A stretch of 64,000 nt of DNA from an uncultured Verrucomicrobiota bacterium (GTDB lineage Bacteria > Verrucomicrobiota > Verrucomicrobiia > Opitutales > Opitutaceae): the NCBI GenBank assembly GCA_913058185.1, contig CAJXQX010000006.1:1-64000 (forward strand). The letters run 5' to 3'. The notes under the pieces were generated by a model. The model saw only the letters and a list, made by a program, of their open reading frames with translations. It had not been told where the DNA came from and did not search any database. Both the position numbers and the translations under genes were made by a program. Shown here in pieces: positions 1-64,000 of this stretch (its first letter is position 1; every line of letters starts with the position of its first letter).

Positions 1-1
1 A

Positions 2-571
2 ATCACGGAGGACATTGCAGACTACTTCTGGCGGCGTGACGGCATCAGCAGTTCCAGTCTGAGGTTCGGAGCCGGTTGGCATAACCCGCAACTCACGCGC
101 GAAGCGGAAATCGCCGCTTACGTCGCGGCCAAGGAGCGCGCCATCACTCTGGCGGCTTTACCTCAGGCTGAATCTACGGCTCTGATCACCGCCGCCCAAG
201 CCGAGTTTGATCAACTCCGGGTCGACCGCGCGTTCGAGGGCAAGACGTCCTACGTGAAGGCGTTATCCGACCCCGACCTGAAACTGATGTGGATGAAACA
301 CACTTACTTTTCCTACGTCGATTTGAGTGACGCCTGCCATGCGATTGAGCTGGGACTGACTGCAAATTACGAGGGCAGTCACCCGCTCTTCGTCGTGCAC
401 GAGAACAACATCCTCAATCAAGATGCCGCCACCCTCGCCCGACTGTTTTACCCGACCGTGGCCGACCAAAGTAAGCTCGAGCACAACCAGTCTTTTCTCA
501 GTGGTGACAAAGCCGCAACGGTCATGGGATTCCGAGCTACGACCCCTCCCGACCAACTGCTAGTCCCGTAA
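2..571 (+). CDS. NAD(P)-dependent epimerase/dehydratase family protein, C-terminal part (5' end outside window)
   Basis: Frame stays open from base 2 (ITEDIADYFWRRDGISSSSLRFGAGW...) into ORF 254..571; LRFGAGW and later region resemble the SDR-extended C-terminus. Confidence 0.6.
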   Translation: MTEDIADYFWRRDGISSSSLRFGAGWHNPQLTREAEIAAYVAAKERAITLAALPQAESTALITAAQAEFDQLRVDRAFEGKTSYVKALSDPDLKLMWMKHTYFSYVDLSDACHAIELGLTANYEGSHPLFVVHENNILNQDAATLARLFYPTVADQSKLEHNQSFLSGDKAATVMGFRATTPPDQLLVP

Positions 572-579
572 CAATAGGC

Positions 580-1668
580 TCAGCGCACGACTCGGCCCGA
601 GGTGGCTCCCCCCATCAGGGCTTCAACTTCGGCACGGGTGGAATAATTAAAATCACCCTTGATCGAGTGCTTCAGGCAAGACGCCGCCACCGCATAGCGC
701 AGCGCTGTGCCGGGCTCGGCTAAGTCGGGCGTGGTGAGGGCAAAGATCAATCCACCGGCGAAGGAATCTCCGCCCCCTACCCGATCGACGATGTTTTTGA
801 TCTGATAAGGCTGGTAACTACTCGTGCCATCGAGCGGGGCAAAATACGCCGTGTCGGTGTCCCGCTCGTAGAGCATCGCTCCCCAATTATTGTGTGAGGC
901 GGACAAGCTTTCGCGCAGGGTGATTGCCACCCTACTCACGTTGGGAAACTGGCTGATAACCTGGCGGGCGACATCGGGGTAACGCGCCGTATCCAGTTCA
1001 CCGGAATCAACATCGGTCGCGCCGGCTTGGATGCTGAGCACGTCGTGACAATCTTCTTCATTGGCGATCACCAGATCGATGAATGGCAAGATGCCGCGCA
1101 TCGTCTTCTGGGCCAACTCAGGGGCCGGCGTGCCCGGTTCCCATTTCCACAATTTCTTCCGGAAATTCAGATCAATCGAAACTTGGCAGCCGGCGGCTTT
1201 TGCTTGCTGCGCCGCTACAAGTGTCGCTTCAGCGGCGATGGAAGAAAGCGCGGGCGTGATACCACTTAAATGCAGCCACTGTGCCCCAGCGAAAATCGAG
1301 GGCCAGTCGTATTGATCCGCCGGGGTTATTGCGATGGCAGAATCCTCGCGGTCGTAGATCACGTTGCTCGGACGTTGATTCGCACCCGTCTCCAGGAAGT
1401 AAACGCCCAGACGGCCGGAATCGGTGCGCAACACGTGCGTTGTGTCGATGCCGACCGAGCGCAGGGTGTCCATCGTAGCATCCGCCAGAGCATGCTTGGG
1501 CAATGCGGTCACGTAACGCGCGGAGCCACCGAAGTTGCAGACCGAAGCAGCAACACTCGCCTCCGCCCCAGCGTAGGTTACTTCCAATTCACGGGTTTGG
1601 CGCAGTCGCAGATTCTGCGGCGAGGCGAGGCGGCACATGATTTCGCCGAAGCTTACAATGGGTTTCAT
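580..1668 (-). CDS. kdgK: PfkB-family sugar kinase, probable 2-keto-3-deoxygluconate kinase
   Basis: 362 aa; SFGEIMCRLASP start and DRVGGGDSFAGGLIFAL PfkB signature; next to KDPG aldolase. Confidence 0.85.
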   Translation of the reverse strand: MKPIVSFGEIMCRLASPQNLRLRQTRELEVTYAGAEASVAASVCNFGGSARYVTALPKHALADATMDTLRSVGIDTTHVLRTDSGRLGVYFLETGANQRPSNVIYDREDSAIAITPADQYDWPSIFAGAQWLHLSGITPALSSIAAEATLVAAQQAKAAGCQVSIDLNFRKKLWKWEPGTPAPELAQKTMRGILPFIDLVIANEEDCHDVLSIQAGATDVDSGELDTARYPDVARQVISQFPNVSRVAITLRESLSASHNNWGAMLYERDTDTAYFAPLDGTSSYQPYQIKNIVDRVGGGDSFAGGLIFALTTPDLAEPGTALRYAVAASCLKHSIKGDFNYSTRAEVEALMGGATSGRVVR

Positions 1669-1680
1669 AAAAGAGGAAAT

Positions 1681-2343
1681 TTAGGTGGTTTTCGCAGCAA
1701 TCTGACAGACTTCAGTCGCTCGCGCGGTGATTTGATCCCAGGCTTTCTGTTGAACCAAATCGGGTTTCACGATCCACGAACCTCCGATCGCAGGCACGTT
1801 CTTTTCCAGTAGATAGTTGACCATGTTGGTGGCATTTAGCCCGCCCAACGGAAAGAACTTCACTCCGAGGTGGGCGTAAGGGGCCGAAATGCTCTTGAGA
1901 TAAGGGAGCCCTCCAGCCGCTTCCGCGGGGAAGAACTTCACAAACCGGCAACCACACTCGATCGCCGCCTCCAACTCCGAAGGGGTCGCGATACCGGGAG
2001 CAAACGGCAGGTCGGCTTGTTGCGCCGCTTCGATCACCTTGCGATTGAGTCCGGGTGAAACCCCAAAGTCGGCGCCATTGGCTTTCACTTCGCGGGCTTG
2101 GTCTGGCGTGAGGATCGTGCCCACCCCGAGTAACATGTCAGGCACGCCCTCACTAATCGCCTTAACGGCGGCCATCCCGGCCTCCGTGCGCAGAGTCAGT
2201 TCGACAACCGAAATCCCCCCGGCGAGAAGCGCTTGAGCGAGGGGAACTGCATCCTCGACGCGGTCGATAGAAAAACCGGCCACCACTTTAGCCGCCTCCA
2301 ATCGCTGCATGATCCTTTCGGGGAAAACGTTCATATCAATCAA
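1681..2343 (-). CDS. eda: Bifunctional 4-hydroxy-2-oxoglutarate / 2-dehydro-3-deoxyphosphogluconate aldolase
   Basis: 220 aa; GGISVVELTLRT, GVGTILTPDQ, VKFFPAEAAGG motifs. Confidence 0.9.
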   Translation of the reverse strand: MIDMNVFPERIMQRLEAAKVVAGFSIDRVEDAVPLAQALLAGGISVVELTLRTEAGMAAVKAISEGVPDMLLGVGTILTPDQAREVKANGADFGVSPGLNRKVIEAAQQADLPFAPGIATPSELEAAIECGCRFVKFFPAEAAGGLPYLKSISAPYAHLGVKFFPLGGLNATNMVNYLLEKNVPAIGGSWIVKPDLVQQKAWDQITARATEVCQIAAKTT

Positions 2344-3733
2344 TGAGAACCGAGATACGTTTCAGTGTCAGGTATTCTTCCAAACTATATCGCGAACAGT
2401 CCTTGCCCATCCCACTTTGCTTCAGGCCGCCATGCGGCAGCTGCACCGAATAATGCGGTTCGTTTATGCAAACGCTGCCCGCCTTGATGTCGCGCGCAGC
2501 CCGCAGCCCGAGCGATAGGTTCGTCGTGAACACGTAGGCGGCCAAACCGTAAGGCGTGTCGTTGGCCAAGGCGATTTCGTCGTCCTTGTCCGTGAACTTC
2601 AGGATCGGTAAAACCGGACCAAAAATCTCGTCACTCGCCACCTTCATCTTCGGCACGACGTTGCGCAGGATGGTCGGCTCCATGAAAAACCCTGAACCCT
2701 CCACCGCATTTCCACCGGTCACAATTTCGGCGCCGTCCGCCACCGCTGACTCCACTAGGGCCAACACGTAGCGGCGCGCCTTCTCATTGACCAGTGGACC
2801 CATCTCGATCTCAGCCGCGCGTTGGCGAGCCGCCTCGACAAACTCCTCATAAACCGACTCATGCACAAAACAACGATTGGGCGATACGCACACCTGACCG
2901 CAGTTGGCGAACTTCAGATCGACGACCTTGTTGGCCGCATCCGTGATATCGGCATCGGGATATACCAACACCGGCGCGTTTCCTCCTAACTCGACGGAAA
3001 AATGTTTAACGCTCGTGCACGCGGCATTCAGCACTTCCAAGCCGCCGCGCGTTGAACCAATCATGGTCACGAGTGAAGGCACCTCACTTTGGAGGAGTGG
3101 TTTTACCGCATCGTGATCGCTGCTGGTGATCATGTTGACGACGCCATCGGGCACCCCCGCTTCTTTCGCCAGATAGGCGACCTCCAGCGAAGCGAGCGGC
3201 GTATGGCACGACGGCTTAATGATCGTGCTGCAACCTGAAGCCAGCACGGGACCCAGTTTGTAACCCACGTTGAGCAACGGAAAATTCCACGCCAGCATCC
3301 CCACCGTCACGCCGAGCGGCTGACGTTGGACGTAGTGCAAAAAGCGTCCGTCGGGATCGTGCAGCACCGGCTGATCCAACCGCTCAAACTCCTCAACGAA
3401 GAATCGCAAGCAGGTGGTCAACATGCCGAAATCATATTCCGCATTGTCGCGAGGTTTGCCGGTTTCAGCGATCAACAGATCAACGATTCTCGGCTGATTC
3501 GTCTCCAGCAAGTCGGCATAACGCAGGATCACTTCGCGACGCTTGGCCGGGGTTGTGGCCGACCATAATTGGAAGCCCTTTTCGGCCGCCGTGAGCACCT
3601 TCTGGATTGATCGTGAATCGATCTCCGGCACCGCACCTATCACCTTCCCCGTGGCGGGATTGATGACATCGCAGGTCTTCTTACTTCGAACGCGCTCACC
3701 TCCAATGAGCATGGGATAAATTTTGTTAGGCAT
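2336..3733 (-). CDS. Aldehyde dehydrogenase (NAD-dependent, succinate-semialdehyde/lactaldehyde type)
   Basis: MPNKIYPMLIGGERV start chosen at 3733; FSVELGGNAPVLV and NCGQVCVSPNR motifs; the longer ORF start at 3967 is out-of-family and overlaps the neighbouring gene. Confidence 0.88.
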   Translation of the reverse strand: MPNKIYPMLIGGERVRSKKTCDVINPATGKVIGAVPEIDSRSIQKVLTAAEKGFQLWSATTPAKRREVILRYADLLETNQPRIVDLLIAETGKPRDNAEYDFGMLTTCLRFFVEEFERLDQPVLHDPDGRFLHYVQRQPLGVTVGMLAWNFPLLNVGYKLGPVLASGCSTIIKPSCHTPLASLEVAYLAKEAGVPDGVVNMITSSDHDAVKPLLQSEVPSLVTMIGSTRGGLEVLNAACTSVKHFSVELGGNAPVLVYPDADITDAANKVVDLKFANCGQVCVSPNRCFVHESVYEEFVEAARQRAAEIEMGPLVNEKARRYVLALVESAVADGAEIVTGGNAVEGSGFFMEPTILRNVVPKMKVASDEIFGPVLPILKFTDKDDEIALANDTPYGLAAYVFTTNLSLGLRAARDIKAGSVCINEPHYSVQLPHGGLKQSGMGKDCSRYSLEEYLTLKRISVLID

Positions 3734-4880
3734 CAGTTTTTTCCGTTTTCTGGACACAATAATTTGCCAGTGCCTCACGGTCGGGCTCGACGCCCAGCCC
3801 TGGGCCAGTCGGCACCGTGAGTTCTCCGTGCTCGATCTGCACACTTTGCCCGAACATCTCATCCCGCATCGGGTTCCTCGTGAGATCAGTCTCGAGCAGC
3901 GGCTCGGCGACTTCGGCGCGTCCCGGCTCCACGGAGGTCGTGGCCACGAAGTGCACCGCGCTCGCAAGATTCAACTGGGTGCCCCAACAGTGCGGCAGCA
4001 CATTCACGCCTTTGGACGACGCAATCGCGCGAATCTTGAGTGCTTCCGTCGGTCCTCCGCAGTAAGCCAAATCGGGCTGCGCAATGTGCACGCCGCCGTG
4101 CGACAGCAGATCCTGAAAACCGAATCGAGTCTGCTCACATTCGCCGGTGGCAATGGGCACATCGACCTTGGACGCAAGTTCCGAAAACTGCCGGCGCATT
4201 TCCGGCGAAAGCGGTTCCTCAAACCACGCGTAGTCGAGCTCTGCGAGCAACTTCCCGACCTTCACGGCCTCGGGTAAATCATAGGCGTGATTGGAGTCGG
4301 CCATGAGTTGCGTGTCCGGCAGCGCCTCGCGCATCGCCACGATGAGCCTCCGGTCGAAGGCCATGTTTTTCCCGACCTTGATCTTGAGGGCGCCAAACCC
4401 TCGCGCGACACAATCACGAGCTTCGTCCAGCAGGGTTTCGAGCAACTCCGATTCGGGCTGTTTGCGGAAATACATACTGGTCGCGTAACCTTGGACGCGG
4501 TCCCGCACTCGCCCTCCCATGAGTTCGGATACCGACACGCCCAGCAACTTCCCTTTCAAGTCAAGTAGCGCCATGTCCAATCCAGAAATGGCACCCATCA
4601 TCGGACCCTTCATAGCGAAGTCCAACGACGCGCGCCAGCAATGCTGCCAAGCCGCCTCGTTGCGCAACGGGTCCCAGCCAATCAGCAGCGGCGCGTAGAA
4701 GGTATCGATGGCATTTTGGGTCACTGTCGCGGGGCCATAACACTCGCCCCACCCGACCGCGCCGGAATCATCAATCACCTCTACGATCAAGGCATTGCGC
4801 ACATCATAGTGCCATTGGGAAAACCCGAAGGACTCCGTCAGCTTGTGCTGGAGGCGATAAGTTTTAATCGATCGTATCAT
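3726..4880 (-). CDS. Mandelate racemase/muconate lactonizing enzyme (enolase superfamily) protein
   Basis: MIRSIKTYRL start at 4880; KIKVGK, MADSNHAYD, WFEEPLSPE, PHCWGTQL motifs. Confidence 0.87.
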   Translation of the reverse strand: MIRSIKTYRLQHKLTESFGFSQWHYDVRNALIVEVIDDSGAVGWGECYGPATVTQNAIDTFYAPLLIGWDPLRNEAAWQHCWRASLDFAMKGPMMGAISGLDMALLDLKGKLLGVSVSELMGGRVRDRVQGYATSMYFRKQPESELLETLLDEARDCVARGFGALKIKVGKNMAFDRRLIVAMREALPDTQLMADSNHAYDLPEAVKVGKLLAELDYAWFEEPLSPEMRRQFSELASKVDVPIATGECEQTRFGFQDLLSHGGVHIAQPDLAYCGGPTEALKIRAIASSKGVNVLPHCWGTQLNLASAVHFVATTSVEPGRAEVAEPLLETDLTRNPMRDEMFGQSVQIEHGELTVPTGPGLGVEPDREALANYCVQKTEKTDA

Positions 4881-4905
4881 GGCGAAATAGGAATGGAATA
4901 AGGGG

Positions 4906-5856
4906 TCAAGTTTGGAGCTCCCGAATTTGCCGAGTATGGTGTTTCTGCCGACGGAAATCGGCCGGAGAGAACCCGACGTTTTTCTTAAACTGGCGGCCAA
5001 AATGAGTGTAATCGTTGAAGCCCACTTCGTAGCAGACATCGAGCGCGTTGTCGGTGGTATCACGCAGCAAGACACACGCGTTTTCGATGCGAAGACTGTT
5101 GAGATAATCGAGAAACGTCATGCCGGTCTCGTGTTTAAACAGGCGGCAAAAATACGTCTCCGACGCCCCACTCATCGCCGCCATTTCTTTCAACGTCAGC
5201 GGGTCCTTAAAGTTGTCGTGGATGTGGGTGAGCGTCGTACGCAGACCATCCTTGTAGCGAGAGATAGGACTGGCCCGGGTGACCCGCATTGTCGTATTGC
5301 CCATGTCATCCCGTTCCTTTTGTCCCGACAATAACATCAACAAGTTCAAGAAATTGCAGCGGGTTTGCGCATGTGCTATTTCGGATTCATCGTGCGTGCT
5401 CTGTTTCAGCTGCTCGAACAAGTTTACCACCGTCGCTCGCTGGTCCGGCTCGATCTCGATCTGCACCGCCGAGACATCCGCTTCCGCGAGGTCGAAGAAC
5501 GATTTAAAGAAGTAACGATTCGGCGACGAAGACGCTTTGAGTTCCTCTAACGAGTCGATCCCGTAATCCACGATCTGCGGCAGAAAACTGCAGCAAAATG
5601 CCCGCACGGTTTCATCGCGTTTCTGATCAATCAGCACGTGGCGCACAAACGGTTTCATGATCACCACGTCGCCTGCCTTCATCGTCACGTCGGCGCTTTT
5701 GAAACGGTTCACCAACTTGCCTTCCTCCACGTAGAGCATTTCAAAATACTCGTGCCGATGGAGCTCCTTCCGGATCAGCGTCCGGTCCACCACCGTGTCC
5801 ACTGTGATGGGAAACGCCGACTCCGAAAACAGCTCTCTGGATTTAACGAGGGACAT
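4906..5856 (-). CDS. AraC-family transcriptional regulator with cupin N-terminus
   Basis: HRHEYFEMLYVEEGKL cupin-like; MSGASETYFCRLFKHETGMTFLDYLNSLR HTH. Confidence 0.88.
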   Translation of the reverse strand: MSLVKSRELFSESAFPITVDTVVDRTLIRKELHRHEYFEMLYVEEGKLVNRFKSADVTMKAGDVVIMKPFVRHVLIDQKRDETVRAFCCSFLPQIVDYGIDSLEELKASSSPNRYFFKSFFDLAEADVSAVQIEIEPDQRATVVNLFEQLKQSTHDESEIAHAQTRCNFLNLLMLLSGQKERDDMGNTTMRVTRASPISRYKDGLRTTLTHIHDNFKDPLTLKEMAAMSGASETYFCRLFKHETGMTFLDYLNSLRIENACVLLRDTTDNALDVCYEVGFNDYTHFGRQFKKNVGFSPADFRRQKHHTRQIRELQT

Positions 5857-5893
5857 GCGGAAAGTTAGTAAGGGTCGAGTAGTCGGACCGAAA

Positions 5894-7519
5894 TCAGTTG
5901 GGCAGGCTTCCCCGCCAGCCCCGGTTGAGTTGGCTTAAAAGTTGGGCGATCACGCCAGGGTGCTGCCTGGCAATATTCACCGTTTCGGACGGGTCGTTAT
6001 CGTGATCGTAGAGTTCGACAAATATGGGATCGGCCGCCGGATGCTTCACGTCTTTCCACGCAATCAATCGGTAACGATCCGTGCGCATCGCATAACCCAT
6101 CAAATCGTTTTCAAAGAGCTCACGATCCCACTTGTCGCCCTGCTGCTGGATGATGTTCGCCTCTACATCACGAATCAGCGGACCAAAAAACAATTCGCGC
6201 ATATCGTCAGTCAGCGGGTTGGCCGCCCACTCCCGCAGAGCTGGGTTGGGATATTGGCTGAAGGCCGCCGTTTTCCAGGCGCGATCCGGTTCCTCCAGCA
6301 ACGGCGCGAAGCTGTGTCCCTCCAGATGAGTCGGCAGCGATATACCAGCCAATTCGCACAGTGTCGGATACATATCCACGAGCTCCACCAAGGCATCCGT
6401 CGTGCGCCCGCGGCTGCCCCGCGGCATGTCCGGCGTCCAGATCATCAGCGGCACGCGAGTGCCGATTTCGTAGTTGGTCGCCTTCCCCCAAATTCCCATT
6501 TCACCCAAATGCCAGCCGTGATCGCCCCACACGATGATGATCGTATTGTCACGCACTCCCGCCGCTTCGAGCGCTGCTACCATCCGTCCGATCTGCGCAT
6601 CGACATAACTGGCACAAGCCAAATAACCGTGCCGCAGCGTGCGAGCTAGATCCGGCTCAATGTCGCCGTATTTCGGAATCGCATGTCGGGTCCGTAATTC
6701 GAATGAGGCATGCAGTCCCATCGCCGCTCCGTCCCGGGGCGCATCGACTTGCTCAGCGATCGGCATCGAGTCGCGATCATACAGGTCCCAATATCGTTTG
6801 GGGGCGATGAAATCGAGGTGCGGTTTCTTCAATCCAAGTCCCAGAAAGAACGGCTGTTGTTCGTTCTTGAGCAGATCGTGCAGGGTCTCGATCGCGAGAT
6901 CCGTATTGTAACCATCTTCGTAAGTCTGATCCGGCACATCAGCCGACTCGTAGGCGGGCCCCTTCAGCAATGCGCTATGCGCGTCGGCCCCGAGTTTCTT
7001 TATTTTCTCCGCCCTAATCTCCCCATTCTCCGGTAGAGCGAATCTCACCGGATCAGCCCATTTCTGGCGCGTCTTCACGCCCGTGGGACTCCGGCTCCAT
7101 GACAGCTCTTCGTCACCGAAAGCTGCGTTGTGGTAGATCTTCCCGGTGCGAACCGTAGCGTAACCATTGGCCCACAGATGTTGCGGCAACGTGATAATAT
7201 CCGGATTCGCATCGCGGAAATAAGTGTAGTTCTCAACAACCCCGATCGTATCAGGTCGCGCCCCGGTCATCAGACTGGCCCGCGACGGACTGCAAATCGC
7301 CTGCTGGCAATAAGCCCGGTTAAACAACAAACCATCGCCGGCGAGCGCATCCATATGCGGAGTAATCGCGATCTCGGAGCCGTAGCTGCCGAGTTCCGGA
7401 CGCAAGTCATCAATGGCAATAAATAGAATATTGGGCCGATCAGCACCAACGCAATATACGGTCCCGACGATGCCGACAAAACCGACAATCAAAGCGCGCA
7501 TAACAAAAAATGTCTTCAT
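5894..7519 (-). CDS. Secreted sulfatase (S1 family, iduronate-2-sulfatase-like)
   Basis: Signal peptide; RPNILFIAIDDLRPELGSYG; CSPSRASLMTG matches the C/S-X-P-X-R formylglycine site. Confidence 0.9.
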   Translation of the reverse strand: MKTFFVMRALIVGFVGIVGTVYCVGADRPNILFIAIDDLRPELGSYGSEIAITPHMDALAGDGLLFNRAYCQQAICSPSRASLMTGARPDTIGVVENYTYFRDANPDIITLPQHLWANGYATVRTGKIYHNAAFGDEELSWSRSPTGVKTRQKWADPVRFALPENGEIRAEKIKKLGADAHSALLKGPAYESADVPDQTYEDGYNTDLAIETLHDLLKNEQQPFFLGLGLKKPHLDFIAPKRYWDLYDRDSMPIAEQVDAPRDGAAMGLHASFELRTRHAIPKYGDIEPDLARTLRHGYLACASYVDAQIGRMVAALEAAGVRDNTIIIVWGDHGWHLGEMGIWGKATNYEIGTRVPLMIWTPDMPRGSRGRTTDALVELVDMYPTLCELAGISLPTHLEGHSFAPLLEEPDRAWKTAAFSQYPNPALREWAANPLTDDMRELFFGPLIRDVEANIIQQQGDKWDRELFENDLMGYAMRTDRYRLIAWKDVKHPAADPIFVELYDHDNDPSETVNIARQHPGVIAQLLSQLNRGWRGSLPN

Positions 7520-7839
7520 GGGGGATGGGTAATTATGGCCGATATTCGTCCTAATCAGATCCGGGGGTGAACCAATGGCTTCTCGAATCTCTCACACCTT
7601 GGGTAAGTTTGGAACGGCGTATTTTGTATAAATCACAGTGGATATTGCATTATTCTGAGTTTTCAGCCCCTTCCTTCTCTTATAAGGCGATTTCTGGACC
7701 GCGTATATGATACGGTTGGTCAACGGTTGAAAGACTTTCGATTCGCCGAAATTCTGAGGATGCGTAGTAGTCTTCGAACGAGATATAGGCATACTGCGCA
7801 CATTAAGGATCGCTGCCGCTCCTCCACCCATCTGCCCCG

Positions 7840-9129
7840 ATGAAAAACGTAAATTTCAACTTCGCAAAGGCGCTTTCCCGCCGCTCCTTCCTCAAGGGAG
7901 CCGGCGTCAGCATGGCATTGCCTTGGCTCGACGCAATGACCCCCGCCTTTGCCGCATCTCTGGCTCACCAACCTCCTCGTCGTTTCGTCGCGGTAACCCT
8001 TGCTCTCGGCCTGCACGGACCGAACCTCAATCCGACCGAGGCCGGCCGAAACTACACCCCCTCCCCTTACCTCAACGACCTCGCCGATTTGCGAGATGAC
8101 ATGACGATTGTCAGTGGCGCCTCCCATCCGGGTGTCAGCGGAGGTCACATGGCTGAGGGTAGCATTTTAACGGCCGCACCTTTCTCGCGGAACGCTGCCT
8201 TTAAAAATTCGATCTCCATCGATCAATACATGGCGCGGCACCAGGGCCACCACACCCGCTTCCCATCGCTGGTGTTAAATATCAACGGCTCCAACAGCGC
8301 ATCCTATACGGATTCCGGCAGTATGATTCCCGCGGAGGAGTCTCCCTCCAAAGTATTCAACCAACTCTTCATCCCCGACACCCCAGCTGAAAAGGCCCTC
8401 CAGATTGAGCGCCTACGCCAAGGCCGCAGCGTGATGGATGTCGTTTCGTCGGATGCCAAACGCGTCATCCGCACGCTCAGCTCGGGTGATCGCGATAAGG
8501 TCGACCAATACTTCACCTCCGTGCGCGATTTTGAAAAACGCCTCGGCGAAGCCCAAGAGTGGGCCGATCGCCCGAAGCCTAAAGTCAACGCTCCCATCCC
8601 GGTCGATATTTCCAATAGCGACGCGATCATTGACCGGAAGAAGTTGCTTCTCGACGTCACTTTCCTCGCGTTGCAAACGGATTCAACCCGCTTTGTAACC
8701 ATTCACCTCAACGGTGAAGGAGGGGCCGTGCCGCTCCCCGGTGTCGATCAAGGCTACCATGGCTTGAGTCACCATGGCCTCGACGAAATGAAACTCGATC
8801 AATTGACCCTCGTGGAAACCGAACTGATGCGCAAATACGGCAACTTCCTACGTGACCTCAAGGGTGCTGAAGAATCTAACGGCAGTATGCTCGATTCCAC
8901 TAGCGTGCTCATGACTTCCAATCTTGGTAACGCGAGCTCCCATGATAACCGCAACATGCCCGTGGTCCTCGCGGGCGGCGGATTCCGTCACGGCCAACAT
9001 ATTGCCTACGATCGCAAGGATAACTACCCGCTGCCAAATCTCTACCTCAGCCTGCTGCATCGCCATGGTATCGAAGCCGACCAATTCGCCACCAGCACCG
9101 GTGAGATGAGCGACCTGTCGATGGTCTGA
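7840..9129 (+). CDS. DUF1552-like protein with twin-arginine signal
   Basis: SRRSFLKGAGVSMALPWLDAM Tat-type N-terminus; overall pattern of the planctomycete/verrucomicrobial DUF1552 family. Confidence 0.75.
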   Translation: MKNVNFNFAKALSRRSFLKGAGVSMALPWLDAMTPAFAASLAHQPPRRFVAVTLALGLHGPNLNPTEAGRNYTPSPYLNDLADLRDDMTIVSGASHPGVSGGHMAEGSILTAAPFSRNAAFKNSISIDQYMARHQGHHTRFPSLVLNINGSNSASYTDSGSMIPAEESPSKVFNQLFIPDTPAEKALQIERLRQGRSVMDVVSSDAKRVIRTLSSGDRDKVDQYFTSVRDFEKRLGEAQEWADRPKPKVNAPIPVDISNSDAIIDRKKLLLDVTFLALQTDSTRFVTIHLNGEGGAVPLPGVDQGYHGLSHHGLDEMKLDQLTLVETELMRKYGNFLRDLKGAEESNGSMLDSTSVLMTSNLGNASSHDNRNMPVVLAGGGFRHGQHIAYDRKDNYPLPNLYLSLLHRHGIEADQFATSTGEMSDLSMV

Positions 9130-9179
9130 GTTTAGCGATCACCGGTTTCATTTCAAACGCCCACGCGCCCAACCTACCC

Positions 9180-11552
9180 ATGTCCCGGAGGTTCCTTCTA
9201 CTTTCCATCATCACCGCCGGCGTAGTGACCGCGCAGGCCGACGATTCCAACGCATTCCCTCCTCTCGTCTCCGAGTTCTTCGATCTCAGCTGTTTCGAGT
9301 GTCACAACCCGGTTGATAAGAAAGGTGAACTCGATCTCGAATCGCTGAAGTTCGACTCCTCCCAACTCTCGGATCGCAGCCTCTTGGCCATGATTCACGA
9401 CCGGGTGCGCGATGGGGAAATGCCTCCCAAGGAAGACTCACTCGTCGAACCCGAGGAGCGCCGTAATTTTCTTACCGAATTCGAAGCCAAAATTCACCGC
9501 GCCTCTGCTATTCACACCCAAGAACTTGGCCGCGTGAAATCCCGCCGCTTGAGCCAGGTCGAATACGAAAACACCCTCCACGATCTCTTCGGGATCGATA
9601 TCCCGCTACTGGAACACCTGCCGGAGGAAACGGCCAAAAACAGCTTCATCAACATCGCGGACAGCCAACAAATCTCGTATCATCTCCTGCAGAAGTATCT
9701 CGTCGCCATCGACCTGATGCTGGACGAGTCGTTCAAACAGGCGATCGAGCCCCGCGTGACCTACTACGAAGAATTCGAACCCCACCAACTCGGCGTGGGG
9801 CGCGAACGAATTGCCAACGAACGCATGGCCGTCTATGACGCCGACAACCACCAGCTACTCAGTTTTCCCTCCACCAACGGCTTCCACGGTCGTTTGCCCG
9901 ACACGACCGTGACGGAGACCGGCTGGTATCGCGTCACCGTCACCGCCAAAGCCCATAACGCGCCGCCTGGCCGCAGCGTTTGGACCCGACTCAAAACCGG
10001 TATCCTGCGCGCCAAGGCCCCCATGACTTACTGGGTGGGCCATTTCGAAGCGACCGACGAACTGCGCACCCACTCCTTCGACACTTGGATCCGAGCCCCT
10101 CACCAACTCGGAATCAGACCCATCGACAAGACGATCGACTGGGTTAGCTCCAAAGAAATCTATTCATTCGACGCGGTGAATAATGGTGCTGCCGCCGTAG
10201 CCGTCAAAGGCCTCACGATGGAGCGCATCTACCCGGGCCTCGCCCCAAAAGATTTACGTCAAAACCTGTTTGGTGACCTTGAGATCGACCAAGGTGAACT
10301 CCAGAGTGCGAACCCCCATCAAGACCTCGCTGACCTGTTGCTCCGCTTTGCCAATCGAGCTTTCCGTCGCTCTGTCACGGCCAAAGAGCTCGAGCCCTAT
10401 GTCGACTTCGCCAAAGACGAAATGGCCGATAGCGATTCACTCCTCGCCGGCGTGCGAGCCGGGTATCGGGCCATACTTTGTTCCCATCGGTTCATTTACT
10501 TCACTGAGGAACCCGGTCGTCTGGATGATTACGCCATCGCCTCTCGGTTAAGCTACTTCCTCTGGAGCACCACTCCCGATGCGGAACTTCGCCGTCTCGC
10601 CGATGCCGGCAAACTTTCCAATCCGCAAACGATCCGCCAACAGGTCGAACGCATGCTGGATGACGAACGATCACAGGCTTTCGTGGAGAATTTTTCCGAT
10701 AACTGGCTGAACCTAAACGACATCAATTTCACCACCCCGGACGCCAAACTGTATCCAGAATTCGATCCGGTTTTACTCTACTCAATGTTGGATGAAACTC
10801 ACAGTTTTCTAAGTCTGATGATTGAGGACGATCTGAGTGTAACTCATGTGATCGACTCCGACTTCACCGTCGTGAATGAGCGCCTCGCTCACCATTACGG
10901 CCTGCCATTTGAATCCGGTGAGGAATTTCAAAAAATCACGCTCACCGACGACGACCACCGCGGCGGCATCATCACTCAAGCCAGTGTGCTCAAAGTAACG
11001 GCCAACGGAACCACCACCTCGCCAATCGTGCGCGGCGCTTGGCTCATCGAACGTATTCTCGGCCAACATATCCCGCCGCCACCCGACCAGGTTCCCGCCA
11101 TCGAACCCGATATCCGTGGTGCCGTTTCGATCCGAGATCAGATGGATAAACACCGCTCGATCGAAAGCTGCATGGCCTGCCACAAGATGATCGATCCTCC
11201 CGGTTTCGCGCTCGAAAACTACGATGTCATCGGCGGCTGGAGAGACCACTACCGCGCCAAGTCCGAAGAGGATAAACTTATCCAAGGTCCCATCGTAGAT
11301 GCCAGCTACCACATGGCCGACGGCCGCCCCTTCCAAGACATCGAAGGATTCAAAAGCATTGTGCTATCGTCCCCCGACAAGATCGCGCGCAACGTTTTAA
11401 ACCAGATTCTCACCTACGCTACTGGGGCCGAAATTCAATTTGGTGACCGTCGCGAAATCGATCGCATCGTTACCGAGCTCGCCGAACACGACTACGGTTT
11501 CCGCTCCCTCATCCTCGCCGCCACCCAGAGCGACATCTTCCTTTCCAAATAA
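9180..11552 (+). CDS. Secreted DUF1592/DUF1588/DUF1585-like protein with cytochrome c-like motifs
   Basis: Signal peptide; CFECH and CMACH (CXXCH) motifs; SRRLSQVEYENTLHDLFG and IASRLSYFLWSTTPD patterns. Confidence 0.8.
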   Translation: MSRRFLLLSIITAGVVTAQADDSNAFPPLVSEFFDLSCFECHNPVDKKGELDLESLKFDSSQLSDRSLLAMIHDRVRDGEMPPKEDSLVEPEERRNFLTEFEAKIHRASAIHTQELGRVKSRRLSQVEYENTLHDLFGIDIPLLEHLPEETAKNSFINIADSQQISYHLLQKYLVAIDLMLDESFKQAIEPRVTYYEEFEPHQLGVGRERIANERMAVYDADNHQLLSFPSTNGFHGRLPDTTVTETGWYRVTVTAKAHNAPPGRSVWTRLKTGILRAKAPMTYWVGHFEATDELRTHSFDTWIRAPHQLGIRPIDKTIDWVSSKEIYSFDAVNNGAAAVAVKGLTMERIYPGLAPKDLRQNLFGDLEIDQGELQSANPHQDLADLLLRFANRAFRRSVTAKELEPYVDFAKDEMADSDSLLAGVRAGYRAILCSHRFIYFTEEPGRLDDYAIASRLSYFLWSTTPDAELRRLADAGKLSNPQTIRQQVERMLDDERSQAFVENFSDNWLNLNDINFTTPDAKLYPEFDPVLLYSMLDETHSFLSLMIEDDLSVTHVIDSDFTVVNERLAHHYGLPFESGEEFQKITLTDDDHRGGIITQASVLKVTANGTTTSPIVRGAWLIERILGQHIPPPPDQVPAIEPDIRGAVSIRDQMDKHRSIESCMACHKMIDPPGFALENYDVIGGWRDHYRAKSEEDKLIQGPIVDASYHMADGRPFQDIEGFKSIVLSSPDKIARNVLNQILTYATGAEIQFGDRREIDRIVTELAEHDYGFRSLILAATQSDIFLSK

Positions 11553-11568
11553 CCTCTCCTCTGCCCCG

Positions 11569-12288
11569 ATGAAAAACCTCCTCCCCCTCGCCCTGCTCTG
11601 TTCCAGCCTGGGCCTCACCACCAACGTCGTAGCCGGCGACTACGGCACTCTCATTTTTGAAGACACCTTCGATCGCACCGAGTCCCAGGAACTCAAAGAT
11701 GAGCCCGGCAATGAGTGGACGACCAGCAGCGACAAGACCGCCGAGGGGAACAAAGAAGTCGATCTACGGGACGGCTACATGTATATCTACACTCACGAAG
11801 TGGCCTGGCACGCGACGTCTGTGCGGCACGCCTTTGAATTCCGTGATGGCACCCTCGCACTGCGTTTCATGCTCGAGGATGACGATGATGAACTGAATCT
11901 AAACTTCGCCGACATGGAGCTCGAATCCGTCCACGCCGGGCACTTATTCAAGGTCATCCTCTCCAAAGAATCGGTAGAAATCGCCGATCAAAAAACTGGC
12001 AATATGGATCTCAAAATTCGCCAGGCCCGACAGGATAAAACCGTTACCCCCGAGCAGCAGGCGATGCTCGCCACTAAATCCAAAACCATCCCGAACGATT
12101 TGGAAATTGGCATCTGGCACGAAGTCGCGGTCACCCTGCGTGGCTCAAGACTTTCCGTTGAGATTGACGGTAAAACCGTGGGGTCATTCCGCTCCGAAGG
12201 CTTCGACCATCCGACCAAACGACTCCTTCGTCTCCTGGTGGCCAAAAATGCCTACATCGACGACTTGCGCATCTGGCGTGAGAGCTAA
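11569..12288 (+). CDS. Secreted LamG/DUF1080-like protein
   Basis: MKNLLPLALLCSS signal peptide; DTFDRTES...NEW and EVDGKTVGSF-type jelly-roll pattern; start at 11569 preferred over 11440. Confidence 0.55.
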   Translation: MKNLLPLALLCSSLGLTTNVVAGDYGTLIFEDTFDRTESQELKDEPGNEWTTSSDKTAEGNKEVDLRDGYMYIYTHEVAWHATSVRHAFEFRDGTLALRFMLEDDDDELNLNFADMELESVHAGHLFKVILSKESVEIADQKTGNMDLKIRQARQDKTVTPEQQAMLATKSKTIPNDLEIGIWHEVAVTLRGSRLSVEIDGKTVGSFRSEGFDHPTKRLLRLLVAKNAYIDDLRIWRES

Positions 12289-12429
12289 GGACATTTCTCT
12301 GAAAGGCCGGCTCGGGTTCACAGCATCTGCGAATTCTCACGCAACCGACCTGAAGCCCCTTCGATCGTATCCCAGTAGCCGTCAGCCTTCGTTGAAACGG
12401 TGTCCGTGAACCGAATCACGCCGAGCCAA

Positions 12430-13038
12430 CTACTGAATATTGGTGATCAAAGCCGCCTTCGCACCCTTGCGATCACCCCGTTTGATAGCTTCGAAGATCG
12501 CTACGTGCTCTTGGTAACTTTCGATCCAATCACCGAGGCGATGATAGTGAAGCATCATGGCCGAGATGACCTGCTTCCATAAGCCAATCAGTTTCTCACT
12601 GCCGCCTCTCTCCACAATCGCTTCATGGAATGCCATGTCAGATTTTATGATGGCCGACAAAACACCCTCCCGGCACGCCGTGTGGTTTTTCTCCAGACAT
12701 CGCTCCAGAACCGTCAGATCCGAATCGTCGATTTGTTTGATGAACCTATCCAATGCAAACAGTTCAACCTTAAGGCGAATATCAATCACTAGCGGCTGGA
12801 TTTCATCATCCATCCGCGAGGCCACTTTGACCCCGCAATTCGGCGTCGCGACTAACAGCCCTTCTTGCGTCAGCTGAAGTAAAGCATCCCGGATCGGTGA
12901 ACGACTAACCGCGTAGCGTTTGGCCAGGGCGAATTCCCTCAGGTTCTCACCCGGTTCGAAAACCTGCCCCATGACATCATCGCGGAGGCGATGCACTACT
13001 TGCGCACGAATCGTGCGGAAAATGGGTTGGTCAGGCAT
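12430..13038 (-). CDS. GntR-family (FCD-type) transcriptional regulator
   Basis: 202 aa; LREFALAKRYAVSRSPIRDALLQLTQEGLL winged-helix motif. Confidence 0.87.
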   Translation of the reverse strand: MPDQPIFRTIRAQVVHRLRDDVMGQVFEPGENLREFALAKRYAVSRSPIRDALLQLTQEGLLVATPNCGVKVASRMDDEIQPLVIDIRLKVELFALDRFIKQIDDSDLTVLERCLEKNHTACREGVLSAIIKSDMAFHEAIVERGGSEKLIGLWKQVISAMMLHYHRLGDWIESYQEHVAIFEAIKRGDRKGAKAALITNIQ

Positions 13039-13163
13039 GTGAAATCACATCTTCACCAGAATATCTGGATCGTTCAATACGGATTCCATACAATATGCGC
13101 GAGACACTTGGAGGTATTTGTCTATTCAGACCCTTCGGGAAAGACCATCGATCTCACGCCGCT

Positions 13164-14519
13164 TCACACGAGGAACAGCAGCGTCGTCGCCGCAGCCACC
13201 AACACCATTACCGTGAAGATCAGGAATACATCCCCGGCCCGACGATGGGAAAATGAACGGATCTCGGGACTAAACCGGAATCGGATAGCCGCATAACCCA
13301 ACAACGGCAGCGTCAGGGTTTGCGTGATTCCCGCAAAGATCACCCAGGCCCGTGGATTCGGCAAAATCACAAACATCAACGCCGCCGCCAACGGCAGAGC
13401 GACTCCCAGAACACGCTCCGCCTTGCATCGGCTTTCTGCCGATTGCTTGCCTTTAATCACGTCGGCCCAGACGAGCGCACTACTCGCGTTGTTGACTAGG
13501 AATGTGGAATACAAAACCACACACGCCCCACCGAGAAAGAGCACCATACCCAAGTCGCCGAATACCGGCTGATACATTTCTGACAGGACTTGGATGAGTT
13601 CCGCCCCCGCCGGCTTCAGTCCGGAACGCGCCAACACCGCTGCGCCGAGTAAGTAAAACGCCACCGTCGATACCGTATAGATGGCCATCGAACACAACGC
13701 GTCCCACTTCATTACCCGCAACCAGCCTTCAGCTCGGTGGCGCCACGCGTCACTGCCATCCGAGATACCCGTGTAACTACCGTAGCCTTTCTTCAGGCAC
13801 CAATACGGATAAAAGAAGATCTCCCCCGCTGCCATTCCGATGATGCCAAACGCCGCCAAGGCCGTGGTGAGTCCCACCGTAAAATCATCCCCCGGGGGAA
13901 ACTGAAAACTCAACCCACGGCCGATATCGCCCGCCGAAATGGCCCACTCCTCGTGGGATTGCAGGGCGAAAACATTAAAAACCGAGACCAGGGTAAATCC
14001 GCCCACCACCACGATCATGATCCGTTCGAGCAGGCGATAGCGACCGGGCCACAGCAGTGCTGCCGTGCCAACGGCAATCACCAGCGACCAAATCAATACA
14101 TCCGTCGAACTCGTGGCGCTCATCGGTATGGCGATGGCCAAGGCTTGTCCCACTCCACCCAACACTCCGCCCATCTGTCCGATCCCACCAAACAACATCG
14201 CTAACACCACCCAGGCGATCCAATGCAAGCCACGTGGTTTCCAGCCCGGTAGGTCACCGAGCAAGGCCAACGTGGTTCGGCCCGATAGCACGGCGGCGCG
14301 ACCGACCTCGAGCTGCACGCTTACCTTCACGATGCAGCCAATCAGGATAATCCACAGCAGCCAAAACCCGGCCTCCGCGCCCGCGATTGTCGTAGCGATC
14401 AACTCCCCTGAGCCCACCACCGATCCTGCGATAATGATCCCCGGACCAATCTCACGCAGCGTTCCTTTCAAATCCTGCGGCGCTTCCCGCGTTTGGTCGG
14501 TTGGTTGAGGATCTTTCAT
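13164..14519 (-). CDS. Nramp-family transporter-like membrane protein
   Basis: GPGIIIAGSVVGSGELIATTIAGAEAGFWLLW in TM1 region; multiple hydrophobic segments. Confidence 0.78.
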   Translation of the reverse strand: MKDPQPTDQTREAPQDLKGTLREIGPGIIIAGSVVGSGELIATTIAGAEAGFWLLWIILIGCIVKVSVQLEVGRAAVLSGRTTLALLGDLPGWKPRGLHWIAWVVLAMLFGGIGQMGGVLGGVGQALAIAIPMSATSSTDVLIWSLVIAVGTAALLWPGRYRLLERIMIVVVGGFTLVSVFNVFALQSHEEWAISAGDIGRGLSFQFPPGDDFTVGLTTALAAFGIIGMAAGEIFFYPYWCLKKGYGSYTGISDGSDAWRHRAEGWLRVMKWDALCSMAIYTVSTVAFYLLGAAVLARSGLKPAGAELIQVLSEMYQPVFGDLGMVLFLGGACVVLYSTFLVNNASSALVWADVIKGKQSAESRCKAERVLGVALPLAAALMFVILPNPRAWVIFAGITQTLTLPLLGYAAIRFRFSPEIRSFSHRRAGDVFLIFTVMVLVAAATTLLFLV

Positions 14520-14525
14520 AACAAC

Positions 14526-15650
14526 TCAAACTTCCGCGCAGCTTTCCGCGGTGATGTTTTCTCCTTTTAGGTAAGGGGCCAAGGCGGGCCAATCGAAAGT
14601 CACGCCAATTCCCGGTTCATCCGGAGCAACCGCGAGGTGATTTTCTAGGGCCAAGGGCCGGATGGTGTATTGGTCGATCGGGAAACTGTGATACTCAAGC
14701 CAACCCGCATTGCTCTGCGCCGAGACCAAACTCACGTGCAATTCCTGCATGCCGTGAGAACATATTGGCAGTCCGTATTCACGTGACATCGCGGCGACTT
14801 TGAGCCACGGCGTAATCCCGCCGCAGGTCGAGGCATCGGGTTGAATGAAGGACAACTTCGCCTGACGAAACGCGTAGCCGAACTCGTGCACGGTGTGGAG
14901 GTTCTCCCCCATCGCCAATGGCATCGCCGTCTTATCCGCGATCTCCGCTATACCTAAATAATCGTCGGGTAGAGTCGGTTCCTCCAGCCAGTAAATATTG
15001 TAGGGTCGAAACGCTTCCGCCGCTTCAACCGCCTGCGCCACCGACCAACCATAATTGGCGTCGACCATGAACGTGACGTCGGAGCCAATCATCTCACGCA
15101 CCGCTTTCACCCGGGCCACATCTTCGGCCAACTCAGGCTGCCCAACTTTGATTTTCACCGCATTGAACCCGCGGTCCAGATACCCCTGCACATGCGTCAG
15201 TAGTTTCGGTAGGGGGAAATTTAAATCGATCCCACCGCCATAGACGCGACAGGTGCGTCCCGCGCCTCCCGCGACTTTCCACAGAGGTAAATTCGCTTTG
15301 CGGCAACGAATATCCCACAGCGCGATATCAATCGCTGCCATGGCAAAACTGGAGATTCCTCCCCGTCCGACATAATGGATGTGCCACTCGCAAAATTCGG
15401 CAATCGCTTCGACGTCGTCGCCATCGTGACCAATAAGCTCAGGCGCAAGATCGTCATCGATCATCGCCTGAATTGCAGTGCCGCCTCGTCCCCCGGTGTA
15501 GCAGTAGCCCGTGCCTTCGCTACCGTCTGCCAACGTGATCGTCGCGGTCACCAACTGGAAACTAAAATGATCACCGTGTTTAGCATCCGTCAGCACCTCG
15601 GCCAAAGGAACGTCAAACAATCGGGAGACGATATTAACGATCTCACTCAT
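14526..15650 (-). CDS. Mandelate racemase/muconate lactonizing enzyme (enolase superfamily) protein
   Basis: [42 protein letters not shown] motifs; start at MSEIVN. Confidence 0.85.
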
Positions 15651-17130
15651 CAGATCCCGGGGCAAAATTCACGTAGACCGTTTTCTTCTCGAGGTAGTTC
15701 TCCATCCCGTATTTTCCATCTTCGCCGCCGGTGCCGCTCTTGCGGAATCCATTGTGGAATCCCTGCCGCTGTTCACCCATCGCGCGGTTGATGTAGATCT
15801 CGCCGAAGTGGAGCTCGCCGACCGCCCGCTGAATCCGACGCATATCCTTGGTGAAAAGATACGCGGACAACCCATACTCGCTGTCATTAGCCAACCACAG
15901 CGCCTCTTCATAACTACCGATGCGCATAATGGGACTGACCACCCCGAAGACCTCATCGCGCATGATTTCCATGTCGTTGGACGCTTCGGTTAAAATCGTC
16001 GGCTTGAACCAATGACCTTTTTTAAAGCGGGCTCCTTTGGGTCGACTGCCACCGAGGGCAACCTTGCATCCGGCGTCGACCGCACGCTGCACCATCGCTT
16101 CCATTTTTTCGAGTTCCACCCGGCTGACTTTTGGGCCGATATCAGTGCCCTTCTTCATGGGATCGCCGAGTTTCAGCTTGGCACTGGCCGCGACGAATTT
16201 TTGGACAAATTCATCGTAGACGGCATCGTGGATGTAATAACGCTCCGAGCAGGTGCAGACCTGACCGTTGTTCAAATAGCGGGAAACCATCGCGGCATCG
16301 ACCGCCTGATCCACGTCGCCATCCTCCATCAAAATAAACGGTGCCTTACCGCCAAGTTCGAGCCGCACGGCCGACAGATTGTCCGCACACGAACGAAAAA
16401 TCTCCTGTCCGGTCCGTGTGCTACCGGTCATCGTCACCAGGCGCGTGATGGGGTTCTTCACCAGAGCGGCGCCCAGTTCCGCGCCTTGGCCAGTCACGAT
16501 ATTGATCACGCCTTTGGGCAGCCCAGCCTCGGTCGCAAGTTTGCCAAGTTCCAAAACCGTCAAAGGCGTCAAAGGCGGCGGTTTCACCACCATGACATTA
16601 CCCGCCGTCAAAGCGGGTCCAATCTTCCGGCAAGCCAGCGCTAAGGGGAAATTCCACGCCAATATCCCAACCGTAACGCCGTAAGGCACTTTGTGTATCC
16701 AGATATGCTCATCGGGGTTATCGGACGGATAAATATCACCCTCCAACCGACGCGCACCAGAAGCCGCAAAGTTGATGAAATCGGCCGACACATCGACTTC
16801 GCCGTAGGCCAACGGTAGCACCTTGCCCTGCTCGGCGACTAAAAGATGAGCGAGCCGATCTCGGTTCTCGCTGATCTTCGCAGCGAACTTGGTGAGGAGG
16901 GCTCCTCGCACCACTGCGGGGGTCGCTGCCCAATCCGGTTGCGCAGCTTGCGCCGACTCAAGCGCTCGTTGCGCTTCGGCTTCGCCCCCTTCTTGCACGG
17001 TGGCGATGAGTTCTTCGGTGGTCGGATTTTCGACTTTAATTTTCGCCTTCGAGGCCGCCGAGACCCACTGACCATCGATATACATTTGGTAGTGATCGAT
17101 GCCGTTCCTTCTACGTTTCATTGGAGCCAT
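15643..17130 (-). CDS. Aldehyde dehydrogenase (lactaldehyde dehydrogenase-like)
   Basis: [23 protein letters not shown] start at 17130; [12 protein letters not shown] and [13 protein letters not shown] motifs. Confidence 0.87.
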
Positions 17131-17165
17131 GGTAAGAAAATTTAAAAGTGTGATTGAAGAAAAAC

Positions 17166-17939
17166 TTAGCGCCCCATCCATCCACCATCGACCAACATGG
17201 TGGTGCCGTGCACGTAGCGAGCGGCGTCAGAAGCCAGAAATACGACGGGGCCTTTGAAATCTTCGGGTTCGCCCCAACGCCCAGCGGGGATGCGAGCCAG
17301 GATTTGCGCCCGACGAACCGAATCGTCACGCAAGGCCTGAGTGTTGTCTGTCGCGATGTAACCGGGAGCGATCGCATTCACGTTCACGCCTGATTTGGCC
17401 CATTCATTGGCAAATGCCATGGTGAGTTGTCCGATCCCTCCTTTACTTGCGGCGTATCCTGGAACGGTGATGCCGCCCTGGAACGTGAGCAGCGATGCCG
17501 TAAAAATCACTTTGCCCGAACCGCGCTCCACCATCTCTCGGCCAAATTCCCGCGTCAGCACGAACTGCGCGTTCAAGTTCACTTCCATCACTTGATCCCA
17601 ATATTCGTCGGAATGCTCGACCGCGGGTGCCCGTAATATAGTTCCGGCATTATTTACCAGGATATCTACCACCGGGTGATTCGCTTTCACCTCCGCAATA
17701 AATCGGTATAATGCGGGCCGGTCCGCGAAGTCACAGGCGTAACCACGAAAGGAGCGACCGGTGGCATTTACCGCCTGCTCGACTGCGCTACCCGATGCTT
17801 CGAGCGAAGCGGAAACACCGATAATATCAGCACCAGCTTCGGCGAGAGCTTCCGCCATCGCGCGGCCGATACCACGTTTGCACCCGGTCACGAGCGCGGT
17901 GCGACCCGTAAGGTCGAAGGTTTGGAGTGTATTCTTCAT
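17166..17939 (-). CDS. SDR oxidoreductase (KduD/2-keto-3-deoxy sugar-acid dehydrogenase-like)
   Basis: GRTALVTGCKRGIGRAMA, NNAGTI, YAASKGGI, NAIAPGYIATDNT motifs. Confidence 0.87.
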   Translation of the reverse strand: MKNTLQTFDLTGRTALVTGCKRGIGRAMAEALAEAGADIIGVSASLEASGSAVEQAVNATGRSFRGYACDFADRPALYRFIAEVKANHPVVDILVNNAGTILRAPAVEHSDEYWDQVMEVNLNAQFVLTREFGREMVERGSGKVIFTASLLTFQGGITVPGYAASKGGIGQLTMAFANEWAKSGVNVNAIAPGYIATDNTQALRDDSVRRAQILARIPAGRWGEPEDFKGPVVFLASDAARYVHGTTMLVDGGWMGR

Positions 17940-17959
17940 GTCGCCAAAATGGGGTGCTT

Positions 17960-18979
17960 CTAGGAGGCGCAGGAAATCAGGGTTTTGATACCGCTCGGTT
18001 GTCTCTCGATCTCTTCGAAGGCCGCCTGCACTTCGTCTAGGGGGCGAACTTCGGTGATGAGTTTGTCCAGACTCAGTTGGCCACTGGCGGCTAATGCGAT
18101 CGCCTCATCAAAGTCACAAGGCTCGTAGAGTCGGGCGCCAATCAAACGTAACTCCGACCAAAAAAACTTAAATAAACTCACGGGCCGCGGCTCCGGGTGA
18201 ATCGCGACCATCACGATCCGGCCGCGCGCGGCGGACACTTCGGTCATCGCTTCAACGCCGGGAGCAGACCCCGAGACTTCAAACACACAATCCGCCATCG
18301 CTCCATCGGTGATCTTGGCGACGGCCTCCGGGAGTTTCTCTTTCAGCGGATTCACCGTAATGATACCGAGCGATTCAGTGAGTTTGAGGCGAACCTCGTT
18401 GATCTCTGACAAAATCACGCGGGCGCCTTTGGACTTCGCGACCAGCGCGATCAACAACCCGATCGGACCTCCCCCGATCACAACACACGTTTCACCCGCT
18501 TTCACTTCGCCGAGCCGTACGTCGTGGCAGGCCACCGCGGCCGGCTCGATCATCGCTCCGTGTTGCATGGAAAGTTCCTCCGGGAGGTTGTGGAGCGTGT
18601 AGGCCGGGACCGTCCACGAGGCTTGCATGCCACCGGGCTGATCGATGCCGATGAACTTCAGATTACGCCCCACATGAGCGTTCCCGCGGTCGAATTCCGT
18701 CTCCGGGCCAAAACAAAGCGGACGCACTGCCACACGATCGCCGGCGGAAAACTCGGTAACGCCCTCGCCGACCTCGGCGACGGTCGCAGAGACCTCGTGA
18801 CCAATGACGAGTGGTTGGCTGACTCGCTGGTCCATATGGCCGAGGAAGATGTGCATGTCGGTCCCGCAAATACCGCAATAAGCGACGTCGAGGCGCACTT
18901 CACCAGGCCCCGGAGGCATGGGGAGACTTTCGACGACTTCGATCGAGCGAGTGGACGCGTAGGCGGCTGCTTTTTTCAT
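17960..18979 (-). CDS. Zinc-binding alcohol dehydrogenase family protein
   Basis: MKKAAAYASTRSIEVVE start at 18979; CGICGTDMHIFLG, GHEVSATV, GGGPIGLLIAL motifs. Confidence 0.87.
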   Translation of the reverse strand: MKKAAAYASTRSIEVVESLPMPPGPGEVRLDVAYCGICGTDMHIFLGHMDQRVSQPLVIGHEVSATVAEVGEGVTEFSAGDRVAVRPLCFGPETEFDRGNAHVGRNLKFIGIDQPGGMQASWTVPAYTLHNLPEELSMQHGAMIEPAAVACHDVRLGEVKAGETCVVIGGGPIGLLIALVAKSKGARVILSEINEVRLKLTESLGIITVNPLKEKLPEAVAKITDGAMADCVFEVSGSAPGVEAMTEVSAARGRIVMVAIHPEPRPVSLFKFFWSELRLIGARLYEPCDFDEAIALAASGQLSLDKLITEVRPLDEVQAAFEEIERQPSGIKTLISCAS

Positions 18980-19204
18980 GAAAGGTGAGGGTCGTTGGGC
19001 TCGGATTACGGGTCCAAAATCCTTCCCCGAAATCAACAAAAAGGAAACTGATTGAGCCGATTGAGAACCAATACATCGCGGCCGTTCTGTCGATGTATTT
19101 TGTATGCAATCTGAATTCAAACGCTTAATTCGACTTAATGGCGGGCAAAAAATTTAGCTTGCCCGAACCTATCTGGTGGGGGGCGAATTGAGTCAAAATA
19201 CCAG

Positions 19205-19359
<155 letters not shown>

Positions 19360-19404
19360 CTTTTCTACAGCCTGCGATCTACCGAGAACAGGATAGTGTG
19401 CGAT

Positions 19405-20250
19405 TTAGAGGAACGGGTTGAATTTTCGTTCGTTCTCGATGGTCGTCAAAGGTCCGTGACCGGGAGCGATGACGGTCTCGGGAGCTGCGCCATCGATCAC
19501 CGCGTGCAGACTCGAGTGCAGCCGTTTGCAGCAATGAAAGGCCCCACCAATCGATCCGGCGAATAACAGATCGCCCGCAACCAACAGCGATCGGCCATGC
19601 GGCGCTTGCGGAGCCGAAACCCGGTAACAGTGGTGCGACTCCACGTGACCAGGCGTCGAGCAGACCTCCACCGAGAATCCTTTTTCGTTAACCACCGCAC
19701 CGTCGTTAAGGGCAATCACCCCGTCGGGTCTATCATCGGCGTCGGGTCCGAATACCGGCACATCGCGGAAACGTTTGCGCACCGCACTCAAGCCACCGCA
19801 GTGCTCGGTTTCGTAGTGCGTAAGAAATACCGCCGCCACTCGATTAATCTTGGTCGGCCAGCTTTTCCACAGCCCTTCGGCACCCGTGCCGGTATCAAAT
19901 AGAATCCCCCAGTCTTGGCTGCAGTCAGCGACGAAGTAGGCGTTGGCCACTCCGATGCCATGGGACATGCGCAGCGGATAGAGGCAAAACGGCAGTCCAC
20001 TGATCTCAGGTAAGGGATAGGCTTCGCTCGCGACCGCATTCAGTCCAACCGACTGCAAGTTGAGCAATTTTGCCAGCCGTTCGAGTTCTAATGGTTCGAG
20101 ACGCTCACAATAATCGATGACGGAACGGAGCCGTTCGACCGGGATCCCCGTTTGCTCTGCCACCGCCGACTCTTCTAGGCCACAGCCCCGGATAGCCTTG
20201 TCGAGCACATCGCCCAATTCGTCTTCCAAAGGTGCCCGTTCGATTACCAT
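19405..20250 (-). CDS. MBL-fold metallo-hydrolase-like protein with N-terminal HTH-like segment
   Basis: GILFDTGTGAEG, FLTHYETEHCGG, STPGHVESHHCY, LLVAGDLLF, APGHGPLTT; N-terminus VAEQTGIPVERLRSVI resembles an HTH. Confidence 0.7.
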   Translation of the reverse strand: MVIERAPLEDELGDVLDKAIRGCGLEESAVAEQTGIPVERLRSVIDYCERLEPLELERLAKLLNLQSVGLNAVASEAYPLPEISGLPFCLYPLRMSHGIGVANAYFVADCSQDWGILFDTGTGAEGLWKSWPTKINRVAAVFLTHYETEHCGGLSAVRKRFRDVPVFGPDADDRPDGVIALNDGAVVNEKGFSVEVCSTPGHVESHHCYRVSAPQAPHGRSLLVAGDLLFAGSIGGAFHCCKRLHSSLHAVIDGAAPETVIAPGHGPLTTIENERKFNPFL

Positions 20251-20326
20251 GGCACTACCCTACCACCTTTGGCCCAGAGAGCAAAAATGTTTTGGCGCGT
20301 CTTCTTCAATTCATCAACATGATGAC

Positions 20327-20896
20327 ATGGCCGACCAAAACGACGAAGTCCTCGATATTTTCACGCGCACCCGGGCACTGCAACAGGGACACTTTGTGCT
20401 AAGATCCGGACTCCACAGTGGTCATTTCTTCCAATGCGCCCAGGTCTGCCAGGATATGGCCGCAGTCACTCGTCTGACTGAGTTGATGCTACCCACCCTC
20501 AACGCGTTCGAATTCGATACCGTGCTCGCCCCCGCTATGGGTGGCTTGGTCATTGGCCAAGAAGTCGCCCGCCAAACGGGAAAACGTTACATTTTTGCCG
20601 AAAAAGTGGACGATCGGCTCGCGATTCGTCGGGGGTTCAAATTCTCCCCCGGTGAAAAAGTGTTGATCGTAGAAGATGTGATCACGCGCGGTGGTCGAGT
20701 GCAGGAGGCATTGGACCTCATCGCTCAAGGCGGTGGGACTGCCGTAGCCGTCGCATTGCTGGTCGATCGGAGCGAAGGAAAAGCCTCGTTCACCGTCCCT
20801 CACCTACCGCTGCTGCAAATGAGTTTCCCGACCTACGCGGCCGATAACTTACCCGCTGAGTTAGCGGCAGTTCCGGTCTCGAAGCCGGGGAGCTAA
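20327..20896 (+). CDS. pyrE: Orotate phosphoribosyltransferase
   Basis: MADQNDEVLDIFTRTRALQQGHFVLRSGLHSGHFFQ start at 20327; VLIVEDVITRGGRVQEA PRPP motif. Confidence 0.9.
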   Translation: MADQNDEVLDIFTRTRALQQGHFVLRSGLHSGHFFQCAQVCQDMAAVTRLTELMLPTLNAFEFDTVLAPAMGGLVIGQEVARQTGKRYIFAEKVDDRLAIRRGFKFSPGEKVLIVEDVITRGGRVQEALDLIAQGGGTAVAVALLVDRSEGKASFTVPHLPLLQMSFPTYAADNLPAELAAVPVSKPGS

Positions 20897-20923
20897 GGGC
20901 GACCGTTAAGGGATGTCGGGCGT
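20866..20923 (+). repeat. 58-nt direct repeat copy A overlapping the pyrE 3' end
   Basis: ggcagttccggtctcgaagccggggagctaagggcgaccgttaagggatgtcgggcgt; 53/58 identical to 21178..21235. Confidence 0.9.
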
Positions 20924-21092
20924 TCCTCCTTCGCCAAGGCTTCGGCGGACAAGAAAAGGCCAGATGAAAGGTGATACAGAACACGTTTGGGCTGCAAAAA
21001 TGTCATCGAGCGCTCTGTTACCGCAGGTCGATTCGCCTTCCGCCAGCACGCGAAACTCACCACAGCAAGATGCGTTCGGCGCGGCGGTTTAT

Positions 21093-21168
21093 GGTAGGGC
21101 GGTTTCGCCGAAACCGCCGGTTGCGGTGGGAGAGATGAAACAGCGCGCTCGGCGAGCACGCCCTACCT
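21093..21168. repeat. Palindrome-ended intergenic repeat
   Basis: ggtagggcggtttcgccga ... tcggcgagcacgccctacc imperfect terminal inverted repeats; related copy near 54878..54999. Confidence 0.75.
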
Positions 21169-21177
21169 ACTAGGCTA

Positions 21178-21235
21178 GGCAGTTCCAGTCTCGAAACCAG
21201 GGAGCTAAGGACGGCCGTTAAGGGATGTCGGGCGT
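21178..21235 (+). repeat. 58-nt direct repeat copy B (duplicated pyrE tail)
   Basis: ggcagttccagtctcgaaaccagggagctaaggacggccgttaagggatgtcgggcgt. Confidence 0.9.
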
Positions 21236-21322
21236 AAAGCCCGACCCACCCCCGAAAGGGTTACTTTATATTCTGGTGGGACCGGCTTTACGCCCGTCCG
21301 CCACTTACGGGTAAACCAGAAG

Positions 21323-22276
21323 CTAGAAGCCTTTTACTTTGAAGAGGCCGGTGATGCTTTCATTTTGGTGGATGCGCCTAATCGCTTCACCTAAAAGTGA
21401 GGCCACACTCAGCACCGTGATCGGCAATCCTTGAGGATCGACCGGGATCGAGTTGGTCGTAATCAACTCGTCAATGTATCCCAGTTTGAGTCGATCATAG
21501 GCCATCGGGCCCAAAAGCGCATGACTCACGGCCGCGCGCACACTGATCGCGCCATGCTCACGCATGGTCTTGGCGGCATTAACGAGCGTACCAGCGGTCT
21601 CGGTGATATCATCCACCAAGAGCACATTACGGCCTTCGACCTCACCGACTACATTGACTGATTCAACCGTCGTCGCACTGGTGCGTTTTTTCCACACCAT
21701 GCCGAGTTCCGCTCCCATCAGGGTGGCATAGGCGGCAGCCATTTTCATGCCGCCAACATCGGGCGAAACCACCACGAGGTTGTCGTTACGCATGTTGTTT
21801 TTCTCGACGTGGTCGAAAAAGACCGGTGAAGCGAAAAGATGATCCACTGGAATATCAAAGAAGCCCTGAATCTGTTGGGCATGCAGATCCATCGTGAGAA
21901 TCCGATTCGCGCCGGCTGCGACGATGAGATTGGCGACCAATTTAGCCGTGATCGGCACGCGGGGCTGATCTTTACGATCCTGGCGCGCGTAACCGTAAAA
22001 AGGGAGGACGGCGGTGATACGGTGAGCTGACGCTCGACGGGCCGCATCGATCATAATCAGCAGCTCCATCAGGTGATGGTTAGTCGGCGTGCAGGTCGAC
22101 TGCATGATAAACACGTCCTGACCACGCACATTCTCGTTGATCTTCACGAACGACTCACCGTCGGGGAAGCTACTGACGGTGGCTTCACCTAGGGGCACGC
22201 CGATCGAGGCACACATTTCTTCGGCTAAGGGCCGATTCGAATTACCGGCGAAAATCTTCAGACTGGGAGCGGTCAT
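21323..22276 (-). CDS. prs: Ribose-phosphate pyrophosphokinase
   Basis: 317 aa; FSFPDGE-like SSFPDGESFVKI, QSTCTPTNHHLMELLIMIDA, DLHAQQIQGFF, LVDDITETAGTL. Confidence 0.95.
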   Translation of the reverse strand: MTAPSLKIFAGNSNRPLAEEMCASIGVPLGEATVSSFPDGESFVKINENVRGQDVFIMQSTCTPTNHHLMELLIMIDAARRASAHRITAVLPFYGYARQDRKDQPRVPITAKLVANLIVAAGANRILTMDLHAQQIQGFFDIPVDHLFASPVFFDHVEKNNMRNDNLVVVSPDVGGMKMAAAYATLMGAELGMVWKKRTSATTVESVNVVGEVEGRNVLLVDDITETAGTLVNAAKTMREHGAISVRAAVSHALLGPMAYDRLKLGYIDELITTNSIPVDPQGLPITVLSVASLLGEAIRRIHQNESITGLFKVKGF

Positions 22277-22301
22277 TGGTTAGGGTATCGTGCCTGATCG
22301 T

Positions 22302-23360
22302 TCAATCGGCGGAAGTCTTTTTTAATATTTCGAGTTCACTAAAGAGTCCATCGACCTTTTTGAAGAGGTCTGGGAGGCGACGTTGGAGCACAACCAGACG
22401 CCGCTCCATGCGATAAGGCATGGCCGGCATACCGGAATATACCTTTCCGGGTTCGGAGATATTTGCCGTCAGACCACCTCGACCAGCGACTTGAGTGCCC
22501 TGGGCTACTCGAATGTGTCCGGCGGCTCCCGATTGGCCTCCCATGACAACGTAATCCTCGAGTGTGGTGCTACCCGCAATGCCTACTTGGGCGCACAGGA
22601 TGCAGTGACGCCCCACGACTACGTTGTGAGCGACTTGGACCTGATTGTCTATTTTGGTGCCCTCGCCTATCACGGTGCGACTGAATCGCGCCCGATCGAG
22701 CGTCGCATTCGCTCCGATTTCGACATCACTTTCGATCACAACGATTCCGATCTGCGGGACCTTGGCGTGTTTTCCCTCCACCACCTCGTAACCAAATCCG
22801 TCGGAGCCAACCACCACGCCACCATGTAAACGCACGCGATCGCCCAATTCACACGTCGTGGCCAAATGAGATCCCGCCGCGAGCCAACAATCTTGTCCGA
22901 TCACAGCCCCTCGCCCGACAAAGACCTGGGCCTGCAAGTGAGTGCGTTCGCCAATGATCGCATCGGCTTCAACCACACAGAGCGGGCCTACCGTCGCCGA
23001 AGCTGCGATCTTGGCAGATTCGCTTACTACGGCACTGGGGTGAACTCCCGCCTCGGGCCGAGGCCAAAGGGATTGCTCGATGCGAGCGCAAATCTGAGCC
23101 AACGCGGCCGAAGGATTCTCCACCAACAAAAAGCACTGCCTCTCCGCGGGCTCACCTTCATGATCAAGGGGCAAGAGCAACACCGAGGCTTTGCTCTCCG
23201 TGACCTGAGCTCGATACTTGGGATTCCCTAAAAAGGATATGTCACCTGGCTCAGCATCTCCCAGCGCCGCGATCCTCGTAACCGTTAAAGATTCATCGCC
23301 GCGAATTTGCTGAGGCTGAACTATGGCCTTCAGCGCTGTGACCGTAAACGAGGTATCCAT
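22302..23360 (-). CDS. lpxD: UDP-3-O-acylglucosamine N-acyltransferase
   Basis: 352 aa hexapeptide repeat protein; GSDGFGYEVVEGKHAKVPQIG motif. Confidence 0.92.
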   Translation of the reverse strand: MDTSFTVTALKAIVQPQQIRGDESLTVTRIAALGDAEPGDISFLGNPKYRAQVTESKASVLLLPLDHEGEPAERQCFLLVENPSAALAQICARIEQSLWPRPEAGVHPSAVVSESAKIAASATVGPLCVVEADAIIGERTHLQAQVFVGRGAVIGQDCWLAAGSHLATTCELGDRVRLHGGVVVGSDGFGYEVVEGKHAKVPQIGIVVIESDVEIGANATLDRARFSRTVIGEGTKIDNQVQVAHNVVVGRHCILCAQVGIAGSTTLEDYVVMGGQSGAAGHIRVAQGTQVAGRGGLTANISEPGKVYSGMPAMPYRMERRLVVLQRRLPDLFKKVDGLFSELEILKKTSAD

Positions 23361-23410
23361 TGTTATGGGGGATGGAGATCAGGAGGAACGCTGGCAATCC
23401 GTCATTGGAT

Positions 23411-23443
23411 AACAAAAAGCCCCGCCGAATCGGCGAGGCTTTG
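23411..23443 (-). terminator. Rho-independent terminator after ompH/skp-like gene
   Basis: aacaaaaagccccgccgaatcggcgaggctttg; stem followed by T-run on minus strand. Confidence 0.75.
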
Positions 23444-23465
23444 AAAATTAAATTTTAACTTCAGC

Positions 23466-24122
23466 TTAGTTGCTAGGGAACGCGACGGTTGGCGTATCGC
23501 CACCTTCCGTGCTGGCTGGGCCAGCAACCGGAGCGTCAGGAGCGTCGGCTGGCTTATTCTCATCGATCTTAGCGAGAACGGCGTCAGTGATCTCGAGGCT
23601 GTCTTCAGCAAAGAGCACGGCTGGCATTCCGAGTAGGGATGGGCCCGACTTGTCGAACAACAAGGTGATGCCTTGGCGTTTGGCGATCTCTTGAGCGACT
23701 TGGGAAATTTCATCCATGAGCAAGGTGCGGAAGTTCATGATACGCTGCTGGAGCGATTCGCGGCTGTTGGTCACAAGCGCGTTCATTTCCTGCTGCTTCT
23801 GCTGCATCTCTTGAACCTTAGTGCGGGCTTCGAGCTCGATTCCAGCTTTGGCCTCATCCTTGAGAACAGGATTATTGAGCTGTTCGGCGAGACTCTGAGC
23901 TGCTTGTTGCAATTCCAGTCCTTGGCCATTGAGGCGTTCGATTTCGGATTGCACACGCGCCTGCTCTTCTTGGAAGACCAGATTCTTCTCGGCCGTCTTA
24001 TAGTGGGCGTCGAAAAGACGGGCCATGTCTACGACACCGACCTTTAGCGATTGAGCCGATCCTGCTGCTGCGGTTAAAGCGAGAGCGAGGATAGCGATGA
24101 GGGGTTTCAAATTACTCTTCAT
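23466..24122 (-). CDS. OmpH/Skp-family periplasmic chaperone
   Basis: 218 aa; signal peptide; KVGVVDMARLFDAHYKTAEKN and coiled-coil; between lpxD and bamA. Confidence 0.88.
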   Translation of the reverse strand: MKSNLKPLIAILALALTAAAGSAQSLKVGVVDMARLFDAHYKTAEKNLVFQEEQARVQSEIERLNGQGLELQQAAQSLAEQLNNPVLKDEAKAGIELEARTKVQEMQQKQQEMNALVTNSRESLQQRIMNFRTLLMDEISQVAQEIAKRQGITLLFDKSGPSLLGMPAVLFAEDSLEITDAVLAKIDENKPADAPDAPVAGPASTEGGDTPTVAFPSN

Positions 24123-24149
24123 GATTGGTAAAAGGGTTAGACTACTAAA

Positions 24150-26507
24150 TTAGAAGCGGGTGCCGAAGGAAAAATTAAACTGATTTCCTTCATCATTATC
24201 ACCGTCAGACGTGAGAGGAATACCAAAATCGAGACTTAGTGGCGCACCTCCAACAAAGAGACGTAAGCCGACACCGAAGTTGTCGTTGTATTGCGAGGGG
24301 TTCAAATCGAACGCGTCTGCGTTGACGAATCCAGCATCATAGAAAATCGCGAATCGAATCGGTGCGACAACATCGGCGGTATACTCCAGCGTCAGCATAC
24401 CGTAGGAATTACCACCAATGGGCTCCAGATTGATACTATCCTTCGGTCCAACTTCGCGGAACTCGAACCCGCGCAGGGTGTAAGGACCACCGAGAAAGAA
24501 CTTCTCGAAGAACGGCACATCACTACTATCGCCATAGGCATCTGCGACGCCGGCGCGTAGGATAACCGAAAGCACCTGGGATTGGAACTCGAAGAGCGGA
24601 TACCACTGCGCACCGCGGAATTCCAACTTAAAGTAATCTGCATCGCCGGCGAACACTCCACCAGCTAGGTCAGTGCGAAGTTCAACGCGATTGCCACGGG
24701 TGGTATTGATAATCTTATCGCGCGTATCGCGCTCGAGAACAAATCCAAGTTTCGAGATGGCCTGCTCGCCTGCCAGAGAGCGGATAACCGCGGGAGCACT
24801 CGGCGCAATGTCGGTGATCTCAACGACCTGGTAGGAGTAGGACAGCTGCCCGTTAACCAATTCGAAGAGGCGTTTCCGCATGAAAACCTCACCACCCGTG
24901 CGGATTTCACTGTAGATCGCGCTGTTAAAGTCAGACGAGGTGCGGAAGAGTGTGAAGCCGGTCGAAAGACGTTTCTCGAACAACCAAGGCTCCTCAAACG
25001 AAAGCACCACTTCACTGGACTGGTCGCCCAATTGCATCCGCAGTCGGAATTTTTGCCCGTCACCCTGAAACAAGGAGCGACGATTGAAGATATCAAAATT
25101 CGATTGGCTGAACTCCGCGAAGATCACCGCACGTTCGAGCGAGCTGAAACCAGCTCCAAAGGTCAGATTACCGGTGCGGCCTTCCTGAACCGCTACCTTG
25201 AGGTTACGGCGTCCGGGGATGTTGGTTGATTCAGGGGCGACATTAACATCTTCGAAGAATCGGGTGTTATCCAAACGGAGTTTGGAAATCTCCATCCGAT
25301 TCATGTCGAAGGTCTCTCCCGGACCGAGCACGAGCTCGCGCAGAATTACGATGCTTTTGGTCTTATCGTTGCCTTCAATGCGGATCGATTCGACGTCGTA
25401 AGGAATATCTTCGTCGATGATGTATTTTAAATCGATATCACCGGTGTCGAGATTCGGGATCCGAAGCAGGGTCACCCGGGCATCGAGATGGCCTCCTCGG
25501 CCGTAGAATTCCTCAATTGTCTGAGCATCTTCATCGAGCTTCTCGGGCGAGAAAATCATGCCAGATTGTTGGCGCAGAGCGAAACGCAGCAGCTGTCCGG
25601 GAATTTTCTCCGATCCGGAGAGATCAATCTTACCAATTCGGTATTGGCGTCCTTCCTCGAGGTGAATGATGAGGTGGAGCTGTCCGGGTTGAGGGTAGTT
25701 ATACTCAATCTTCTCCGGAGGAATCGAGATATCCAAATAGCCCTCTTCACGGTAATAATCCCGCAGGAGATCAAGATCGTCTTCAAACTCGTCGTCTTTG
25801 AAGCGGCCAGTCCCAATCAGCCAAGACCAGAGGACATATTTCTTGGTCTCCATAACCTTACGCAGTTTGCGCTCCTTGATACTATCGTTACCGACAAAAG
25901 TGATGCTCTTGACCTTAACCCGATCACCCTCGCGGATGTGGAATACGATCGTGCCAAAGCCGGTCGAGCGGTCACGTTCGATTTCGTAATAGATCGAAAC
26001 CCGATTGTAGCCCTTCTTCTGGTAATACTCGCGAATCTTTTCCGAGTCTTCTTTAACCTGACGTTCGTCGAGGATGAGATTTTCCGCCGTCACGATCTCT
26101 TTCTGCAGGCGCCGGTCCTTCATGTTATCGTTGCCTTCGAAGATAACCGCCAGGACCCGGTAGCGAGGGGTGAGCTCGAAGAGGAGATTCACATTCCCAT
26201 TGGGAAGGGTCTCTCGCTTGACCTCGATAAACTCGAATAAGCCCGTCCGGTAAAGAGATCGGATATCACGATCAATCGAGACCTCATCGAGCGCGTCGTC
26301 CTCTCGGACCTGCATGTTGGCTCGAACGACCTGTTTACTGACATTGGTCGCGCCCAAAAACTGGAGCTCCACGTTCTCAACAATAGGCGCGCCGGCGGGC
26401 GAGCCAAAGGCTTGGGCAAGCGCAGACGAGCAGCTCCCGGAAAGCAGGGCTGCAATTGCGATGATACGGACGATCCGCGACAGCGGACTACGGTGTGTGA
26501 TTTTCAA
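24150..26507 (-). CDS. bamA: Outer membrane protein assembly factor BamA
   Basis: 785 aa; POTRA-like repeats and C-terminal beta-barrel with FGIPLTSDGDNDEGNQFNFSFGTRF. Confidence 0.93.
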   Translation of the reverse strand: MKITHRSPLSRIVRIIAIAALLSGSCSSALAQAFGSPAGAPIVENVELQFLGATNVSKQVVRANMQVREDDALDEVSIDRDIRSLYRTGLFEFIEVKRETLPNGNVNLLFELTPRYRVLAVIFEGNDNMKDRRLQKEIVTAENLILDERQVKEDSEKIREYYQKKGYNRVSIYYEIERDRSTGFGTIVFHIREGDRVKVKSITFVGNDSIKERKLRKVMETKKYVLWSWLIGTGRFKDDEFEDDLDLLRDYYREEGYLDISIPPEKIEYNYPQPGQLHLIIHLEEGRQYRIGKIDLSGSEKIPGQLLRFALRQQSGMIFSPEKLDEDAQTIEEFYGRGGHLDARVTLLRIPNLDTGDIDLKYIIDEDIPYDVESIRIEGNDKTKSIVILRELVLGPGETFDMNRMEISKLRLDNTRFFEDVNVAPESTNIPGRRNLKVAVQEGRTGNLTFGAGFSSLERAVIFAEFSQSNFDIFNRRSLFQGDGQKFRLRMQLGDQSSEVVLSFEEPWLFEKRLSTGFTLFRTSSDFNSAIYSEIRTGGEVFMRKRLFELVNGQLSYSYQVVEITDIAPSAPAVIRSLAGEQAISKLGFVLERDTRDKIINTTRGNRVELRTDLAGGVFAGDADYFKLEFRGAQWYPLFEFQSQVLSVILRAGVADAYGDSSDVPFFEKFFLGGPYTLRGFEFREVGPKDSINLEPIGGNSYGMLTLEYTADVVAPIRFAIFYDAGFVNADAFDLNPSQYNDNFGVGLRLFVGGAPLSLDFGIPLTSDGDNDEGNQFNFSFGTRF

Positions 26508-27921
26508 AACGAGTGATGTCTCGGAGGAACGTAAGCTTCAATTCTCCTACCGGTCCGTTTCGTTGCTTGGCAACGATTAAGTCGGCGGAGTCGGCTGCGA
26601 CTTGGAATTTTTCATCCGCATCGCGCGGACGAGCGAGCATTAAGACGACGTCGGCATCCTGCTCGATTGAGCCGGATTCACGTAGATCGGAGAGTTTGGG
26701 CGCACGGTTTTCTTTTTCCGCGGCACGGTTTAGCTGACTGAGCACGAGCACAGGGACATCCAATTCCTTGGCCAGTGCCTTCAAACCTCGAGAAATTTCC
26801 GCAACCTGCTGTTCGCGGGGAGTCTTAGGGTCGGTTGCGCTGAGTAACTGGAGGTAATCCACGATTATAAAACCCAGGGGATGACGGGCAGCTAGTCGAC
26901 GCGTCTTCGCACGTAACTCCATTATAGTCAATTGACTAGAGTCATCGATAAAGATCGGAGATTTGGATAATTCGTCGGCCGCCGTGACGAGATCTTTGTA
27001 TTCGTCGCCTCCGGGGCGCACGAAACCTTCCCGTAGTTTTTTCATGTTCACCCTGCCCCGTGAGCAAAGCATACGCATGCCGAGCTGAGCAGCACTCATT
27101 TCGAGTGAAAACACCAGCGTGGCGGCCGGCTCACCTCGACGAGGCAATGCGGCGGACTCCGCGATGTTGAGCGCCAGAGAAGTCTTACCCATGGAAGGTC
27201 GGGCAGCCAAAATGATCATTTCGGCCTTTTGGAACCCATAAGTCATGGCATCGAGTTCCTTGAACCCCGATGAAATCCCGGTGATCTCGCCCTTGTGGTG
27301 CATCATCTTGTCGATGACGACCCAGGCCTCCTTCGCTGTTTCCTTCATCGAGCGAGCTCCATCGCTCACCCGATCTTGAGTGACCGTAAAGATATCCTGC
27401 TCCAGCTTGTCGACGAACTCCTCGAGCCCGCCTTGATAGGCAAAACACTGCTCGACCGTCGACGTGCCGACCTTGATGAGTTCGCGCAACATGTAGAGCT
27501 CGCGCACTTTCTCGAGAAAGTAGTCGGTCTGGGCGGTCGTCGGGATGCGGCCACTGACCTGCATCAAATAAGCCACGCCACCGATCTCTTCCAACTGACC
27601 GGTGGTCTTAAGCTCCTCGGCCAATACTTCAATGGCAACGGGCGGAGCTTTTTGATAGAGCTCGATGAGCTTCTCATAAACGATCCGATTTGCCGCGACG
27701 TAGAAGGCCGCGGGGGGAAGTTTTTTCTCCAAACATTTCGCGATCGAATCCGAGCCATCCAACAAACAGCACGAGAGCAAATACTCCTCGGCTTCGACGG
27801 AATGTGGTGGCTGGCGGCCAATGCTCGGAGCATCCGTCATCGCCCCATTTCCACCGTTGGCAGAAGGGTTACGATTTCGACGAGAGTCGTTGCGGAAATC
27901 TGGAGGGGATTGATCCATCAA
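26488..27921 (-). CDS. dnaB: Replicative DNA helicase DnaB
   Basis: 477 aa; PPHSVEAEEYLLSCCLLD, AARPSMGKTSLALNIAE, VDYLQLLSA motifs. Confidence 0.95.
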   Translation of the reverse strand: MMDQSPPDFRNDSRRNRNPSANGGNGAMTDAPSIGRQPPHSVEAEEYLLSCCLLDGSDSIAKCLEKKLPPAAFYVAANRIVYEKLIELYQKAPPVAIEVLAEELKTTGQLEEIGGVAYLMQVSGRIPTTAQTDYFLEKVRELYMLRELIKVGTSTVEQCFAYQGGLEEFVDKLEQDIFTVTQDRVSDGARSMKETAKEAWVVIDKMMHHKGEITGISSGFKELDAMTYGFQKAEMIILAARPSMGKTSLALNIAESAALPRRGEPAATLVFSLEMSAAQLGMRMLCSRGRVNMKKLREGFVRPGGDEYKDLVTAADELSKSPIFIDDSSQLTIMELRAKTRRLAARHPLGFIIVDYLQLLSATDPKTPREQQVAEISRGLKALAKELDVPVLVLSQLNRAAEKENRAPKLSDLRESGSIEQDADVVLMLARPRDADEKFQVAADSADLIVAKQRNGPVGELKLTFLRDITRFENHTP

Positions 27922-28039
27922 GAGGAAACACTGATCGGAAGGATGCTGATCGACATTAGCAATCGGAGACCGGCGGAATCGGGGGAAAACTTGTTCCAGT
28001 TATTCACATCCCGGCAGGTCGAACGACGTAGATACAAAA

Positions 28040-28073
28040 ACAGCCGCGGATTTAAGATCCGCGGCTGTTCGCA
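28040..28073 (-). terminator. Rho-independent terminator downstream of rplI
   Basis: acagccgcggat-ttaag-atccgcggctgt perfect stem with T-run on minus strand. Confidence 0.8.
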
Positions 28074-28091
28074 AAAGGGATGTTAGATGAA

Positions 28092-28589
28092 TCAGGATTC
28101 GCTCGCTGCGGCCTCTTCTTCGGACTCTTCGATCGGATTTTCCGAAACGACGTCGAATGAGACTTCCACGCTGACGTCAGCGTGTAGCTTAATCTTGGAA
28201 GTGTGGTTACCCAACGCCTTCACCGGAGTGTAGAGGTGGACCTTCTTCTTATCGATTTCGATGCCCGCTTCGAGGATCTTCGCGTGGAGATCGGCGGCGG
28301 TGATCGCACCGAACATCTTACCGCCCTCACCCGTTTGCACGGCGAACGCGAGAGAAAGGGCTCCGAGCTTCTTGGCGAGCTCTTGAGCACCGTTTAATTC
28401 GGCTGCTTCACGCTCAGCGCGACGCTTGCACAGGGCATCGACACGCTTGCGATTGGCGACGGTCATGGGTGCGGCAAGTCCCCGGGGAAGGAGAAAATTG
28501 CGAGCATAACCGGCGCGGACTTTGACTTGGTCACCTTCGCCGCCGAGACCATCGACGGGTTGGAGGAGGAGAATTTCAGTGTTGGCCAT
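28092..28589 (-). CDS. rplI: 50S ribosomal protein L9
   Basis: 165 aa; LLQPVDGLGGEGDQVKVRAGYARNFLLPRGLA. Confidence 0.95.
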   Translation of the reverse strand: MANTEILLLQPVDGLGGEGDQVKVRAGYARNFLLPRGLAAPMTVANRKRVDALCKRRAEREAAELNGAQELAKKLGALSLAFAVQTGEGGKMFGAITAADLHAKILEAGIEIDKKKVHLYTPVKALGNHTSKIKLHADVSVEVSFDVVSENPIEESEEEAAASES

Positions 28590-28647
28590 GGAATAGAATG
28601 ATTTGGCGATTCAGTTTGATTATAGAAATGAGAGGTGACGAAACGGC

Positions 28648-29130
28648 CTAGAATGGCACGTCTTCATCGAGGTTGTCTTCAGCAGCCGCAGCGGGCGCTG
28701 GATTTGGCTGACGCGGAGGCGGAGAATTCCGTTCCGGCGAGCCACCACTAACAGGTGCGTCAGAGGGAGGAGCACCGCCACCGCCTTGATCGTCACCGCG
28801 GCTACCAATAAATTGGAAGTTCTCGAGGACGACAGACAGACGATTGCGCTTTTGACCGGTGGTTTTGTCTTCCCAGGAGTCAAACCGGAGGCGGCCTTCA
28901 ACGAAGAGCGGACGACCTTTGGTGCAATACTTGGAAATGACTTCGCCTTGGCGGCCCCATGCTTCCACGTCGATAAACGTGGTCTCTTCGCGCTGCTGAC
29001 CGGCGCCGTCTTTAAACGTGCGGTTAACCGCCAGACCGAACTGGCAGATAGACGAACCCTTAGGCGTGACCCGGAGTTCCGGGTCGCGAGTGAGGTTTCC
29101 GATGAGGAGGACGCGATTTAGATTGGCCAT
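28648..29130 (-). CDS. ssb: Single-stranded DNA-binding protein
   Basis: MANLNRVLLIGNLTRDPELRVTPKGSSIC; acidic tail DEDVPF. Confidence 0.95.
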   Translation of the reverse strand: MANLNRVLLIGNLTRDPELRVTPKGSSICQFGLAVNRTFKDGAGQQREETTFIDVEAWGRQGEVISKYCTKGRPLFVEGRLRFDSWEDKTTGQKRNRLSVVLENFQFIGSRGDDQGGGGAPPSDAPVSGGSPERNSPPPRQPNPAPAAAAEDNLDEDVPF

Positions 29131-29163
29131 GGGGTTTGGACGACCGAGATCAAGAGACAGCGA

Positions 29164-29457
29164 TTAAACGCTCTCGACGTAGGTGCGGTAGACGGTTCGG
29201 TTGAGGCGAAGACGCTCAGTCAGAGCGGCGGGAGCCGATCCGGGGCCGGAGAAGTGCACTTGCACGTAAACGCCGGCAGGGCGCTTAGGGTTGGTGACGC
29301 GAGCGAATTCGCGTTGGCCAAGATTCTCGATCTCGCCGACTTCACCTTCGACGGTGACAATTTCTTGCTTCACGTCTTCGAGGATTTTGTCGACGTCTTC
29401 GACTCCAGTGGTGTCGAGGATGAAGGTGGCGCGGTAGTTACGGTTGGTGGGATTCAT
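29164..29457 (-). CDS. rpsF: 30S ribosomal protein S6
   Basis: 97 aa; YRATFILDTTG...VYVQVHFSGPGSAPAALTERLRLNRTVYRTYV. Confidence 0.9.
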   Translation of the reverse strand: MNPTNRNYRATFILDTTGVEDVDKILEDVKQEIVTVEGEVGEIENLGQREFARVTNPKRPAGVYVQVHFSGPGSAPAALTERLRLNRTVYRTYVESV

Positions 29458-30037
29458 TTTGATCTCTGCGATTTAGAAGGTTCATGGCCTGTTCGGAGCC
29501 GCTGGTGATGAGCAGATCCAGGCCGGAAAGGTAGGTTTTGAGTTGTTGTTCGACTTGCATGCGTTGTTCAGAGGTGAACTTACCGAGGACAAAGTCTTTG
29601 AGATCCATCTGTGCGGGGTGCTTCGGACCGATGCCGAGGCGGAAACGCTGGAAGCCGTCGCCCAATTTGGCGATGACATCGGCTATCCCATTGTGGCCGC
29701 CGGCGGTGCCTCGGGTAGAGACCTTGATCAGACCCAGATCGATCGTGAGGTCATCGTAAACGAGAACAACGTGGGCGTTGGACACTTTGAAATAGCTAGC
29801 GAGTAGGCGGGCAGCTTGACCACTTTCGTTCATGAACGTCTGTGGTTTAGCCAATAACACGGGGTTTCCCGAAGGGTGATCCCAACGGGTAATCTCGGCC
29901 TTAAAAGTAGGCTCGGCCTTCCACGTCAGACCCTCACGGGTAGCTAACGTGTCCAGCACTCGCCAACCGAGGTTATGGCGTGTGTCCGCATATTCCCGTC
30001 CTGGATTTCCCAGACCGAGCACAAGCGTGATGGACAT
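29438..30037 (-). CDS. pth: Peptidyl-tRNA hydrolase
   Basis: LVLGLGNPGREYADTRHNLGW, KPQTFMNESGQA, GGHNGIADVI; start at MSITL (30037). Confidence 0.94.
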   Translation of the reverse strand: MSITLVLGLGNPGREYADTRHNLGWRVLDTLATREGLTWKAEPTFKAEITRWDHPSGNPVLLAKPQTFMNESGQAARLLASYFKVSNAHVVLVYDDLTIDLGLIKVSTRGTAGGHNGIADVIAKLGDGFQRFRLGIGPKHPAQMDLKDFVLGKFTSEQRMQVEQQLKTYLSGLDLLITSGSEQAMNLLNRRDQNESHQP

Positions 30038-30101
30038 AATACAAAGAACAAGCGACCTCAGTCGCAAAACGCAGCGTTAACACGCCGCGGCGGGAAATTG
30101 G

Positions 30102-30710
30102 TTATTTCTTCTCCTCTTCAGCTTCCTCACCTGGCTTCGGCTCTTCGGCCTCACCCATGAGAATGGAGATAACGGCTTGGCTAGCTGGATCGCGGTATTC
30201 CACGCCCTCAAGCTGAGGCAAACCACTGATTTTGACCGTCTCTTCGACGTTGATATTGGTCACATCGACTTCGATCGCACCAGGAAGATCCTTGGCGAGA
30301 CAACGAACTTTAACAGTGTGAGTGGCGATCTCAAGGATGCCGTTTTGCATTTTAACGCCAATCGCTTCGCCTTTTACGACGACAGGCACTTCAACCTCGA
30401 ACGTCTCATCAGCGCGAATTTCGCGGAAATCAGCGTGGAGGAAGATGTCCTTAATCGGATCGCGTTGAACCTCTTGGAGGAAGGAGAGCGACTTTTCGCG
30501 GCCTTCGCCTTCGAGCTCGATGATGGTCTTACGACCAGAGATCGAGATAAGCATTTTGGTGAATTCCCGAGCGTCGACGGTGAGCTTCACCGGATCGGTG
30601 TGCTTGCCATAGAGAATCGCAGGAATCTGATTAGCTCTGCGCAGGCGACGGGAGGCCGAACGGCCAGTTTCTTCGCGCTGCGTAACTTTGAGTGTAGGAG
30701 ATGTAGACAT
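30102..30710 (-). CDS. rplY: 50S ribosomal protein L25/general stress protein Ctc
   Basis: MSTSPTLKVTQREETGRSASRRLRRANQIPAILYGKH start at 30710. Confidence 0.92.
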   Translation of the reverse strand: MSTSPTLKVTQREETGRSASRRLRRANQIPAILYGKHTDPVKLTVDAREFTKMLISISGRKTIIELEGEGREKSLSFLQEVQRDPIKDIFLHADFREIRADETFEVEVPVVVKGEAIGVKMQNGILEIATHTVKVRCLAKDLPGAIEVDVTNINVEETVKISGLPQLEGVEYRDPASQAVISILMGEAEEPKPGEEAEEEKK

Positions 30711-30876
30711 AATTTCGTTCCCCCTGTCACCCCGGGATTGAGGGCAGGCGTAGTGGAAAAGAGAACCAGTGCATAGAATCGCCCTGCCAAAAGCAAACAA
30801 ATCTTTGGATCTTCACATTTCCTGCAATTGGAGCATTGACAACCCCCGCCTGCCCATTGTTTTTCAACCGCTTTAT

Positions 30877-30951
30877 TGCTCGGTAGCTCAGTGGCAGAGC
30901 AGGTGACTGTTAATCACTTGGTCGTTGGTTCGACCCCAACCCGAGCAGCCA
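30877..30951 (+). tRNA. tRNA-Asn(GTT)
   Basis: TGCTCGG/CCGAGCA acceptor; CTGTTAA anticodon loop; GTTGG-TTCGACC-CCAAC T-arm; encoded CCA. Confidence 0.95.
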
Positions 30952-30953
30952 CT
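30940..30953. repeat. Candidate att-like repeat, copy 1 (tRNA-Asn 3' end)
   Basis: cccgagcagccact identical to 34545..34558. Confidence 0.65.
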
Positions 30954-30956
30954 TTA

Positions 30957-30994
30957 CCCCCAACGACTTAACTTAAGTTGTTGGGGGTTTTTTG
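30957..30994 (+). terminator. Rho-independent terminator downstream of tRNA-Asn
   Basis: cccccaacgacttaacttaagttgttggggg followed by tttttt. Confidence 0.85.
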
Positions 30995-31328
30995 TGGGCA
31001 GGTGAATTTTGACTGTCCCGTTACTGCCCGCTCTTTGAAGTCTGAGTTGGAGGATTGAGACGTAGAATCGGTCTGAATCAGAATAGGACTGATTGATGGA
31101 TCTGGACCAATTGGTGGTAACCTGAATGGCGCAGGTGGAGTCAAGAGGGGCTCCTGTGTCACGCACCGTCCCCTTCAAATCCTCGCGATAACGTCAGAGT
31201 GATACCTTGGGCATGCCTGAGCCTAGAAAGTGCCTAGAATCTCGATGAGGGAATCGATGCGGGAATCGATGCGGGTACATGGGTGGAGCATCCACTACAT
31301 GATTGCCGTTTCCCCTCATGTGTAAGAA

Positions 31329-31702
31329 TCATGGCAAGGACTCTTGATGACGGTCTCCGATGAAAAAGAACGCCTCGATGCGGATCAAATCCGAGGAGAG
31401 GCCGCTGTAGATGACCGTCTTAACCTTTGAATGACTTTCTTGCAGCGCGGCTAGAATCTCAATCCCCCCGCGGTCGGGTAGCACCAAATCAAGGAGCAGG
31501 ATCTCGGCCTTGGTTTTCGCCAAACCAGACACCCCTCCTTCCGCGACGTCAGAGGTCCCAACCACCTCAAAATCAGCCGAGCTGTTAAATAGATCCGTGA
31601 GCAGCTCCAAAAAGCGGGGTGATCAATCGACGATAAATATGCGACGGGGAGCGCCATGCGCTCTGGTAGCACGGTTGGAGAGGATGCTTTGGTGATTTCC
31701 AT
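31329..31702 (-). pseudogene. Response-regulator receiver domain remnant
   Basis: RRIFIVD-[frame disruption]-LELLTDLFNSS...AEILLLDLVLPDRGGIEILAAL; coding alternates between two frames and no output domain follows. Confidence 0.75.
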
Positions 31703-31808
31703 GGTAAATTTAGCGGACGGGGGAAGGAGCGAAGATACTTGCAGTCCATTGCACTGGACCGGGGGTCAAGTCATCCGCCCCTCCCCCCTAAGTCTGGGAA
31801 AACTCGAG

Positions 31809-32882
31809 TCAACTCGGTGCGCAGTCTCGGATAAACCGAGGGCAGAGATCGGTTGCCCGCATGGATTGATGAAACACCGGGGTCGTCGAGCCTGAGATTG
31901 GAGGCACGATCCATGTCCAGTCCGCTGAAACGGAGCGATTGCTCTGCGCTTCGTGGTCACAAAATTTTCCAAATTCCTTCGCCGCCGTGTGATGGTCCAC
32001 GATCTTGACTCCAGCGGCTCGAAAAGAATGCAGCACCGCGAAGTTCAGCTCCACGATAGCCCGATCCCGCCAGAGGCTCTCCTCGTGAGTGGCATCCAAT
32101 CCCATGGCCTTCGCCACCGCTGGCAGTTGATTGTAACGGTGAGGATCCCCCAGATTACGGGCTCCGATCTCCGTGCCCATATACCAGCCATTAAATGGGG
32201 CTAAGGGGAAATGCTGAGTGGCCGTTTGGAACGCCACATCACATACGACGGGCACCGGATACCACTTGAGACCAAGCTCCGAAATTTCTGGAACTTTCGG
32301 ATGGGTGATATGGACCTCCGGAACGAGCTCGGGAGGAACCTGACGCCATCGGTTTCGACCGGTCTCATCAGTGAAGAGTAAGGGGAGGAGATCAAATGCC
32401 GAGCGGCGGCGCGGGGGAGACCAGCCCCAATCAAGCGCTCGCTGCGTGGTTGCTATATTTTGGGGATCCCCCAACACCTCCCCGGATGCCGCTCGGTAGC
32501 CGGCGTAGCCGCACAACTGTTGATTCCAAATTCGTAATGATCCGATTTCCGATGCGTCAGGGAAAACTGAGATGATCGGACGCACGCGACCGCCGTTGAA
32601 GGCATCCCGCAGGTGGACCCAGAGCTGGTCTATGATCTGCTCGGCGCGGTGGCAATGCCGCTGATCCCGAACCACCAAACTCGACCAATAAAGACGCCCG
32701 ATACACCGGGAGTGATTGCGCCAAGCCTCGCGGGCGTCGCGCTCCAGATCAGTGGGTCTGCTCGGACTCCCGCCCGAGTGTGATTCACCGCCGGAGGAAT
32801 CGGCGATGAATCCTTGGTTAAGGTTGCTCGCGGCAAGCCGAGGGCGAAGTGGGCGATCTGCAAACGGACAATGGCCTGACAT
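31809..32882 (-). CDS. nos: Nitric oxide synthase oxygenase domain protein (bacterial NOS)
   Basis: 357 aa; AWRNHSRCIGRLYWSSLVVRDQR (heme Cys region), RIWNQQLCGYAGYR, APFNGWYMGTEIGARNLGDPHRYN, DHHTAAKEF, ADWTWIVPPISGSTTPVFHQSM closely match NOS oxygenase motifs. Confidence 0.93.
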   Translation of the reverse strand: MSGHCPFADRPLRPRLAASNLNQGFIADSSGGESHSGGSPSRPTDLERDAREAWRNHSRCIGRLYWSSLVVRDQRHCHRAEQIIDQLWVHLRDAFNGGRVRPIISVFPDASEIGSLRIWNQQLCGYAGYRAASGEVLGDPQNIATTQRALDWGWSPPRRRSAFDLLPLLFTDETGRNRWRQVPPELVPEVHITHPKVPEISELGLKWYPVPVVCDVAFQTATQHFPLAPFNGWYMGTEIGARNLGDPHRYNQLPAVAKAMGLDATHEESLWRDRAIVELNFAVLHSFRAAGVKIVDHHTAAKEFGKFCDHEAQSNRSVSADWTWIVPPISGSTTPVFHQSMRATDLCPRFIRDCAPS

Positions 32883-32894
32883 AATAAACCTAGT

Positions 32895-33587
32895 TTAAGG
32901 CCCAAACACTCTCCATCTTAGTCGCCCGAAATCGGCAACGGACTGCCCAAAACGCACCGTTCCCGGCGCCCTCGACGGGGCGCAAGAACGCCATCGAGTG
33001 TTTAAGAATCGAGCGGATCCTTGCTGCACGACCTGTGCCGGCTGGGCTTCGCCCGCTTGTGCCCTCAACCCGATTTCATCGCCCCAACCGACCAAATCCC
33101 CGGAAGGGATTGATGCTTGGTTTCTGGGGGCGGGCCGCTTTTCTTGTCGAGAGGTCGCCTGAAGTATCGCAGAACTCGACACATCGGAATAGCCGTTTTC
33201 TCTGAGTTTAGTTTCCATGAGTTCCAATACTTGGGTTACCATCGCGCTCGGCTCTGCATCGAGTGCTACCAGCCCGCCCGTTTTGCGATCTAGAATTTGG
33301 TGACACGTTGGCTTGTGAGCCGCTAATTCAAAGAACCGGGCGTTTTCATGAACCAACATGACGTGAACCAATTTAGCCTGCGTCAGGCGAGTGAGGATTC
33401 GATGAACGGTGCTCAAATCGTAGCCGAGGGGTTTTAGTGCTTCGAATATCCCCCGGGGGCTCATTGGACTCTTGGCAGCGTGAAGCAGACGCAGGAGCGA
33501 GCGCACCGCTTTGGTCGATCTTAAGCCACGCTCAGAAAGGACATGAGCGATCCATTCATCGAGGGCGTGCGATTTAGCGGGTATCAT
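32895..33587 (-). CDS. Fur-family-like transcriptional regulator with long C-terminal extension
   Basis: RSTKAVRSLLRLLHAAKSPMSPRGIFEALKPLGYDLSTVHRILTRLTQAKLVH matches the Fur winged-helix pattern; HKPTCHQI follows; last ~90 aa unassigned. Confidence 0.72.
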   Translation of the reverse strand: MIPAKSHALDEWIAHVLSERGLRSTKAVRSLLRLLHAAKSPMSPRGIFEALKPLGYDLSTVHRILTRLTQAKLVHVMLVHENARFFELAAHKPTCHQILDRKTGGLVALDAEPSAMVTQVLELMETKLRENGYSDVSSSAILQATSRQEKRPAPRNQASIPSGDLVGWGDEIGLRAQAGEAQPAQVVQQGSARFLNTRWRSCAPSRAPGTVRFGQSVADFGRLRWRVFGP

Positions 33588-33911
33588 TTTGAGTAGATTG
33601 ATGGGTTTTTCACAGTTTGGTGGCTAAGGGATCTGCTCCGGGAACAAGACCGCGCGGGAATACCAACGTAACTTGGTTGAGGAGCATCCCCAGTGAGAGT
33701 TTAAGCCTTGGAGAGCCGCTGAGCTCCCCGGCCGCTCGTTAACTCGGGCCCGCCCCCACCCTTGACTAGCAAAGCCTTTTCCCGAAAGCCGTCAAGGATC
33801 AGCTCGAACTAATCTCGGACGAGCAATTGGCCAATGCGCCCGACTCCGAACCAATGCGAACCGATGTAAGCTTCGAGGGTAGAGCCGGGGTAAAAATCGA
33901 CCGCGCTCACC

Positions 33912-34163
33912 ATGCAGCGGGAATTCGTCTCGATGATCTCCCATGAATTCCGCAGCCCTATGGCCGCGATCCAAGGGACCTCGCATTTGATCGAAATGAG
34001 TCTGAATGGAAACCTGCCCGGAAAGCTCGATCGGTATTTGGAAATCCAGAAAGAATCGCTCAAGACGTTGGGGGAATTGGTCGATCAAGTGCTCCTATTG
34101 AACCAACTGTTCACCGACAATGTCCGATCAACGGCTGACTCAACCGAAAAACTTTTGCAGTGA
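33912..34163 (+). pseudogene. Histidine kinase HisKA-domain fragment
   Basis: REFVSMISHEFRSPMAAIQGTSHLIE H-box; no sensor or ATPase domain on either side. Confidence 0.7.
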
Positions 34164-34544
34164 TCGTCGTAAAGTCGCCCAGTTTCTACGCGATCACCGA
34201 ACCAATTCTTCCAACCGCAGTGCAGAATCTACCTGCTGCAATGATGCAATCAGTCGGGCTTCATCGATTGCGGCGACGGCTCGAGGTGATGGGGAAACCA
34301 TGGCAGAATAGATACGCTGTGAGTAGCGAGAAAACCCACCTACGAAACGGAGCAGGTCATGCTAAAATCGATAGTAAATCCGATTTGGAACGAATGGAAC
34401 GAATTGACCGTGCCATCCTGACGCATGCCCAATTCCAATTCGTTCCAACTTTCCGAATTTGTTAATCAGTTGGAACGATTCACGGGGCATTTCCCCCTCT
34501 GTCGCGGTCTGTTTTCCCGTGACCGAGTTCGTCATTCCATCCAG

Positions 34545-34558
34545 CCCGAGCAGCCACT
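34545..34558. repeat. Candidate att-like repeat, copy 2
   Basis: cccgagcagccact, duplicate of tRNA-Asn 3' end. Confidence 0.65.
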
Positions 34559-34739
34559 CTAGAAAAGGCCGTTTCCCCTAAGGGAGGGGGGCTTTTTCGT
34601 GCCCTAATTTCAATATCTGGAGTCAGATCATCGAAGGACTGCAGATCGGTGATAAACATAGACTTAAACGCGTATCCAAATTTTTAGTAATGCTTTAGGT
34701 CACATACCGTTTCTCTGAAATACTTGTGATCGACCTAGC

Positions 34740-35420
34740 TCAATCCCGTATCGGGATCATCGTGATCGAGGTGCGACCTTTGGCCAGATGGCCTTCGGGC
34801 AAATAGCCTCCGAAGGCTAACGTAGGCATGATCAACGCTCGTTTACCCAATAAGGTGCCGGGCTGCAGCACCGCATTACAGCCAATTTCAGCTTGGTCGC
34901 CGACCGCTGCCCCAAATTTTCTCAGGCCCGTCTCGGCGATGCTCTCCGGCAACCGAATCGTGATGGGTTTTTGATCGAGGCGTAGATTTGATAGCACCAC
35001 GCCGGCGGCCAAATGCGCCCCGTTACCGAGAATCGAATCTCCCACATAGCTAAAATGGGGCACCTGCACGTTGTCCATGAGGAGGCAGTTCTTGAATTCA
35101 CAACTGTTCCCCAAGACGCCCCCTGCCCCCACGATCACATTACCGCGCACAAATGCACCCGGACGGATCTCGGTATTGGGGCCAATCCAACACGGACCAA
35201 TCAACGTCGCTTGCGCCGGCAACTTAACCGTCGGGTCGAGCCACACTTCATCTTCGATCGCTACTCCCGGTGGTATCTCGCGTTCACTCGTGTTTCCTTC
35301 CAGCCCAGCGAGCGCCTGCTTGATTTTCGGTAGCCACTCCCAGACAGGTGCGGACGGATCAAACTGCACCGCAAAGCGCTGCAGAGAATCAGGCAGCGCG
35401 AAAAATTGATCAGCTTGCAT
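34740..35420 (-). CDS. Left-handed beta-helix (hexapeptide) nucleotidyltransferase/acyltransferase-like protein
   Basis: 226 aa; IGPCWIGPNTEIRPGAFVRGNVIVGAGGVLGNSCEFKNCLLMDN hexapeptide repeats. Confidence 0.75.
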   Translation of the reverse strand: MQADQFFALPDSLQRFAVQFDPSAPVWEWLPKIKQALAGLEGNTSEREIPPGVAIEDEVWLDPTVKLPAQATLIGPCWIGPNTEIRPGAFVRGNVIVGAGGVLGNSCEFKNCLLMDNVQVPHFSYVGDSILGNGAHLAAGVVLSNLRLDQKPITIRLPESIAETGLRKFGAAVGDQAEIGCNAVLQPGTLLGKRALIMPTLAFGGYLPEGHLAKGRTSITMIPIRD

Positions 35421-35539
35421 GACGACAATCCTTAGGGACTTTGGCCCCTGCCAATCAACGTATTACTCCGTCGGGATGCTGAACGCTTGGCAGCGCGAAA
35501 AAACCCTAACAACGTACGGTCGCCTCTCTGGCGTCGAAC

Positions 35540-38020
35540 ATGCCCTCCCTTTCCGAACGACTTGGTCACATTGTGCCTGCGCCCCGTATCTTGACCGGCG
35601 CGGCTGATCGCGCAGCTTATGATTCGGATGCGCAAACGGCGTTTCGTTGTCGCGCCGCAGCGGTCATCATCCCTCAAACGACCGACGAACTGGTCGCCGT
35701 CGTGCGTTGGTGCCATGCCGAGGCGGTCTCTTTCGTGGTGCGGGGCAGCGGCACAGGACTGAGCGCAGGAGCCACCCCGATCGCAGATGGCGTGGTGATT
35801 GTGACGACCTCACTCAACCGCATCCACCGGATCGATCCCGTGCAACGGATTGCCGTGGTCGAGACCGGGGTCGTAAACGCCGATGTTTCCCAAGCGGCGG
35901 CCGAGCACGGCTTATTTTTCGCCCCCGACCCTTCGAGCCAACCCATCTGCACCATCGGGGGGAATATCGGCTTCAACGCCGGTGGGGCCCATTGCCTAAA
36001 ATACGGCATGACCTCCAATCACGTCCTCGGTCTCCGCGCGGTTCTAGCCACCGGAGAAGTCGTGAACTGGGGCAGCGAAAGCCGGGACACCATCGGCCCG
36101 GATTGGACGGGACTATTCGTCGGCAACGAAGGCCTTTTCGGCGTCGCCCTCGAAGCGACCCTGAATCTCATCCCCATTCCCGACGGCTGCCACACCGTGC
36201 TCGCGGGATTTGATTCTGCCGAAGCCGCTGGCGACGCCGTTTCAGCGATCATTGGATCCGGGCTCGTGCCGGTGGCGATCGAGCTGATGGACGATCTCAC
36301 CATCGAAGCCGTTCGTCCCGTCGTTCCCATCGACTACCCCGCCGGATGCCACGCGTTGTTGCTGGTGGAACTCGATGGACCCAGCGCCATCGTCGAAGCC
36401 GAACGCGTCCAGCTCGAGACCCTCCTGCGAGACAACAAATCGACTGGACTAGTTATCGCTCAAAACGCTCAAGAACGGGCCAACATCTGGCGCGTCCGTA
36501 AAAGCGCGTATGGGGCCTATGGTCGTTTCGCGCCCAATAATTTCGTGCAAGACAGCGTGGTTCCGCGACGTCACCTAGCCACGGCTCTTCGCCGCGTTAA
36601 TCAGATCGCAGACGAAGCTGGGTTGCGCTGCCCGACGGTCTGCCACGCGGGCGACGGAAACCTCCATCCCAACCTCCTCTACGACGGTGAACAACCCGGC
36701 GAGCTCGAACGCGCCGAGAAAGCGGCGTGGGAGATCCTGCGCATGTGTGTAGAATTGGGAGGATCAATCACCGGCGAACATGGCGTAGGACTCGAAAAAC
36801 GAGACTTTTTGCCTCTCATGTTTGGTTCGGCCGAGATGGATTTGTTTAAGCGGGTCCAAATCTGCTTCGACCCATCCGGCATCGCCAATCCCGGCAAGAT
36901 GTTCCCCGACGGCGAGCAACCCCAAACCGATTCCTCATCCAAGCTAGATCCCCGGATTCGGAAACTTGCGGTGGCCATCAAACAAGCCCCCCGGGGCCGA
37001 GCGATCGGCGGGCACACCAAATCTCCAGATCAGGAATCCGCATTGGTTGAGCATTCGATCCGCGAGCTCCGAGGAGTCATCGCCTATGAGCCGTCCGAAT
37101 TCGTGATCACCGCTTTGGCTGGCACTCCTCTCACCGAGATCATCAAAACCTTAGACCCAGCTGGCCAACAGCTCCTCTTTGATCCGATGCTGGCCGAAGC
37201 AGGTGCCACGTTAGGCGGGACGATCGCGAGTGGCCTCAACGGTCCCGGAGCCTTTGGCCAGGGGCGCATCCGCGACGCCGTGCTAGGAGTGATATTTATC
37301 AATGGTGACGGGGACGTGTTTCAAGTCGGAAGCAAAGTCGTCAAAAACGTTGCCGGATTCGATCTGCCTAAACTTTTCGTGGGCAGTCTCGGAACGCTTG
37401 GGGTCTTGGCCGAAGTCACGCTAAAAGTCGGTCCTCAAGCACCCCTAAGCGAGACGCTGCAGCTGACAGCGGCTGATTCGACGAACTTCCACCAGCTGCT
37501 GCGCTCCCTCTCCACCTTGACCACCCGTCCGATCGCCATCGACGGCAGTTTCAACGATTTGAAGATCTGGATTCGATTTGGGGCCCCCGCCGCCGCGCTG
37601 CCTTCACTCACCCAAGAGCTCATCGATCAAGGTGCGAAGCCGCTATCCCACGACGAAGCGGGATCACTGTGGGCGTCGGTCAAGGCGATCGATTGGGCAC
37701 CTAAAACGAGCACATTGATCAAGATCCCCACCGACCAACGGCGGATTGAAGACTTAATTGCTCAAATCCAGGACCGCTCACCCCAGGCCATAATCCACGT
37801 GAGCTTGGGTGGCGACGTGGTATTCGCCGCCGTCGACCCTAGTGTTGAACTCGCGCTGCGAGAAGAACTGGCGATAAAAGGTCACGCCTCGTTGGGCCTG
37901 CGTAATACCACGCGGCAAATTTATTATTCCGCCCCACCCTCACAGCTCGCCCATCAGATAAAAACGCTCCTGGATCCCGACGCGTGTTTTCCCGACCTAT
38001 TTGGCGCCGTCGGCACCTGA
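35540..38020 (+). CDS. Fused glycolate oxidase subunits GlcD-GlcE-like FAD-binding protein
   Basis: 826 aa; N-terminal GlcD-type (FVVRGSGTGLSAGA, CHAGDGNLHPNLLYD, GGSITGEHGVGLEKRDFL) followed by a second FAD-binding domain (GATLGGTIASGLNGPGAFGQGRIRDAVLG). Confidence 0.87.
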   Translation: MPSLSERLGHIVPAPRILTGAADRAAYDSDAQTAFRCRAAAVIIPQTTDELVAVVRWCHAEAVSFVVRGSGTGLSAGATPIADGVVIVTTSLNRIHRIDPVQRIAVVETGVVNADVSQAAAEHGLFFAPDPSSQPICTIGGNIGFNAGGAHCLKYGMTSNHVLGLRAVLATGEVVNWGSESRDTIGPDWTGLFVGNEGLFGVALEATLNLIPIPDGCHTVLAGFDSAEAAGDAVSAIIGSGLVPVAIELMDDLTIEAVRPVVPIDYPAGCHALLLVELDGPSAIVEAERVQLETLLRDNKSTGLVIAQNAQERANIWRVRKSAYGAYGRFAPNNFVQDSVVPRRHLATALRRVNQIADEAGLRCPTVCHAGDGNLHPNLLYDGEQPGELERAEKAAWEILRMCVELGGSITGEHGVGLEKRDFLPLMFGSAEMDLFKRVQICFDPSGIANPGKMFPDGEQPQTDSSSKLDPRIRKLAVAIKQAPRGRAIGGHTKSPDQESALVEHSIRELRGVIAYEPSEFVITALAGTPLTEIIKTLDPAGQQLLFDPMLAEAGATLGGTIASGLNGPGAFGQGRIRDAVLGVIFINGDGDVFQVGSKVVKNVAGFDLPKLFVGSLGTLGVLAEVTLKVGPQAPLSETLQLTAADSTNFHQLLRSLSTLTTRPIAIDGSFNDLKIWIRFGAPAAALPSLTQELIDQGAKPLSHDEAGSLWASVKAIDWAPKTSTLIKIPTDQRRIEDLIAQIQDRSPQAIIHVSLGGDVVFAAVDPSVELALREELAIKGHASLGLRNTTRQIYYSAPPSQLAHQIKTLLDPDACFPDLFGAVGT

Positions 38021-38026
38021 ACCCAA

Positions 38027-38054
38027 AAACGACCGGTCACTGAGACCGGTCGTT
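38027..38054. terminator. Bidirectional terminator-like hairpin between glcDE and tRNA-Gly
   Basis: aaacgaccggtc-actga-gaccggtcgttt. Confidence 0.75.
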
Positions 38055-38062
38055 TAAGAAAT

Positions 38063-38138
<76 letters not shown>

Positions 38139-38199
38139 GGAAGAAATGCAGACAACAAGCATCGAAATTGCGGTCGTCAACAGGTTTTTTAAGGTCGAT

Positions 38200-39001
38200 T
38201 CACGGGGATTGATCCACGACCTCGAGATCAAACACCAATTGGTTCCTCAACGTCCTCGGTAACGGCATCACTTTTGCCTCCCGTAAAGCCGCACTCACCT
38301 CGTCGCTATACCAATACTTCAACCACGACAGCAGCTCCGGTGCTCGGGCCCGCTCAAAGACCAAAGAAAGCTTCATCGCCAATCGCCATATTCTGAGGCG
38401 TCGGCCCGAACGCCACTTCCGTCGGCGATGGAGCGACTAATAACGCCTTAAATTGAGTATCGTTCTCATCCCACAAGGGGACGACCGCGATCCCCGCGTC
38501 ATACTTCATCATCGCATTCCGGGCGTCCAACAGGCGGCGCCCCAAACACCAACTCTGCCACGCCGCCACGCCCAACAGCAGTCCATTTAGCACCAGTAAC
38601 AAATAATCGCCCCCAAACCCATTCGGCGGATCAGGCACCTCGGCAAACAGTCGATGGCGTAATTCTGCCGGCAGAACAGCCAGCGCTCCCGCAATCACCA
38701 GTGGATATCCGGGAGGGTGATACAACTCGGGGAATCGCGCTTCCGCATCAAAAAGTCTCCCTTACTTTTCCATCACCGCATGGACCTGCGGATAATTAAC
38801 CGACGTCGTGAATCACTCACCACTAGCGATGGAGCGTCCCAAATCGGCTTGGCGCAAAGTCTCCTCGGTGCGAGGCCCATGAAACTGCTTGAACGCGACA
38901 GTCGCGCTGAGCGCCAGCAAGCCTAGCACCAACGCACTGATCTTCAGCACGCGAGCTCCGCCGCCCTGCTCGAGCCAATGAATTGCTTGCTGCAGGTTCA
39001 T
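38200..39001 (-). pseudogene. Decayed membrane-protein gene, possibly fused to a PstS-like substrate-binding remnant
   Basis: Adjacent ORFs 38813..39001, 38354..38725 and 38200..38382 in different frames; membrane segment MYHPPGYPLVIAGALAV, then KYDAGIAVVPLW...PTPQNMAIGD and LKYWYSDEVSAALREAKVMPLPRTLRNQL. Confidence 0.5.
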
Positions 39002-39020
39002 ACGTCGTGCAGTCCGAACA

Positions 39021-40394
39021 TCAATCGGTCACATCCAGCTCTGGCCAGAGCACGAGTTTGCGATGGAGCGTACGTCGGCTGATGCCCATCAACTGCGCCG
39101 CCTTCGTCCGATTGCCTCGGGCCTTGATCAAGGCCTCTCGCAATAAACGCTTTTCATTTTCCTCCACGGATAGAACCGACCCCGTCGGGATCGTTGGCGC
39201 GCCCGCATCGGAGGGTAAACCACCTTCCGCCCGGAATCGGGGATCTAGATCGTATTCGGAAACTTTGCCTCCGCGGTGAAGCACCACCGTGTTTTCGCAA
39301 AAATTGCGAAGCTCACGAATATTACCCGGCCAACCGTATTTCTCCAGCGTGGCCAAGGCACCGGCCTCGAGTTCCGGCACCGGCAATCCGTTTTCCTTCG
39401 CGAAATACTTCAGGTAGTGGGCGAGCAAGGTCGATACATCACCCGGTCGCTCGCGTAGCGCCGGCATCCGAATACCCACCACATTGAGCCGGAAGAACAG
39501 ATCCTCCCGGAACGTGCCTTCCTTGACCAACGTTTCAAGATTGCGATTGGTCGCGGCGACGAGGCGCACATCGAGATCAATCGGCTTCGAACCGCCCACG
39601 CGTTCAACCGACTTGGTTTCCAAAAACCGCAACAGCTTTACCTGAGTAGACGCCGAAATCTCGCCGATCTCATCCAGAAACAACGTGCCCCCATCCGCGG
39701 ATTCGAAGCGACCTATTCGTTTCTCCATCGCGCCGGTAAACGAGCCCTTTTCGTGACCAAAAATTTCACTCTCGAGCAGGTTTTCCGAAAGAGCCGCGCA
39801 ATGCACCGCCACAAACGGCGCCCGCGCCCGGGAACTGGACTGATGGATGGCCTGCGCGATCAGTTCCTTACCCGTGCCCGACTCGCCTTCGACCAGAATC
39901 GTCGCCTTCGAGGGCGCTACCAATTTAACCCGATCGATCACATCAAGCAGCTTCGGAGAGTCTCCGATGATCCCCTTAAAATTAAATTTCTCGTCCAACC
40001 GCTCATGCAACTGCTTCACTTCGACTTCGAGCGTCCGGTTCTTGAGCGCCCGGTTGATGAGGATCTCGAGACGCTCGATGTTGACCGGCTTGGTCATGAA
40101 ATCCACTGCGCCCCTCCGCATCGCCTCCACCGCAGAATCAATACTGCCATAGGCGGTCATCATGAGCACCGCCGGTTGGTTCGGCATGCTGAGAGCTTTA
40201 TCGATCACTTTGAGCCCGCTCTTCCCCGGCATCCGTAGGTCCGTGACGACGACATCGAACTCCTGGGCCGCGAGTTGATTGAAGGCCTCGTCTGCGCTGG
40301 CTGCGACGGAAACATCAAAATTATCTTCCAGAGCCTGCTGCAGCCCATCGCGGGTGTGGCGTTCGTCGTCCACAATCAATACCGTAGGAATCAT
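39021..40394 (-). CDS. NtrC-family sigma-54-dependent response regulator
   Basis: [14 protein letters not shown] receiver; [30 protein letters not shown]-terminal Fis-type HTH. Confidence 0.94.
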
Positions 40395-40758
40395 ACCCAA
40401 ATCATCCCCGACCTTTCTCTCTGGTCAAGCCTAGGTGTGACGTTATGGCACTCCTAACGCTTAACACCTCAGAGACAACGCACCCTACCCATCATCAGGA
40501 AAGGCTTCCTCATCGCCTAACCGATCAAGCACTCCCGAACTGGCGACGGGTTGTAGGAGTTCGCTTGCCGAGCGAACCGGCGGGTAAAGTTCAATGAGCT
40601 ACGCATGACTCGCGAGATCGCCGCTCCATCTCAAAATTTCGGACCACGCTGCAGATTCCGTCAGATCCAGCCGCCAGATCCGCTGGACCTCCCGAGTCGC
40701 CTCCCTGTATCTCATCTCACCCAATCGAGCGCGCAGTCCGCTAAAACCTCCATCCCAC

Positions 40759-42816
40759 TATGGAGCCATTCGCAATAGCCCTCCTCGTCTCCCTCGCTGC
40801 CCTGCCCCTCTCCGCCCAAAACCGCATCGGCACCGGCCAAATCAAAGACCTCTATTTGCAAAGCTGCGCGCATGCCACGGCAAAATATGGAAGGCGGCCA
40901 AGGCAGCTCGCTAATCGATAACGTGTGGACCCACGGCGATTCCGACGAGGCTATCGCCAAAATCATCCGCGAAGGGATCGCCGACACCCCCATGATCGCG
41001 TGGCAAAGCACGCTTTCCGAGGAGCAAATCCGCGCCTTGGTAATCCTGATCCGCGAACAGAAAATAATCGCCGAAACCACTGGCATCCTCGAGAGGGTCA
41101 AACCCCTCGGCGGCGTCTTCTCCTCGGAACTTTATAATTTCAAACTAGAGAAGGTCGCCGACATCGACAACACCCTCTGGTCCATCGCATTCCTCCCCGA
41201 CCATTCGATCCTCCTCACCCAGCGCGACGGAAAGCTGTGGCACGTCGTCGACAGCAAGAAGAGCGAGATCACGGGCATCCCGACAGTTTGGATCGGCGGC
41301 CAGGGCGGCCTGCTCGAAGTCGCCCCTCATCCCGACTACACCAAAAACGGCTGGATCTACCTTTCCTTATCCGACGACCAAGGCACCCAGATCAACGGCA
41401 AGGACGCTAGCATGACCGCCGTCGTGCGCGGACGCATCAAGAACGGCCAATGGGTCGACCAGCAGGAAATCTTCCGTGCTCCCACCGATCTGTATATCGC
41501 TGCCACCGGCCATTTCGGTTCACGCTTCGTCTTCAAGGACGGCTACCTCTTCTTCTCCATCGGCGAGCGCACCAAGGCCGAGATGGCCCAGGACCTCACC
41601 AAATCCCAATGGCAAGATCCACCGCCTCTTCGACGACGGGCGCGTCCCCACCGACAACCCCTTCTACAACACGCCGGGAGCCTACAAATCCATCTGGTCC
41701 TACGGCCACCGCAATCCCCAGGGCCTCGCCCTCGATCCCCGCACCGGCGAGCTGTGGGAAACCGAGCACGGTCCTCGCGGCGGCGACGAGCTGAACATCA
41801 TCCAACCCGGAAGAAACTACGGCTGGCCCGTCATCACCTACGGCATGAACTACAACGGCAAGCCCTTGACCGATCAGACCCAAATGGAAGGCATGGAACA
41901 GCCCATCCACTACTGGCTCCCCTCCATCGCCACCGCCGGAATCGACTTCTACGAAGGCGACGCCTTCCCCAAATGGAAATACGACCTCCTCGCCACCGGC
42001 ATGTCTGCCCAAGAATTACAACGAATCACCATCGTGAACAACAAGGTCACCCACATCGAAACCATCCTCAAAAACCAAGGCCGCGTCCGCGACGTGGCCT
42101 CCGGCCCTGATGGTTTGATCTACGTGGCCCTCAACACCCGCAGTCCCGACCACGGCGAGCTCTACCGAATCGTCCCCGTCTCCGAGCCGAAATGGACCAC
42201 TCTCTTCAACGGTCAAAACCTCGATGGCTGGCGAATCCGCGACGGGGACTCCACCGTGCTCGTCGATGATGGCATGATCGTGGCAGTCTCCCAAGACCCC
42301 GTCCGCGAATCCTATCTCGTCACCGAAAAAACCTACGGCGATTTCATTCTCGAACTCGACATGAAGGTAATCGGCAAGATGAGCTCCGGAATCATGATAC
42401 GCGGCATCGATGATCCCATTAAGCCCGACGGCATCATCACCGGCTACCAAATGGAGGTCGATCAATCGCCCCGCCAGTGGACCGGCGGCATTTACGAAGA
42501 ACGAGCCCGCAAATGGCTCTACTCGCTCGAAGGCAAGACCGAAGCCCGCAAGGCCTACAAGCCGTCCCAATGGAACCACTACCGCATCGAAGCGATCGGA
42601 GATCACTTCCGTATCTGGGTGAACGGCATCCCCACCCTCAATATGGTCGACTCGAAAACGGCCGAGGGCGTCATCGGCATCCAGATACACCCCGCGCGTA
42701 AGCCCGGCGCCAGCAGCATACTTTACCTGCGCAATATCCGTATCATCGACCATAACGCCGGCGACCACATCAACGGCATCGCCATCCCCGAGTTGGTGAT
42801 CGACTCCCCCAAATAG
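40759..42816 (+). pseudogene. PQQ-dependent sugar dehydrogenase-like plus DUF1080 gene, frame-disrupted
   Basis: Signal peptide from 40759, broken CXXCH region near 40865-40895, continues in ORF 40872.. (to ~41610) then in ORF 41476..42816 frame (NPNGKIHRLFDDG...HRNPQGLALDP...; TLFNGQNLDGWRIRDGD). Confidence 0.75.
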
Positions 42817-42966
42817 CTCATTCCCGATCCGAAGCCGTAAAACCCCCTCCCCGGTTAGCCTGCCCAAAGAGGCACCGAAGGGGGCAAACGCAAAAAATAA
42901 AGATCCATCGCACCACTCGGTCGTATCTTATTGGGACACCGAAGGCAGACTCGGATCTGGCCATGA

Positions 42967-43878
42967 ATGGCGACGGCCGTTTCTCTATTTTACGTGACTA
43001 GCCTAATCACCCGCCGTTCAGCGTTGAAGCGTTTTGCATCCACGACTGCCCTTGCGTCCGCCCGCGGAGCCCTCACGTCTTCAAACCTGACCGCGGCTCA
43101 CCATCAAACCGGCACCCGCCAATTTAAGCACTCCGTGTGTAAATGGTGTTTCAAGGATATCTCGCTCGAGGATCTGGCTGATCAAGCCAAGGACCTGGGT
43201 CTCGAGTCCATCGAGTTACTCAACGTGGAAGAGCTTCCGACCATCAACAAACGCGGCCTCAAATGCGCAATGGTCAAAGGCGTGCCGGGACGAATCGAAA
43301 ATGGTCTCAACGACGCCAAAAACCACGATGCCATCGTCGCATTCATGGAACGGCAGATTCCACGGGCGGTTGAATTAGGTGCGACCAACCTCATCTGTTT
43401 CTCCGGCAATCGCCGTGGGCTGTCCGAAGAGGAGGGACTCGAAGTCTGTGCCCAAGGCCTCGCCCGCATCGTGCCCATCGCCGGGAAATACGGGGCCACC
43501 GTTACCATGGAGCTTCTCAATTCTAAAGTGGACCATGCGGACTACCAATGTGACCACACGGCATGGGGGGTGCAGCTTTGCGAAAAAGTCGGCTCCGCTC
43601 ACTTCAAACTCCTCTACGACATCTACCACATGCAGATCATGGAAGGTGACCTCATCCGCACCATCCGCGATCATCACCCGTGGTTCTCGCATTACCACAC
43701 GGGTGGGAATCCAGGCCGTCACGAACTCGATGGAGACCGCCAAGAAATCGACTACCCGGCCGTGATGCGGGCCATCGCCGATACCGGCTACACCGGTTTT
43801 GTCGGCCAAGAATTCATTCCCGCCGAAACAGACGCCATCGCCTCTCTGCAACGGGCTATCAATTTGTGTTCGGTATAG
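42967..43878 (+). CDS. Hydroxypyruvate isomerase-like TIM-barrel protein with Tat-like signal
   Basis: TRRSALKRFASTTALASA N-terminus; CKWCFKDISLEDLADQAKDLGLESIEL; FKLLYDIYHMQIMEGDLIRTI; GFVGQEFIP. Confidence 0.8.
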   Translation: MATAVSLFYVTSLITRRSALKRFASTTALASARGALTSSNLTAAHHQTGTRQFKHSVCKWCFKDISLEDLADQAKDLGLESIELLNVEELPTINKRGLKCAMVKGVPGRIENGLNDAKNHDAIVAFMERQIPRAVELGATNLICFSGNRRGLSEEEGLEVCAQGLARIVPIAGKYGATVTMELLNSKVDHADYQCDHTAWGVQLCEKVGSAHFKLLYDIYHMQIMEGDLIRTIRDHHPWFSHYHTGGNPGRHELDGDRQEIDYPAVMRAIADTGYTGFVGQEFIPAETDAIASLQRAINLCSV

Positions 43879-43945
43879 AAGGCTTGGTCGGGTTGACGTT
43901 CAGGTTGACCACGAAGCGAGAGCTGGCCCGGGACTAATCGTCAAT

Positions 43946-46021
43946 CTACCAGGGTGACTCGCCATCACGTGCGACGCTCACAATGGGAGCCATGCCGGAC
44001 GATTTGTCTTCGATCCGAATATTCACCGTTGCTCCGAGTGAAGAACCGCCAATGAGCCAAGTCCCCTCGCTTTCTTCCCAACTCATCGGTTTTTCTACTC
44101 CCGATTTCGGAAAAGCACGGGCAACCGAAACTATCCGGTGGCGAAAAGCCGCTTCCGAGGCTACAGACGCATACGGATAGACGCCCATATCGACCGGTAA
44201 ATCCAATTCCCCGGAGCCGACCGTGAGCGGACCGACACCACCGCATACCGCTTGTAAATTCGCCTGTGGTCGTTGGATCAAAAACCCGTCATCTTCCGCC
44301 ATCACGCTGCCATTCCCGTCGCGGTTGTGGGCTTGGAATCGCACCTCCACCGGCAGGGGTTTCTCAAGATCGATCGCATCAAATACCACCAGAAAATCTG
44401 GTTTCACATACACCACTGTGCGAGCCACTCGCGAAACGGGATGCCCCGCCAAACGATAAGCCTCCGTCGCATCACTCGTCGTCGTCATCCAATTGAGGCC
44501 TACTTGATGCGCGACGATACGGGCGTGGGCCAAGGAGCTGTTGGTGCCCTCTTCTCCGTGGTGGTAAATGTGCCCGCGACCATCGATCAATACCGAGGTG
44601 TGCGCTTCGGTTTGACGCAGTAACCAGCGGGGATGCTTCGGATCGTAAGACGCCTTGATCGGGTCGTTCAGGAGCCGTTCGCCGTAGGCCGAGAAGAGCA
44701 GGCTGTTCCGATCCGCGTGCTCGTGGTTACACGGCTCACCACTACGCAAACAGAGCACAGCGTCTTGATCGGCCCAACCGGATCGTGAAACCACGAGGCC
44801 CGGAGCGAGGGTATAGTCATGGTTGATGTCCGCCGCGAAATCCGTCGGCACCGTCGGATCGAACCAAATCGCTGCCCAACAAAGGGTGGGTTCGGTCGTC
44901 ACCATTCCGGGTCGCGTCAGAAGGTGTTGGGCGGTCGAATCCCGGAACTCACGTCCAATCCAGGCCAGCGCGATCACGGAACCGGAATTGCTACAGTCGC
45001 CGATACTCAGCGTGTCGCGCGGCGTCTCGTGCGTTGGCATGGTCGAGCGCAGGAAGTAACGCGCCATGGCGGGGAAATCGGCGATCCCACGTTCATCGAT
45101 ACCGTGAAAACGTCGCAGCAACTCCAGGGACAAACAGAAGTAGTTGTAAGTGAATCCCCAATACGCCGAACCTTCGTCAAATGACCCATCGACCGGCTGC
45201 TTAGCGATGAACTCACGTAGGCTTCGCTGCCCCAGTTCCCGCCACTTGGTGGTATCCGGATGATCCGGCAACATACTCGAAGCGATCATCAGCCCGGACG
45301 TCGCGATGATTTGCAGATTGGTATTCGCCAGCACTTTGGGCCATTGGCTGACGTCGTTCACGGTCAGTCCGGTGCATTCGAGGTCCATCGACCAGCGGGG
45401 CATCGGGCTCGCGCCGAGCTCGCCATGCACCGCGCGATAACTCGCCGGTCCTACCTCATCGCCCAGTCGCTGCATCACCCCGGCTCTTAACACCGGATCG
45501 ATATCCGCCCCGAGCCAATCCAGTGCGCACGACAACAGCACCCCGACCATCGGCCCACGCATCACGCCCACGGTAAGCACCCCATCTTCCAGGATCCAAT
45601 CCCACCGATTAAATTTCAGGGCCGTGGCAACCGCGAGTTCGGCGGTGGCCCGCTGATCCTCGCTCGGTTCCATCACGTGCACAAAAGCCGACCGGAACGC
45701 GATGTTGGCGACCGTCGCGAGATCACGCACCCGGTTCTTCAAATCAACCTCGGTGGTCAGAAAACGACGATCAGCCGCGAGGTCGGCATCGTGGCAACTC
45801 GCCCAATAGGCCGCAAACGCCGGATGTTTGAGACTCGCTCTAATCCGCGGCAACTCCGCCCGGTCAAAAAACACTCCCCGCGGGATCGCCTTTCCTTCAG
45901 TCGGCGACGCGGCGGCCCGGGCCGACGGGTTTAGCATCGTGAGCGCGCTGAGTGAAGCCCCGGCTTGCAGAAAACGGCGGCGAGAAAGATTCGAAGACGG
46001 GATAGTTTTTTCGGTATTCAT
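43946..46021 (-). CDS. Heparinase II/III-like protein (polysaccharide lyase family)
   Basis: 691 aa; SRRRFLQAGASLSALT Tat-like signal; EPCNHEHADRNSLLFSAYGERLLND motif. Confidence 0.78.
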   Translation of the reverse strand: MNTEKTIPSSNLSRRRFLQAGASLSALTMLNPSARAAASPTEGKAIPRGVFFDRAELPRIRASLKHPAFAAYWASCHDADLAADRRFLTTEVDLKNRVRDLATVANIAFRSAFVHVMEPSEDQRATAELAVATALKFNRWDWILEDGVLTVGVMRGPMVGVLLSCALDWLGADIDPVLRAGVMQRLGDEVGPASYRAVHGELGASPMPRWSMDLECTGLTVNDVSQWPKVLANTNLQIIATSGLMIASSMLPDHPDTTKWRELGQRSLREFIAKQPVDGSFDEGSAYWGFTYNYFCLSLELLRRFHGIDERGIADFPAMARYFLRSTMPTHETPRDTLSIGDCSNSGSVIALAWIGREFRDSTAQHLLTRPGMVTTEPTLCWAAIWFDPTVPTDFAADINHDYTLAPGLVVSRSGWADQDAVLCLRSGEPCNHEHADRNSLLFSAYGERLLNDPIKASYDPKHPRWLLRQTEAHTSVLIDGRGHIYHHGEEGTNSSLAHARIVAHQVGLNWMTTTSDATEAYRLAGHPVSRVARTVVYVKPDFLVVFDAIDLEKPLPVEVRFQAHNRDGNGSVMAEDDGFLIQRPQANLQAVCGGVGPLTVGSGELDLPVDMGVYPYASVASEAAFRHRIVSVARAFPKSGVEKPMSWEESEGTWLIGGSSLGATVNIRIEDKSSGMAPIVSVARDGESPW

Positions 46022-46136
46022 GGGGTATCGCAGATGCGGTAAATCGGAACCACTTACCGATAGACCTCTCGATCCTCAGGTAAAGCGCGAGACATCTAAT
46101 TCCGGTCAAAAGATCACTCCTATCCGAAATGAAATT

Positions 46137-47030
46137 TCACCCACCATCCGACTCGCCTCGCGCGGCCCGATACTGCGTCGGACTAAGCCGGGTATAGCGG
46201 CGAAAAACCGTCGCGAAGTATTGTGACGAACAGAAGCCCAGCTCGAAAGCGATTTCGGTCACGCTCCGCGTCGAATTGGCCAATCCATGCTCCGCCCGTT
46301 CGATGCGATACCGCTGCAGATACTCGGCGGGGGGGATCCCTACTTCGTTTTTGAACCGCGCCTTGAATCGTGGCAGCGACAAGCCCGCCACCAGCGCGGC
46401 CTCCCGCAGCATCGTCGGTTCCCCCAACCGTTGTCGAAGGTAAGCTTCAGCCCGACGGATGGGAACGCTCCACTGGGTATGTTCATCGCGTTCCGCCCCC
46501 TCGCAGACTCCGAGCAGGAATTGGATCAAGGTCGTTTGCATCCGCAAACGAGTCATCGCGACATCGGCTCTATCTAGATCGTCGTGCCACTCAAAAATCT
46601 GATCGAGTTGTTTCTTAAATTCCACCTGCCCACCGAACTTGCGGCGGGGCAAATTTCGCAGAGCCGCGACTAGGGCATTGGCCGAAGGCGATTGGCACCC
46701 GAGAAAACTCCGGCCGAGTTTTGGCAGCTGGAGAATTAACCAGAAAAGCGTGCCCTTTTCCTGGGGCGACTCCCCCGAACCGTGCATCTCCCCGGGGAAC
46801 GTCACAAACACGTCACCCCCGCCAAGCCAATAGTCCTGCCCATTGACGACGTAACGTTGCCGCCCGCGTTCGAGATAACAGATCTCCATACTGCCAACGT
46901 GAGCATGGGGTTCGAGGATTTCCTCGGCCTGAGCATGATCGTAACGGCCCAGCATCACCACCTCCGGTAACCCCAACTGTTCGAGTGAAATGCACGTCCG
47001 TTTCGGCTTACTCATGATGTTTGTAATCAT
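46137..47030 (-). CDS. AraC-family transcriptional regulator
   Basis: Cupin-like EPHAHVGSMEICYLERGRQRYVVNGQDYWL and AraC HTH FCSSQYFATVFRRYTRLSPTQYR; start at MITNIMS. Confidence 0.87.
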   Translation of the reverse strand: MITNIMSKPKRTCISLEQLGLPEVVMLGRYDHAQAEEILEPHAHVGSMEICYLERGRQRYVVNGQDYWLGGGDVFVTFPGEMHGSGESPQEKGTLFWLILQLPKLGRSFLGCQSPSANALVAALRNLPRRKFGGQVEFKKQLDQIFEWHDDLDRADVAMTRLRMQTTLIQFLLGVCEGAERDEHTQWSVPIRRAEAYLRQRLGEPTMLREAALVAGLSLPRFKARFKNEVGIPPAEYLQRYRIERAEHGLANSTRSVTEIAFELGFCSSQYFATVFRRYTRLSPTQYRAARGESDGG

Positions 47031-47082
47031 ATCACTGTATGAATGCGAAAGCACACATTCAAATCTCGTGGTATTTTGAGTT

Positions 47083-48174
47083 ATGACTCGGGCCAATCAT
47101 GCTGACGGCGAACGCCTCCAAAAATTCACCGTCACCCAAGATCCCACCCAACGGCGGCCTAAACCAGTCGCGTGGTATCGCACCAAAATCGATCCCTTCA
47201 CGCTCAAGTCTCTTCACCAGCGCAGCAATCTTCGCGGTGCACTTCAGACGTTCGGGTATCTCGGAGTGATTGCCACGACCGCGACTCTTGCCACCTACTC
47301 CGCCTACCATTGGTCAGTTGGATTCACTCTTTTGCTCACATTTCTGCATGGCACCGTGTTCGCGTTTCAAATCAACGCAGTCCATGAATTGGGTCACGGC
47401 ACTGCTTTTCGCACCCGGCGACTCAATGACATATTTGCCGCCCTTTTCGCATTTCTCGGGTGGATCAACCACTTCAAATTCGATGCCAGTCATACCCAAC
47501 ATCATCGATTCACATTGCATCCGCCGGATGACTTGGAGGTCAGGTTACCCATTCGAATCGTGGTCAAAGACTGGCTCCTGGCGGGCTTCATCGATTTCTG
47601 CCTGATCTGGTTCAAGCTCAGAGACGTCGTGCAAGAAGCTCGCGGAATCTACCGCGGAGAATGGGAGCAATCGTTGTTTCCCCCAACCGATGCGAGCGCC
47701 CGCCGTCCCCCTACCCGCTGGGGACGTTTTGTTCTGGGAGGCCATGTGGCGATCGTCGCTATCTGCGGACTCAACGGTTGGTGGATGATCCCCATCGTGC
47801 TTACCTTGGCCCCCTTTTACGGCGCGTGGCTTTTCTTTCTTTGCAACAACACCCAGCACATTGGACTCTAGGATCACACCGCTGACTCTCGACTCTGCAG
47901 CCGCACCTTTACCACCAATCCGGTCATCCAATTTCTCTACTGGCACATGAACTTCCACATCGAACATCACATGTATGCGGCGGTTCCCTGTTACCGATTG
48001 GGCCGACTTCATCAGGTGATAGAATCTGACTTGCCCAAATGCCCGCATGGACTGCTCGAAACGTGGCGAGAAATCGCAGCTATTCATAAGATGCAAGAAG
48101 ACGATCCCGCTCATCAACATCAGCCCAAACTCCCCCAGCCATCAGTGGGTCATCACAAGCATAGACCCGACTAA
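47083..48174 (+). pseudogene. Fatty acid desaturase-like gene with in-frame TAG before the third His box
   Basis: HELGHGT and HTQHHR before TAG at 47869-47871; same frame continues as TNPVIQFLYWHMNFHIEHHMYAAVPCYRLGRLH after it. Confidence 0.8.
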
Positions 48175-48258
48175 CCGCTCTTTACGCAGCAATGAAATTC
48201 CAGTCGTTTCCTGCTGTTACTTCGCCCCCGGGTGATCCTAACTCGGTGGCTATACCTC

Positions 48259-49347
48259 ATGATAAAAATCCAAGCAAGTGCCAGTAAGGGATGGTTGCAC
48301 CAAGAAGCCGGATTCAAATTCGAGAAGAAATACTATTTCGATCCGGAATTTCGGTGGGATCAAGACCACGCCATCGATCAGTATTTGGCGGAGCGGTTCC
48401 CCCACTACCCCATCTACAACATGGAGTCGAATCTCGGGCAGATCGAACACACGTTAGAAAAGCAGATCATCGTGGGCGGCATTCAACCCAACTTGATCAT
48501 CGGATTGGCGGCGGGAGCCGACTTCTTCTGCGACCCCGACAAGGACTCCGACATTTCTATCCGCCCGCTGGAGTCGTTGCTCCACCACCCCGAAAAACTG
48601 CCTTCGGTTGAGTCGTTCCTCGAGTCTTCGCTCATCAAAGGCTTCGACGCTCAAATCGCTGAACTCAAGGAGACGAAACCCGACTACCGCATCATTCCAC
48701 CCTACTTCTGGGACACCTCCGGACGCGCCACCATTCACGGATTCATCACCACTTCGATGAAGCTCTTTGGCGAAGACATCTTCCTCCTCATGATCGACGA
48801 CCCCGATCTCGTGCGTGAGATTCATGGCTGGATCACCGATGTCTACCGGGCCTTGATCGACCACTATTCCAAACTCGCCGACCTCCCCGCCACCGCGGTC
48901 CACGTGGGCGAATGCACCGGCACCCTACTCAGTCCCGATCAATATCACGATTTTATCGTGCCTTTTGCCAATCGTATGGGGAACGAGATCGGCGGCCTGC
49001 GCTGGCACTCCTGCGGGGATTCCAACCATCTCCTAGAACCGTTGTCCGAGGTGGAAACCCTCAAGATCCTGGATACTGGATCCAAGACCAGCGTGGCCAA
49101 TATTCGTGAAGAATTCGGCAATACGATCGAAGTCAATGTGGCGCCGCCGGTGGATGTCCTTCTGGAACGATCTGATCCGCAAGATATCGAACGGTGGCTC
49201 GATGAAACCCTCGACGGCAACGACGGCGGACCACTAAAAATCGTGCACCACCTCGAGCCCGGTTACTCCCTAGATGCCAATCTGCGCATGCACGATCAAC
49301 TGGACGCCAAGGGTCTCCTGCCCAAAGCGCGTCGCGCTAAAATCTGA
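48259..49347 (+). CDS. Uroporphyrinogen decarboxylase (URO-D) superfamily protein
   Basis: EDIFLLMIDDPDLVREIHGWITDVYRALIDHY; GGLRWHSCGDSNHLLEPLSEVETLKILDTGSKT; start at MIKIQ. Confidence 0.72.
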   Translation: MIKIQASASKGWLHQEAGFKFEKKYYFDPEFRWDQDHAIDQYLAERFPHYPIYNMESNLGQIEHTLEKQIIVGGIQPNLIIGLAAGADFFCDPDKDSDISIRPLESLLHHPEKLPSVESFLESSLIKGFDAQIAELKETKPDYRIIPPYFWDTSGRATIHGFITTSMKLFGEDIFLLMIDDPDLVREIHGWITDVYRALIDHYSKLADLPATAVHVGECTGTLLSPDQYHDFIVPFANRMGNEIGGLRWHSCGDSNHLLEPLSEVETLKILDTGSKTSVANIREEFGNTIEVNVAPPVDVLLERSDPQDIERWLDETLDGNDGGPLKIVHHLEPGYSLDANLRMHDQLDAKGLLPKARRAKI

Positions 49348-49480
49348 ATCGAACCGCAGAGCAGCGGTTCAACAGACTCTATTAGCTGAGAGGTAGGTGA
49401 ATTTCTAACCACAGATTTCACCGATATAACCCAATTTATCAGCACGATCCGGTCACCAGCGGAGGATCGAAGGAGCGATC

Positions 49481-49660
49481 ATGCAGCATGGCGTATCCTT
49501 GAATGCCAACCTCGTGCTCTTTGGTATCATCCTTTTCACCTGTGCCTACAAATTCTCCGCTGGACCCGTGATGTGGATGCTGTTTACGAGCTCTTCCCCT
49601 CCAAAGTCCGCGCCCTCGCTATCACCGGATTTGTCTGGGCCGCAGATCTACTTAAGATTC
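49481..49660 (+). pseudogene. C-terminal fragment of an MFS sugar porter
   Basis: VLFGIILFTCAYKFSAGPVMWMLFT then, in the next frame, ELFPSKVRALAITGFVWAADLL; compare sugar porter GPVMW...E.FP...R. Confidence 0.6.
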
Positions 49661-50857
49661 CAGCACGCGGACCCGACGGTCTTTGCGCGGAAATTCCAGC
49701 GTCACGACCGTGCCAACCTCGGGTTTACTCTCCACCCCGACCTGCCCGCCGTGCTCCCGCATGATACGTTGCACGATCATGAGACCAAGGCCACTTCCAC
49801 CCGGTTTGGTCGTGTGGTAAGGTTCGAACAGACGCAAAAGATCCTCCTGTTTGATGCCGGTTCCCGTATCGCCAAACATCAAGAAAATCGAATCATCACC
49901 GGCGCGCGTTTTAAGATGCAATTGACCTCCCGGTTCCATCGCTTCCATGGCGTTTTTAAGGACATTAAAAAACACCTGCTTGAGTTGATTGCGATCGGCC
50001 ATGATCACCGGCAAATCTGGCGTGGCCTCCACGTCGACCGTGATTTCCCGATTCTCAAGTTCGCCTTGTTGAAACCGCAGAACTTCGTCCACCACATCCA
50101 ATAGATGGATCTCCGAAAAATCAGGGGCCTTCGGTTTAATCGCTTCGAGGAAATTATTGATGATGCCGTCAAGTCGACTGACTTCGACCTGACACACTCG
50201 AATCGAATCGGTGAGTCCTTCCACGTCCTTCGCCGCAGCCTGCAGCTTCTTGAGTTTCCGTTCGATCAACTGCAGATGAATATTAAGCGAATTGAGCGGA
50301 TTCCCCAGTTCATGAGCCACCCCGGCGGCTAACAATAAAATGGATGATGTGCGCTCGTTTTCGATGCGTTCTTCGGTGGTGGCTTTATCCCGGGAAACAT
50401 CCGTGAGGATTACGGCATAACGCCGGCTATCGCCTCCATGATCATCACTTTTAAATGGGACCATGTAGAGTCGCACGGTCCGCGGTTCCGGATAAGTGAG
50501 CTCAAACTCTCGAGCTACCACCGGTAACGCTCCATCCCCTAAACTCCCCTCCAACGACGGTCTCAACCCTGGAACCAAGCGCCAAAGGGTTTGGCCGGAT
50601 AACTCGTCCTGATTGAGTCCAATCAACCGATGGGCGGAATGATTCGCGTATTCGATCTCCCCGTCAGGGCTGATCACCAATACGCCCTCCTGCAAGGTGT
50701 TGAAAATATCCTCAAACAATCCCCGCTCGCGCGCCAGTCGTTGCACGAGGTTGGTAAGATTGACCGAATCCAGCGTGTCGAGACGACCCAACACGCGATC
50801 AAGTGAACTGTGGTGTTTTTTAGGAGGCATCGCGGGAACTTCGATCTGACTTACCAA
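49652..50857 (-). CDS. PAS-domain sensor histidine kinase (NtrB-like)
   Basis: VLVISPDGEIEYANHSAHRLIG PAS; GVAHELGNPLNSLNIHLQLIERK; MADRNQLKQVFFNVLKNAMEAM; GSGLGLMIVQRIMREHGG. Confidence 0.92.
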   Translation of the reverse strand: MVSQIEVPAMPPKKHHSSLDRVLGRLDTLDSVNLTNLVQRLARERGLFEDIFNTLQEGVLVISPDGEIEYANHSAHRLIGLNQDELSGQTLWRLVPGLRPSLEGSLGDGALPVVAREFELTYPEPRTVRLYMVPFKSDDHGGDSRRYAVILTDVSRDKATTEERIENERTSSILLLAAGVAHELGNPLNSLNIHLQLIERKLKKLQAAAKDVEGLTDSIRVCQVEVSRLDGIINNFLEAIKPKAPDFSEIHLLDVVDEVLRFQQGELENREITVDVEATPDLPVIMADRNQLKQVFFNVLKNAMEAMEPGGQLHLKTRAGDDSIFLMFGDTGTGIKQEDLLRLFEPYHTTKPGGSGLGLMIVQRIMREHGGQVGVESKPEVGTVVTLEFPRKDRRVRVLES

Positions 50858-51939
50858 ACAAAGATGGAAACACCCTTCGAGAGAAGCGCGGTAACTCCAG
50901 CAGATTTTCGAGGAACCAGGCCGCTGGAAAAGTAAAAACGCAGATTAAAACAAGCACTAACCCATACATTAACAACGCCGATGCTCCCGCCGGCAGCAGT
51001 GTAACCACTATGATTTCCGCTGGAATGATCATGGCATAGTGCACGATATACGAGCCGTAGCTGTGGCGACCAATCCACGCAATCACGCCTCCTCCAAGCA
51101 ATGCTGGAGCCACATTTAGGGCCATCAGCACGAGTATCATCATCACGCTTCCCACCATCAGACTGCGTTCCAAGTTCTCGCCCAGCCCAAAACTCCGGCC
51201 AATCAAAAGCCCCCACGACCAATGTCATCACTAAGAGGCTGATCCGGGTAGATATCGACCCTGAGACTCCAGACCGGTGCATGTGCCAGACCACGATACC
51301 ACCGAAAAATGAAGGCAGATTGCGGAAGGAAAAATACCCGCTGGAGGGATCACCTCCCCGCGGAATAAAACTCGTGACCATTCGACTCAGTGGAGTGGTG
51401 AAAAACGCGACCAGGACGATCATTCCGACCCACCAGAAAACGGCGATTTTCAAGCTCTTAACCCACGGATAAATGAGCGCAAAGACTGCGGCAAATGTTG
51501 CCTCCGCCCCGATGGACCATCCACCCGGCACAATGTAATTTTCCCAACCGGGTTGCCACCCATTCAGCAACATCAGGTTTCCGGCCCAAACCTGTAGCGG
51601 CGCCTCCTCTCCCCGTAACCCGAGGCTTCCCTCAATCAGGTATCCATACAGTAGCATCCCGATCCAATAGAGTGGAATCAATCGATAGAGACGGCGCCTG
51701 AAAAATCCTGCCTGAGCTCTCCATCCCGCCTGTCGTTGCCGTCGGAAAGCAGATTCGCATAGGACAAAACCGCTAATGACGAAAAATAAATCTACCCCGA
51801 ACTGGCCGGTGCGGAACAAGGTCATAAACCCTGCCCCGACCGCTGGAACAACGAGTGCACAATGAATCACGAACACGCCGATCAACGCCCATCCCCGCGG
51901 ACAGTCTATCGATTCGAATCGGCCTCCCGGCGGCTTCAT
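50820..51939 (-). pseudogene. Acyltransferase 3-family membrane protein with a 1-nt frameshift near 51212
   Basis: FESIDCPRGWALIGVFVIHCALVV...LFFVISGFVL in one frame; continuation IGRSFGLGENLERS...WIGRHSYGSYIVHYAMI in another. Confidence 0.75.
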
Positions 51940-51956
51940 CTCTGAGATGGGCGCAT

Positions 51957-52715
51957 TCACGACAGGAAGTCCATCTGCCCCGGATCGACGCGACCCGCCA
52001 TAAGTTTGCGCAGGAATGTCGTGCGGTGATACCGGCACCGGCCGATGCTCAAAATCGCCTCCCGGTGTTCGTCCGTGCCGTAACCTTTGTGGTGGGCAAA
52101 TCCGTAACCCGGAAACTCTCGCCCCAGTCGCTCCATTTCCCGATCACGGGAAACTTTCGCCACCACCGACGCCATCGCGATACACAACGAACGCGTATCC
52201 CCGCGAATCACGTTGGTATGCGGGTAGGGGAAATTTTTGAGCTGCAAGCCATCCACCAAAATCTTGGCGGAAACTTGCGGCCTAAAAGCGGCCACTTCGT
52301 CATCACTCGCAAATAAATCGGGCGCTTCCTTTCGCTCGAAAGCATCGGGTGGATAAATCCCCTCCAACGCCCGTCGCATGGCGAGCTTGGTGGCGCCGAG
52401 AATATTGAACTGCTCAATCTCCGCGACGTCGGCCATTCCGATTTCAACGTGAATCTGACGCTCCGCCATCAACGCCTCGAAATCCAACCAAAGCGTGTCG
52501 CGCTCGGTGGCCGTGAGTTGTTTGGAATCGTTGATGCGGCGCGCATTGGTCGCGACCCAATTTCCAGCGAGAAATTCCTTGGTCACGAGCACGGCTCCGG
52601 CCGAGACCGGACCGGCGAGGGCTCCCCGACCTGCCTCGTCGACTCCGATCAAAAACTCCACATCGGTGAGGTGTTTGAGGTCAAACCCCCGGAGTTGGCG
52701 GCGTTTCGGCATCAC
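51957..52715 (-). CDS. rnhB: Ribonuclease HII
   Basis: FLIGVDEAGRGALAGPVSAGAVLV; HHKGYGTDEHREAI. Confidence 0.92.
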   Translation of the reverse strand: MMPKRRQLRGFDLKHLTDVEFLIGVDEAGRGALAGPVSAGAVLVTKEFLAGNWVATNARRINDSKQLTATERDTLWLDFEALMAERQIHVEIGMADVAEIEQFNILGATKLAMRRALEGIYPPDAFERKEAPDLFASDDEVAAFRPQVSAKILVDGLQLKNFPYPHTNVIRGDTRSLCIAMASVVAKVSRDREMERLGREFPGYGFAHHKGYGTDEHREAILSIGRCRYHRTTFLRKLMAGRVDPGQMDFLS

Positions 52716-52744
52716 AAATAATTCAGTCGGGCTTCAGCAGCGTG

Positions 52745-53755
52745 CTATTTCGATTTCCAGCCCGAGTATTCCTTCGGTTCGGGCAGCGGCAACTCATTCA
52801 ATCGTCCCTCGGCTTTAACGACTTCATAGGCCGTGCGGAAGTGTAGTTTCGCAAACTGTCCGAGTGCGACCGCTCCGAGCTTGTTCATGATTTCGACCGC
52901 CTGATCCTTAACCGCTGCGCTCGCGCCTTTCTGTAAGTTTGTCCCGAACTTATCCGACAGGCGCCGCATGATGCGCACGTATTCGGCCCGCGCCACGATC
53001 GATGCCGCCGCGACCACTGGATCGGATTCCGCTTTTGTCCGCATATCCAATTGGAAGTCAGTGACTCCTTTGCGCTTCAACTCGTTTTGTACCAGCGGCG
53101 TCTTGGTAAATTGGTCGAGCAATCCACGTGCGACAGGCTGCGTCTCCAACGCGTTGATCAGAGCGATGCCATGCTGCCAGGCCAGCAGTTTGTTCATGTT
53201 GGCCCGGGGACGAGACATCAACTCGTTGTATTTCTCCATGCCGAAAACCGAGACCTCGGACGTGGTCCCCTTGGTCGACCGGATGATCTGATCCAGTTTC
53301 ATGATCTGCGGATCCGCAATTTTCTTAGAATCCTTCACTCCCGCTGCAACGAGCTTCCGAATCGCAGCGGCATCCGCGATGACCGTCGCCGCGACGACGG
53401 GCCCAAAGAAGTCACCCTTACCGCTTTCATCCAGACCCGCATGCGGCTCATACCACTCTGGGTTGAGCACCTCGTCGTAGCCCAGCTTGATCTCGCCGGT
53501 GATCTCCGGCTCGAGCGTCATTGAGACAAACTCTTCCGTGCCCTTTCCGACGATCAACACCTTGCGGCTCTCGTAACCCGTCACGCTGACGGTGGGTCCT
53601 TTATAACCGAAGCGCGCATACGCCACTTCCCGTTTCTCCCAGCCACGGCCGGCGCACCAATCGTTCAGTTTATCCAACTGGGCGTCATTGAGTTTCACCG
53701 TATAAGTGGCGAGTTTCTTGGGGGCGTCGGGATCTGTGGTTTTTTTCTTGGCCAT
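52745..53755 (-). CDS. rnhC: Ribonuclease HIII
   Basis: HAGLDESGKGDFFGPVVAATV; N-terminal substrate-binding-type domain; AAASIVARAEYVR. Confidence 0.92.
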   Translation of the reverse strand: MAKKKTTDPDAPKKLATYTVKLNDAQLDKLNDWCAGRGWEKREVAYARFGYKGPTVSVTGYESRKVLIVGKGTEEFVSMTLEPEITGEIKLGYDEVLNPEWYEPHAGLDESGKGDFFGPVVAATVIADAAAIRKLVAAGVKDSKKIADPQIMKLDQIIRSTKGTTSEVSVFGMEKYNELMSRPRANMNKLLAWQHGIALINALETQPVARGLLDQFTKTPLVQNELKRKGVTDFQLDMRTKAESDPVVAAASIVARAEYVRIMRRLSDKFGTNLQKGASAAVKDQAVEIMNKLGAVALGQFAKLHFRTAYEVVKAEGRLNELPLPEPKEYSGWKSK

Positions 53756-53782
53756 GCCGGAGCGGAGAGAGAGGCGAATTTA

Positions 53783-54853
53783 GTGGCACCCTTTCACGAA
53801 TCTAGGGTGGCACCCGAGCCCATAATTGCGCCTGCTAACGGCTTTGTGGCGAACACATTTCCGGACAACCCCACTGACTTTCAGCACGATTTACTTACTT
53901 GGTATCGCGCGCATCGGCGTAAGTTACCCTGGCGCGAGTCCCCTTCGCTCTATCGCACCGTGGTGAGCGAGTTTATGTTGCAGCAGACGCAGATCAAAAC
54001 CGCGCTGCCCTATTTCGAGCGGTGGATGACCAATCTACCCGACTTCGCCAGCCTCGCCGCAGCTGAAGAATCCACCGTGCTCAAGCTCTGGGAAGGCCTC
54101 GGCTACTACTCCCGTGCCCGCAATCTGCACAAGATGGCCAAGGCGTTTATTGAGATGCCGTCCCCTCCCAGGACCCAAGAGGCATGGCAGAAACTCCCGG
54201 GGATTGGCTCTTATGCCTCCGCCGCGATCGCATCTATCGCCCAAAACCTTCCCGTTGCCTGTGTCGATGGGAATGTGGTGCGCATCCTTTCGCGGCTCAC
54301 CGCCAACGATAAATCGTTCACCGATAGTGGGAGTGCCTCAAAATCCTTTGCCCCACTGGCGACCGCGGTGCTCAACCGCGATGAACCAAGCGACCACAAT
54401 CAAGCCATGATGGAACTCGGTGCCACCGTGTGCCATCGCCGCAGCCCGCTTTGCACGATTTGCCCCGTGCGCCGCCACTGCGCCGGCAGCCGCAACGGAG
54501 ATCCTGAATCCTACCCGCGTCTCGCGCCCAAGAAGATCAAGCAAGTCGCGGTCACCCGGGGGTGGTGTGTCCAAAAGGGCAACTTGCTACTCCATCGAAT
54601 TCCCGCTGGAGCGAAGCGTCTGGCGGGCCAATACGAACTGCCTTCCTCTGATCACCTTCCCATCGCCGAGGAGGCAACCGTCATTACGACAAAGAAACGG
54701 AGCATCACCAAATACCGGATCACTGAAACCATCCGTGAAATCGCCCCTCCTAGCCTCCTACCAGACGAGTTGCATTGGGTGTCATTCGACGACCTGAGCG
54801 ACATCACCCTCTCCGGTCCCCACCGGCGCTGGATCACCGAACTACTCGATTAA
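53783..54853 (+). CDS. mutY: A/G-specific adenine glycosylase
   Basis: SEFMLQQTQIKTALPYFERWM; LPGIGSYASAAI HhH; CHRRSPLCTICPVRRHC [4Fe-4S] cluster. Confidence 0.93.
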   Translation: MAPFHESRVAPEPIIAPANGFVANTFPDNPTDFQHDLLTWYRAHRRKLPWRESPSLYRTVVSEFMLQQTQIKTALPYFERWMTNLPDFASLAAAEESTVLKLWEGLGYYSRARNLHKMAKAFIEMPSPPRTQEAWQKLPGIGSYASAAIASIAQNLPVACVDGNVVRILSRLTANDKSFTDSGSASKSFAPLATAVLNRDEPSDHNQAMMELGATVCHRRSPLCTICPVRRHCAGSRNGDPESYPRLAPKKIKQVAVTRGWCVQKGNLLLHRIPAGAKRLAGQYELPSSDHLPIAEEATVITTKKRSITKYRITETIREIAPPSLLPDELHWVSFDDLSDITLSGPHRRWITELLD

Positions 54854-54877
54854 GTGCAATCGCGCTTACCCGCACAA

Positions 54878-54999
54878 GGTAGGGCGGTTTCGCCGACGGA
54901 GTCCCGTTCTGCGGGATGGAGATGGCGTAGCAAACCGCCGTTTCAACCGGAAAAGCGATAGACATTCCATCTACATCGCGCTCGGCGAGCACGCCCTAA
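54878..54999. repeat. Palindrome-ended intergenic repeat, copy 2
   Basis: ggtagggcggtttcgccga ... gcgctcggcgagcacgccctaac; same ends as 21093..21168. Confidence 0.7.
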
Positions 55000-55226
55000 C
55001 CAGTTCCTCTTGCCTACATGAGGCCAGATAGTTTCCCACCATTATCCTCAGCGTATTTTTGGTCACAAAAAGGCACCGAGGATAATCCAGCTTCTTTCCA
55101 GAAACCACCCGAGCGCCTATTGGCGCCAACAACCGTCAACGACCCGTTGAGCCTTTTGCGCCTTTTCGTGGCTAAAAACCCGCAACCACCGTCGGCGCGC
55201 TCGCCCTACTTACTCCCGGCTGAGAC

Positions 55227-56181
55227 TTAACCGAAGCGTTTTTCGATGAGTTCGAGGACACGTTCGCGCGACTCCTTCACGTGGATCGGCAGGGTTCGTG
55301 GGCTAAGCTCCAGGGTCAATTTGTGCTCCGATTTCCACAGGGTGCTGATCCAGTCGAAGTCGATTCCTCCGTGTCCAATGGGATGGTGATCTTCGCCATC
55401 GGCCACATCGTGCAGATGAAATCCGATCAAGCGGTCGATGTTCTTTTCCAAATGCTCCTTGTGATTAAGCAGGCCCATTTCCTCTTTAAGCGCCGCGTGG
55501 CCCGTATCGTGCCAGTAGCCGCAATGATTCTGTCCGTCCTTATCCAAACTCCTGATAAACTCGGCATAATCAGCATCCACGGGGAAGTTCCTCGAATTTC
55601 TCCCGATTCTCACAGCCAAGTCGCACGCCCTTCTCCAACGCGTAGGCCCGGACTTCTTCTAGGCTCGCCCGCACCTGATTCCAGTAAACCGGCATCCGGG
55701 TGCGTAGTTTGCTGCAGGCCTTGGTTAATATCTTCCGATATTTTTCGTCGGTTGCGGGATCTAGGTCCGGATTCGCCCGCAGGTGACGCTTCACTTTGCG
55801 CACCGGGTTGGACCAGAAGAAGTGCACACTGCCGAGGTGAGTCACCATCGCGGACGCGCCCACCCTGGCGGAAAAATCAATCGAGCGCTTCGTATGGCGC
55901 AGCCATTGATCGTGCTCCTGGGTCGCCGAAACTGAAGGTTCAAACAGGTTGGTCCCCGAATGCGTGATTCCCATCGGCAAGGGACAAAAATTATGGGTCG
56001 AACTAATCTTCATCATGCCCTCTTGGACCGCCCGAAGGATCCCTTCCACCAGCACGATCTTGGTACCATGACTCAGCTCCACATACTCGAACCCCATATC
56101 CCGGATTTCAGCCAGCATTTCGTAACCGTCTCGGTGACGGTCGGAGTTCCAACAGGTCGAAAGGGGTAAGGTGGGCTTCAC
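55227..56181 (-). pseudogene. Sugar phosphate isomerase/epimerase-like TIM barrel gene with 1-nt frameshift near 55590
   Basis: ORF 55570..56181 ends ...GCENREKFEELPRGC*; ORF 55227..55619 continues ...FPVDADYAEFIRSLDKDGQNHCGYWHDTGHA. Confidence 0.72.
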
Positions 56182-56326
56182 GAAATCAGAATATTAGGGT
56201 GAACCAACAACTTACCGACAACGAATCGCAAAAATCGAGTCGTTCTGAACTGACACAAAAAACCGCGCCGAGAACCTTAAGTTTGGAGGCGCGGTCGGAA
56301 AGACCGGAAGGTCGGAGTGGAGGAGA

Positions 56327-56524
56327 TTAGGCCTCGTGACGGTTACGCAGCATCTGCGTGAAAGCCATGACCTTATTACGGCGGCGCTTCTTGGCGCAGG
56401 GCTTTTCGAAGTAGCGCTTTGCACGAACACCTTTGATGACGTTCTCGCGTTCGAGCTTCTTTTTCAGACGGCGCAGGGCGCGCTCAACTGGCTCGCTTTT
56501 ACGGATTTTGATTTCGATGGGCAT
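56327..56524 (-). CDS. rpsU: 30S ribosomal protein S21
   Basis: MPIEIKIRKSEPVERALRRLKKKLERENVIKGVRAKRYFEKPCAKKRRR; start at 56524. Confidence 0.9.
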   Translation of the reverse strand: MPIEIKIRKSEPVERALRRLKKKLERENVIKGVRAKRYFEKPCAKKRRRNKVMAFTQMLRNRHEA

Positions 56525-56640
56525 CTCGTATGACGTGTTTTTAAGAGGGAAAAAGGCTGAGGAGGCCAAACCGCGCGCCCTCCGTCAACGGCAAACTTGA
56601 TCCCGAGCAAATAGCCTAAAAATCGCCCGCTTCCCCACTC

Positions 56641-56673
56641 TTTCTCGTTCTCTTTCTCTTTCTCGTTCTCTTC
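56641..56673. repeat. Pyrimidine-rich hexamer tandem repeat upstream of dnaE
   Basis: tttctcgttctctttctctttctcgttctcttc. Confidence 0.85.
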
Positions 56674-56739
56674 CTTGGTAAAGCGATCTTCTCGCGCTCC
56701 CCTTTTCTAGTTTCAGCCTTTTAGCGATTTCCCACCACC

Positions 56740-59700
56740 GTGTCCTGCGATTCAAGTTTTTGCCACCTTCACGTCCACACCGACTTTAGCCTGCTGGACG
56801 GCGCTTGCCGGATCGATCGACTGATGAGTCGTGCTAAGGAACTGGACATGAGTGCCTTAGCGCTCACGGATCACGGTAATCTGTTTGGCGCCATCCAGTT
56901 CTTCACCGCCGCCAAGGCTAACGGGATCAAACCCCTCATCGGCTGCGAACTCTACATGACCACCGGGTCGCGCCTGGATAAAAAGGGCCGAGCCGAAGAC
57001 GGGAAGAGCTACTATCACCTCGGTCTTCTGGCCAAAAACCTGATCGGTTACCAAAATCTCCTAAAACTGGTCTCCGACGCCCATCTGCGTGGTTTTTATT
57101 ACAAACCGCGCACCGATATGGAGACTTTGGCCAAATATTCGGAGGGCTTAATCGGATTTACGGGCTGTCTCGCCTCTCTCGTGCCGCAGCACCTGATGCA
57201 CGATCGCGAGGTCGATGCCCGCGAGGCCTGCGCCAAATTCGTCGATATCTTCGGAAAAGAGAACTACTTCGTCGAAATTCAGGACCATGGTATCCCGGAA
57301 CAGCGAAAAATCATCCCGGGCTTACTGAAGCTAGGCGAAGAATTCGGCCTCAAGGTCATCGCCACCAACGATGTCCATTACGTCAACGCCTCCGATGCCG
57401 GCCCTCACGATGCCATGCTGTGCATCCAAACCGGCTCGAAAATTCAAGACGAGAACCGGATGCGATTCACGGGCGAGGAGTTTTACCTCAAATCACGCGC
57501 CGATATGGAGAAGGTCTTCGGCGAGGTTCCCGAATCCATCATCAACACCCACGCGGTGGCGGAAATGTGCGAGCTAGAGATCCCTTTCCCCAAAGGCTCG
57601 GAGCGTTATCCCAAATTCCCGCTGCCGATAGAAATCACCGTCACGCCTCCCGACTACCTGCTCGAGTTGTGCCGCACCGGCCTGAAGATGCGCTACGACG
57701 TTGATTTTGACACCGTGTCAAAAGAGCCCGTCGTGGCCGAGCGACTCGCCCGCCTCACCAATTTACCCGAAGGCCAAAAGCCCCAGGCCCCGGATTATAA
57801 CGAACTCACCGACGCTCAAGAACTGGTCGTGCGACTCGGCTACGAGCTCTCGATCATCAACATCACGGGCTTCGTCGATTACTTCCTCGTCGTTTGGGAC
57901 TTCATCGCGTGGGCCATGGCCAAAGACATTCCCGTCGGCCCCGGTCGTGGTTCCGGCGCCGGTTGCCTCGTCGCCTACCTGCTGAAAATCACCAACGTCG
58001 ATCCGATGCGGTTCGGCCTGCTGTTCGAACGTTTCCTCAATCCCGAGCGCGTCAGCCCGCCCGATTTCGATATCGATTTTTGCATGCGCCGGCGAGTCGA
58101 AGTCATCGACTACGTGCGGGAGAAATACGGCAACGACTGCGTGGCCAATATCATCACCTACGGCACCATGGGGGCCAAGATGGTCATTCGCGACGTCTCG
58201 CGCGTAAACGACCTGCCCTTCGCCGAAGCCGATCGCCTCGCGAAGATGATCCCTGACGAGTTGAACATCTCGCTCGATCAGTCGATCGAGAAATCGGCTG
58301 AGCTTCGAAACGAAATCGAACGCAACCCCGTCGCCAAGAAAGTGGTCGACGCCGGTCGCGTGCTCGAAGGCATGGTGCGCAACACCGGCAAACATGCCGC
58401 GGGCATCATCATCACGGATGAGCCGCTCGAAAACTTCGTGCCCCTTACGCTCCAAGAAGGCGACGTGACCGTGCAGTTCTCCATGAAGGCGGTCGATAAG
58501 CTAGGTCTGCTGAAGATGGATTTCCTCGGGCTCAAAACCCTCACCGTCATTTCCGACGCGGTGGCCAACGTCCGCCGATCCACTGATCCGAAATTTTCGA
58601 TCGAAGACATTTCGCTCGAGGACGAGAAAACCTACGAGCTACTCAACGCGGGCAAAACCGTCGGAGTGTTCCAGCTCGAGTCGCCGGGTATGCAAAACGC
58701 CTCCCGCCAAGTGGGAATCTCCAGCATCGACGACATCAATGCGATCTCGGCCCTCTACCGCCCAGGTCCGATGCAGTTCATTCCGACCTACGCCAAGGGT
58801 AAGCACAATCCCGCCACCATTGAGTATCCTCATCCTCTACTGGAAGACGTGCTTGAGGAAACCTACGGCGTCATCGTTTACCAAGAACAGGTGATGGAGT
58901 GCGCCAAGATCATCGCCGGTTACTCACTCGGTGGAGCGGATATGCTCCGGCGCGCCATGGGCAAAAAGGACATGGACGCCATGGCCCGAGAACGGGAAAA
59001 ATTCACCGCCGGCGCGGCAGAGAAGCACGATATCTCGGCCAAGAAGGCCAATGAGATCTTCGATATCCTCAACAAGTTTGCGGAATACGGTTTCAACAAG
59101 TCGCACTCCGCCGCCTATGCCATTGTTGCCTATCAGACCGCGTTTCTGAAGGCCAACTTCCCCATCGATTTCATGGCCGCAGTGCTCACTGCCGAACTCG
59201 GTAACGCGGATAAGGTATCCCACTTCATCGACGAGGCCATCGCCATGGGGATCGAAGTGCAGGGCCCCAACGTCAACGAATCCCGCGAGCATTTCGCGCC
59301 GGTTGCAAGCGGTCAGATTCGCTTCGGACTCGCCGGCATCAAAGGCGTCGGAGAAGCCGCTTCCGTTGCGATCATCGAAGAACGCGAAGAGAACGGACCG
59401 TTCGAGCACTTCGACGATTTCGTTGCCCGCGTGGAGGGCAAAGCCGCCAACAAACGGGTGCTCGAGCACCTCGCCAAAACCGGCGGATTCGATTTCTCCG
59501 GCGAATCCCGCCAAGGAATTTTTGAGCGCATCGACGGCGCCATGTCAGCCGCCGCCGCTAACGCCCGCGATCGCGCCGCGGGCCAGAACAACTTCCTCGA
59601 AATGCTAAGCGAGCCGGAGCCTCCGGCTCGAAGTAACAAGTCCCAAGTATCAAGTAACAAGAATCTAGATGTCTCCGACTTTTCGTCGGCTGAGAAATTG

Positions 59701-60375
59701 GCTTTCGAAAAGGAGTTGTTGGGTTTCTACGTTTCAGGTCATCCGATGAATACCTACACCGGGCTCGCCGATGCCATTGATACCTTCGACGTGGACGAGC
59801 TGTTGGAGCAGGAAGACCGCACCGCGTTCCGCATCTGCGGGATCGTCAGTGGCATTCAAAAGAAATTGGCCAAACGCGACAACCGGCCGTGGGTTGCGTT
59901 CACCCTAGCGACCAAACAAGCGTCCGTGCCGCTTAACATGTTCTCCGACGCTTTTGAAGAATACGGCGACACGCTTGGCGAAAACGTGCCCGTTGTTATT
60001 CTCGGCACCGTGATGGTGCGCGACGACGGCGCCCGTATTAATGTGCGCGAAACCTACCCCCTTGCCGCCTATGTCGCCAACAACGTGAAACGTGTCACCT
60101 GGCTGCTTAATCCCGACAATCCCGAGAACGGAGAATTTATGGCCTCGCTTCGTCCCATCCTCAATGCCCGCAGCGGACGCACCGCCACCAGCTTCGGTTT
60201 CCTCGGCGAAAAACGTGCCGCGGCCATCGCCGATGTCTCAACCGCACTGGATTGGTCTCTATCAGGTGAAGTCTTCCAAACCCTCCGCGCCCACCCCGCC
60301 ATCGCCGGAGTGCAAATCGAAGCCGCCCCGCTAGAGCTCAAAGAACAAAAACGCCGCTGGGGTAAAAAACGGTAG
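56740..60375 (+). CDS. dnaE: DNA polymerase III subunit alpha
   Basis: 1211 aa, GTG start; FCHLHVHTDFSLLDGACRID PHP; GPGRGSGAGCLVAYLL; PDFDIDFCMRRR; FNKSHSAAYAIVAYQTAFLK. Confidence 0.96.
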   Translation: MSCDSSFCHLHVHTDFSLLDGACRIDRLMSRAKELDMSALALTDHGNLFGAIQFFTAAKANGIKPLIGCELYMTTGSRLDKKGRAEDGKSYYHLGLLAKNLIGYQNLLKLVSDAHLRGFYYKPRTDMETLAKYSEGLIGFTGCLASLVPQHLMHDREVDAREACAKFVDIFGKENYFVEIQDHGIPEQRKIIPGLLKLGEEFGLKVIATNDVHYVNASDAGPHDAMLCIQTGSKIQDENRMRFTGEEFYLKSRADMEKVFGEVPESIINTHAVAEMCELEIPFPKGSERYPKFPLPIEITVTPPDYLLELCRTGLKMRYDVDFDTVSKEPVVAERLARLTNLPEGQKPQAPDYNELTDAQELVVRLGYELSIINITGFVDYFLVVWDFIAWAMAKDIPVGPGRGSGAGCLVAYLLKITNVDPMRFGLLFERFLNPERVSPPDFDIDFCMRRRVEVIDYVREKYGNDCVANIITYGTMGAKMVIRDVSRVNDLPFAEADRLAKMIPDELNISLDQSIEKSAELRNEIERNPVAKKVVDAGRVLEGMVRNTGKHAAGIIITDEPLENFVPLTLQEGDVTVQFSMKAVDKLGLLKMDFLGLKTLTVISDAVANVRRSTDPKFSIEDISLEDEKTYELLNAGKTVGVFQLESPGMQNASRQVGISSIDDINAISALYRPGPMQFIPTYAKGKHNPATIEYPHPLLEDVLEETYGVIVYQEQVMECAKIIAGYSLGGADMLRRAMGKKDMDAMAREREKFTAGAAEKHDISAKKANEIFDILNKFAEYGFNKSHSAAYAIVAYQTAFLKANFPIDFMAAVLTAELGNADKVSHFIDEAIAMGIEVQGPNVNESREHFAPVASGQIRFGLAGIKGVGEAASVAIIEEREENGPFEHFDDFVARVEGKAANKRVLEHLAKTGGFDFSGESRQGIFERIDGAMSAAAANARDRAAGQNNFLEMLSEPEPPARSNKSQVSSNKNLDVSDFSSAEKLAFEKELLGFYVSGHPMNTYTGLADAIDTFDVDELLEQEDRTAFRICGIVSGIQKKLAKRDNRPWVAFTLATKQASVPLNMFSDAFEEYGDTLGENVPVVILGTVMVRDDGARINVRETYPLAAYVANNVKRVTWLLNPDNPENGEFMASLRPILNARSGRTATSFGFLGEKRAAAIADVSTALDWSLSGEVFQTLRAHPAIAGVQIEAAPLELKEQKRRWGKKR
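59610..59661 (+). repeat. Perfect palindrome plus tandem repeat inside dnaE
   Basis: cgagccggag-c-ctccggctcg (10+1+10) followed by aagtaacaagtcccaagtatcaagtaacaag. Confidence 0.85.
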
Positions 60376-60384
60376 GCAGTGTTT

Positions 60385-60463
60385 AACCACAGATTTTCTC
60401 AGATATAATCTTTTCAAAGAATCAGTTCTTTAATCTGAGTTAATTCGTGAAATCTGTGGTCAA
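60385..60463. repeat. Inverted-repeat intergenic element
   Basis: aaccacagattttctcagatata ... aatctgagttaattcgtgaaatctgtggt; related half-copy aaccacagatttcaccgatataa at about 49409. Confidence 0.75.
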
Positions 60464-60481
60464 ATTATTCCTAGCATCCCG

Positions 60482-61282
60482 TTGGATTCGCTCTCTCCGT
60501 TTCCTGCTGTGAAAACTAAACTTTCCTCCCAACAGGTTCGCGACGATTTTAATGATCTTCGGGCGGTGGTGCACTACACGCGCGCCGCGCACCGTCTGGG
60601 ATTGTGGGCTTCTGAGAAAATCGTGTTAGAGAAGTTTCTTCCCTCCCGGAAAACGGCTCGAATTCTTGAAGCAGGCTGTGGCGCCGGTCGCGTCGCCCTC
60701 GGTCTACAGGAATTAGGCTACAAGAAAATCTATGCCTTCGATTTCGCCGAGGAACTCTGTGCTCAAGCCCAGTCTCTGTTCATCGAACGCGAAGTCGGCA
60801 AAGCCATCACCCTGTTTCACGCCGATGCCCGCAGAGTCGCCAAGCACCCGGAGGTCGAGGGCGTTCAATTCGACGCGGCACTTTTCATGTTCAACGGGCT
60901 CATGCAGATCCCGAGAATGCGTAATCGGCGTGCCGCGCTGCGTTCGCTGCACGCCTGTTGCAAACCGGGCGCTCCGCTAATCTTCACCACCCACGATCGT
61001 GACCACTCCAAACTGGAACGCTTCATGTGGAAACGTGAGGCCAAGCTCTGGCTGACGGGTCGGCAGGACTCCGCTCTGGTTGAATTTGGTGACCGCTACT
61101 TCGAAGACGATCTCGGCCGCACTTTCATGCACTTGCCCAATCGCGACGAAATTCTGGAAGACTTAAAGGCCACCGGTTGGGAGCACCACTGGGATTCGAT
61201 GCGTCGTCGCATCTCCAAAGAGCCCAAGGCCGTGCGCGAGTTCTCCGACGAGTGCCGCTTCTGGGTTGCGCAGGCAGATTGA
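60482..61282 (+). CDS. Class I SAM-dependent methyltransferase
   Basis: ARILEAGCGAGRVALGLQELGY motif I; start codon uncertain. Confidence 0.82.
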   Translation: MDSLSPFPAVKTKLSSQQVRDDFNDLRAVVHYTRAAHRLGLWASEKIVLEKFLPSRKTARILEAGCGAGRVALGLQELGYKKIYAFDFAEELCAQAQSLFIEREVGKAITLFHADARRVAKHPEVEGVQFDAALFMFNGLMQIPRMRNRRAALRSLHACCKPGAPLIFTTHDRDHSKLERFMWKREAKLWLTGRQDSALVEFGDRYFEDDLGRTFMHLPNRDEILEDLKATGWEHHWDSMRRRISKEPKAVREFSDECRFWVAQAD

Positions 61283-61447
61283 ATCTTACTCCACAACTGA
61301 TCCGCCGCTGGTTTTTACAGGAGGGAGCGGAGAGAACAGAGCCACTCCTCCTGCTTAGACGGTGGAGGCGAGATGGTCGGTTAGAGTTCCCCGGCCCTAA
61401 GTTCCAGATTCACTTCCTGTGCCTCTTGTGGCTATTAAATTCATCTT

Positions 61448-61924
61448 ATGAAGATTCTCGCTTCCATTCTTATGCTTTTCAGCACACTGACGGCAGCCGA
61501 ATACCCGCAGATGGGTGAGGACATATACCTGGTTGAAGCCGACGCCCAAGCGGACATCACAGCGGCCCTCGCCACCGCTAAATCCGCCAACAAACGGGTG
61601 TTACTCAAATTCGGGGCCAATTGGTGCGTCTGGTGTCACCGCCTGAGCGACACGCTTCACCACGAGACCAGCGTGGCCCAGAATCTAGAGGACAACTACG
61701 TGCTCGTAGCCGTCGACGTGAACACCCGCAACGGGACCAATCGAAACGCCGACACGATCGCCAAATACGGTAATCCCACCCAACACGGTCTGCCCGTCTT
61801 GGTGGTCTTGGATGCCGATGGACAGATTTTGACCACCCAAGAAACCGGAGCCCTCGAAGAGGGTGCCGCTCATTCTCCCGCCAAGATAATCGTATTTCTG
61901 GACCAATGGGCCCCTGTCCGCTGA
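61448..61924 (+). CDS. Thioredoxin-family protein, exported
   Basis: Signal peptide; RVLLKFGANWCVWCHRLSDTL CXXC motif; HGLPVLVVLDADG. Confidence 0.85.
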   Translation: MKILASILMLFSTLTAAEYPQMGEDIYLVEADAQADITAALATAKSANKRVLLKFGANWCVWCHRLSDTLHHETSVAQNLEDNYVLVAVDVNTRNGTNRNADTIAKYGNPTQHGLPVLVVLDADGQILTTQETGALEEGAAHSPAKIIVFLDQWAPVR

Positions 61925-61972
61925 CTCATTTGGGATTTGTTTTGTTGGGGAATGGGAATTCTCCTTGTTGTC

Positions 61973-62812
61973 ATGACTGACCGCGAATGGATCTGGATTG
62001 CTGCCGCCTGCTACCTCGCAGGGGTGGTGATCGGCACGGTCGCATTGATCCGCGCCCGCAAACAGCCGGCTGGTCTGATCTATGGCATCATTGTGGCTGG
62101 CTTTATTTTCCACACCCTCGGCCTCTACTTGCGCGGACTCGAAGTGAAAGGCTGCCCTCTCGGCAACATGTTTGAGATCTTCCAGTTTACCGCCTGGTCA
62201 GCCACGGCACTCTATCTGGTCGTCGGCATCACCTTCCGTCTTAGTTTACTGGGCTACTTCACTTCCCTACTTTCGGTCGTGCTCTCCACCGTTTCCTTAG
62301 CGATTCCGGTCTGGGACGCAACCCGACGTGTCGGCACTTTCGGCGGCAACGTCTGGATCGAGTTTCACGCCGCCCTCGCCCTATTCAGCTACGGCGTCTT
62401 CGCGCTGCTGGCCCTGACTTCCATGATGTTCTTGCTGCGCGACCACAGCCTTAAAAACAAACAACTCAGCGGGTTCTTCAGCTTCCTCCCCTCCATCCGT
62501 GACCTAGATCAAATCAGCGTGCGCCTCCTCACCGTGGGTGTAGTCTTGCTCTCGGCCTCACTCCTAGTCGGTGCCGCTCACTGGATCCGAGCCTTCGATA
62601 CCGTCAATGTAGCCAAGCTCCTGATCACGGTCGCCATCTGGGTCGCCTACGGCGTGGCATTTCTACTTCGCAGCCGCGGTAAACTCCACGGCACGCGGTT
62701 GTCTTGGGTATGTATCATCTTATTCGGCGCCGCTCTCATTTCAGTTTATCCGGTCAACTCTTCCCGCCACGGGGACGAGGCCTCTAAACCTACGCTTCCG
62801 TCTCAGCTGTGA
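61973..62812 (+). CDS. Cytochrome c assembly (CcsA/HemX-like) membrane protein
   Basis: RGLEVKGCPLGNMFEIFQFTAWSATALY; multiple TM segments; directly upstream of hemA; start at MTDRE. Confidence 0.75.
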   Translation: MTDREWIWIAAACYLAGVVIGTVALIRARKQPAGLIYGIIVAGFIFHTLGLYLRGLEVKGCPLGNMFEIFQFTAWSATALYLVVGITFRLSLLGYFTSLLSVVLSTVSLAIPVWDATRRVGTFGGNVWIEFHAALALFSYGVFALLALTSMMFLLRDHSLKNKQLSGFFSFLPSIRDLDQISVRLLTVGVVLLSASLLVGAAHWIRAFDTVNVAKLLITVAIWVAYGVAFLLRSRGKLHGTRLSWVCIILFGAALISVYPVNSSRHGDEASKPTLPSQL

Positions 62813-63876
62813 GCGAATCAGGACCGATGCTTTTCGTCGTTGGTGTCACTCACCATACGGCACCCCTAGAGTGGCGCGAAAAACTCGCGCTCAGTGCGGA
62901 TGCTCTGCCGGCGTTTAGCGAGCAAGTCACCATCCTGCCGGGACTCCAAGAGCTCGCGATTCTGAATACCTGCAATCGAATCGAGTTTTACGGCGTCGCC
63001 TCCGACCCCGCCGCTCTCGATGCCCTCCGTGACACCTTTTGCGCTCACCAAGGGATCGACTCCGCCGCTTTTGATGCGATGGAGCTCCGGCACACCGGAG
63101 CTGCCGTGATCCATCATCTCACGGCCGTCTCCTCAGGGCTCGAGTCACAACTCATCGGCGAGAACGAGATTTTCGGGCAAGTGAAGGACGCCTATGCGAA
63201 TGCGCAAACCACCGGTAAAGTAGGACCAATCCTGCACAAAGTTTTTCAAAAAACCTTTCAAGCCGCCAAGCAGGTGCGCACCCACACCGCCATTTCCGAA
63301 GGCCAAGTCAGCATCGCCAACGTCGCCGTCGATCTAGCGACCTCGATCTTCGGTGACCTCTCCGACGCCCGAATCCTGCTCGCGGGGGCCGGCGACATCG
63401 GCGAACAGTCCGCCAAAGCTTTCCGGAGTCGGGGAGCGACTGCCCTCACCGTGACCAGCCGCACGATGGATAACGCGATGACCTTGGCCGAATCGCTCGA
63501 TGGCGTCGCGTTGCCTTTCGACAAACTGCCTCACCATCTGGCCGAGTTCGACATTATCGTCTGCGCGACCGCCGCTCCGGGGGCCATCCTCACTCGCGAT
63601 GCCTTGACCGTCGCCATGCGCAAGCGCCCGGCCGCGCCCCTATTCTTGATCGATCTCGCTCTTCCCCGGGACATCGACCCGTCGACCGCCGAAATTGACA
63701 ACGTCTACCTCTACAACCTCGACGATCTCGCTAAGATTTCCAACGGGAACCGGGCGGCTCGCGTCGCCGAGACCGAAAAAGCCCGTCAGCTGATCAGCGA
63801 GAAGGCCGCCACTCTTTGGGAATCACTCTCCCGTCGTAAATCATCCCCTTTATCCCGTGCCTCTCGTCGAAGTTGA
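62809..63876 (+). CDS. hemA: Glutamyl-tRNA reductase (short form)
   Basis: VVGVTHHTAPLEWREKLAL, LNTCNRIEFYG, SGLESQLIGENEIFGQVK, GAGDIGEQSAKAF. Confidence 0.92.
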   Translation: MSESGPMLFVVGVTHHTAPLEWREKLALSADALPAFSEQVTILPGLQELAILNTCNRIEFYGVASDPAALDALRDTFCAHQGIDSAAFDAMELRHTGAAVIHHLTAVSSGLESQLIGENEIFGQVKDAYANAQTTGKVGPILHKVFQKTFQAAKQVRTHTAISEGQVSIANVAVDLATSIFGDLSDARILLAGAGDIGEQSAKAFRSRGATALTVTSRTMDNAMTLAESLDGVALPFDKLPHHLAEFDIIVCATAAPGAILTRDALTVAMRKRPAAPLFLIDLALPRDIDPSTAEIDNVYLYNLDDLAKISNGNRAARVAETEKARQLISEKAATLWESLSRRKSSPLSRASRRS

Positions 63877-64000
63877 ATTTATCGGAAAAACCGAAGTAGA
63901 AACCGCGTCTTTCACCCGACCGATTGCTGACAAATTAGGGGAAATCTTCAAATCTCCCACGGCCTGCACGTGGGTCCGGGTCCGGCACACGCCCGCCACT
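63857..64000 (+). CDS. 4-oxalocrotonate tautomerase-like protein, partial
   Basis: GTG start; VPLVEVEFIGKTEVETASFTRPIADKLGEIFKSPTACTWVRVRHTPAT runs off the window. Confidence 0.5.
   Translation, partial: MPLVEVEFIGKTEVETASFTRPIADKLGEIFKSPTACTWVRVRHTPAT

Follow-up and report, generated by a model that had tools for sequence, protein, structure and literature searches.

The window analysed here, the whole 64,000-nucleotide stretch of a contig from an uncultured bacterium of the Opitutaceae (Verrucomicrobiota), contains a gene for the oxygenase of nitric oxide synthase (NOS) that lies next to a Fur-like gene, with short ORFs on either side of the pair. The features concerned are given below; the residue roles are assigned by alignment and homology, and the iNOS numbers derive from an aligned iNOS row that serves for numbering only.

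31329-31610, minus strand: receiver-domain fragment, 93 aa (Pfam)
31809..32882, minus strand: reductase-less NOS oxygenase gene, 357 aa
32169..32171, minus strand: codon of the substrate guanidinium ligand Glu238 (Glu371 in iNOS)
32703..32705, minus strand: codon of the heme thiolate ligand Cys60 (Cys194 in iNOS)
32859..32870, minus strand: codons of Cys5-Pro6-Phe7-Ala8, a Cys-Pro resembling heme-regulatory motifs
32895..33587, minus strand: Fur-like gene, directly upstream of the NOS gene and 12 bp from its start codon
33912-34163, plus strand: HisKA-only ORF, 83 aa (Pfam)

Two further loci of the window were recorded in passing. An 826-aa ORF at 35540-38020 (plus strand) matches two glycolate oxidase subunits, GlcD with residues 42-453 and GlcE with residues 487-718, and so is apparently a GlcD-GlcE fusion. 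At 40872-42816 (plus strand), a glucose/sorbosone dehydrogenase domain is seemingly split between overlapping ORFs in different frames, and a frameshift or a sequencing error is likely there because the domain continues in the second frame.

The NOS ORF begins with ATG and runs for 357 codons without an internal stop. In the Pfam search, residues 44-352 of the protein match positions 49-356 of the 362-position NO_synthase profile (PF02898; score 412.8 bits, cutoff 22.7 bits, E 1.4e-123); this is the sole Pfam match of the ORF, and the NCBIfam models gave none. The top matches in a PDB sequence search were to Bacillus subtilis NOS (~1e-92), with mammalian NOSs in second place. An AlphaFold2 model derived from an input of 32 relatives has a mean pLDDT of 78.8, with residues 1-41 below 50, and the Foldseek matches listed for this model were all NOS oxygenases, the best being the B. 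subtilis enzyme 4d3k (TMq 0.83, 2.2 A, 44% identity). The gene, which is present in a single copy in the genome, is an intact, complete, reductase-less bacterial NOS oxygenase; a reductase domain is absent from the ORF itself, where PF02898 stands by itself in 357 aa, and from the adjoining ORFs. The original prediction, which had proposed a complete gene of this kind without a visible reductase domain and had quoted three NOS motifs, all of which are found in the ORF, is borne out. The loss that it had named as fatal, be it of the profile match, the heme cysteine or the catalytic glutamate, is not seen, given that PF02898 is matched and Cys60 and Glu238 are both kept.

The same prediction considered the presence of NOS in this lineage noteworthy, and that view had to be abandoned. 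In a survey in which many of the genomes were draft assemblies, 43 of 200 same-family genomes, one match below the Pfam cutoff included, and 18 of 390 genomes drawn from the phylum carried NOS; moreover, a 2017 report already describes NOS in Opitutae metagenome-assembled genomes (PMC5673642), so rarity is ruled out. The NOS of that report is the same enzyme in the same bacterial class (Opitutae-Tous-C4FEB, and common to other MAGs); the likeness is by description only, and the passages considered differ from the present work in containing no analysis of an N-terminal motif or of residue 260. Thus, NOS is patchy yet not rare in the Opitutaceae, and its presence there is not new. Phylogenetic analysis placed the window protein, on a fairly long branch (0.34, stem 0.91), among records labelled Opitutaceae, Opitutae or Puniceicoccaceae, and the Opitutaceae-type NOSs comprised a single Verrucomicrobiota group of 32 rows with an SH-aLRT support of 99. 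Within this group, the window protein and the NOS of the genus-mate G145 form a pair that shares a long branch, whereas the NOS of another genus-mate, G111, falls in a different part of the group; this mismatch, together with the patchy presence, suggests transfer or differential loss of the gene. Separately, a record titled Akkermansia muciniphila contains a NOS sequence identical to that of the same-family genome G098 (L003 and L115) and hence looks like a mislabelled MAG.

The family also encodes NOS in another architecture. The self-sufficient NOS of Sorangium cellulosum shares the oxygenase domain with the window protein and carries a reductase module N-terminal to it (PMC6104048); the window protein has no such N-terminal module, which rules out a self-sufficient enzyme of the Sorangium type at this locus. 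By contrast, longer, fused NOS proteins that resemble the Sorangium form in the N-terminal position of the reductase part are encoded in at least three family genomes:

G091, L201:1337-4645: Fer2_BFD and FAD_binding_6 with a C-terminal NOS domain; cNMP-binding domains N-terminal
G081, L203:202-3546: Fer2_BFD and FAD_binding_6 with a C-terminal NOS domain; cNMP-binding domains N-terminal
G181, L202:3426-5585: Fer2_BFD and FAD_binding_6 with a C-terminal NOS domain

The same fused reductase-NOS layout was observed in two other phyla as well, in a Rokubacteriota MAG (L004:3751-6954) and a Pseudomonadales MAG (L042:3691-6951).

The one feature of the window NOS that offers a lead, and a modest one on an otherwise ordinary NOS, is its extreme N-terminus. 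Cys5 and Pro6 are invariant in all 32 members of the clade, although they open a weakly conserved, predicted disordered tail (mean identity across the clade is 35% for the first 45 residues vs 62% for the domain). Cys-Pro occurs within the first nine residues of 32/32 clade sequences, whereas 2000 shuffles gave 0.76 such sequences on average and never more than 5, a contrast that is inflated by relatedness and is to be taken as evidence of constraint, not as a probability. The commonest form in the clade is CPFH (23 cases), and the window protein has CPFA. The Bacillota NOSs in the sample have no N-terminal Cys-Pro, and some actinomycetotal NOSs have a Cys-Pro in the tail.

The motif is found on other proteins of these bacteria. 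In the genome of the window, only two ORFs have CPFH right at the N-terminus, and both are P450-like: L168, a Pfam P450 that begins with MPCPFH, and L153, which has a matching N-terminus and no Pfam match. A scan of 100 family genomes, for exact CPFH only and with start codons picked next to the motif, yielded 7 NOS, 7 P450-like proteins and 1 KatG among the ORFs of at least 200 aa that begin with M-x(1-2)-CPFH; every long ORF truly starting in this way is therefore a heme enzyme, and given that the folds of NOS, the P450 family and KatG are unrelated to one another, the effective count is three families, not fifteen. In the same genomes, an eighth P450-like CPFH N-terminus is cut short, and one further match, to ThrRS, was discarded because its CPFH is internal and not an N-terminal tag. 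A scan with the Cys shifted by one more codon picked up nothing but short ORFs that match by chance and internal motifs, that of DnaG primase among them, and 30 loci from the wider phylum likewise gave internal or short chance matches, with no clear N-terminal tag. The KCPFH of the KatG at L169 also occurs in a solved KatG, and the nearest solved P450 homologue, 6g5o, aligns only from residue 8, past the tag. The Opitutaceae P450 family that begins with M-x-CPFH includes L154, L164, L165, L167, L168 and L170.

Cys-Pro is an established heme-regulatory motif in regulators such as Irr, in the form GCPWHD (PMC11442138). The Opitutaceae motif is similar in that Cys-Pro is followed by an aromatic residue and often by His, here in a predicted-disordered segment, and differs in being located at the N-terminus of heme enzymes rather than in a regulator, with heme binding here putative. 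By this analogy, a heme-acquisition or heme-sensing tag is suggested. In the literature covered, which was partial, we found no publications that name CPFH as a heme tag or tie a Cys-Pro motif to bacterial NOS.

An interpretation unrelated to heme is that the N-terminal Cys, with or without His, forms a zinc site at the dimer interface, like the mammalian CxxxxC. The mammalian NOS zinc site is located upstream of the oxygenase core, and so is the clade Cys, which in most members lies ~65 residues before the heme domain and is often accompanied by a His at the second position past the Pro. However, this His is variable and absent from the window protein, whereas Cys-Pro is invariant, and the same N-terminus is present on P450 and KatG, the folds of which are not shared with NOS; since the motif can do without the His and extends beyond NOS, we give the zinc site the lower weight and regard it as rather unlikely. 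The heme-tag interpretation in its full form is itself tentative: Opitutaceae might tag unrelated cytosolic heme enzymes (NOS, the P450 family and KatG) with a Cys-Pro-Phe-(His) heme-regulatory motif that would hand heme to the apo-enzyme or make its stability or activity dependent on the supply of heme, the tagged NOS being, in this genus, co-transcribed with a Fur-like regulator.

The active site itself is conserved. Cys60 and Glu238 are invariant in 32/32 clade members and in every aligned NOS, the proximal Trp54 is present, and the alignment shows the heme-thiolate Cys, the proximal Trp, the catalytic Glu and the pterin-site Arg, Trp and Phe all in place. In iNOS numbering, the window protein keeps W188, C194, Q257, Y341, N364, W366, Y367, M368, E371, R375, R382, W455, W457 and F470, and has the bacterial Asn at position 376. 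Like B. subtilis NOS (PDB 4d3k, 2amo), it consists of a single oxygenase domain and shares the predicted fold, the heme Cys, the Glu, the pterin residues and the Asn at 376; apart from the 44% identity, it differs in the Cys-Pro tail, which is extra, and at two positions. The first of these is the NO-release gate (346), which is Val in the window protein vs Ile in B. subtilis. All bacterial NOSs are said to have the Ile gate (PMC6104048), but this universality, as judged from the larger set of sequences compared here, does not hold because Val is found in 18 of 73 mainly bacillotal and actinomycetotal sequences and in 11 of the 32 members of the Opitutaceae clade.

The second is position 260, which is Gly in the window protein and Gly, Ala or Ser throughout the Opitutaceae clade (32/32), vs Arg in 68 of the 73 bacillotal and actinomycetotal sequences. 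This residue is situated near the substrate carboxylate, and Gly at this place may alter the affinity for Arg; given this substitution and the fairly long branch, altered substrate affinity or kinetics of the window NOS is possible. The loss of this Arg in the entire clade, along with the long branch, also raises the more radical scenario of an enzyme with the NOS fold in which the substrate or product has shifted from the classic Arg-to-NO chemistry. We consider such a shift improbable: the other substrate contacts, Q257, Y341, W366, E371 and R382, are all kept, and Gly or Ala at 260 is also found in a few members of the Bacillota and Actinomycetota.

In the neighbourhood of the gene, the Fur-like protein scores 22.7 bits with PF01475, just below the cutoff of 23.1. 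Its core spans approximately residues 19-150; the last ~80 residues, whose codons look unlike those of the core in position-specific GC content, are probably not conserved. At the place of the HHxH...CxxC-type motif of Fur, inspection of the translation by eye reveals HKPTCHQILDRKTGG, so the metal-site motif looks degenerate. A homologue of this gene (L103:3-260, E 9e-8) adjoins NOS in G145, where the contig begins inside it, upstream of NOS and in the same orientation. The Fur-NOS pair is thus present on two contigs and absent at the other family loci searched; comparison of six family NOS loci, with a similarity search, showed nothing else in common, so there is no conserved NOS neighbourhood across the family. 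A consensus scan for a sigma-70-type promoter between Fur and NOS was negative, which is weak evidence, and a suspected repeat element in the 3' region of Fur (32885-33160) was dismissed, with neither a second genomic copy nor notable repeats. That the adjacent Fur-like protein controls NOS would be a guess from gene order alone. The short receiver and HisKA fragments that flank the pair are perhaps remnants of two-component genes, but that NOS itself is a relic or an inactive gene in a decaying segment is hardly credible, considering that the ORF is intact, every key residue is kept and the Fur-NOS order is common to a diverged genus-mate.

The sequence family, the predicted fold, the conserved heme, substrate and pterin residues, the Val gate and the lack of a fused reductase are direct observations on this gene, which very probably encodes a functional reductase-less bacterial NOS that borrows electrons from cellular flavoproteins. 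The enzyme would be a heme-thiolate, pterin-dependent oxygenase dimer that oxidises L-arginine first to N-hydroxy-arginine and then to citrulline and NO. The genome encodes one flavodoxin-domain protein (contig 142) and a flavoprotein with FAD_binding_1 and NAD_binding_1 domains (FAD/NAD(P); contig 7), which make a borrowed-reductase mechanism possible and are the candidate electron donors. The pterin is presumably of the folate or biopterin type; a PTPS-family protein is encoded, and it could instead be a queuosine enzyme. The flavodoxin, flavoprotein and PTPS genes are all unlinked to the NOS gene. The physiological role is probably NO-mediated stress protection or signalling.

The Opitutaceae hold both reductase-less and self-sufficient forms of NOS, and the substitution at position 260 and the Val gate are natural variants useful for the study of NOS kinetics. 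If three unrelated families of heme enzymes do share a Cys-Pro tag, the little-understood delivery of heme to bacterial heme enzymes would become testable by single point mutants.
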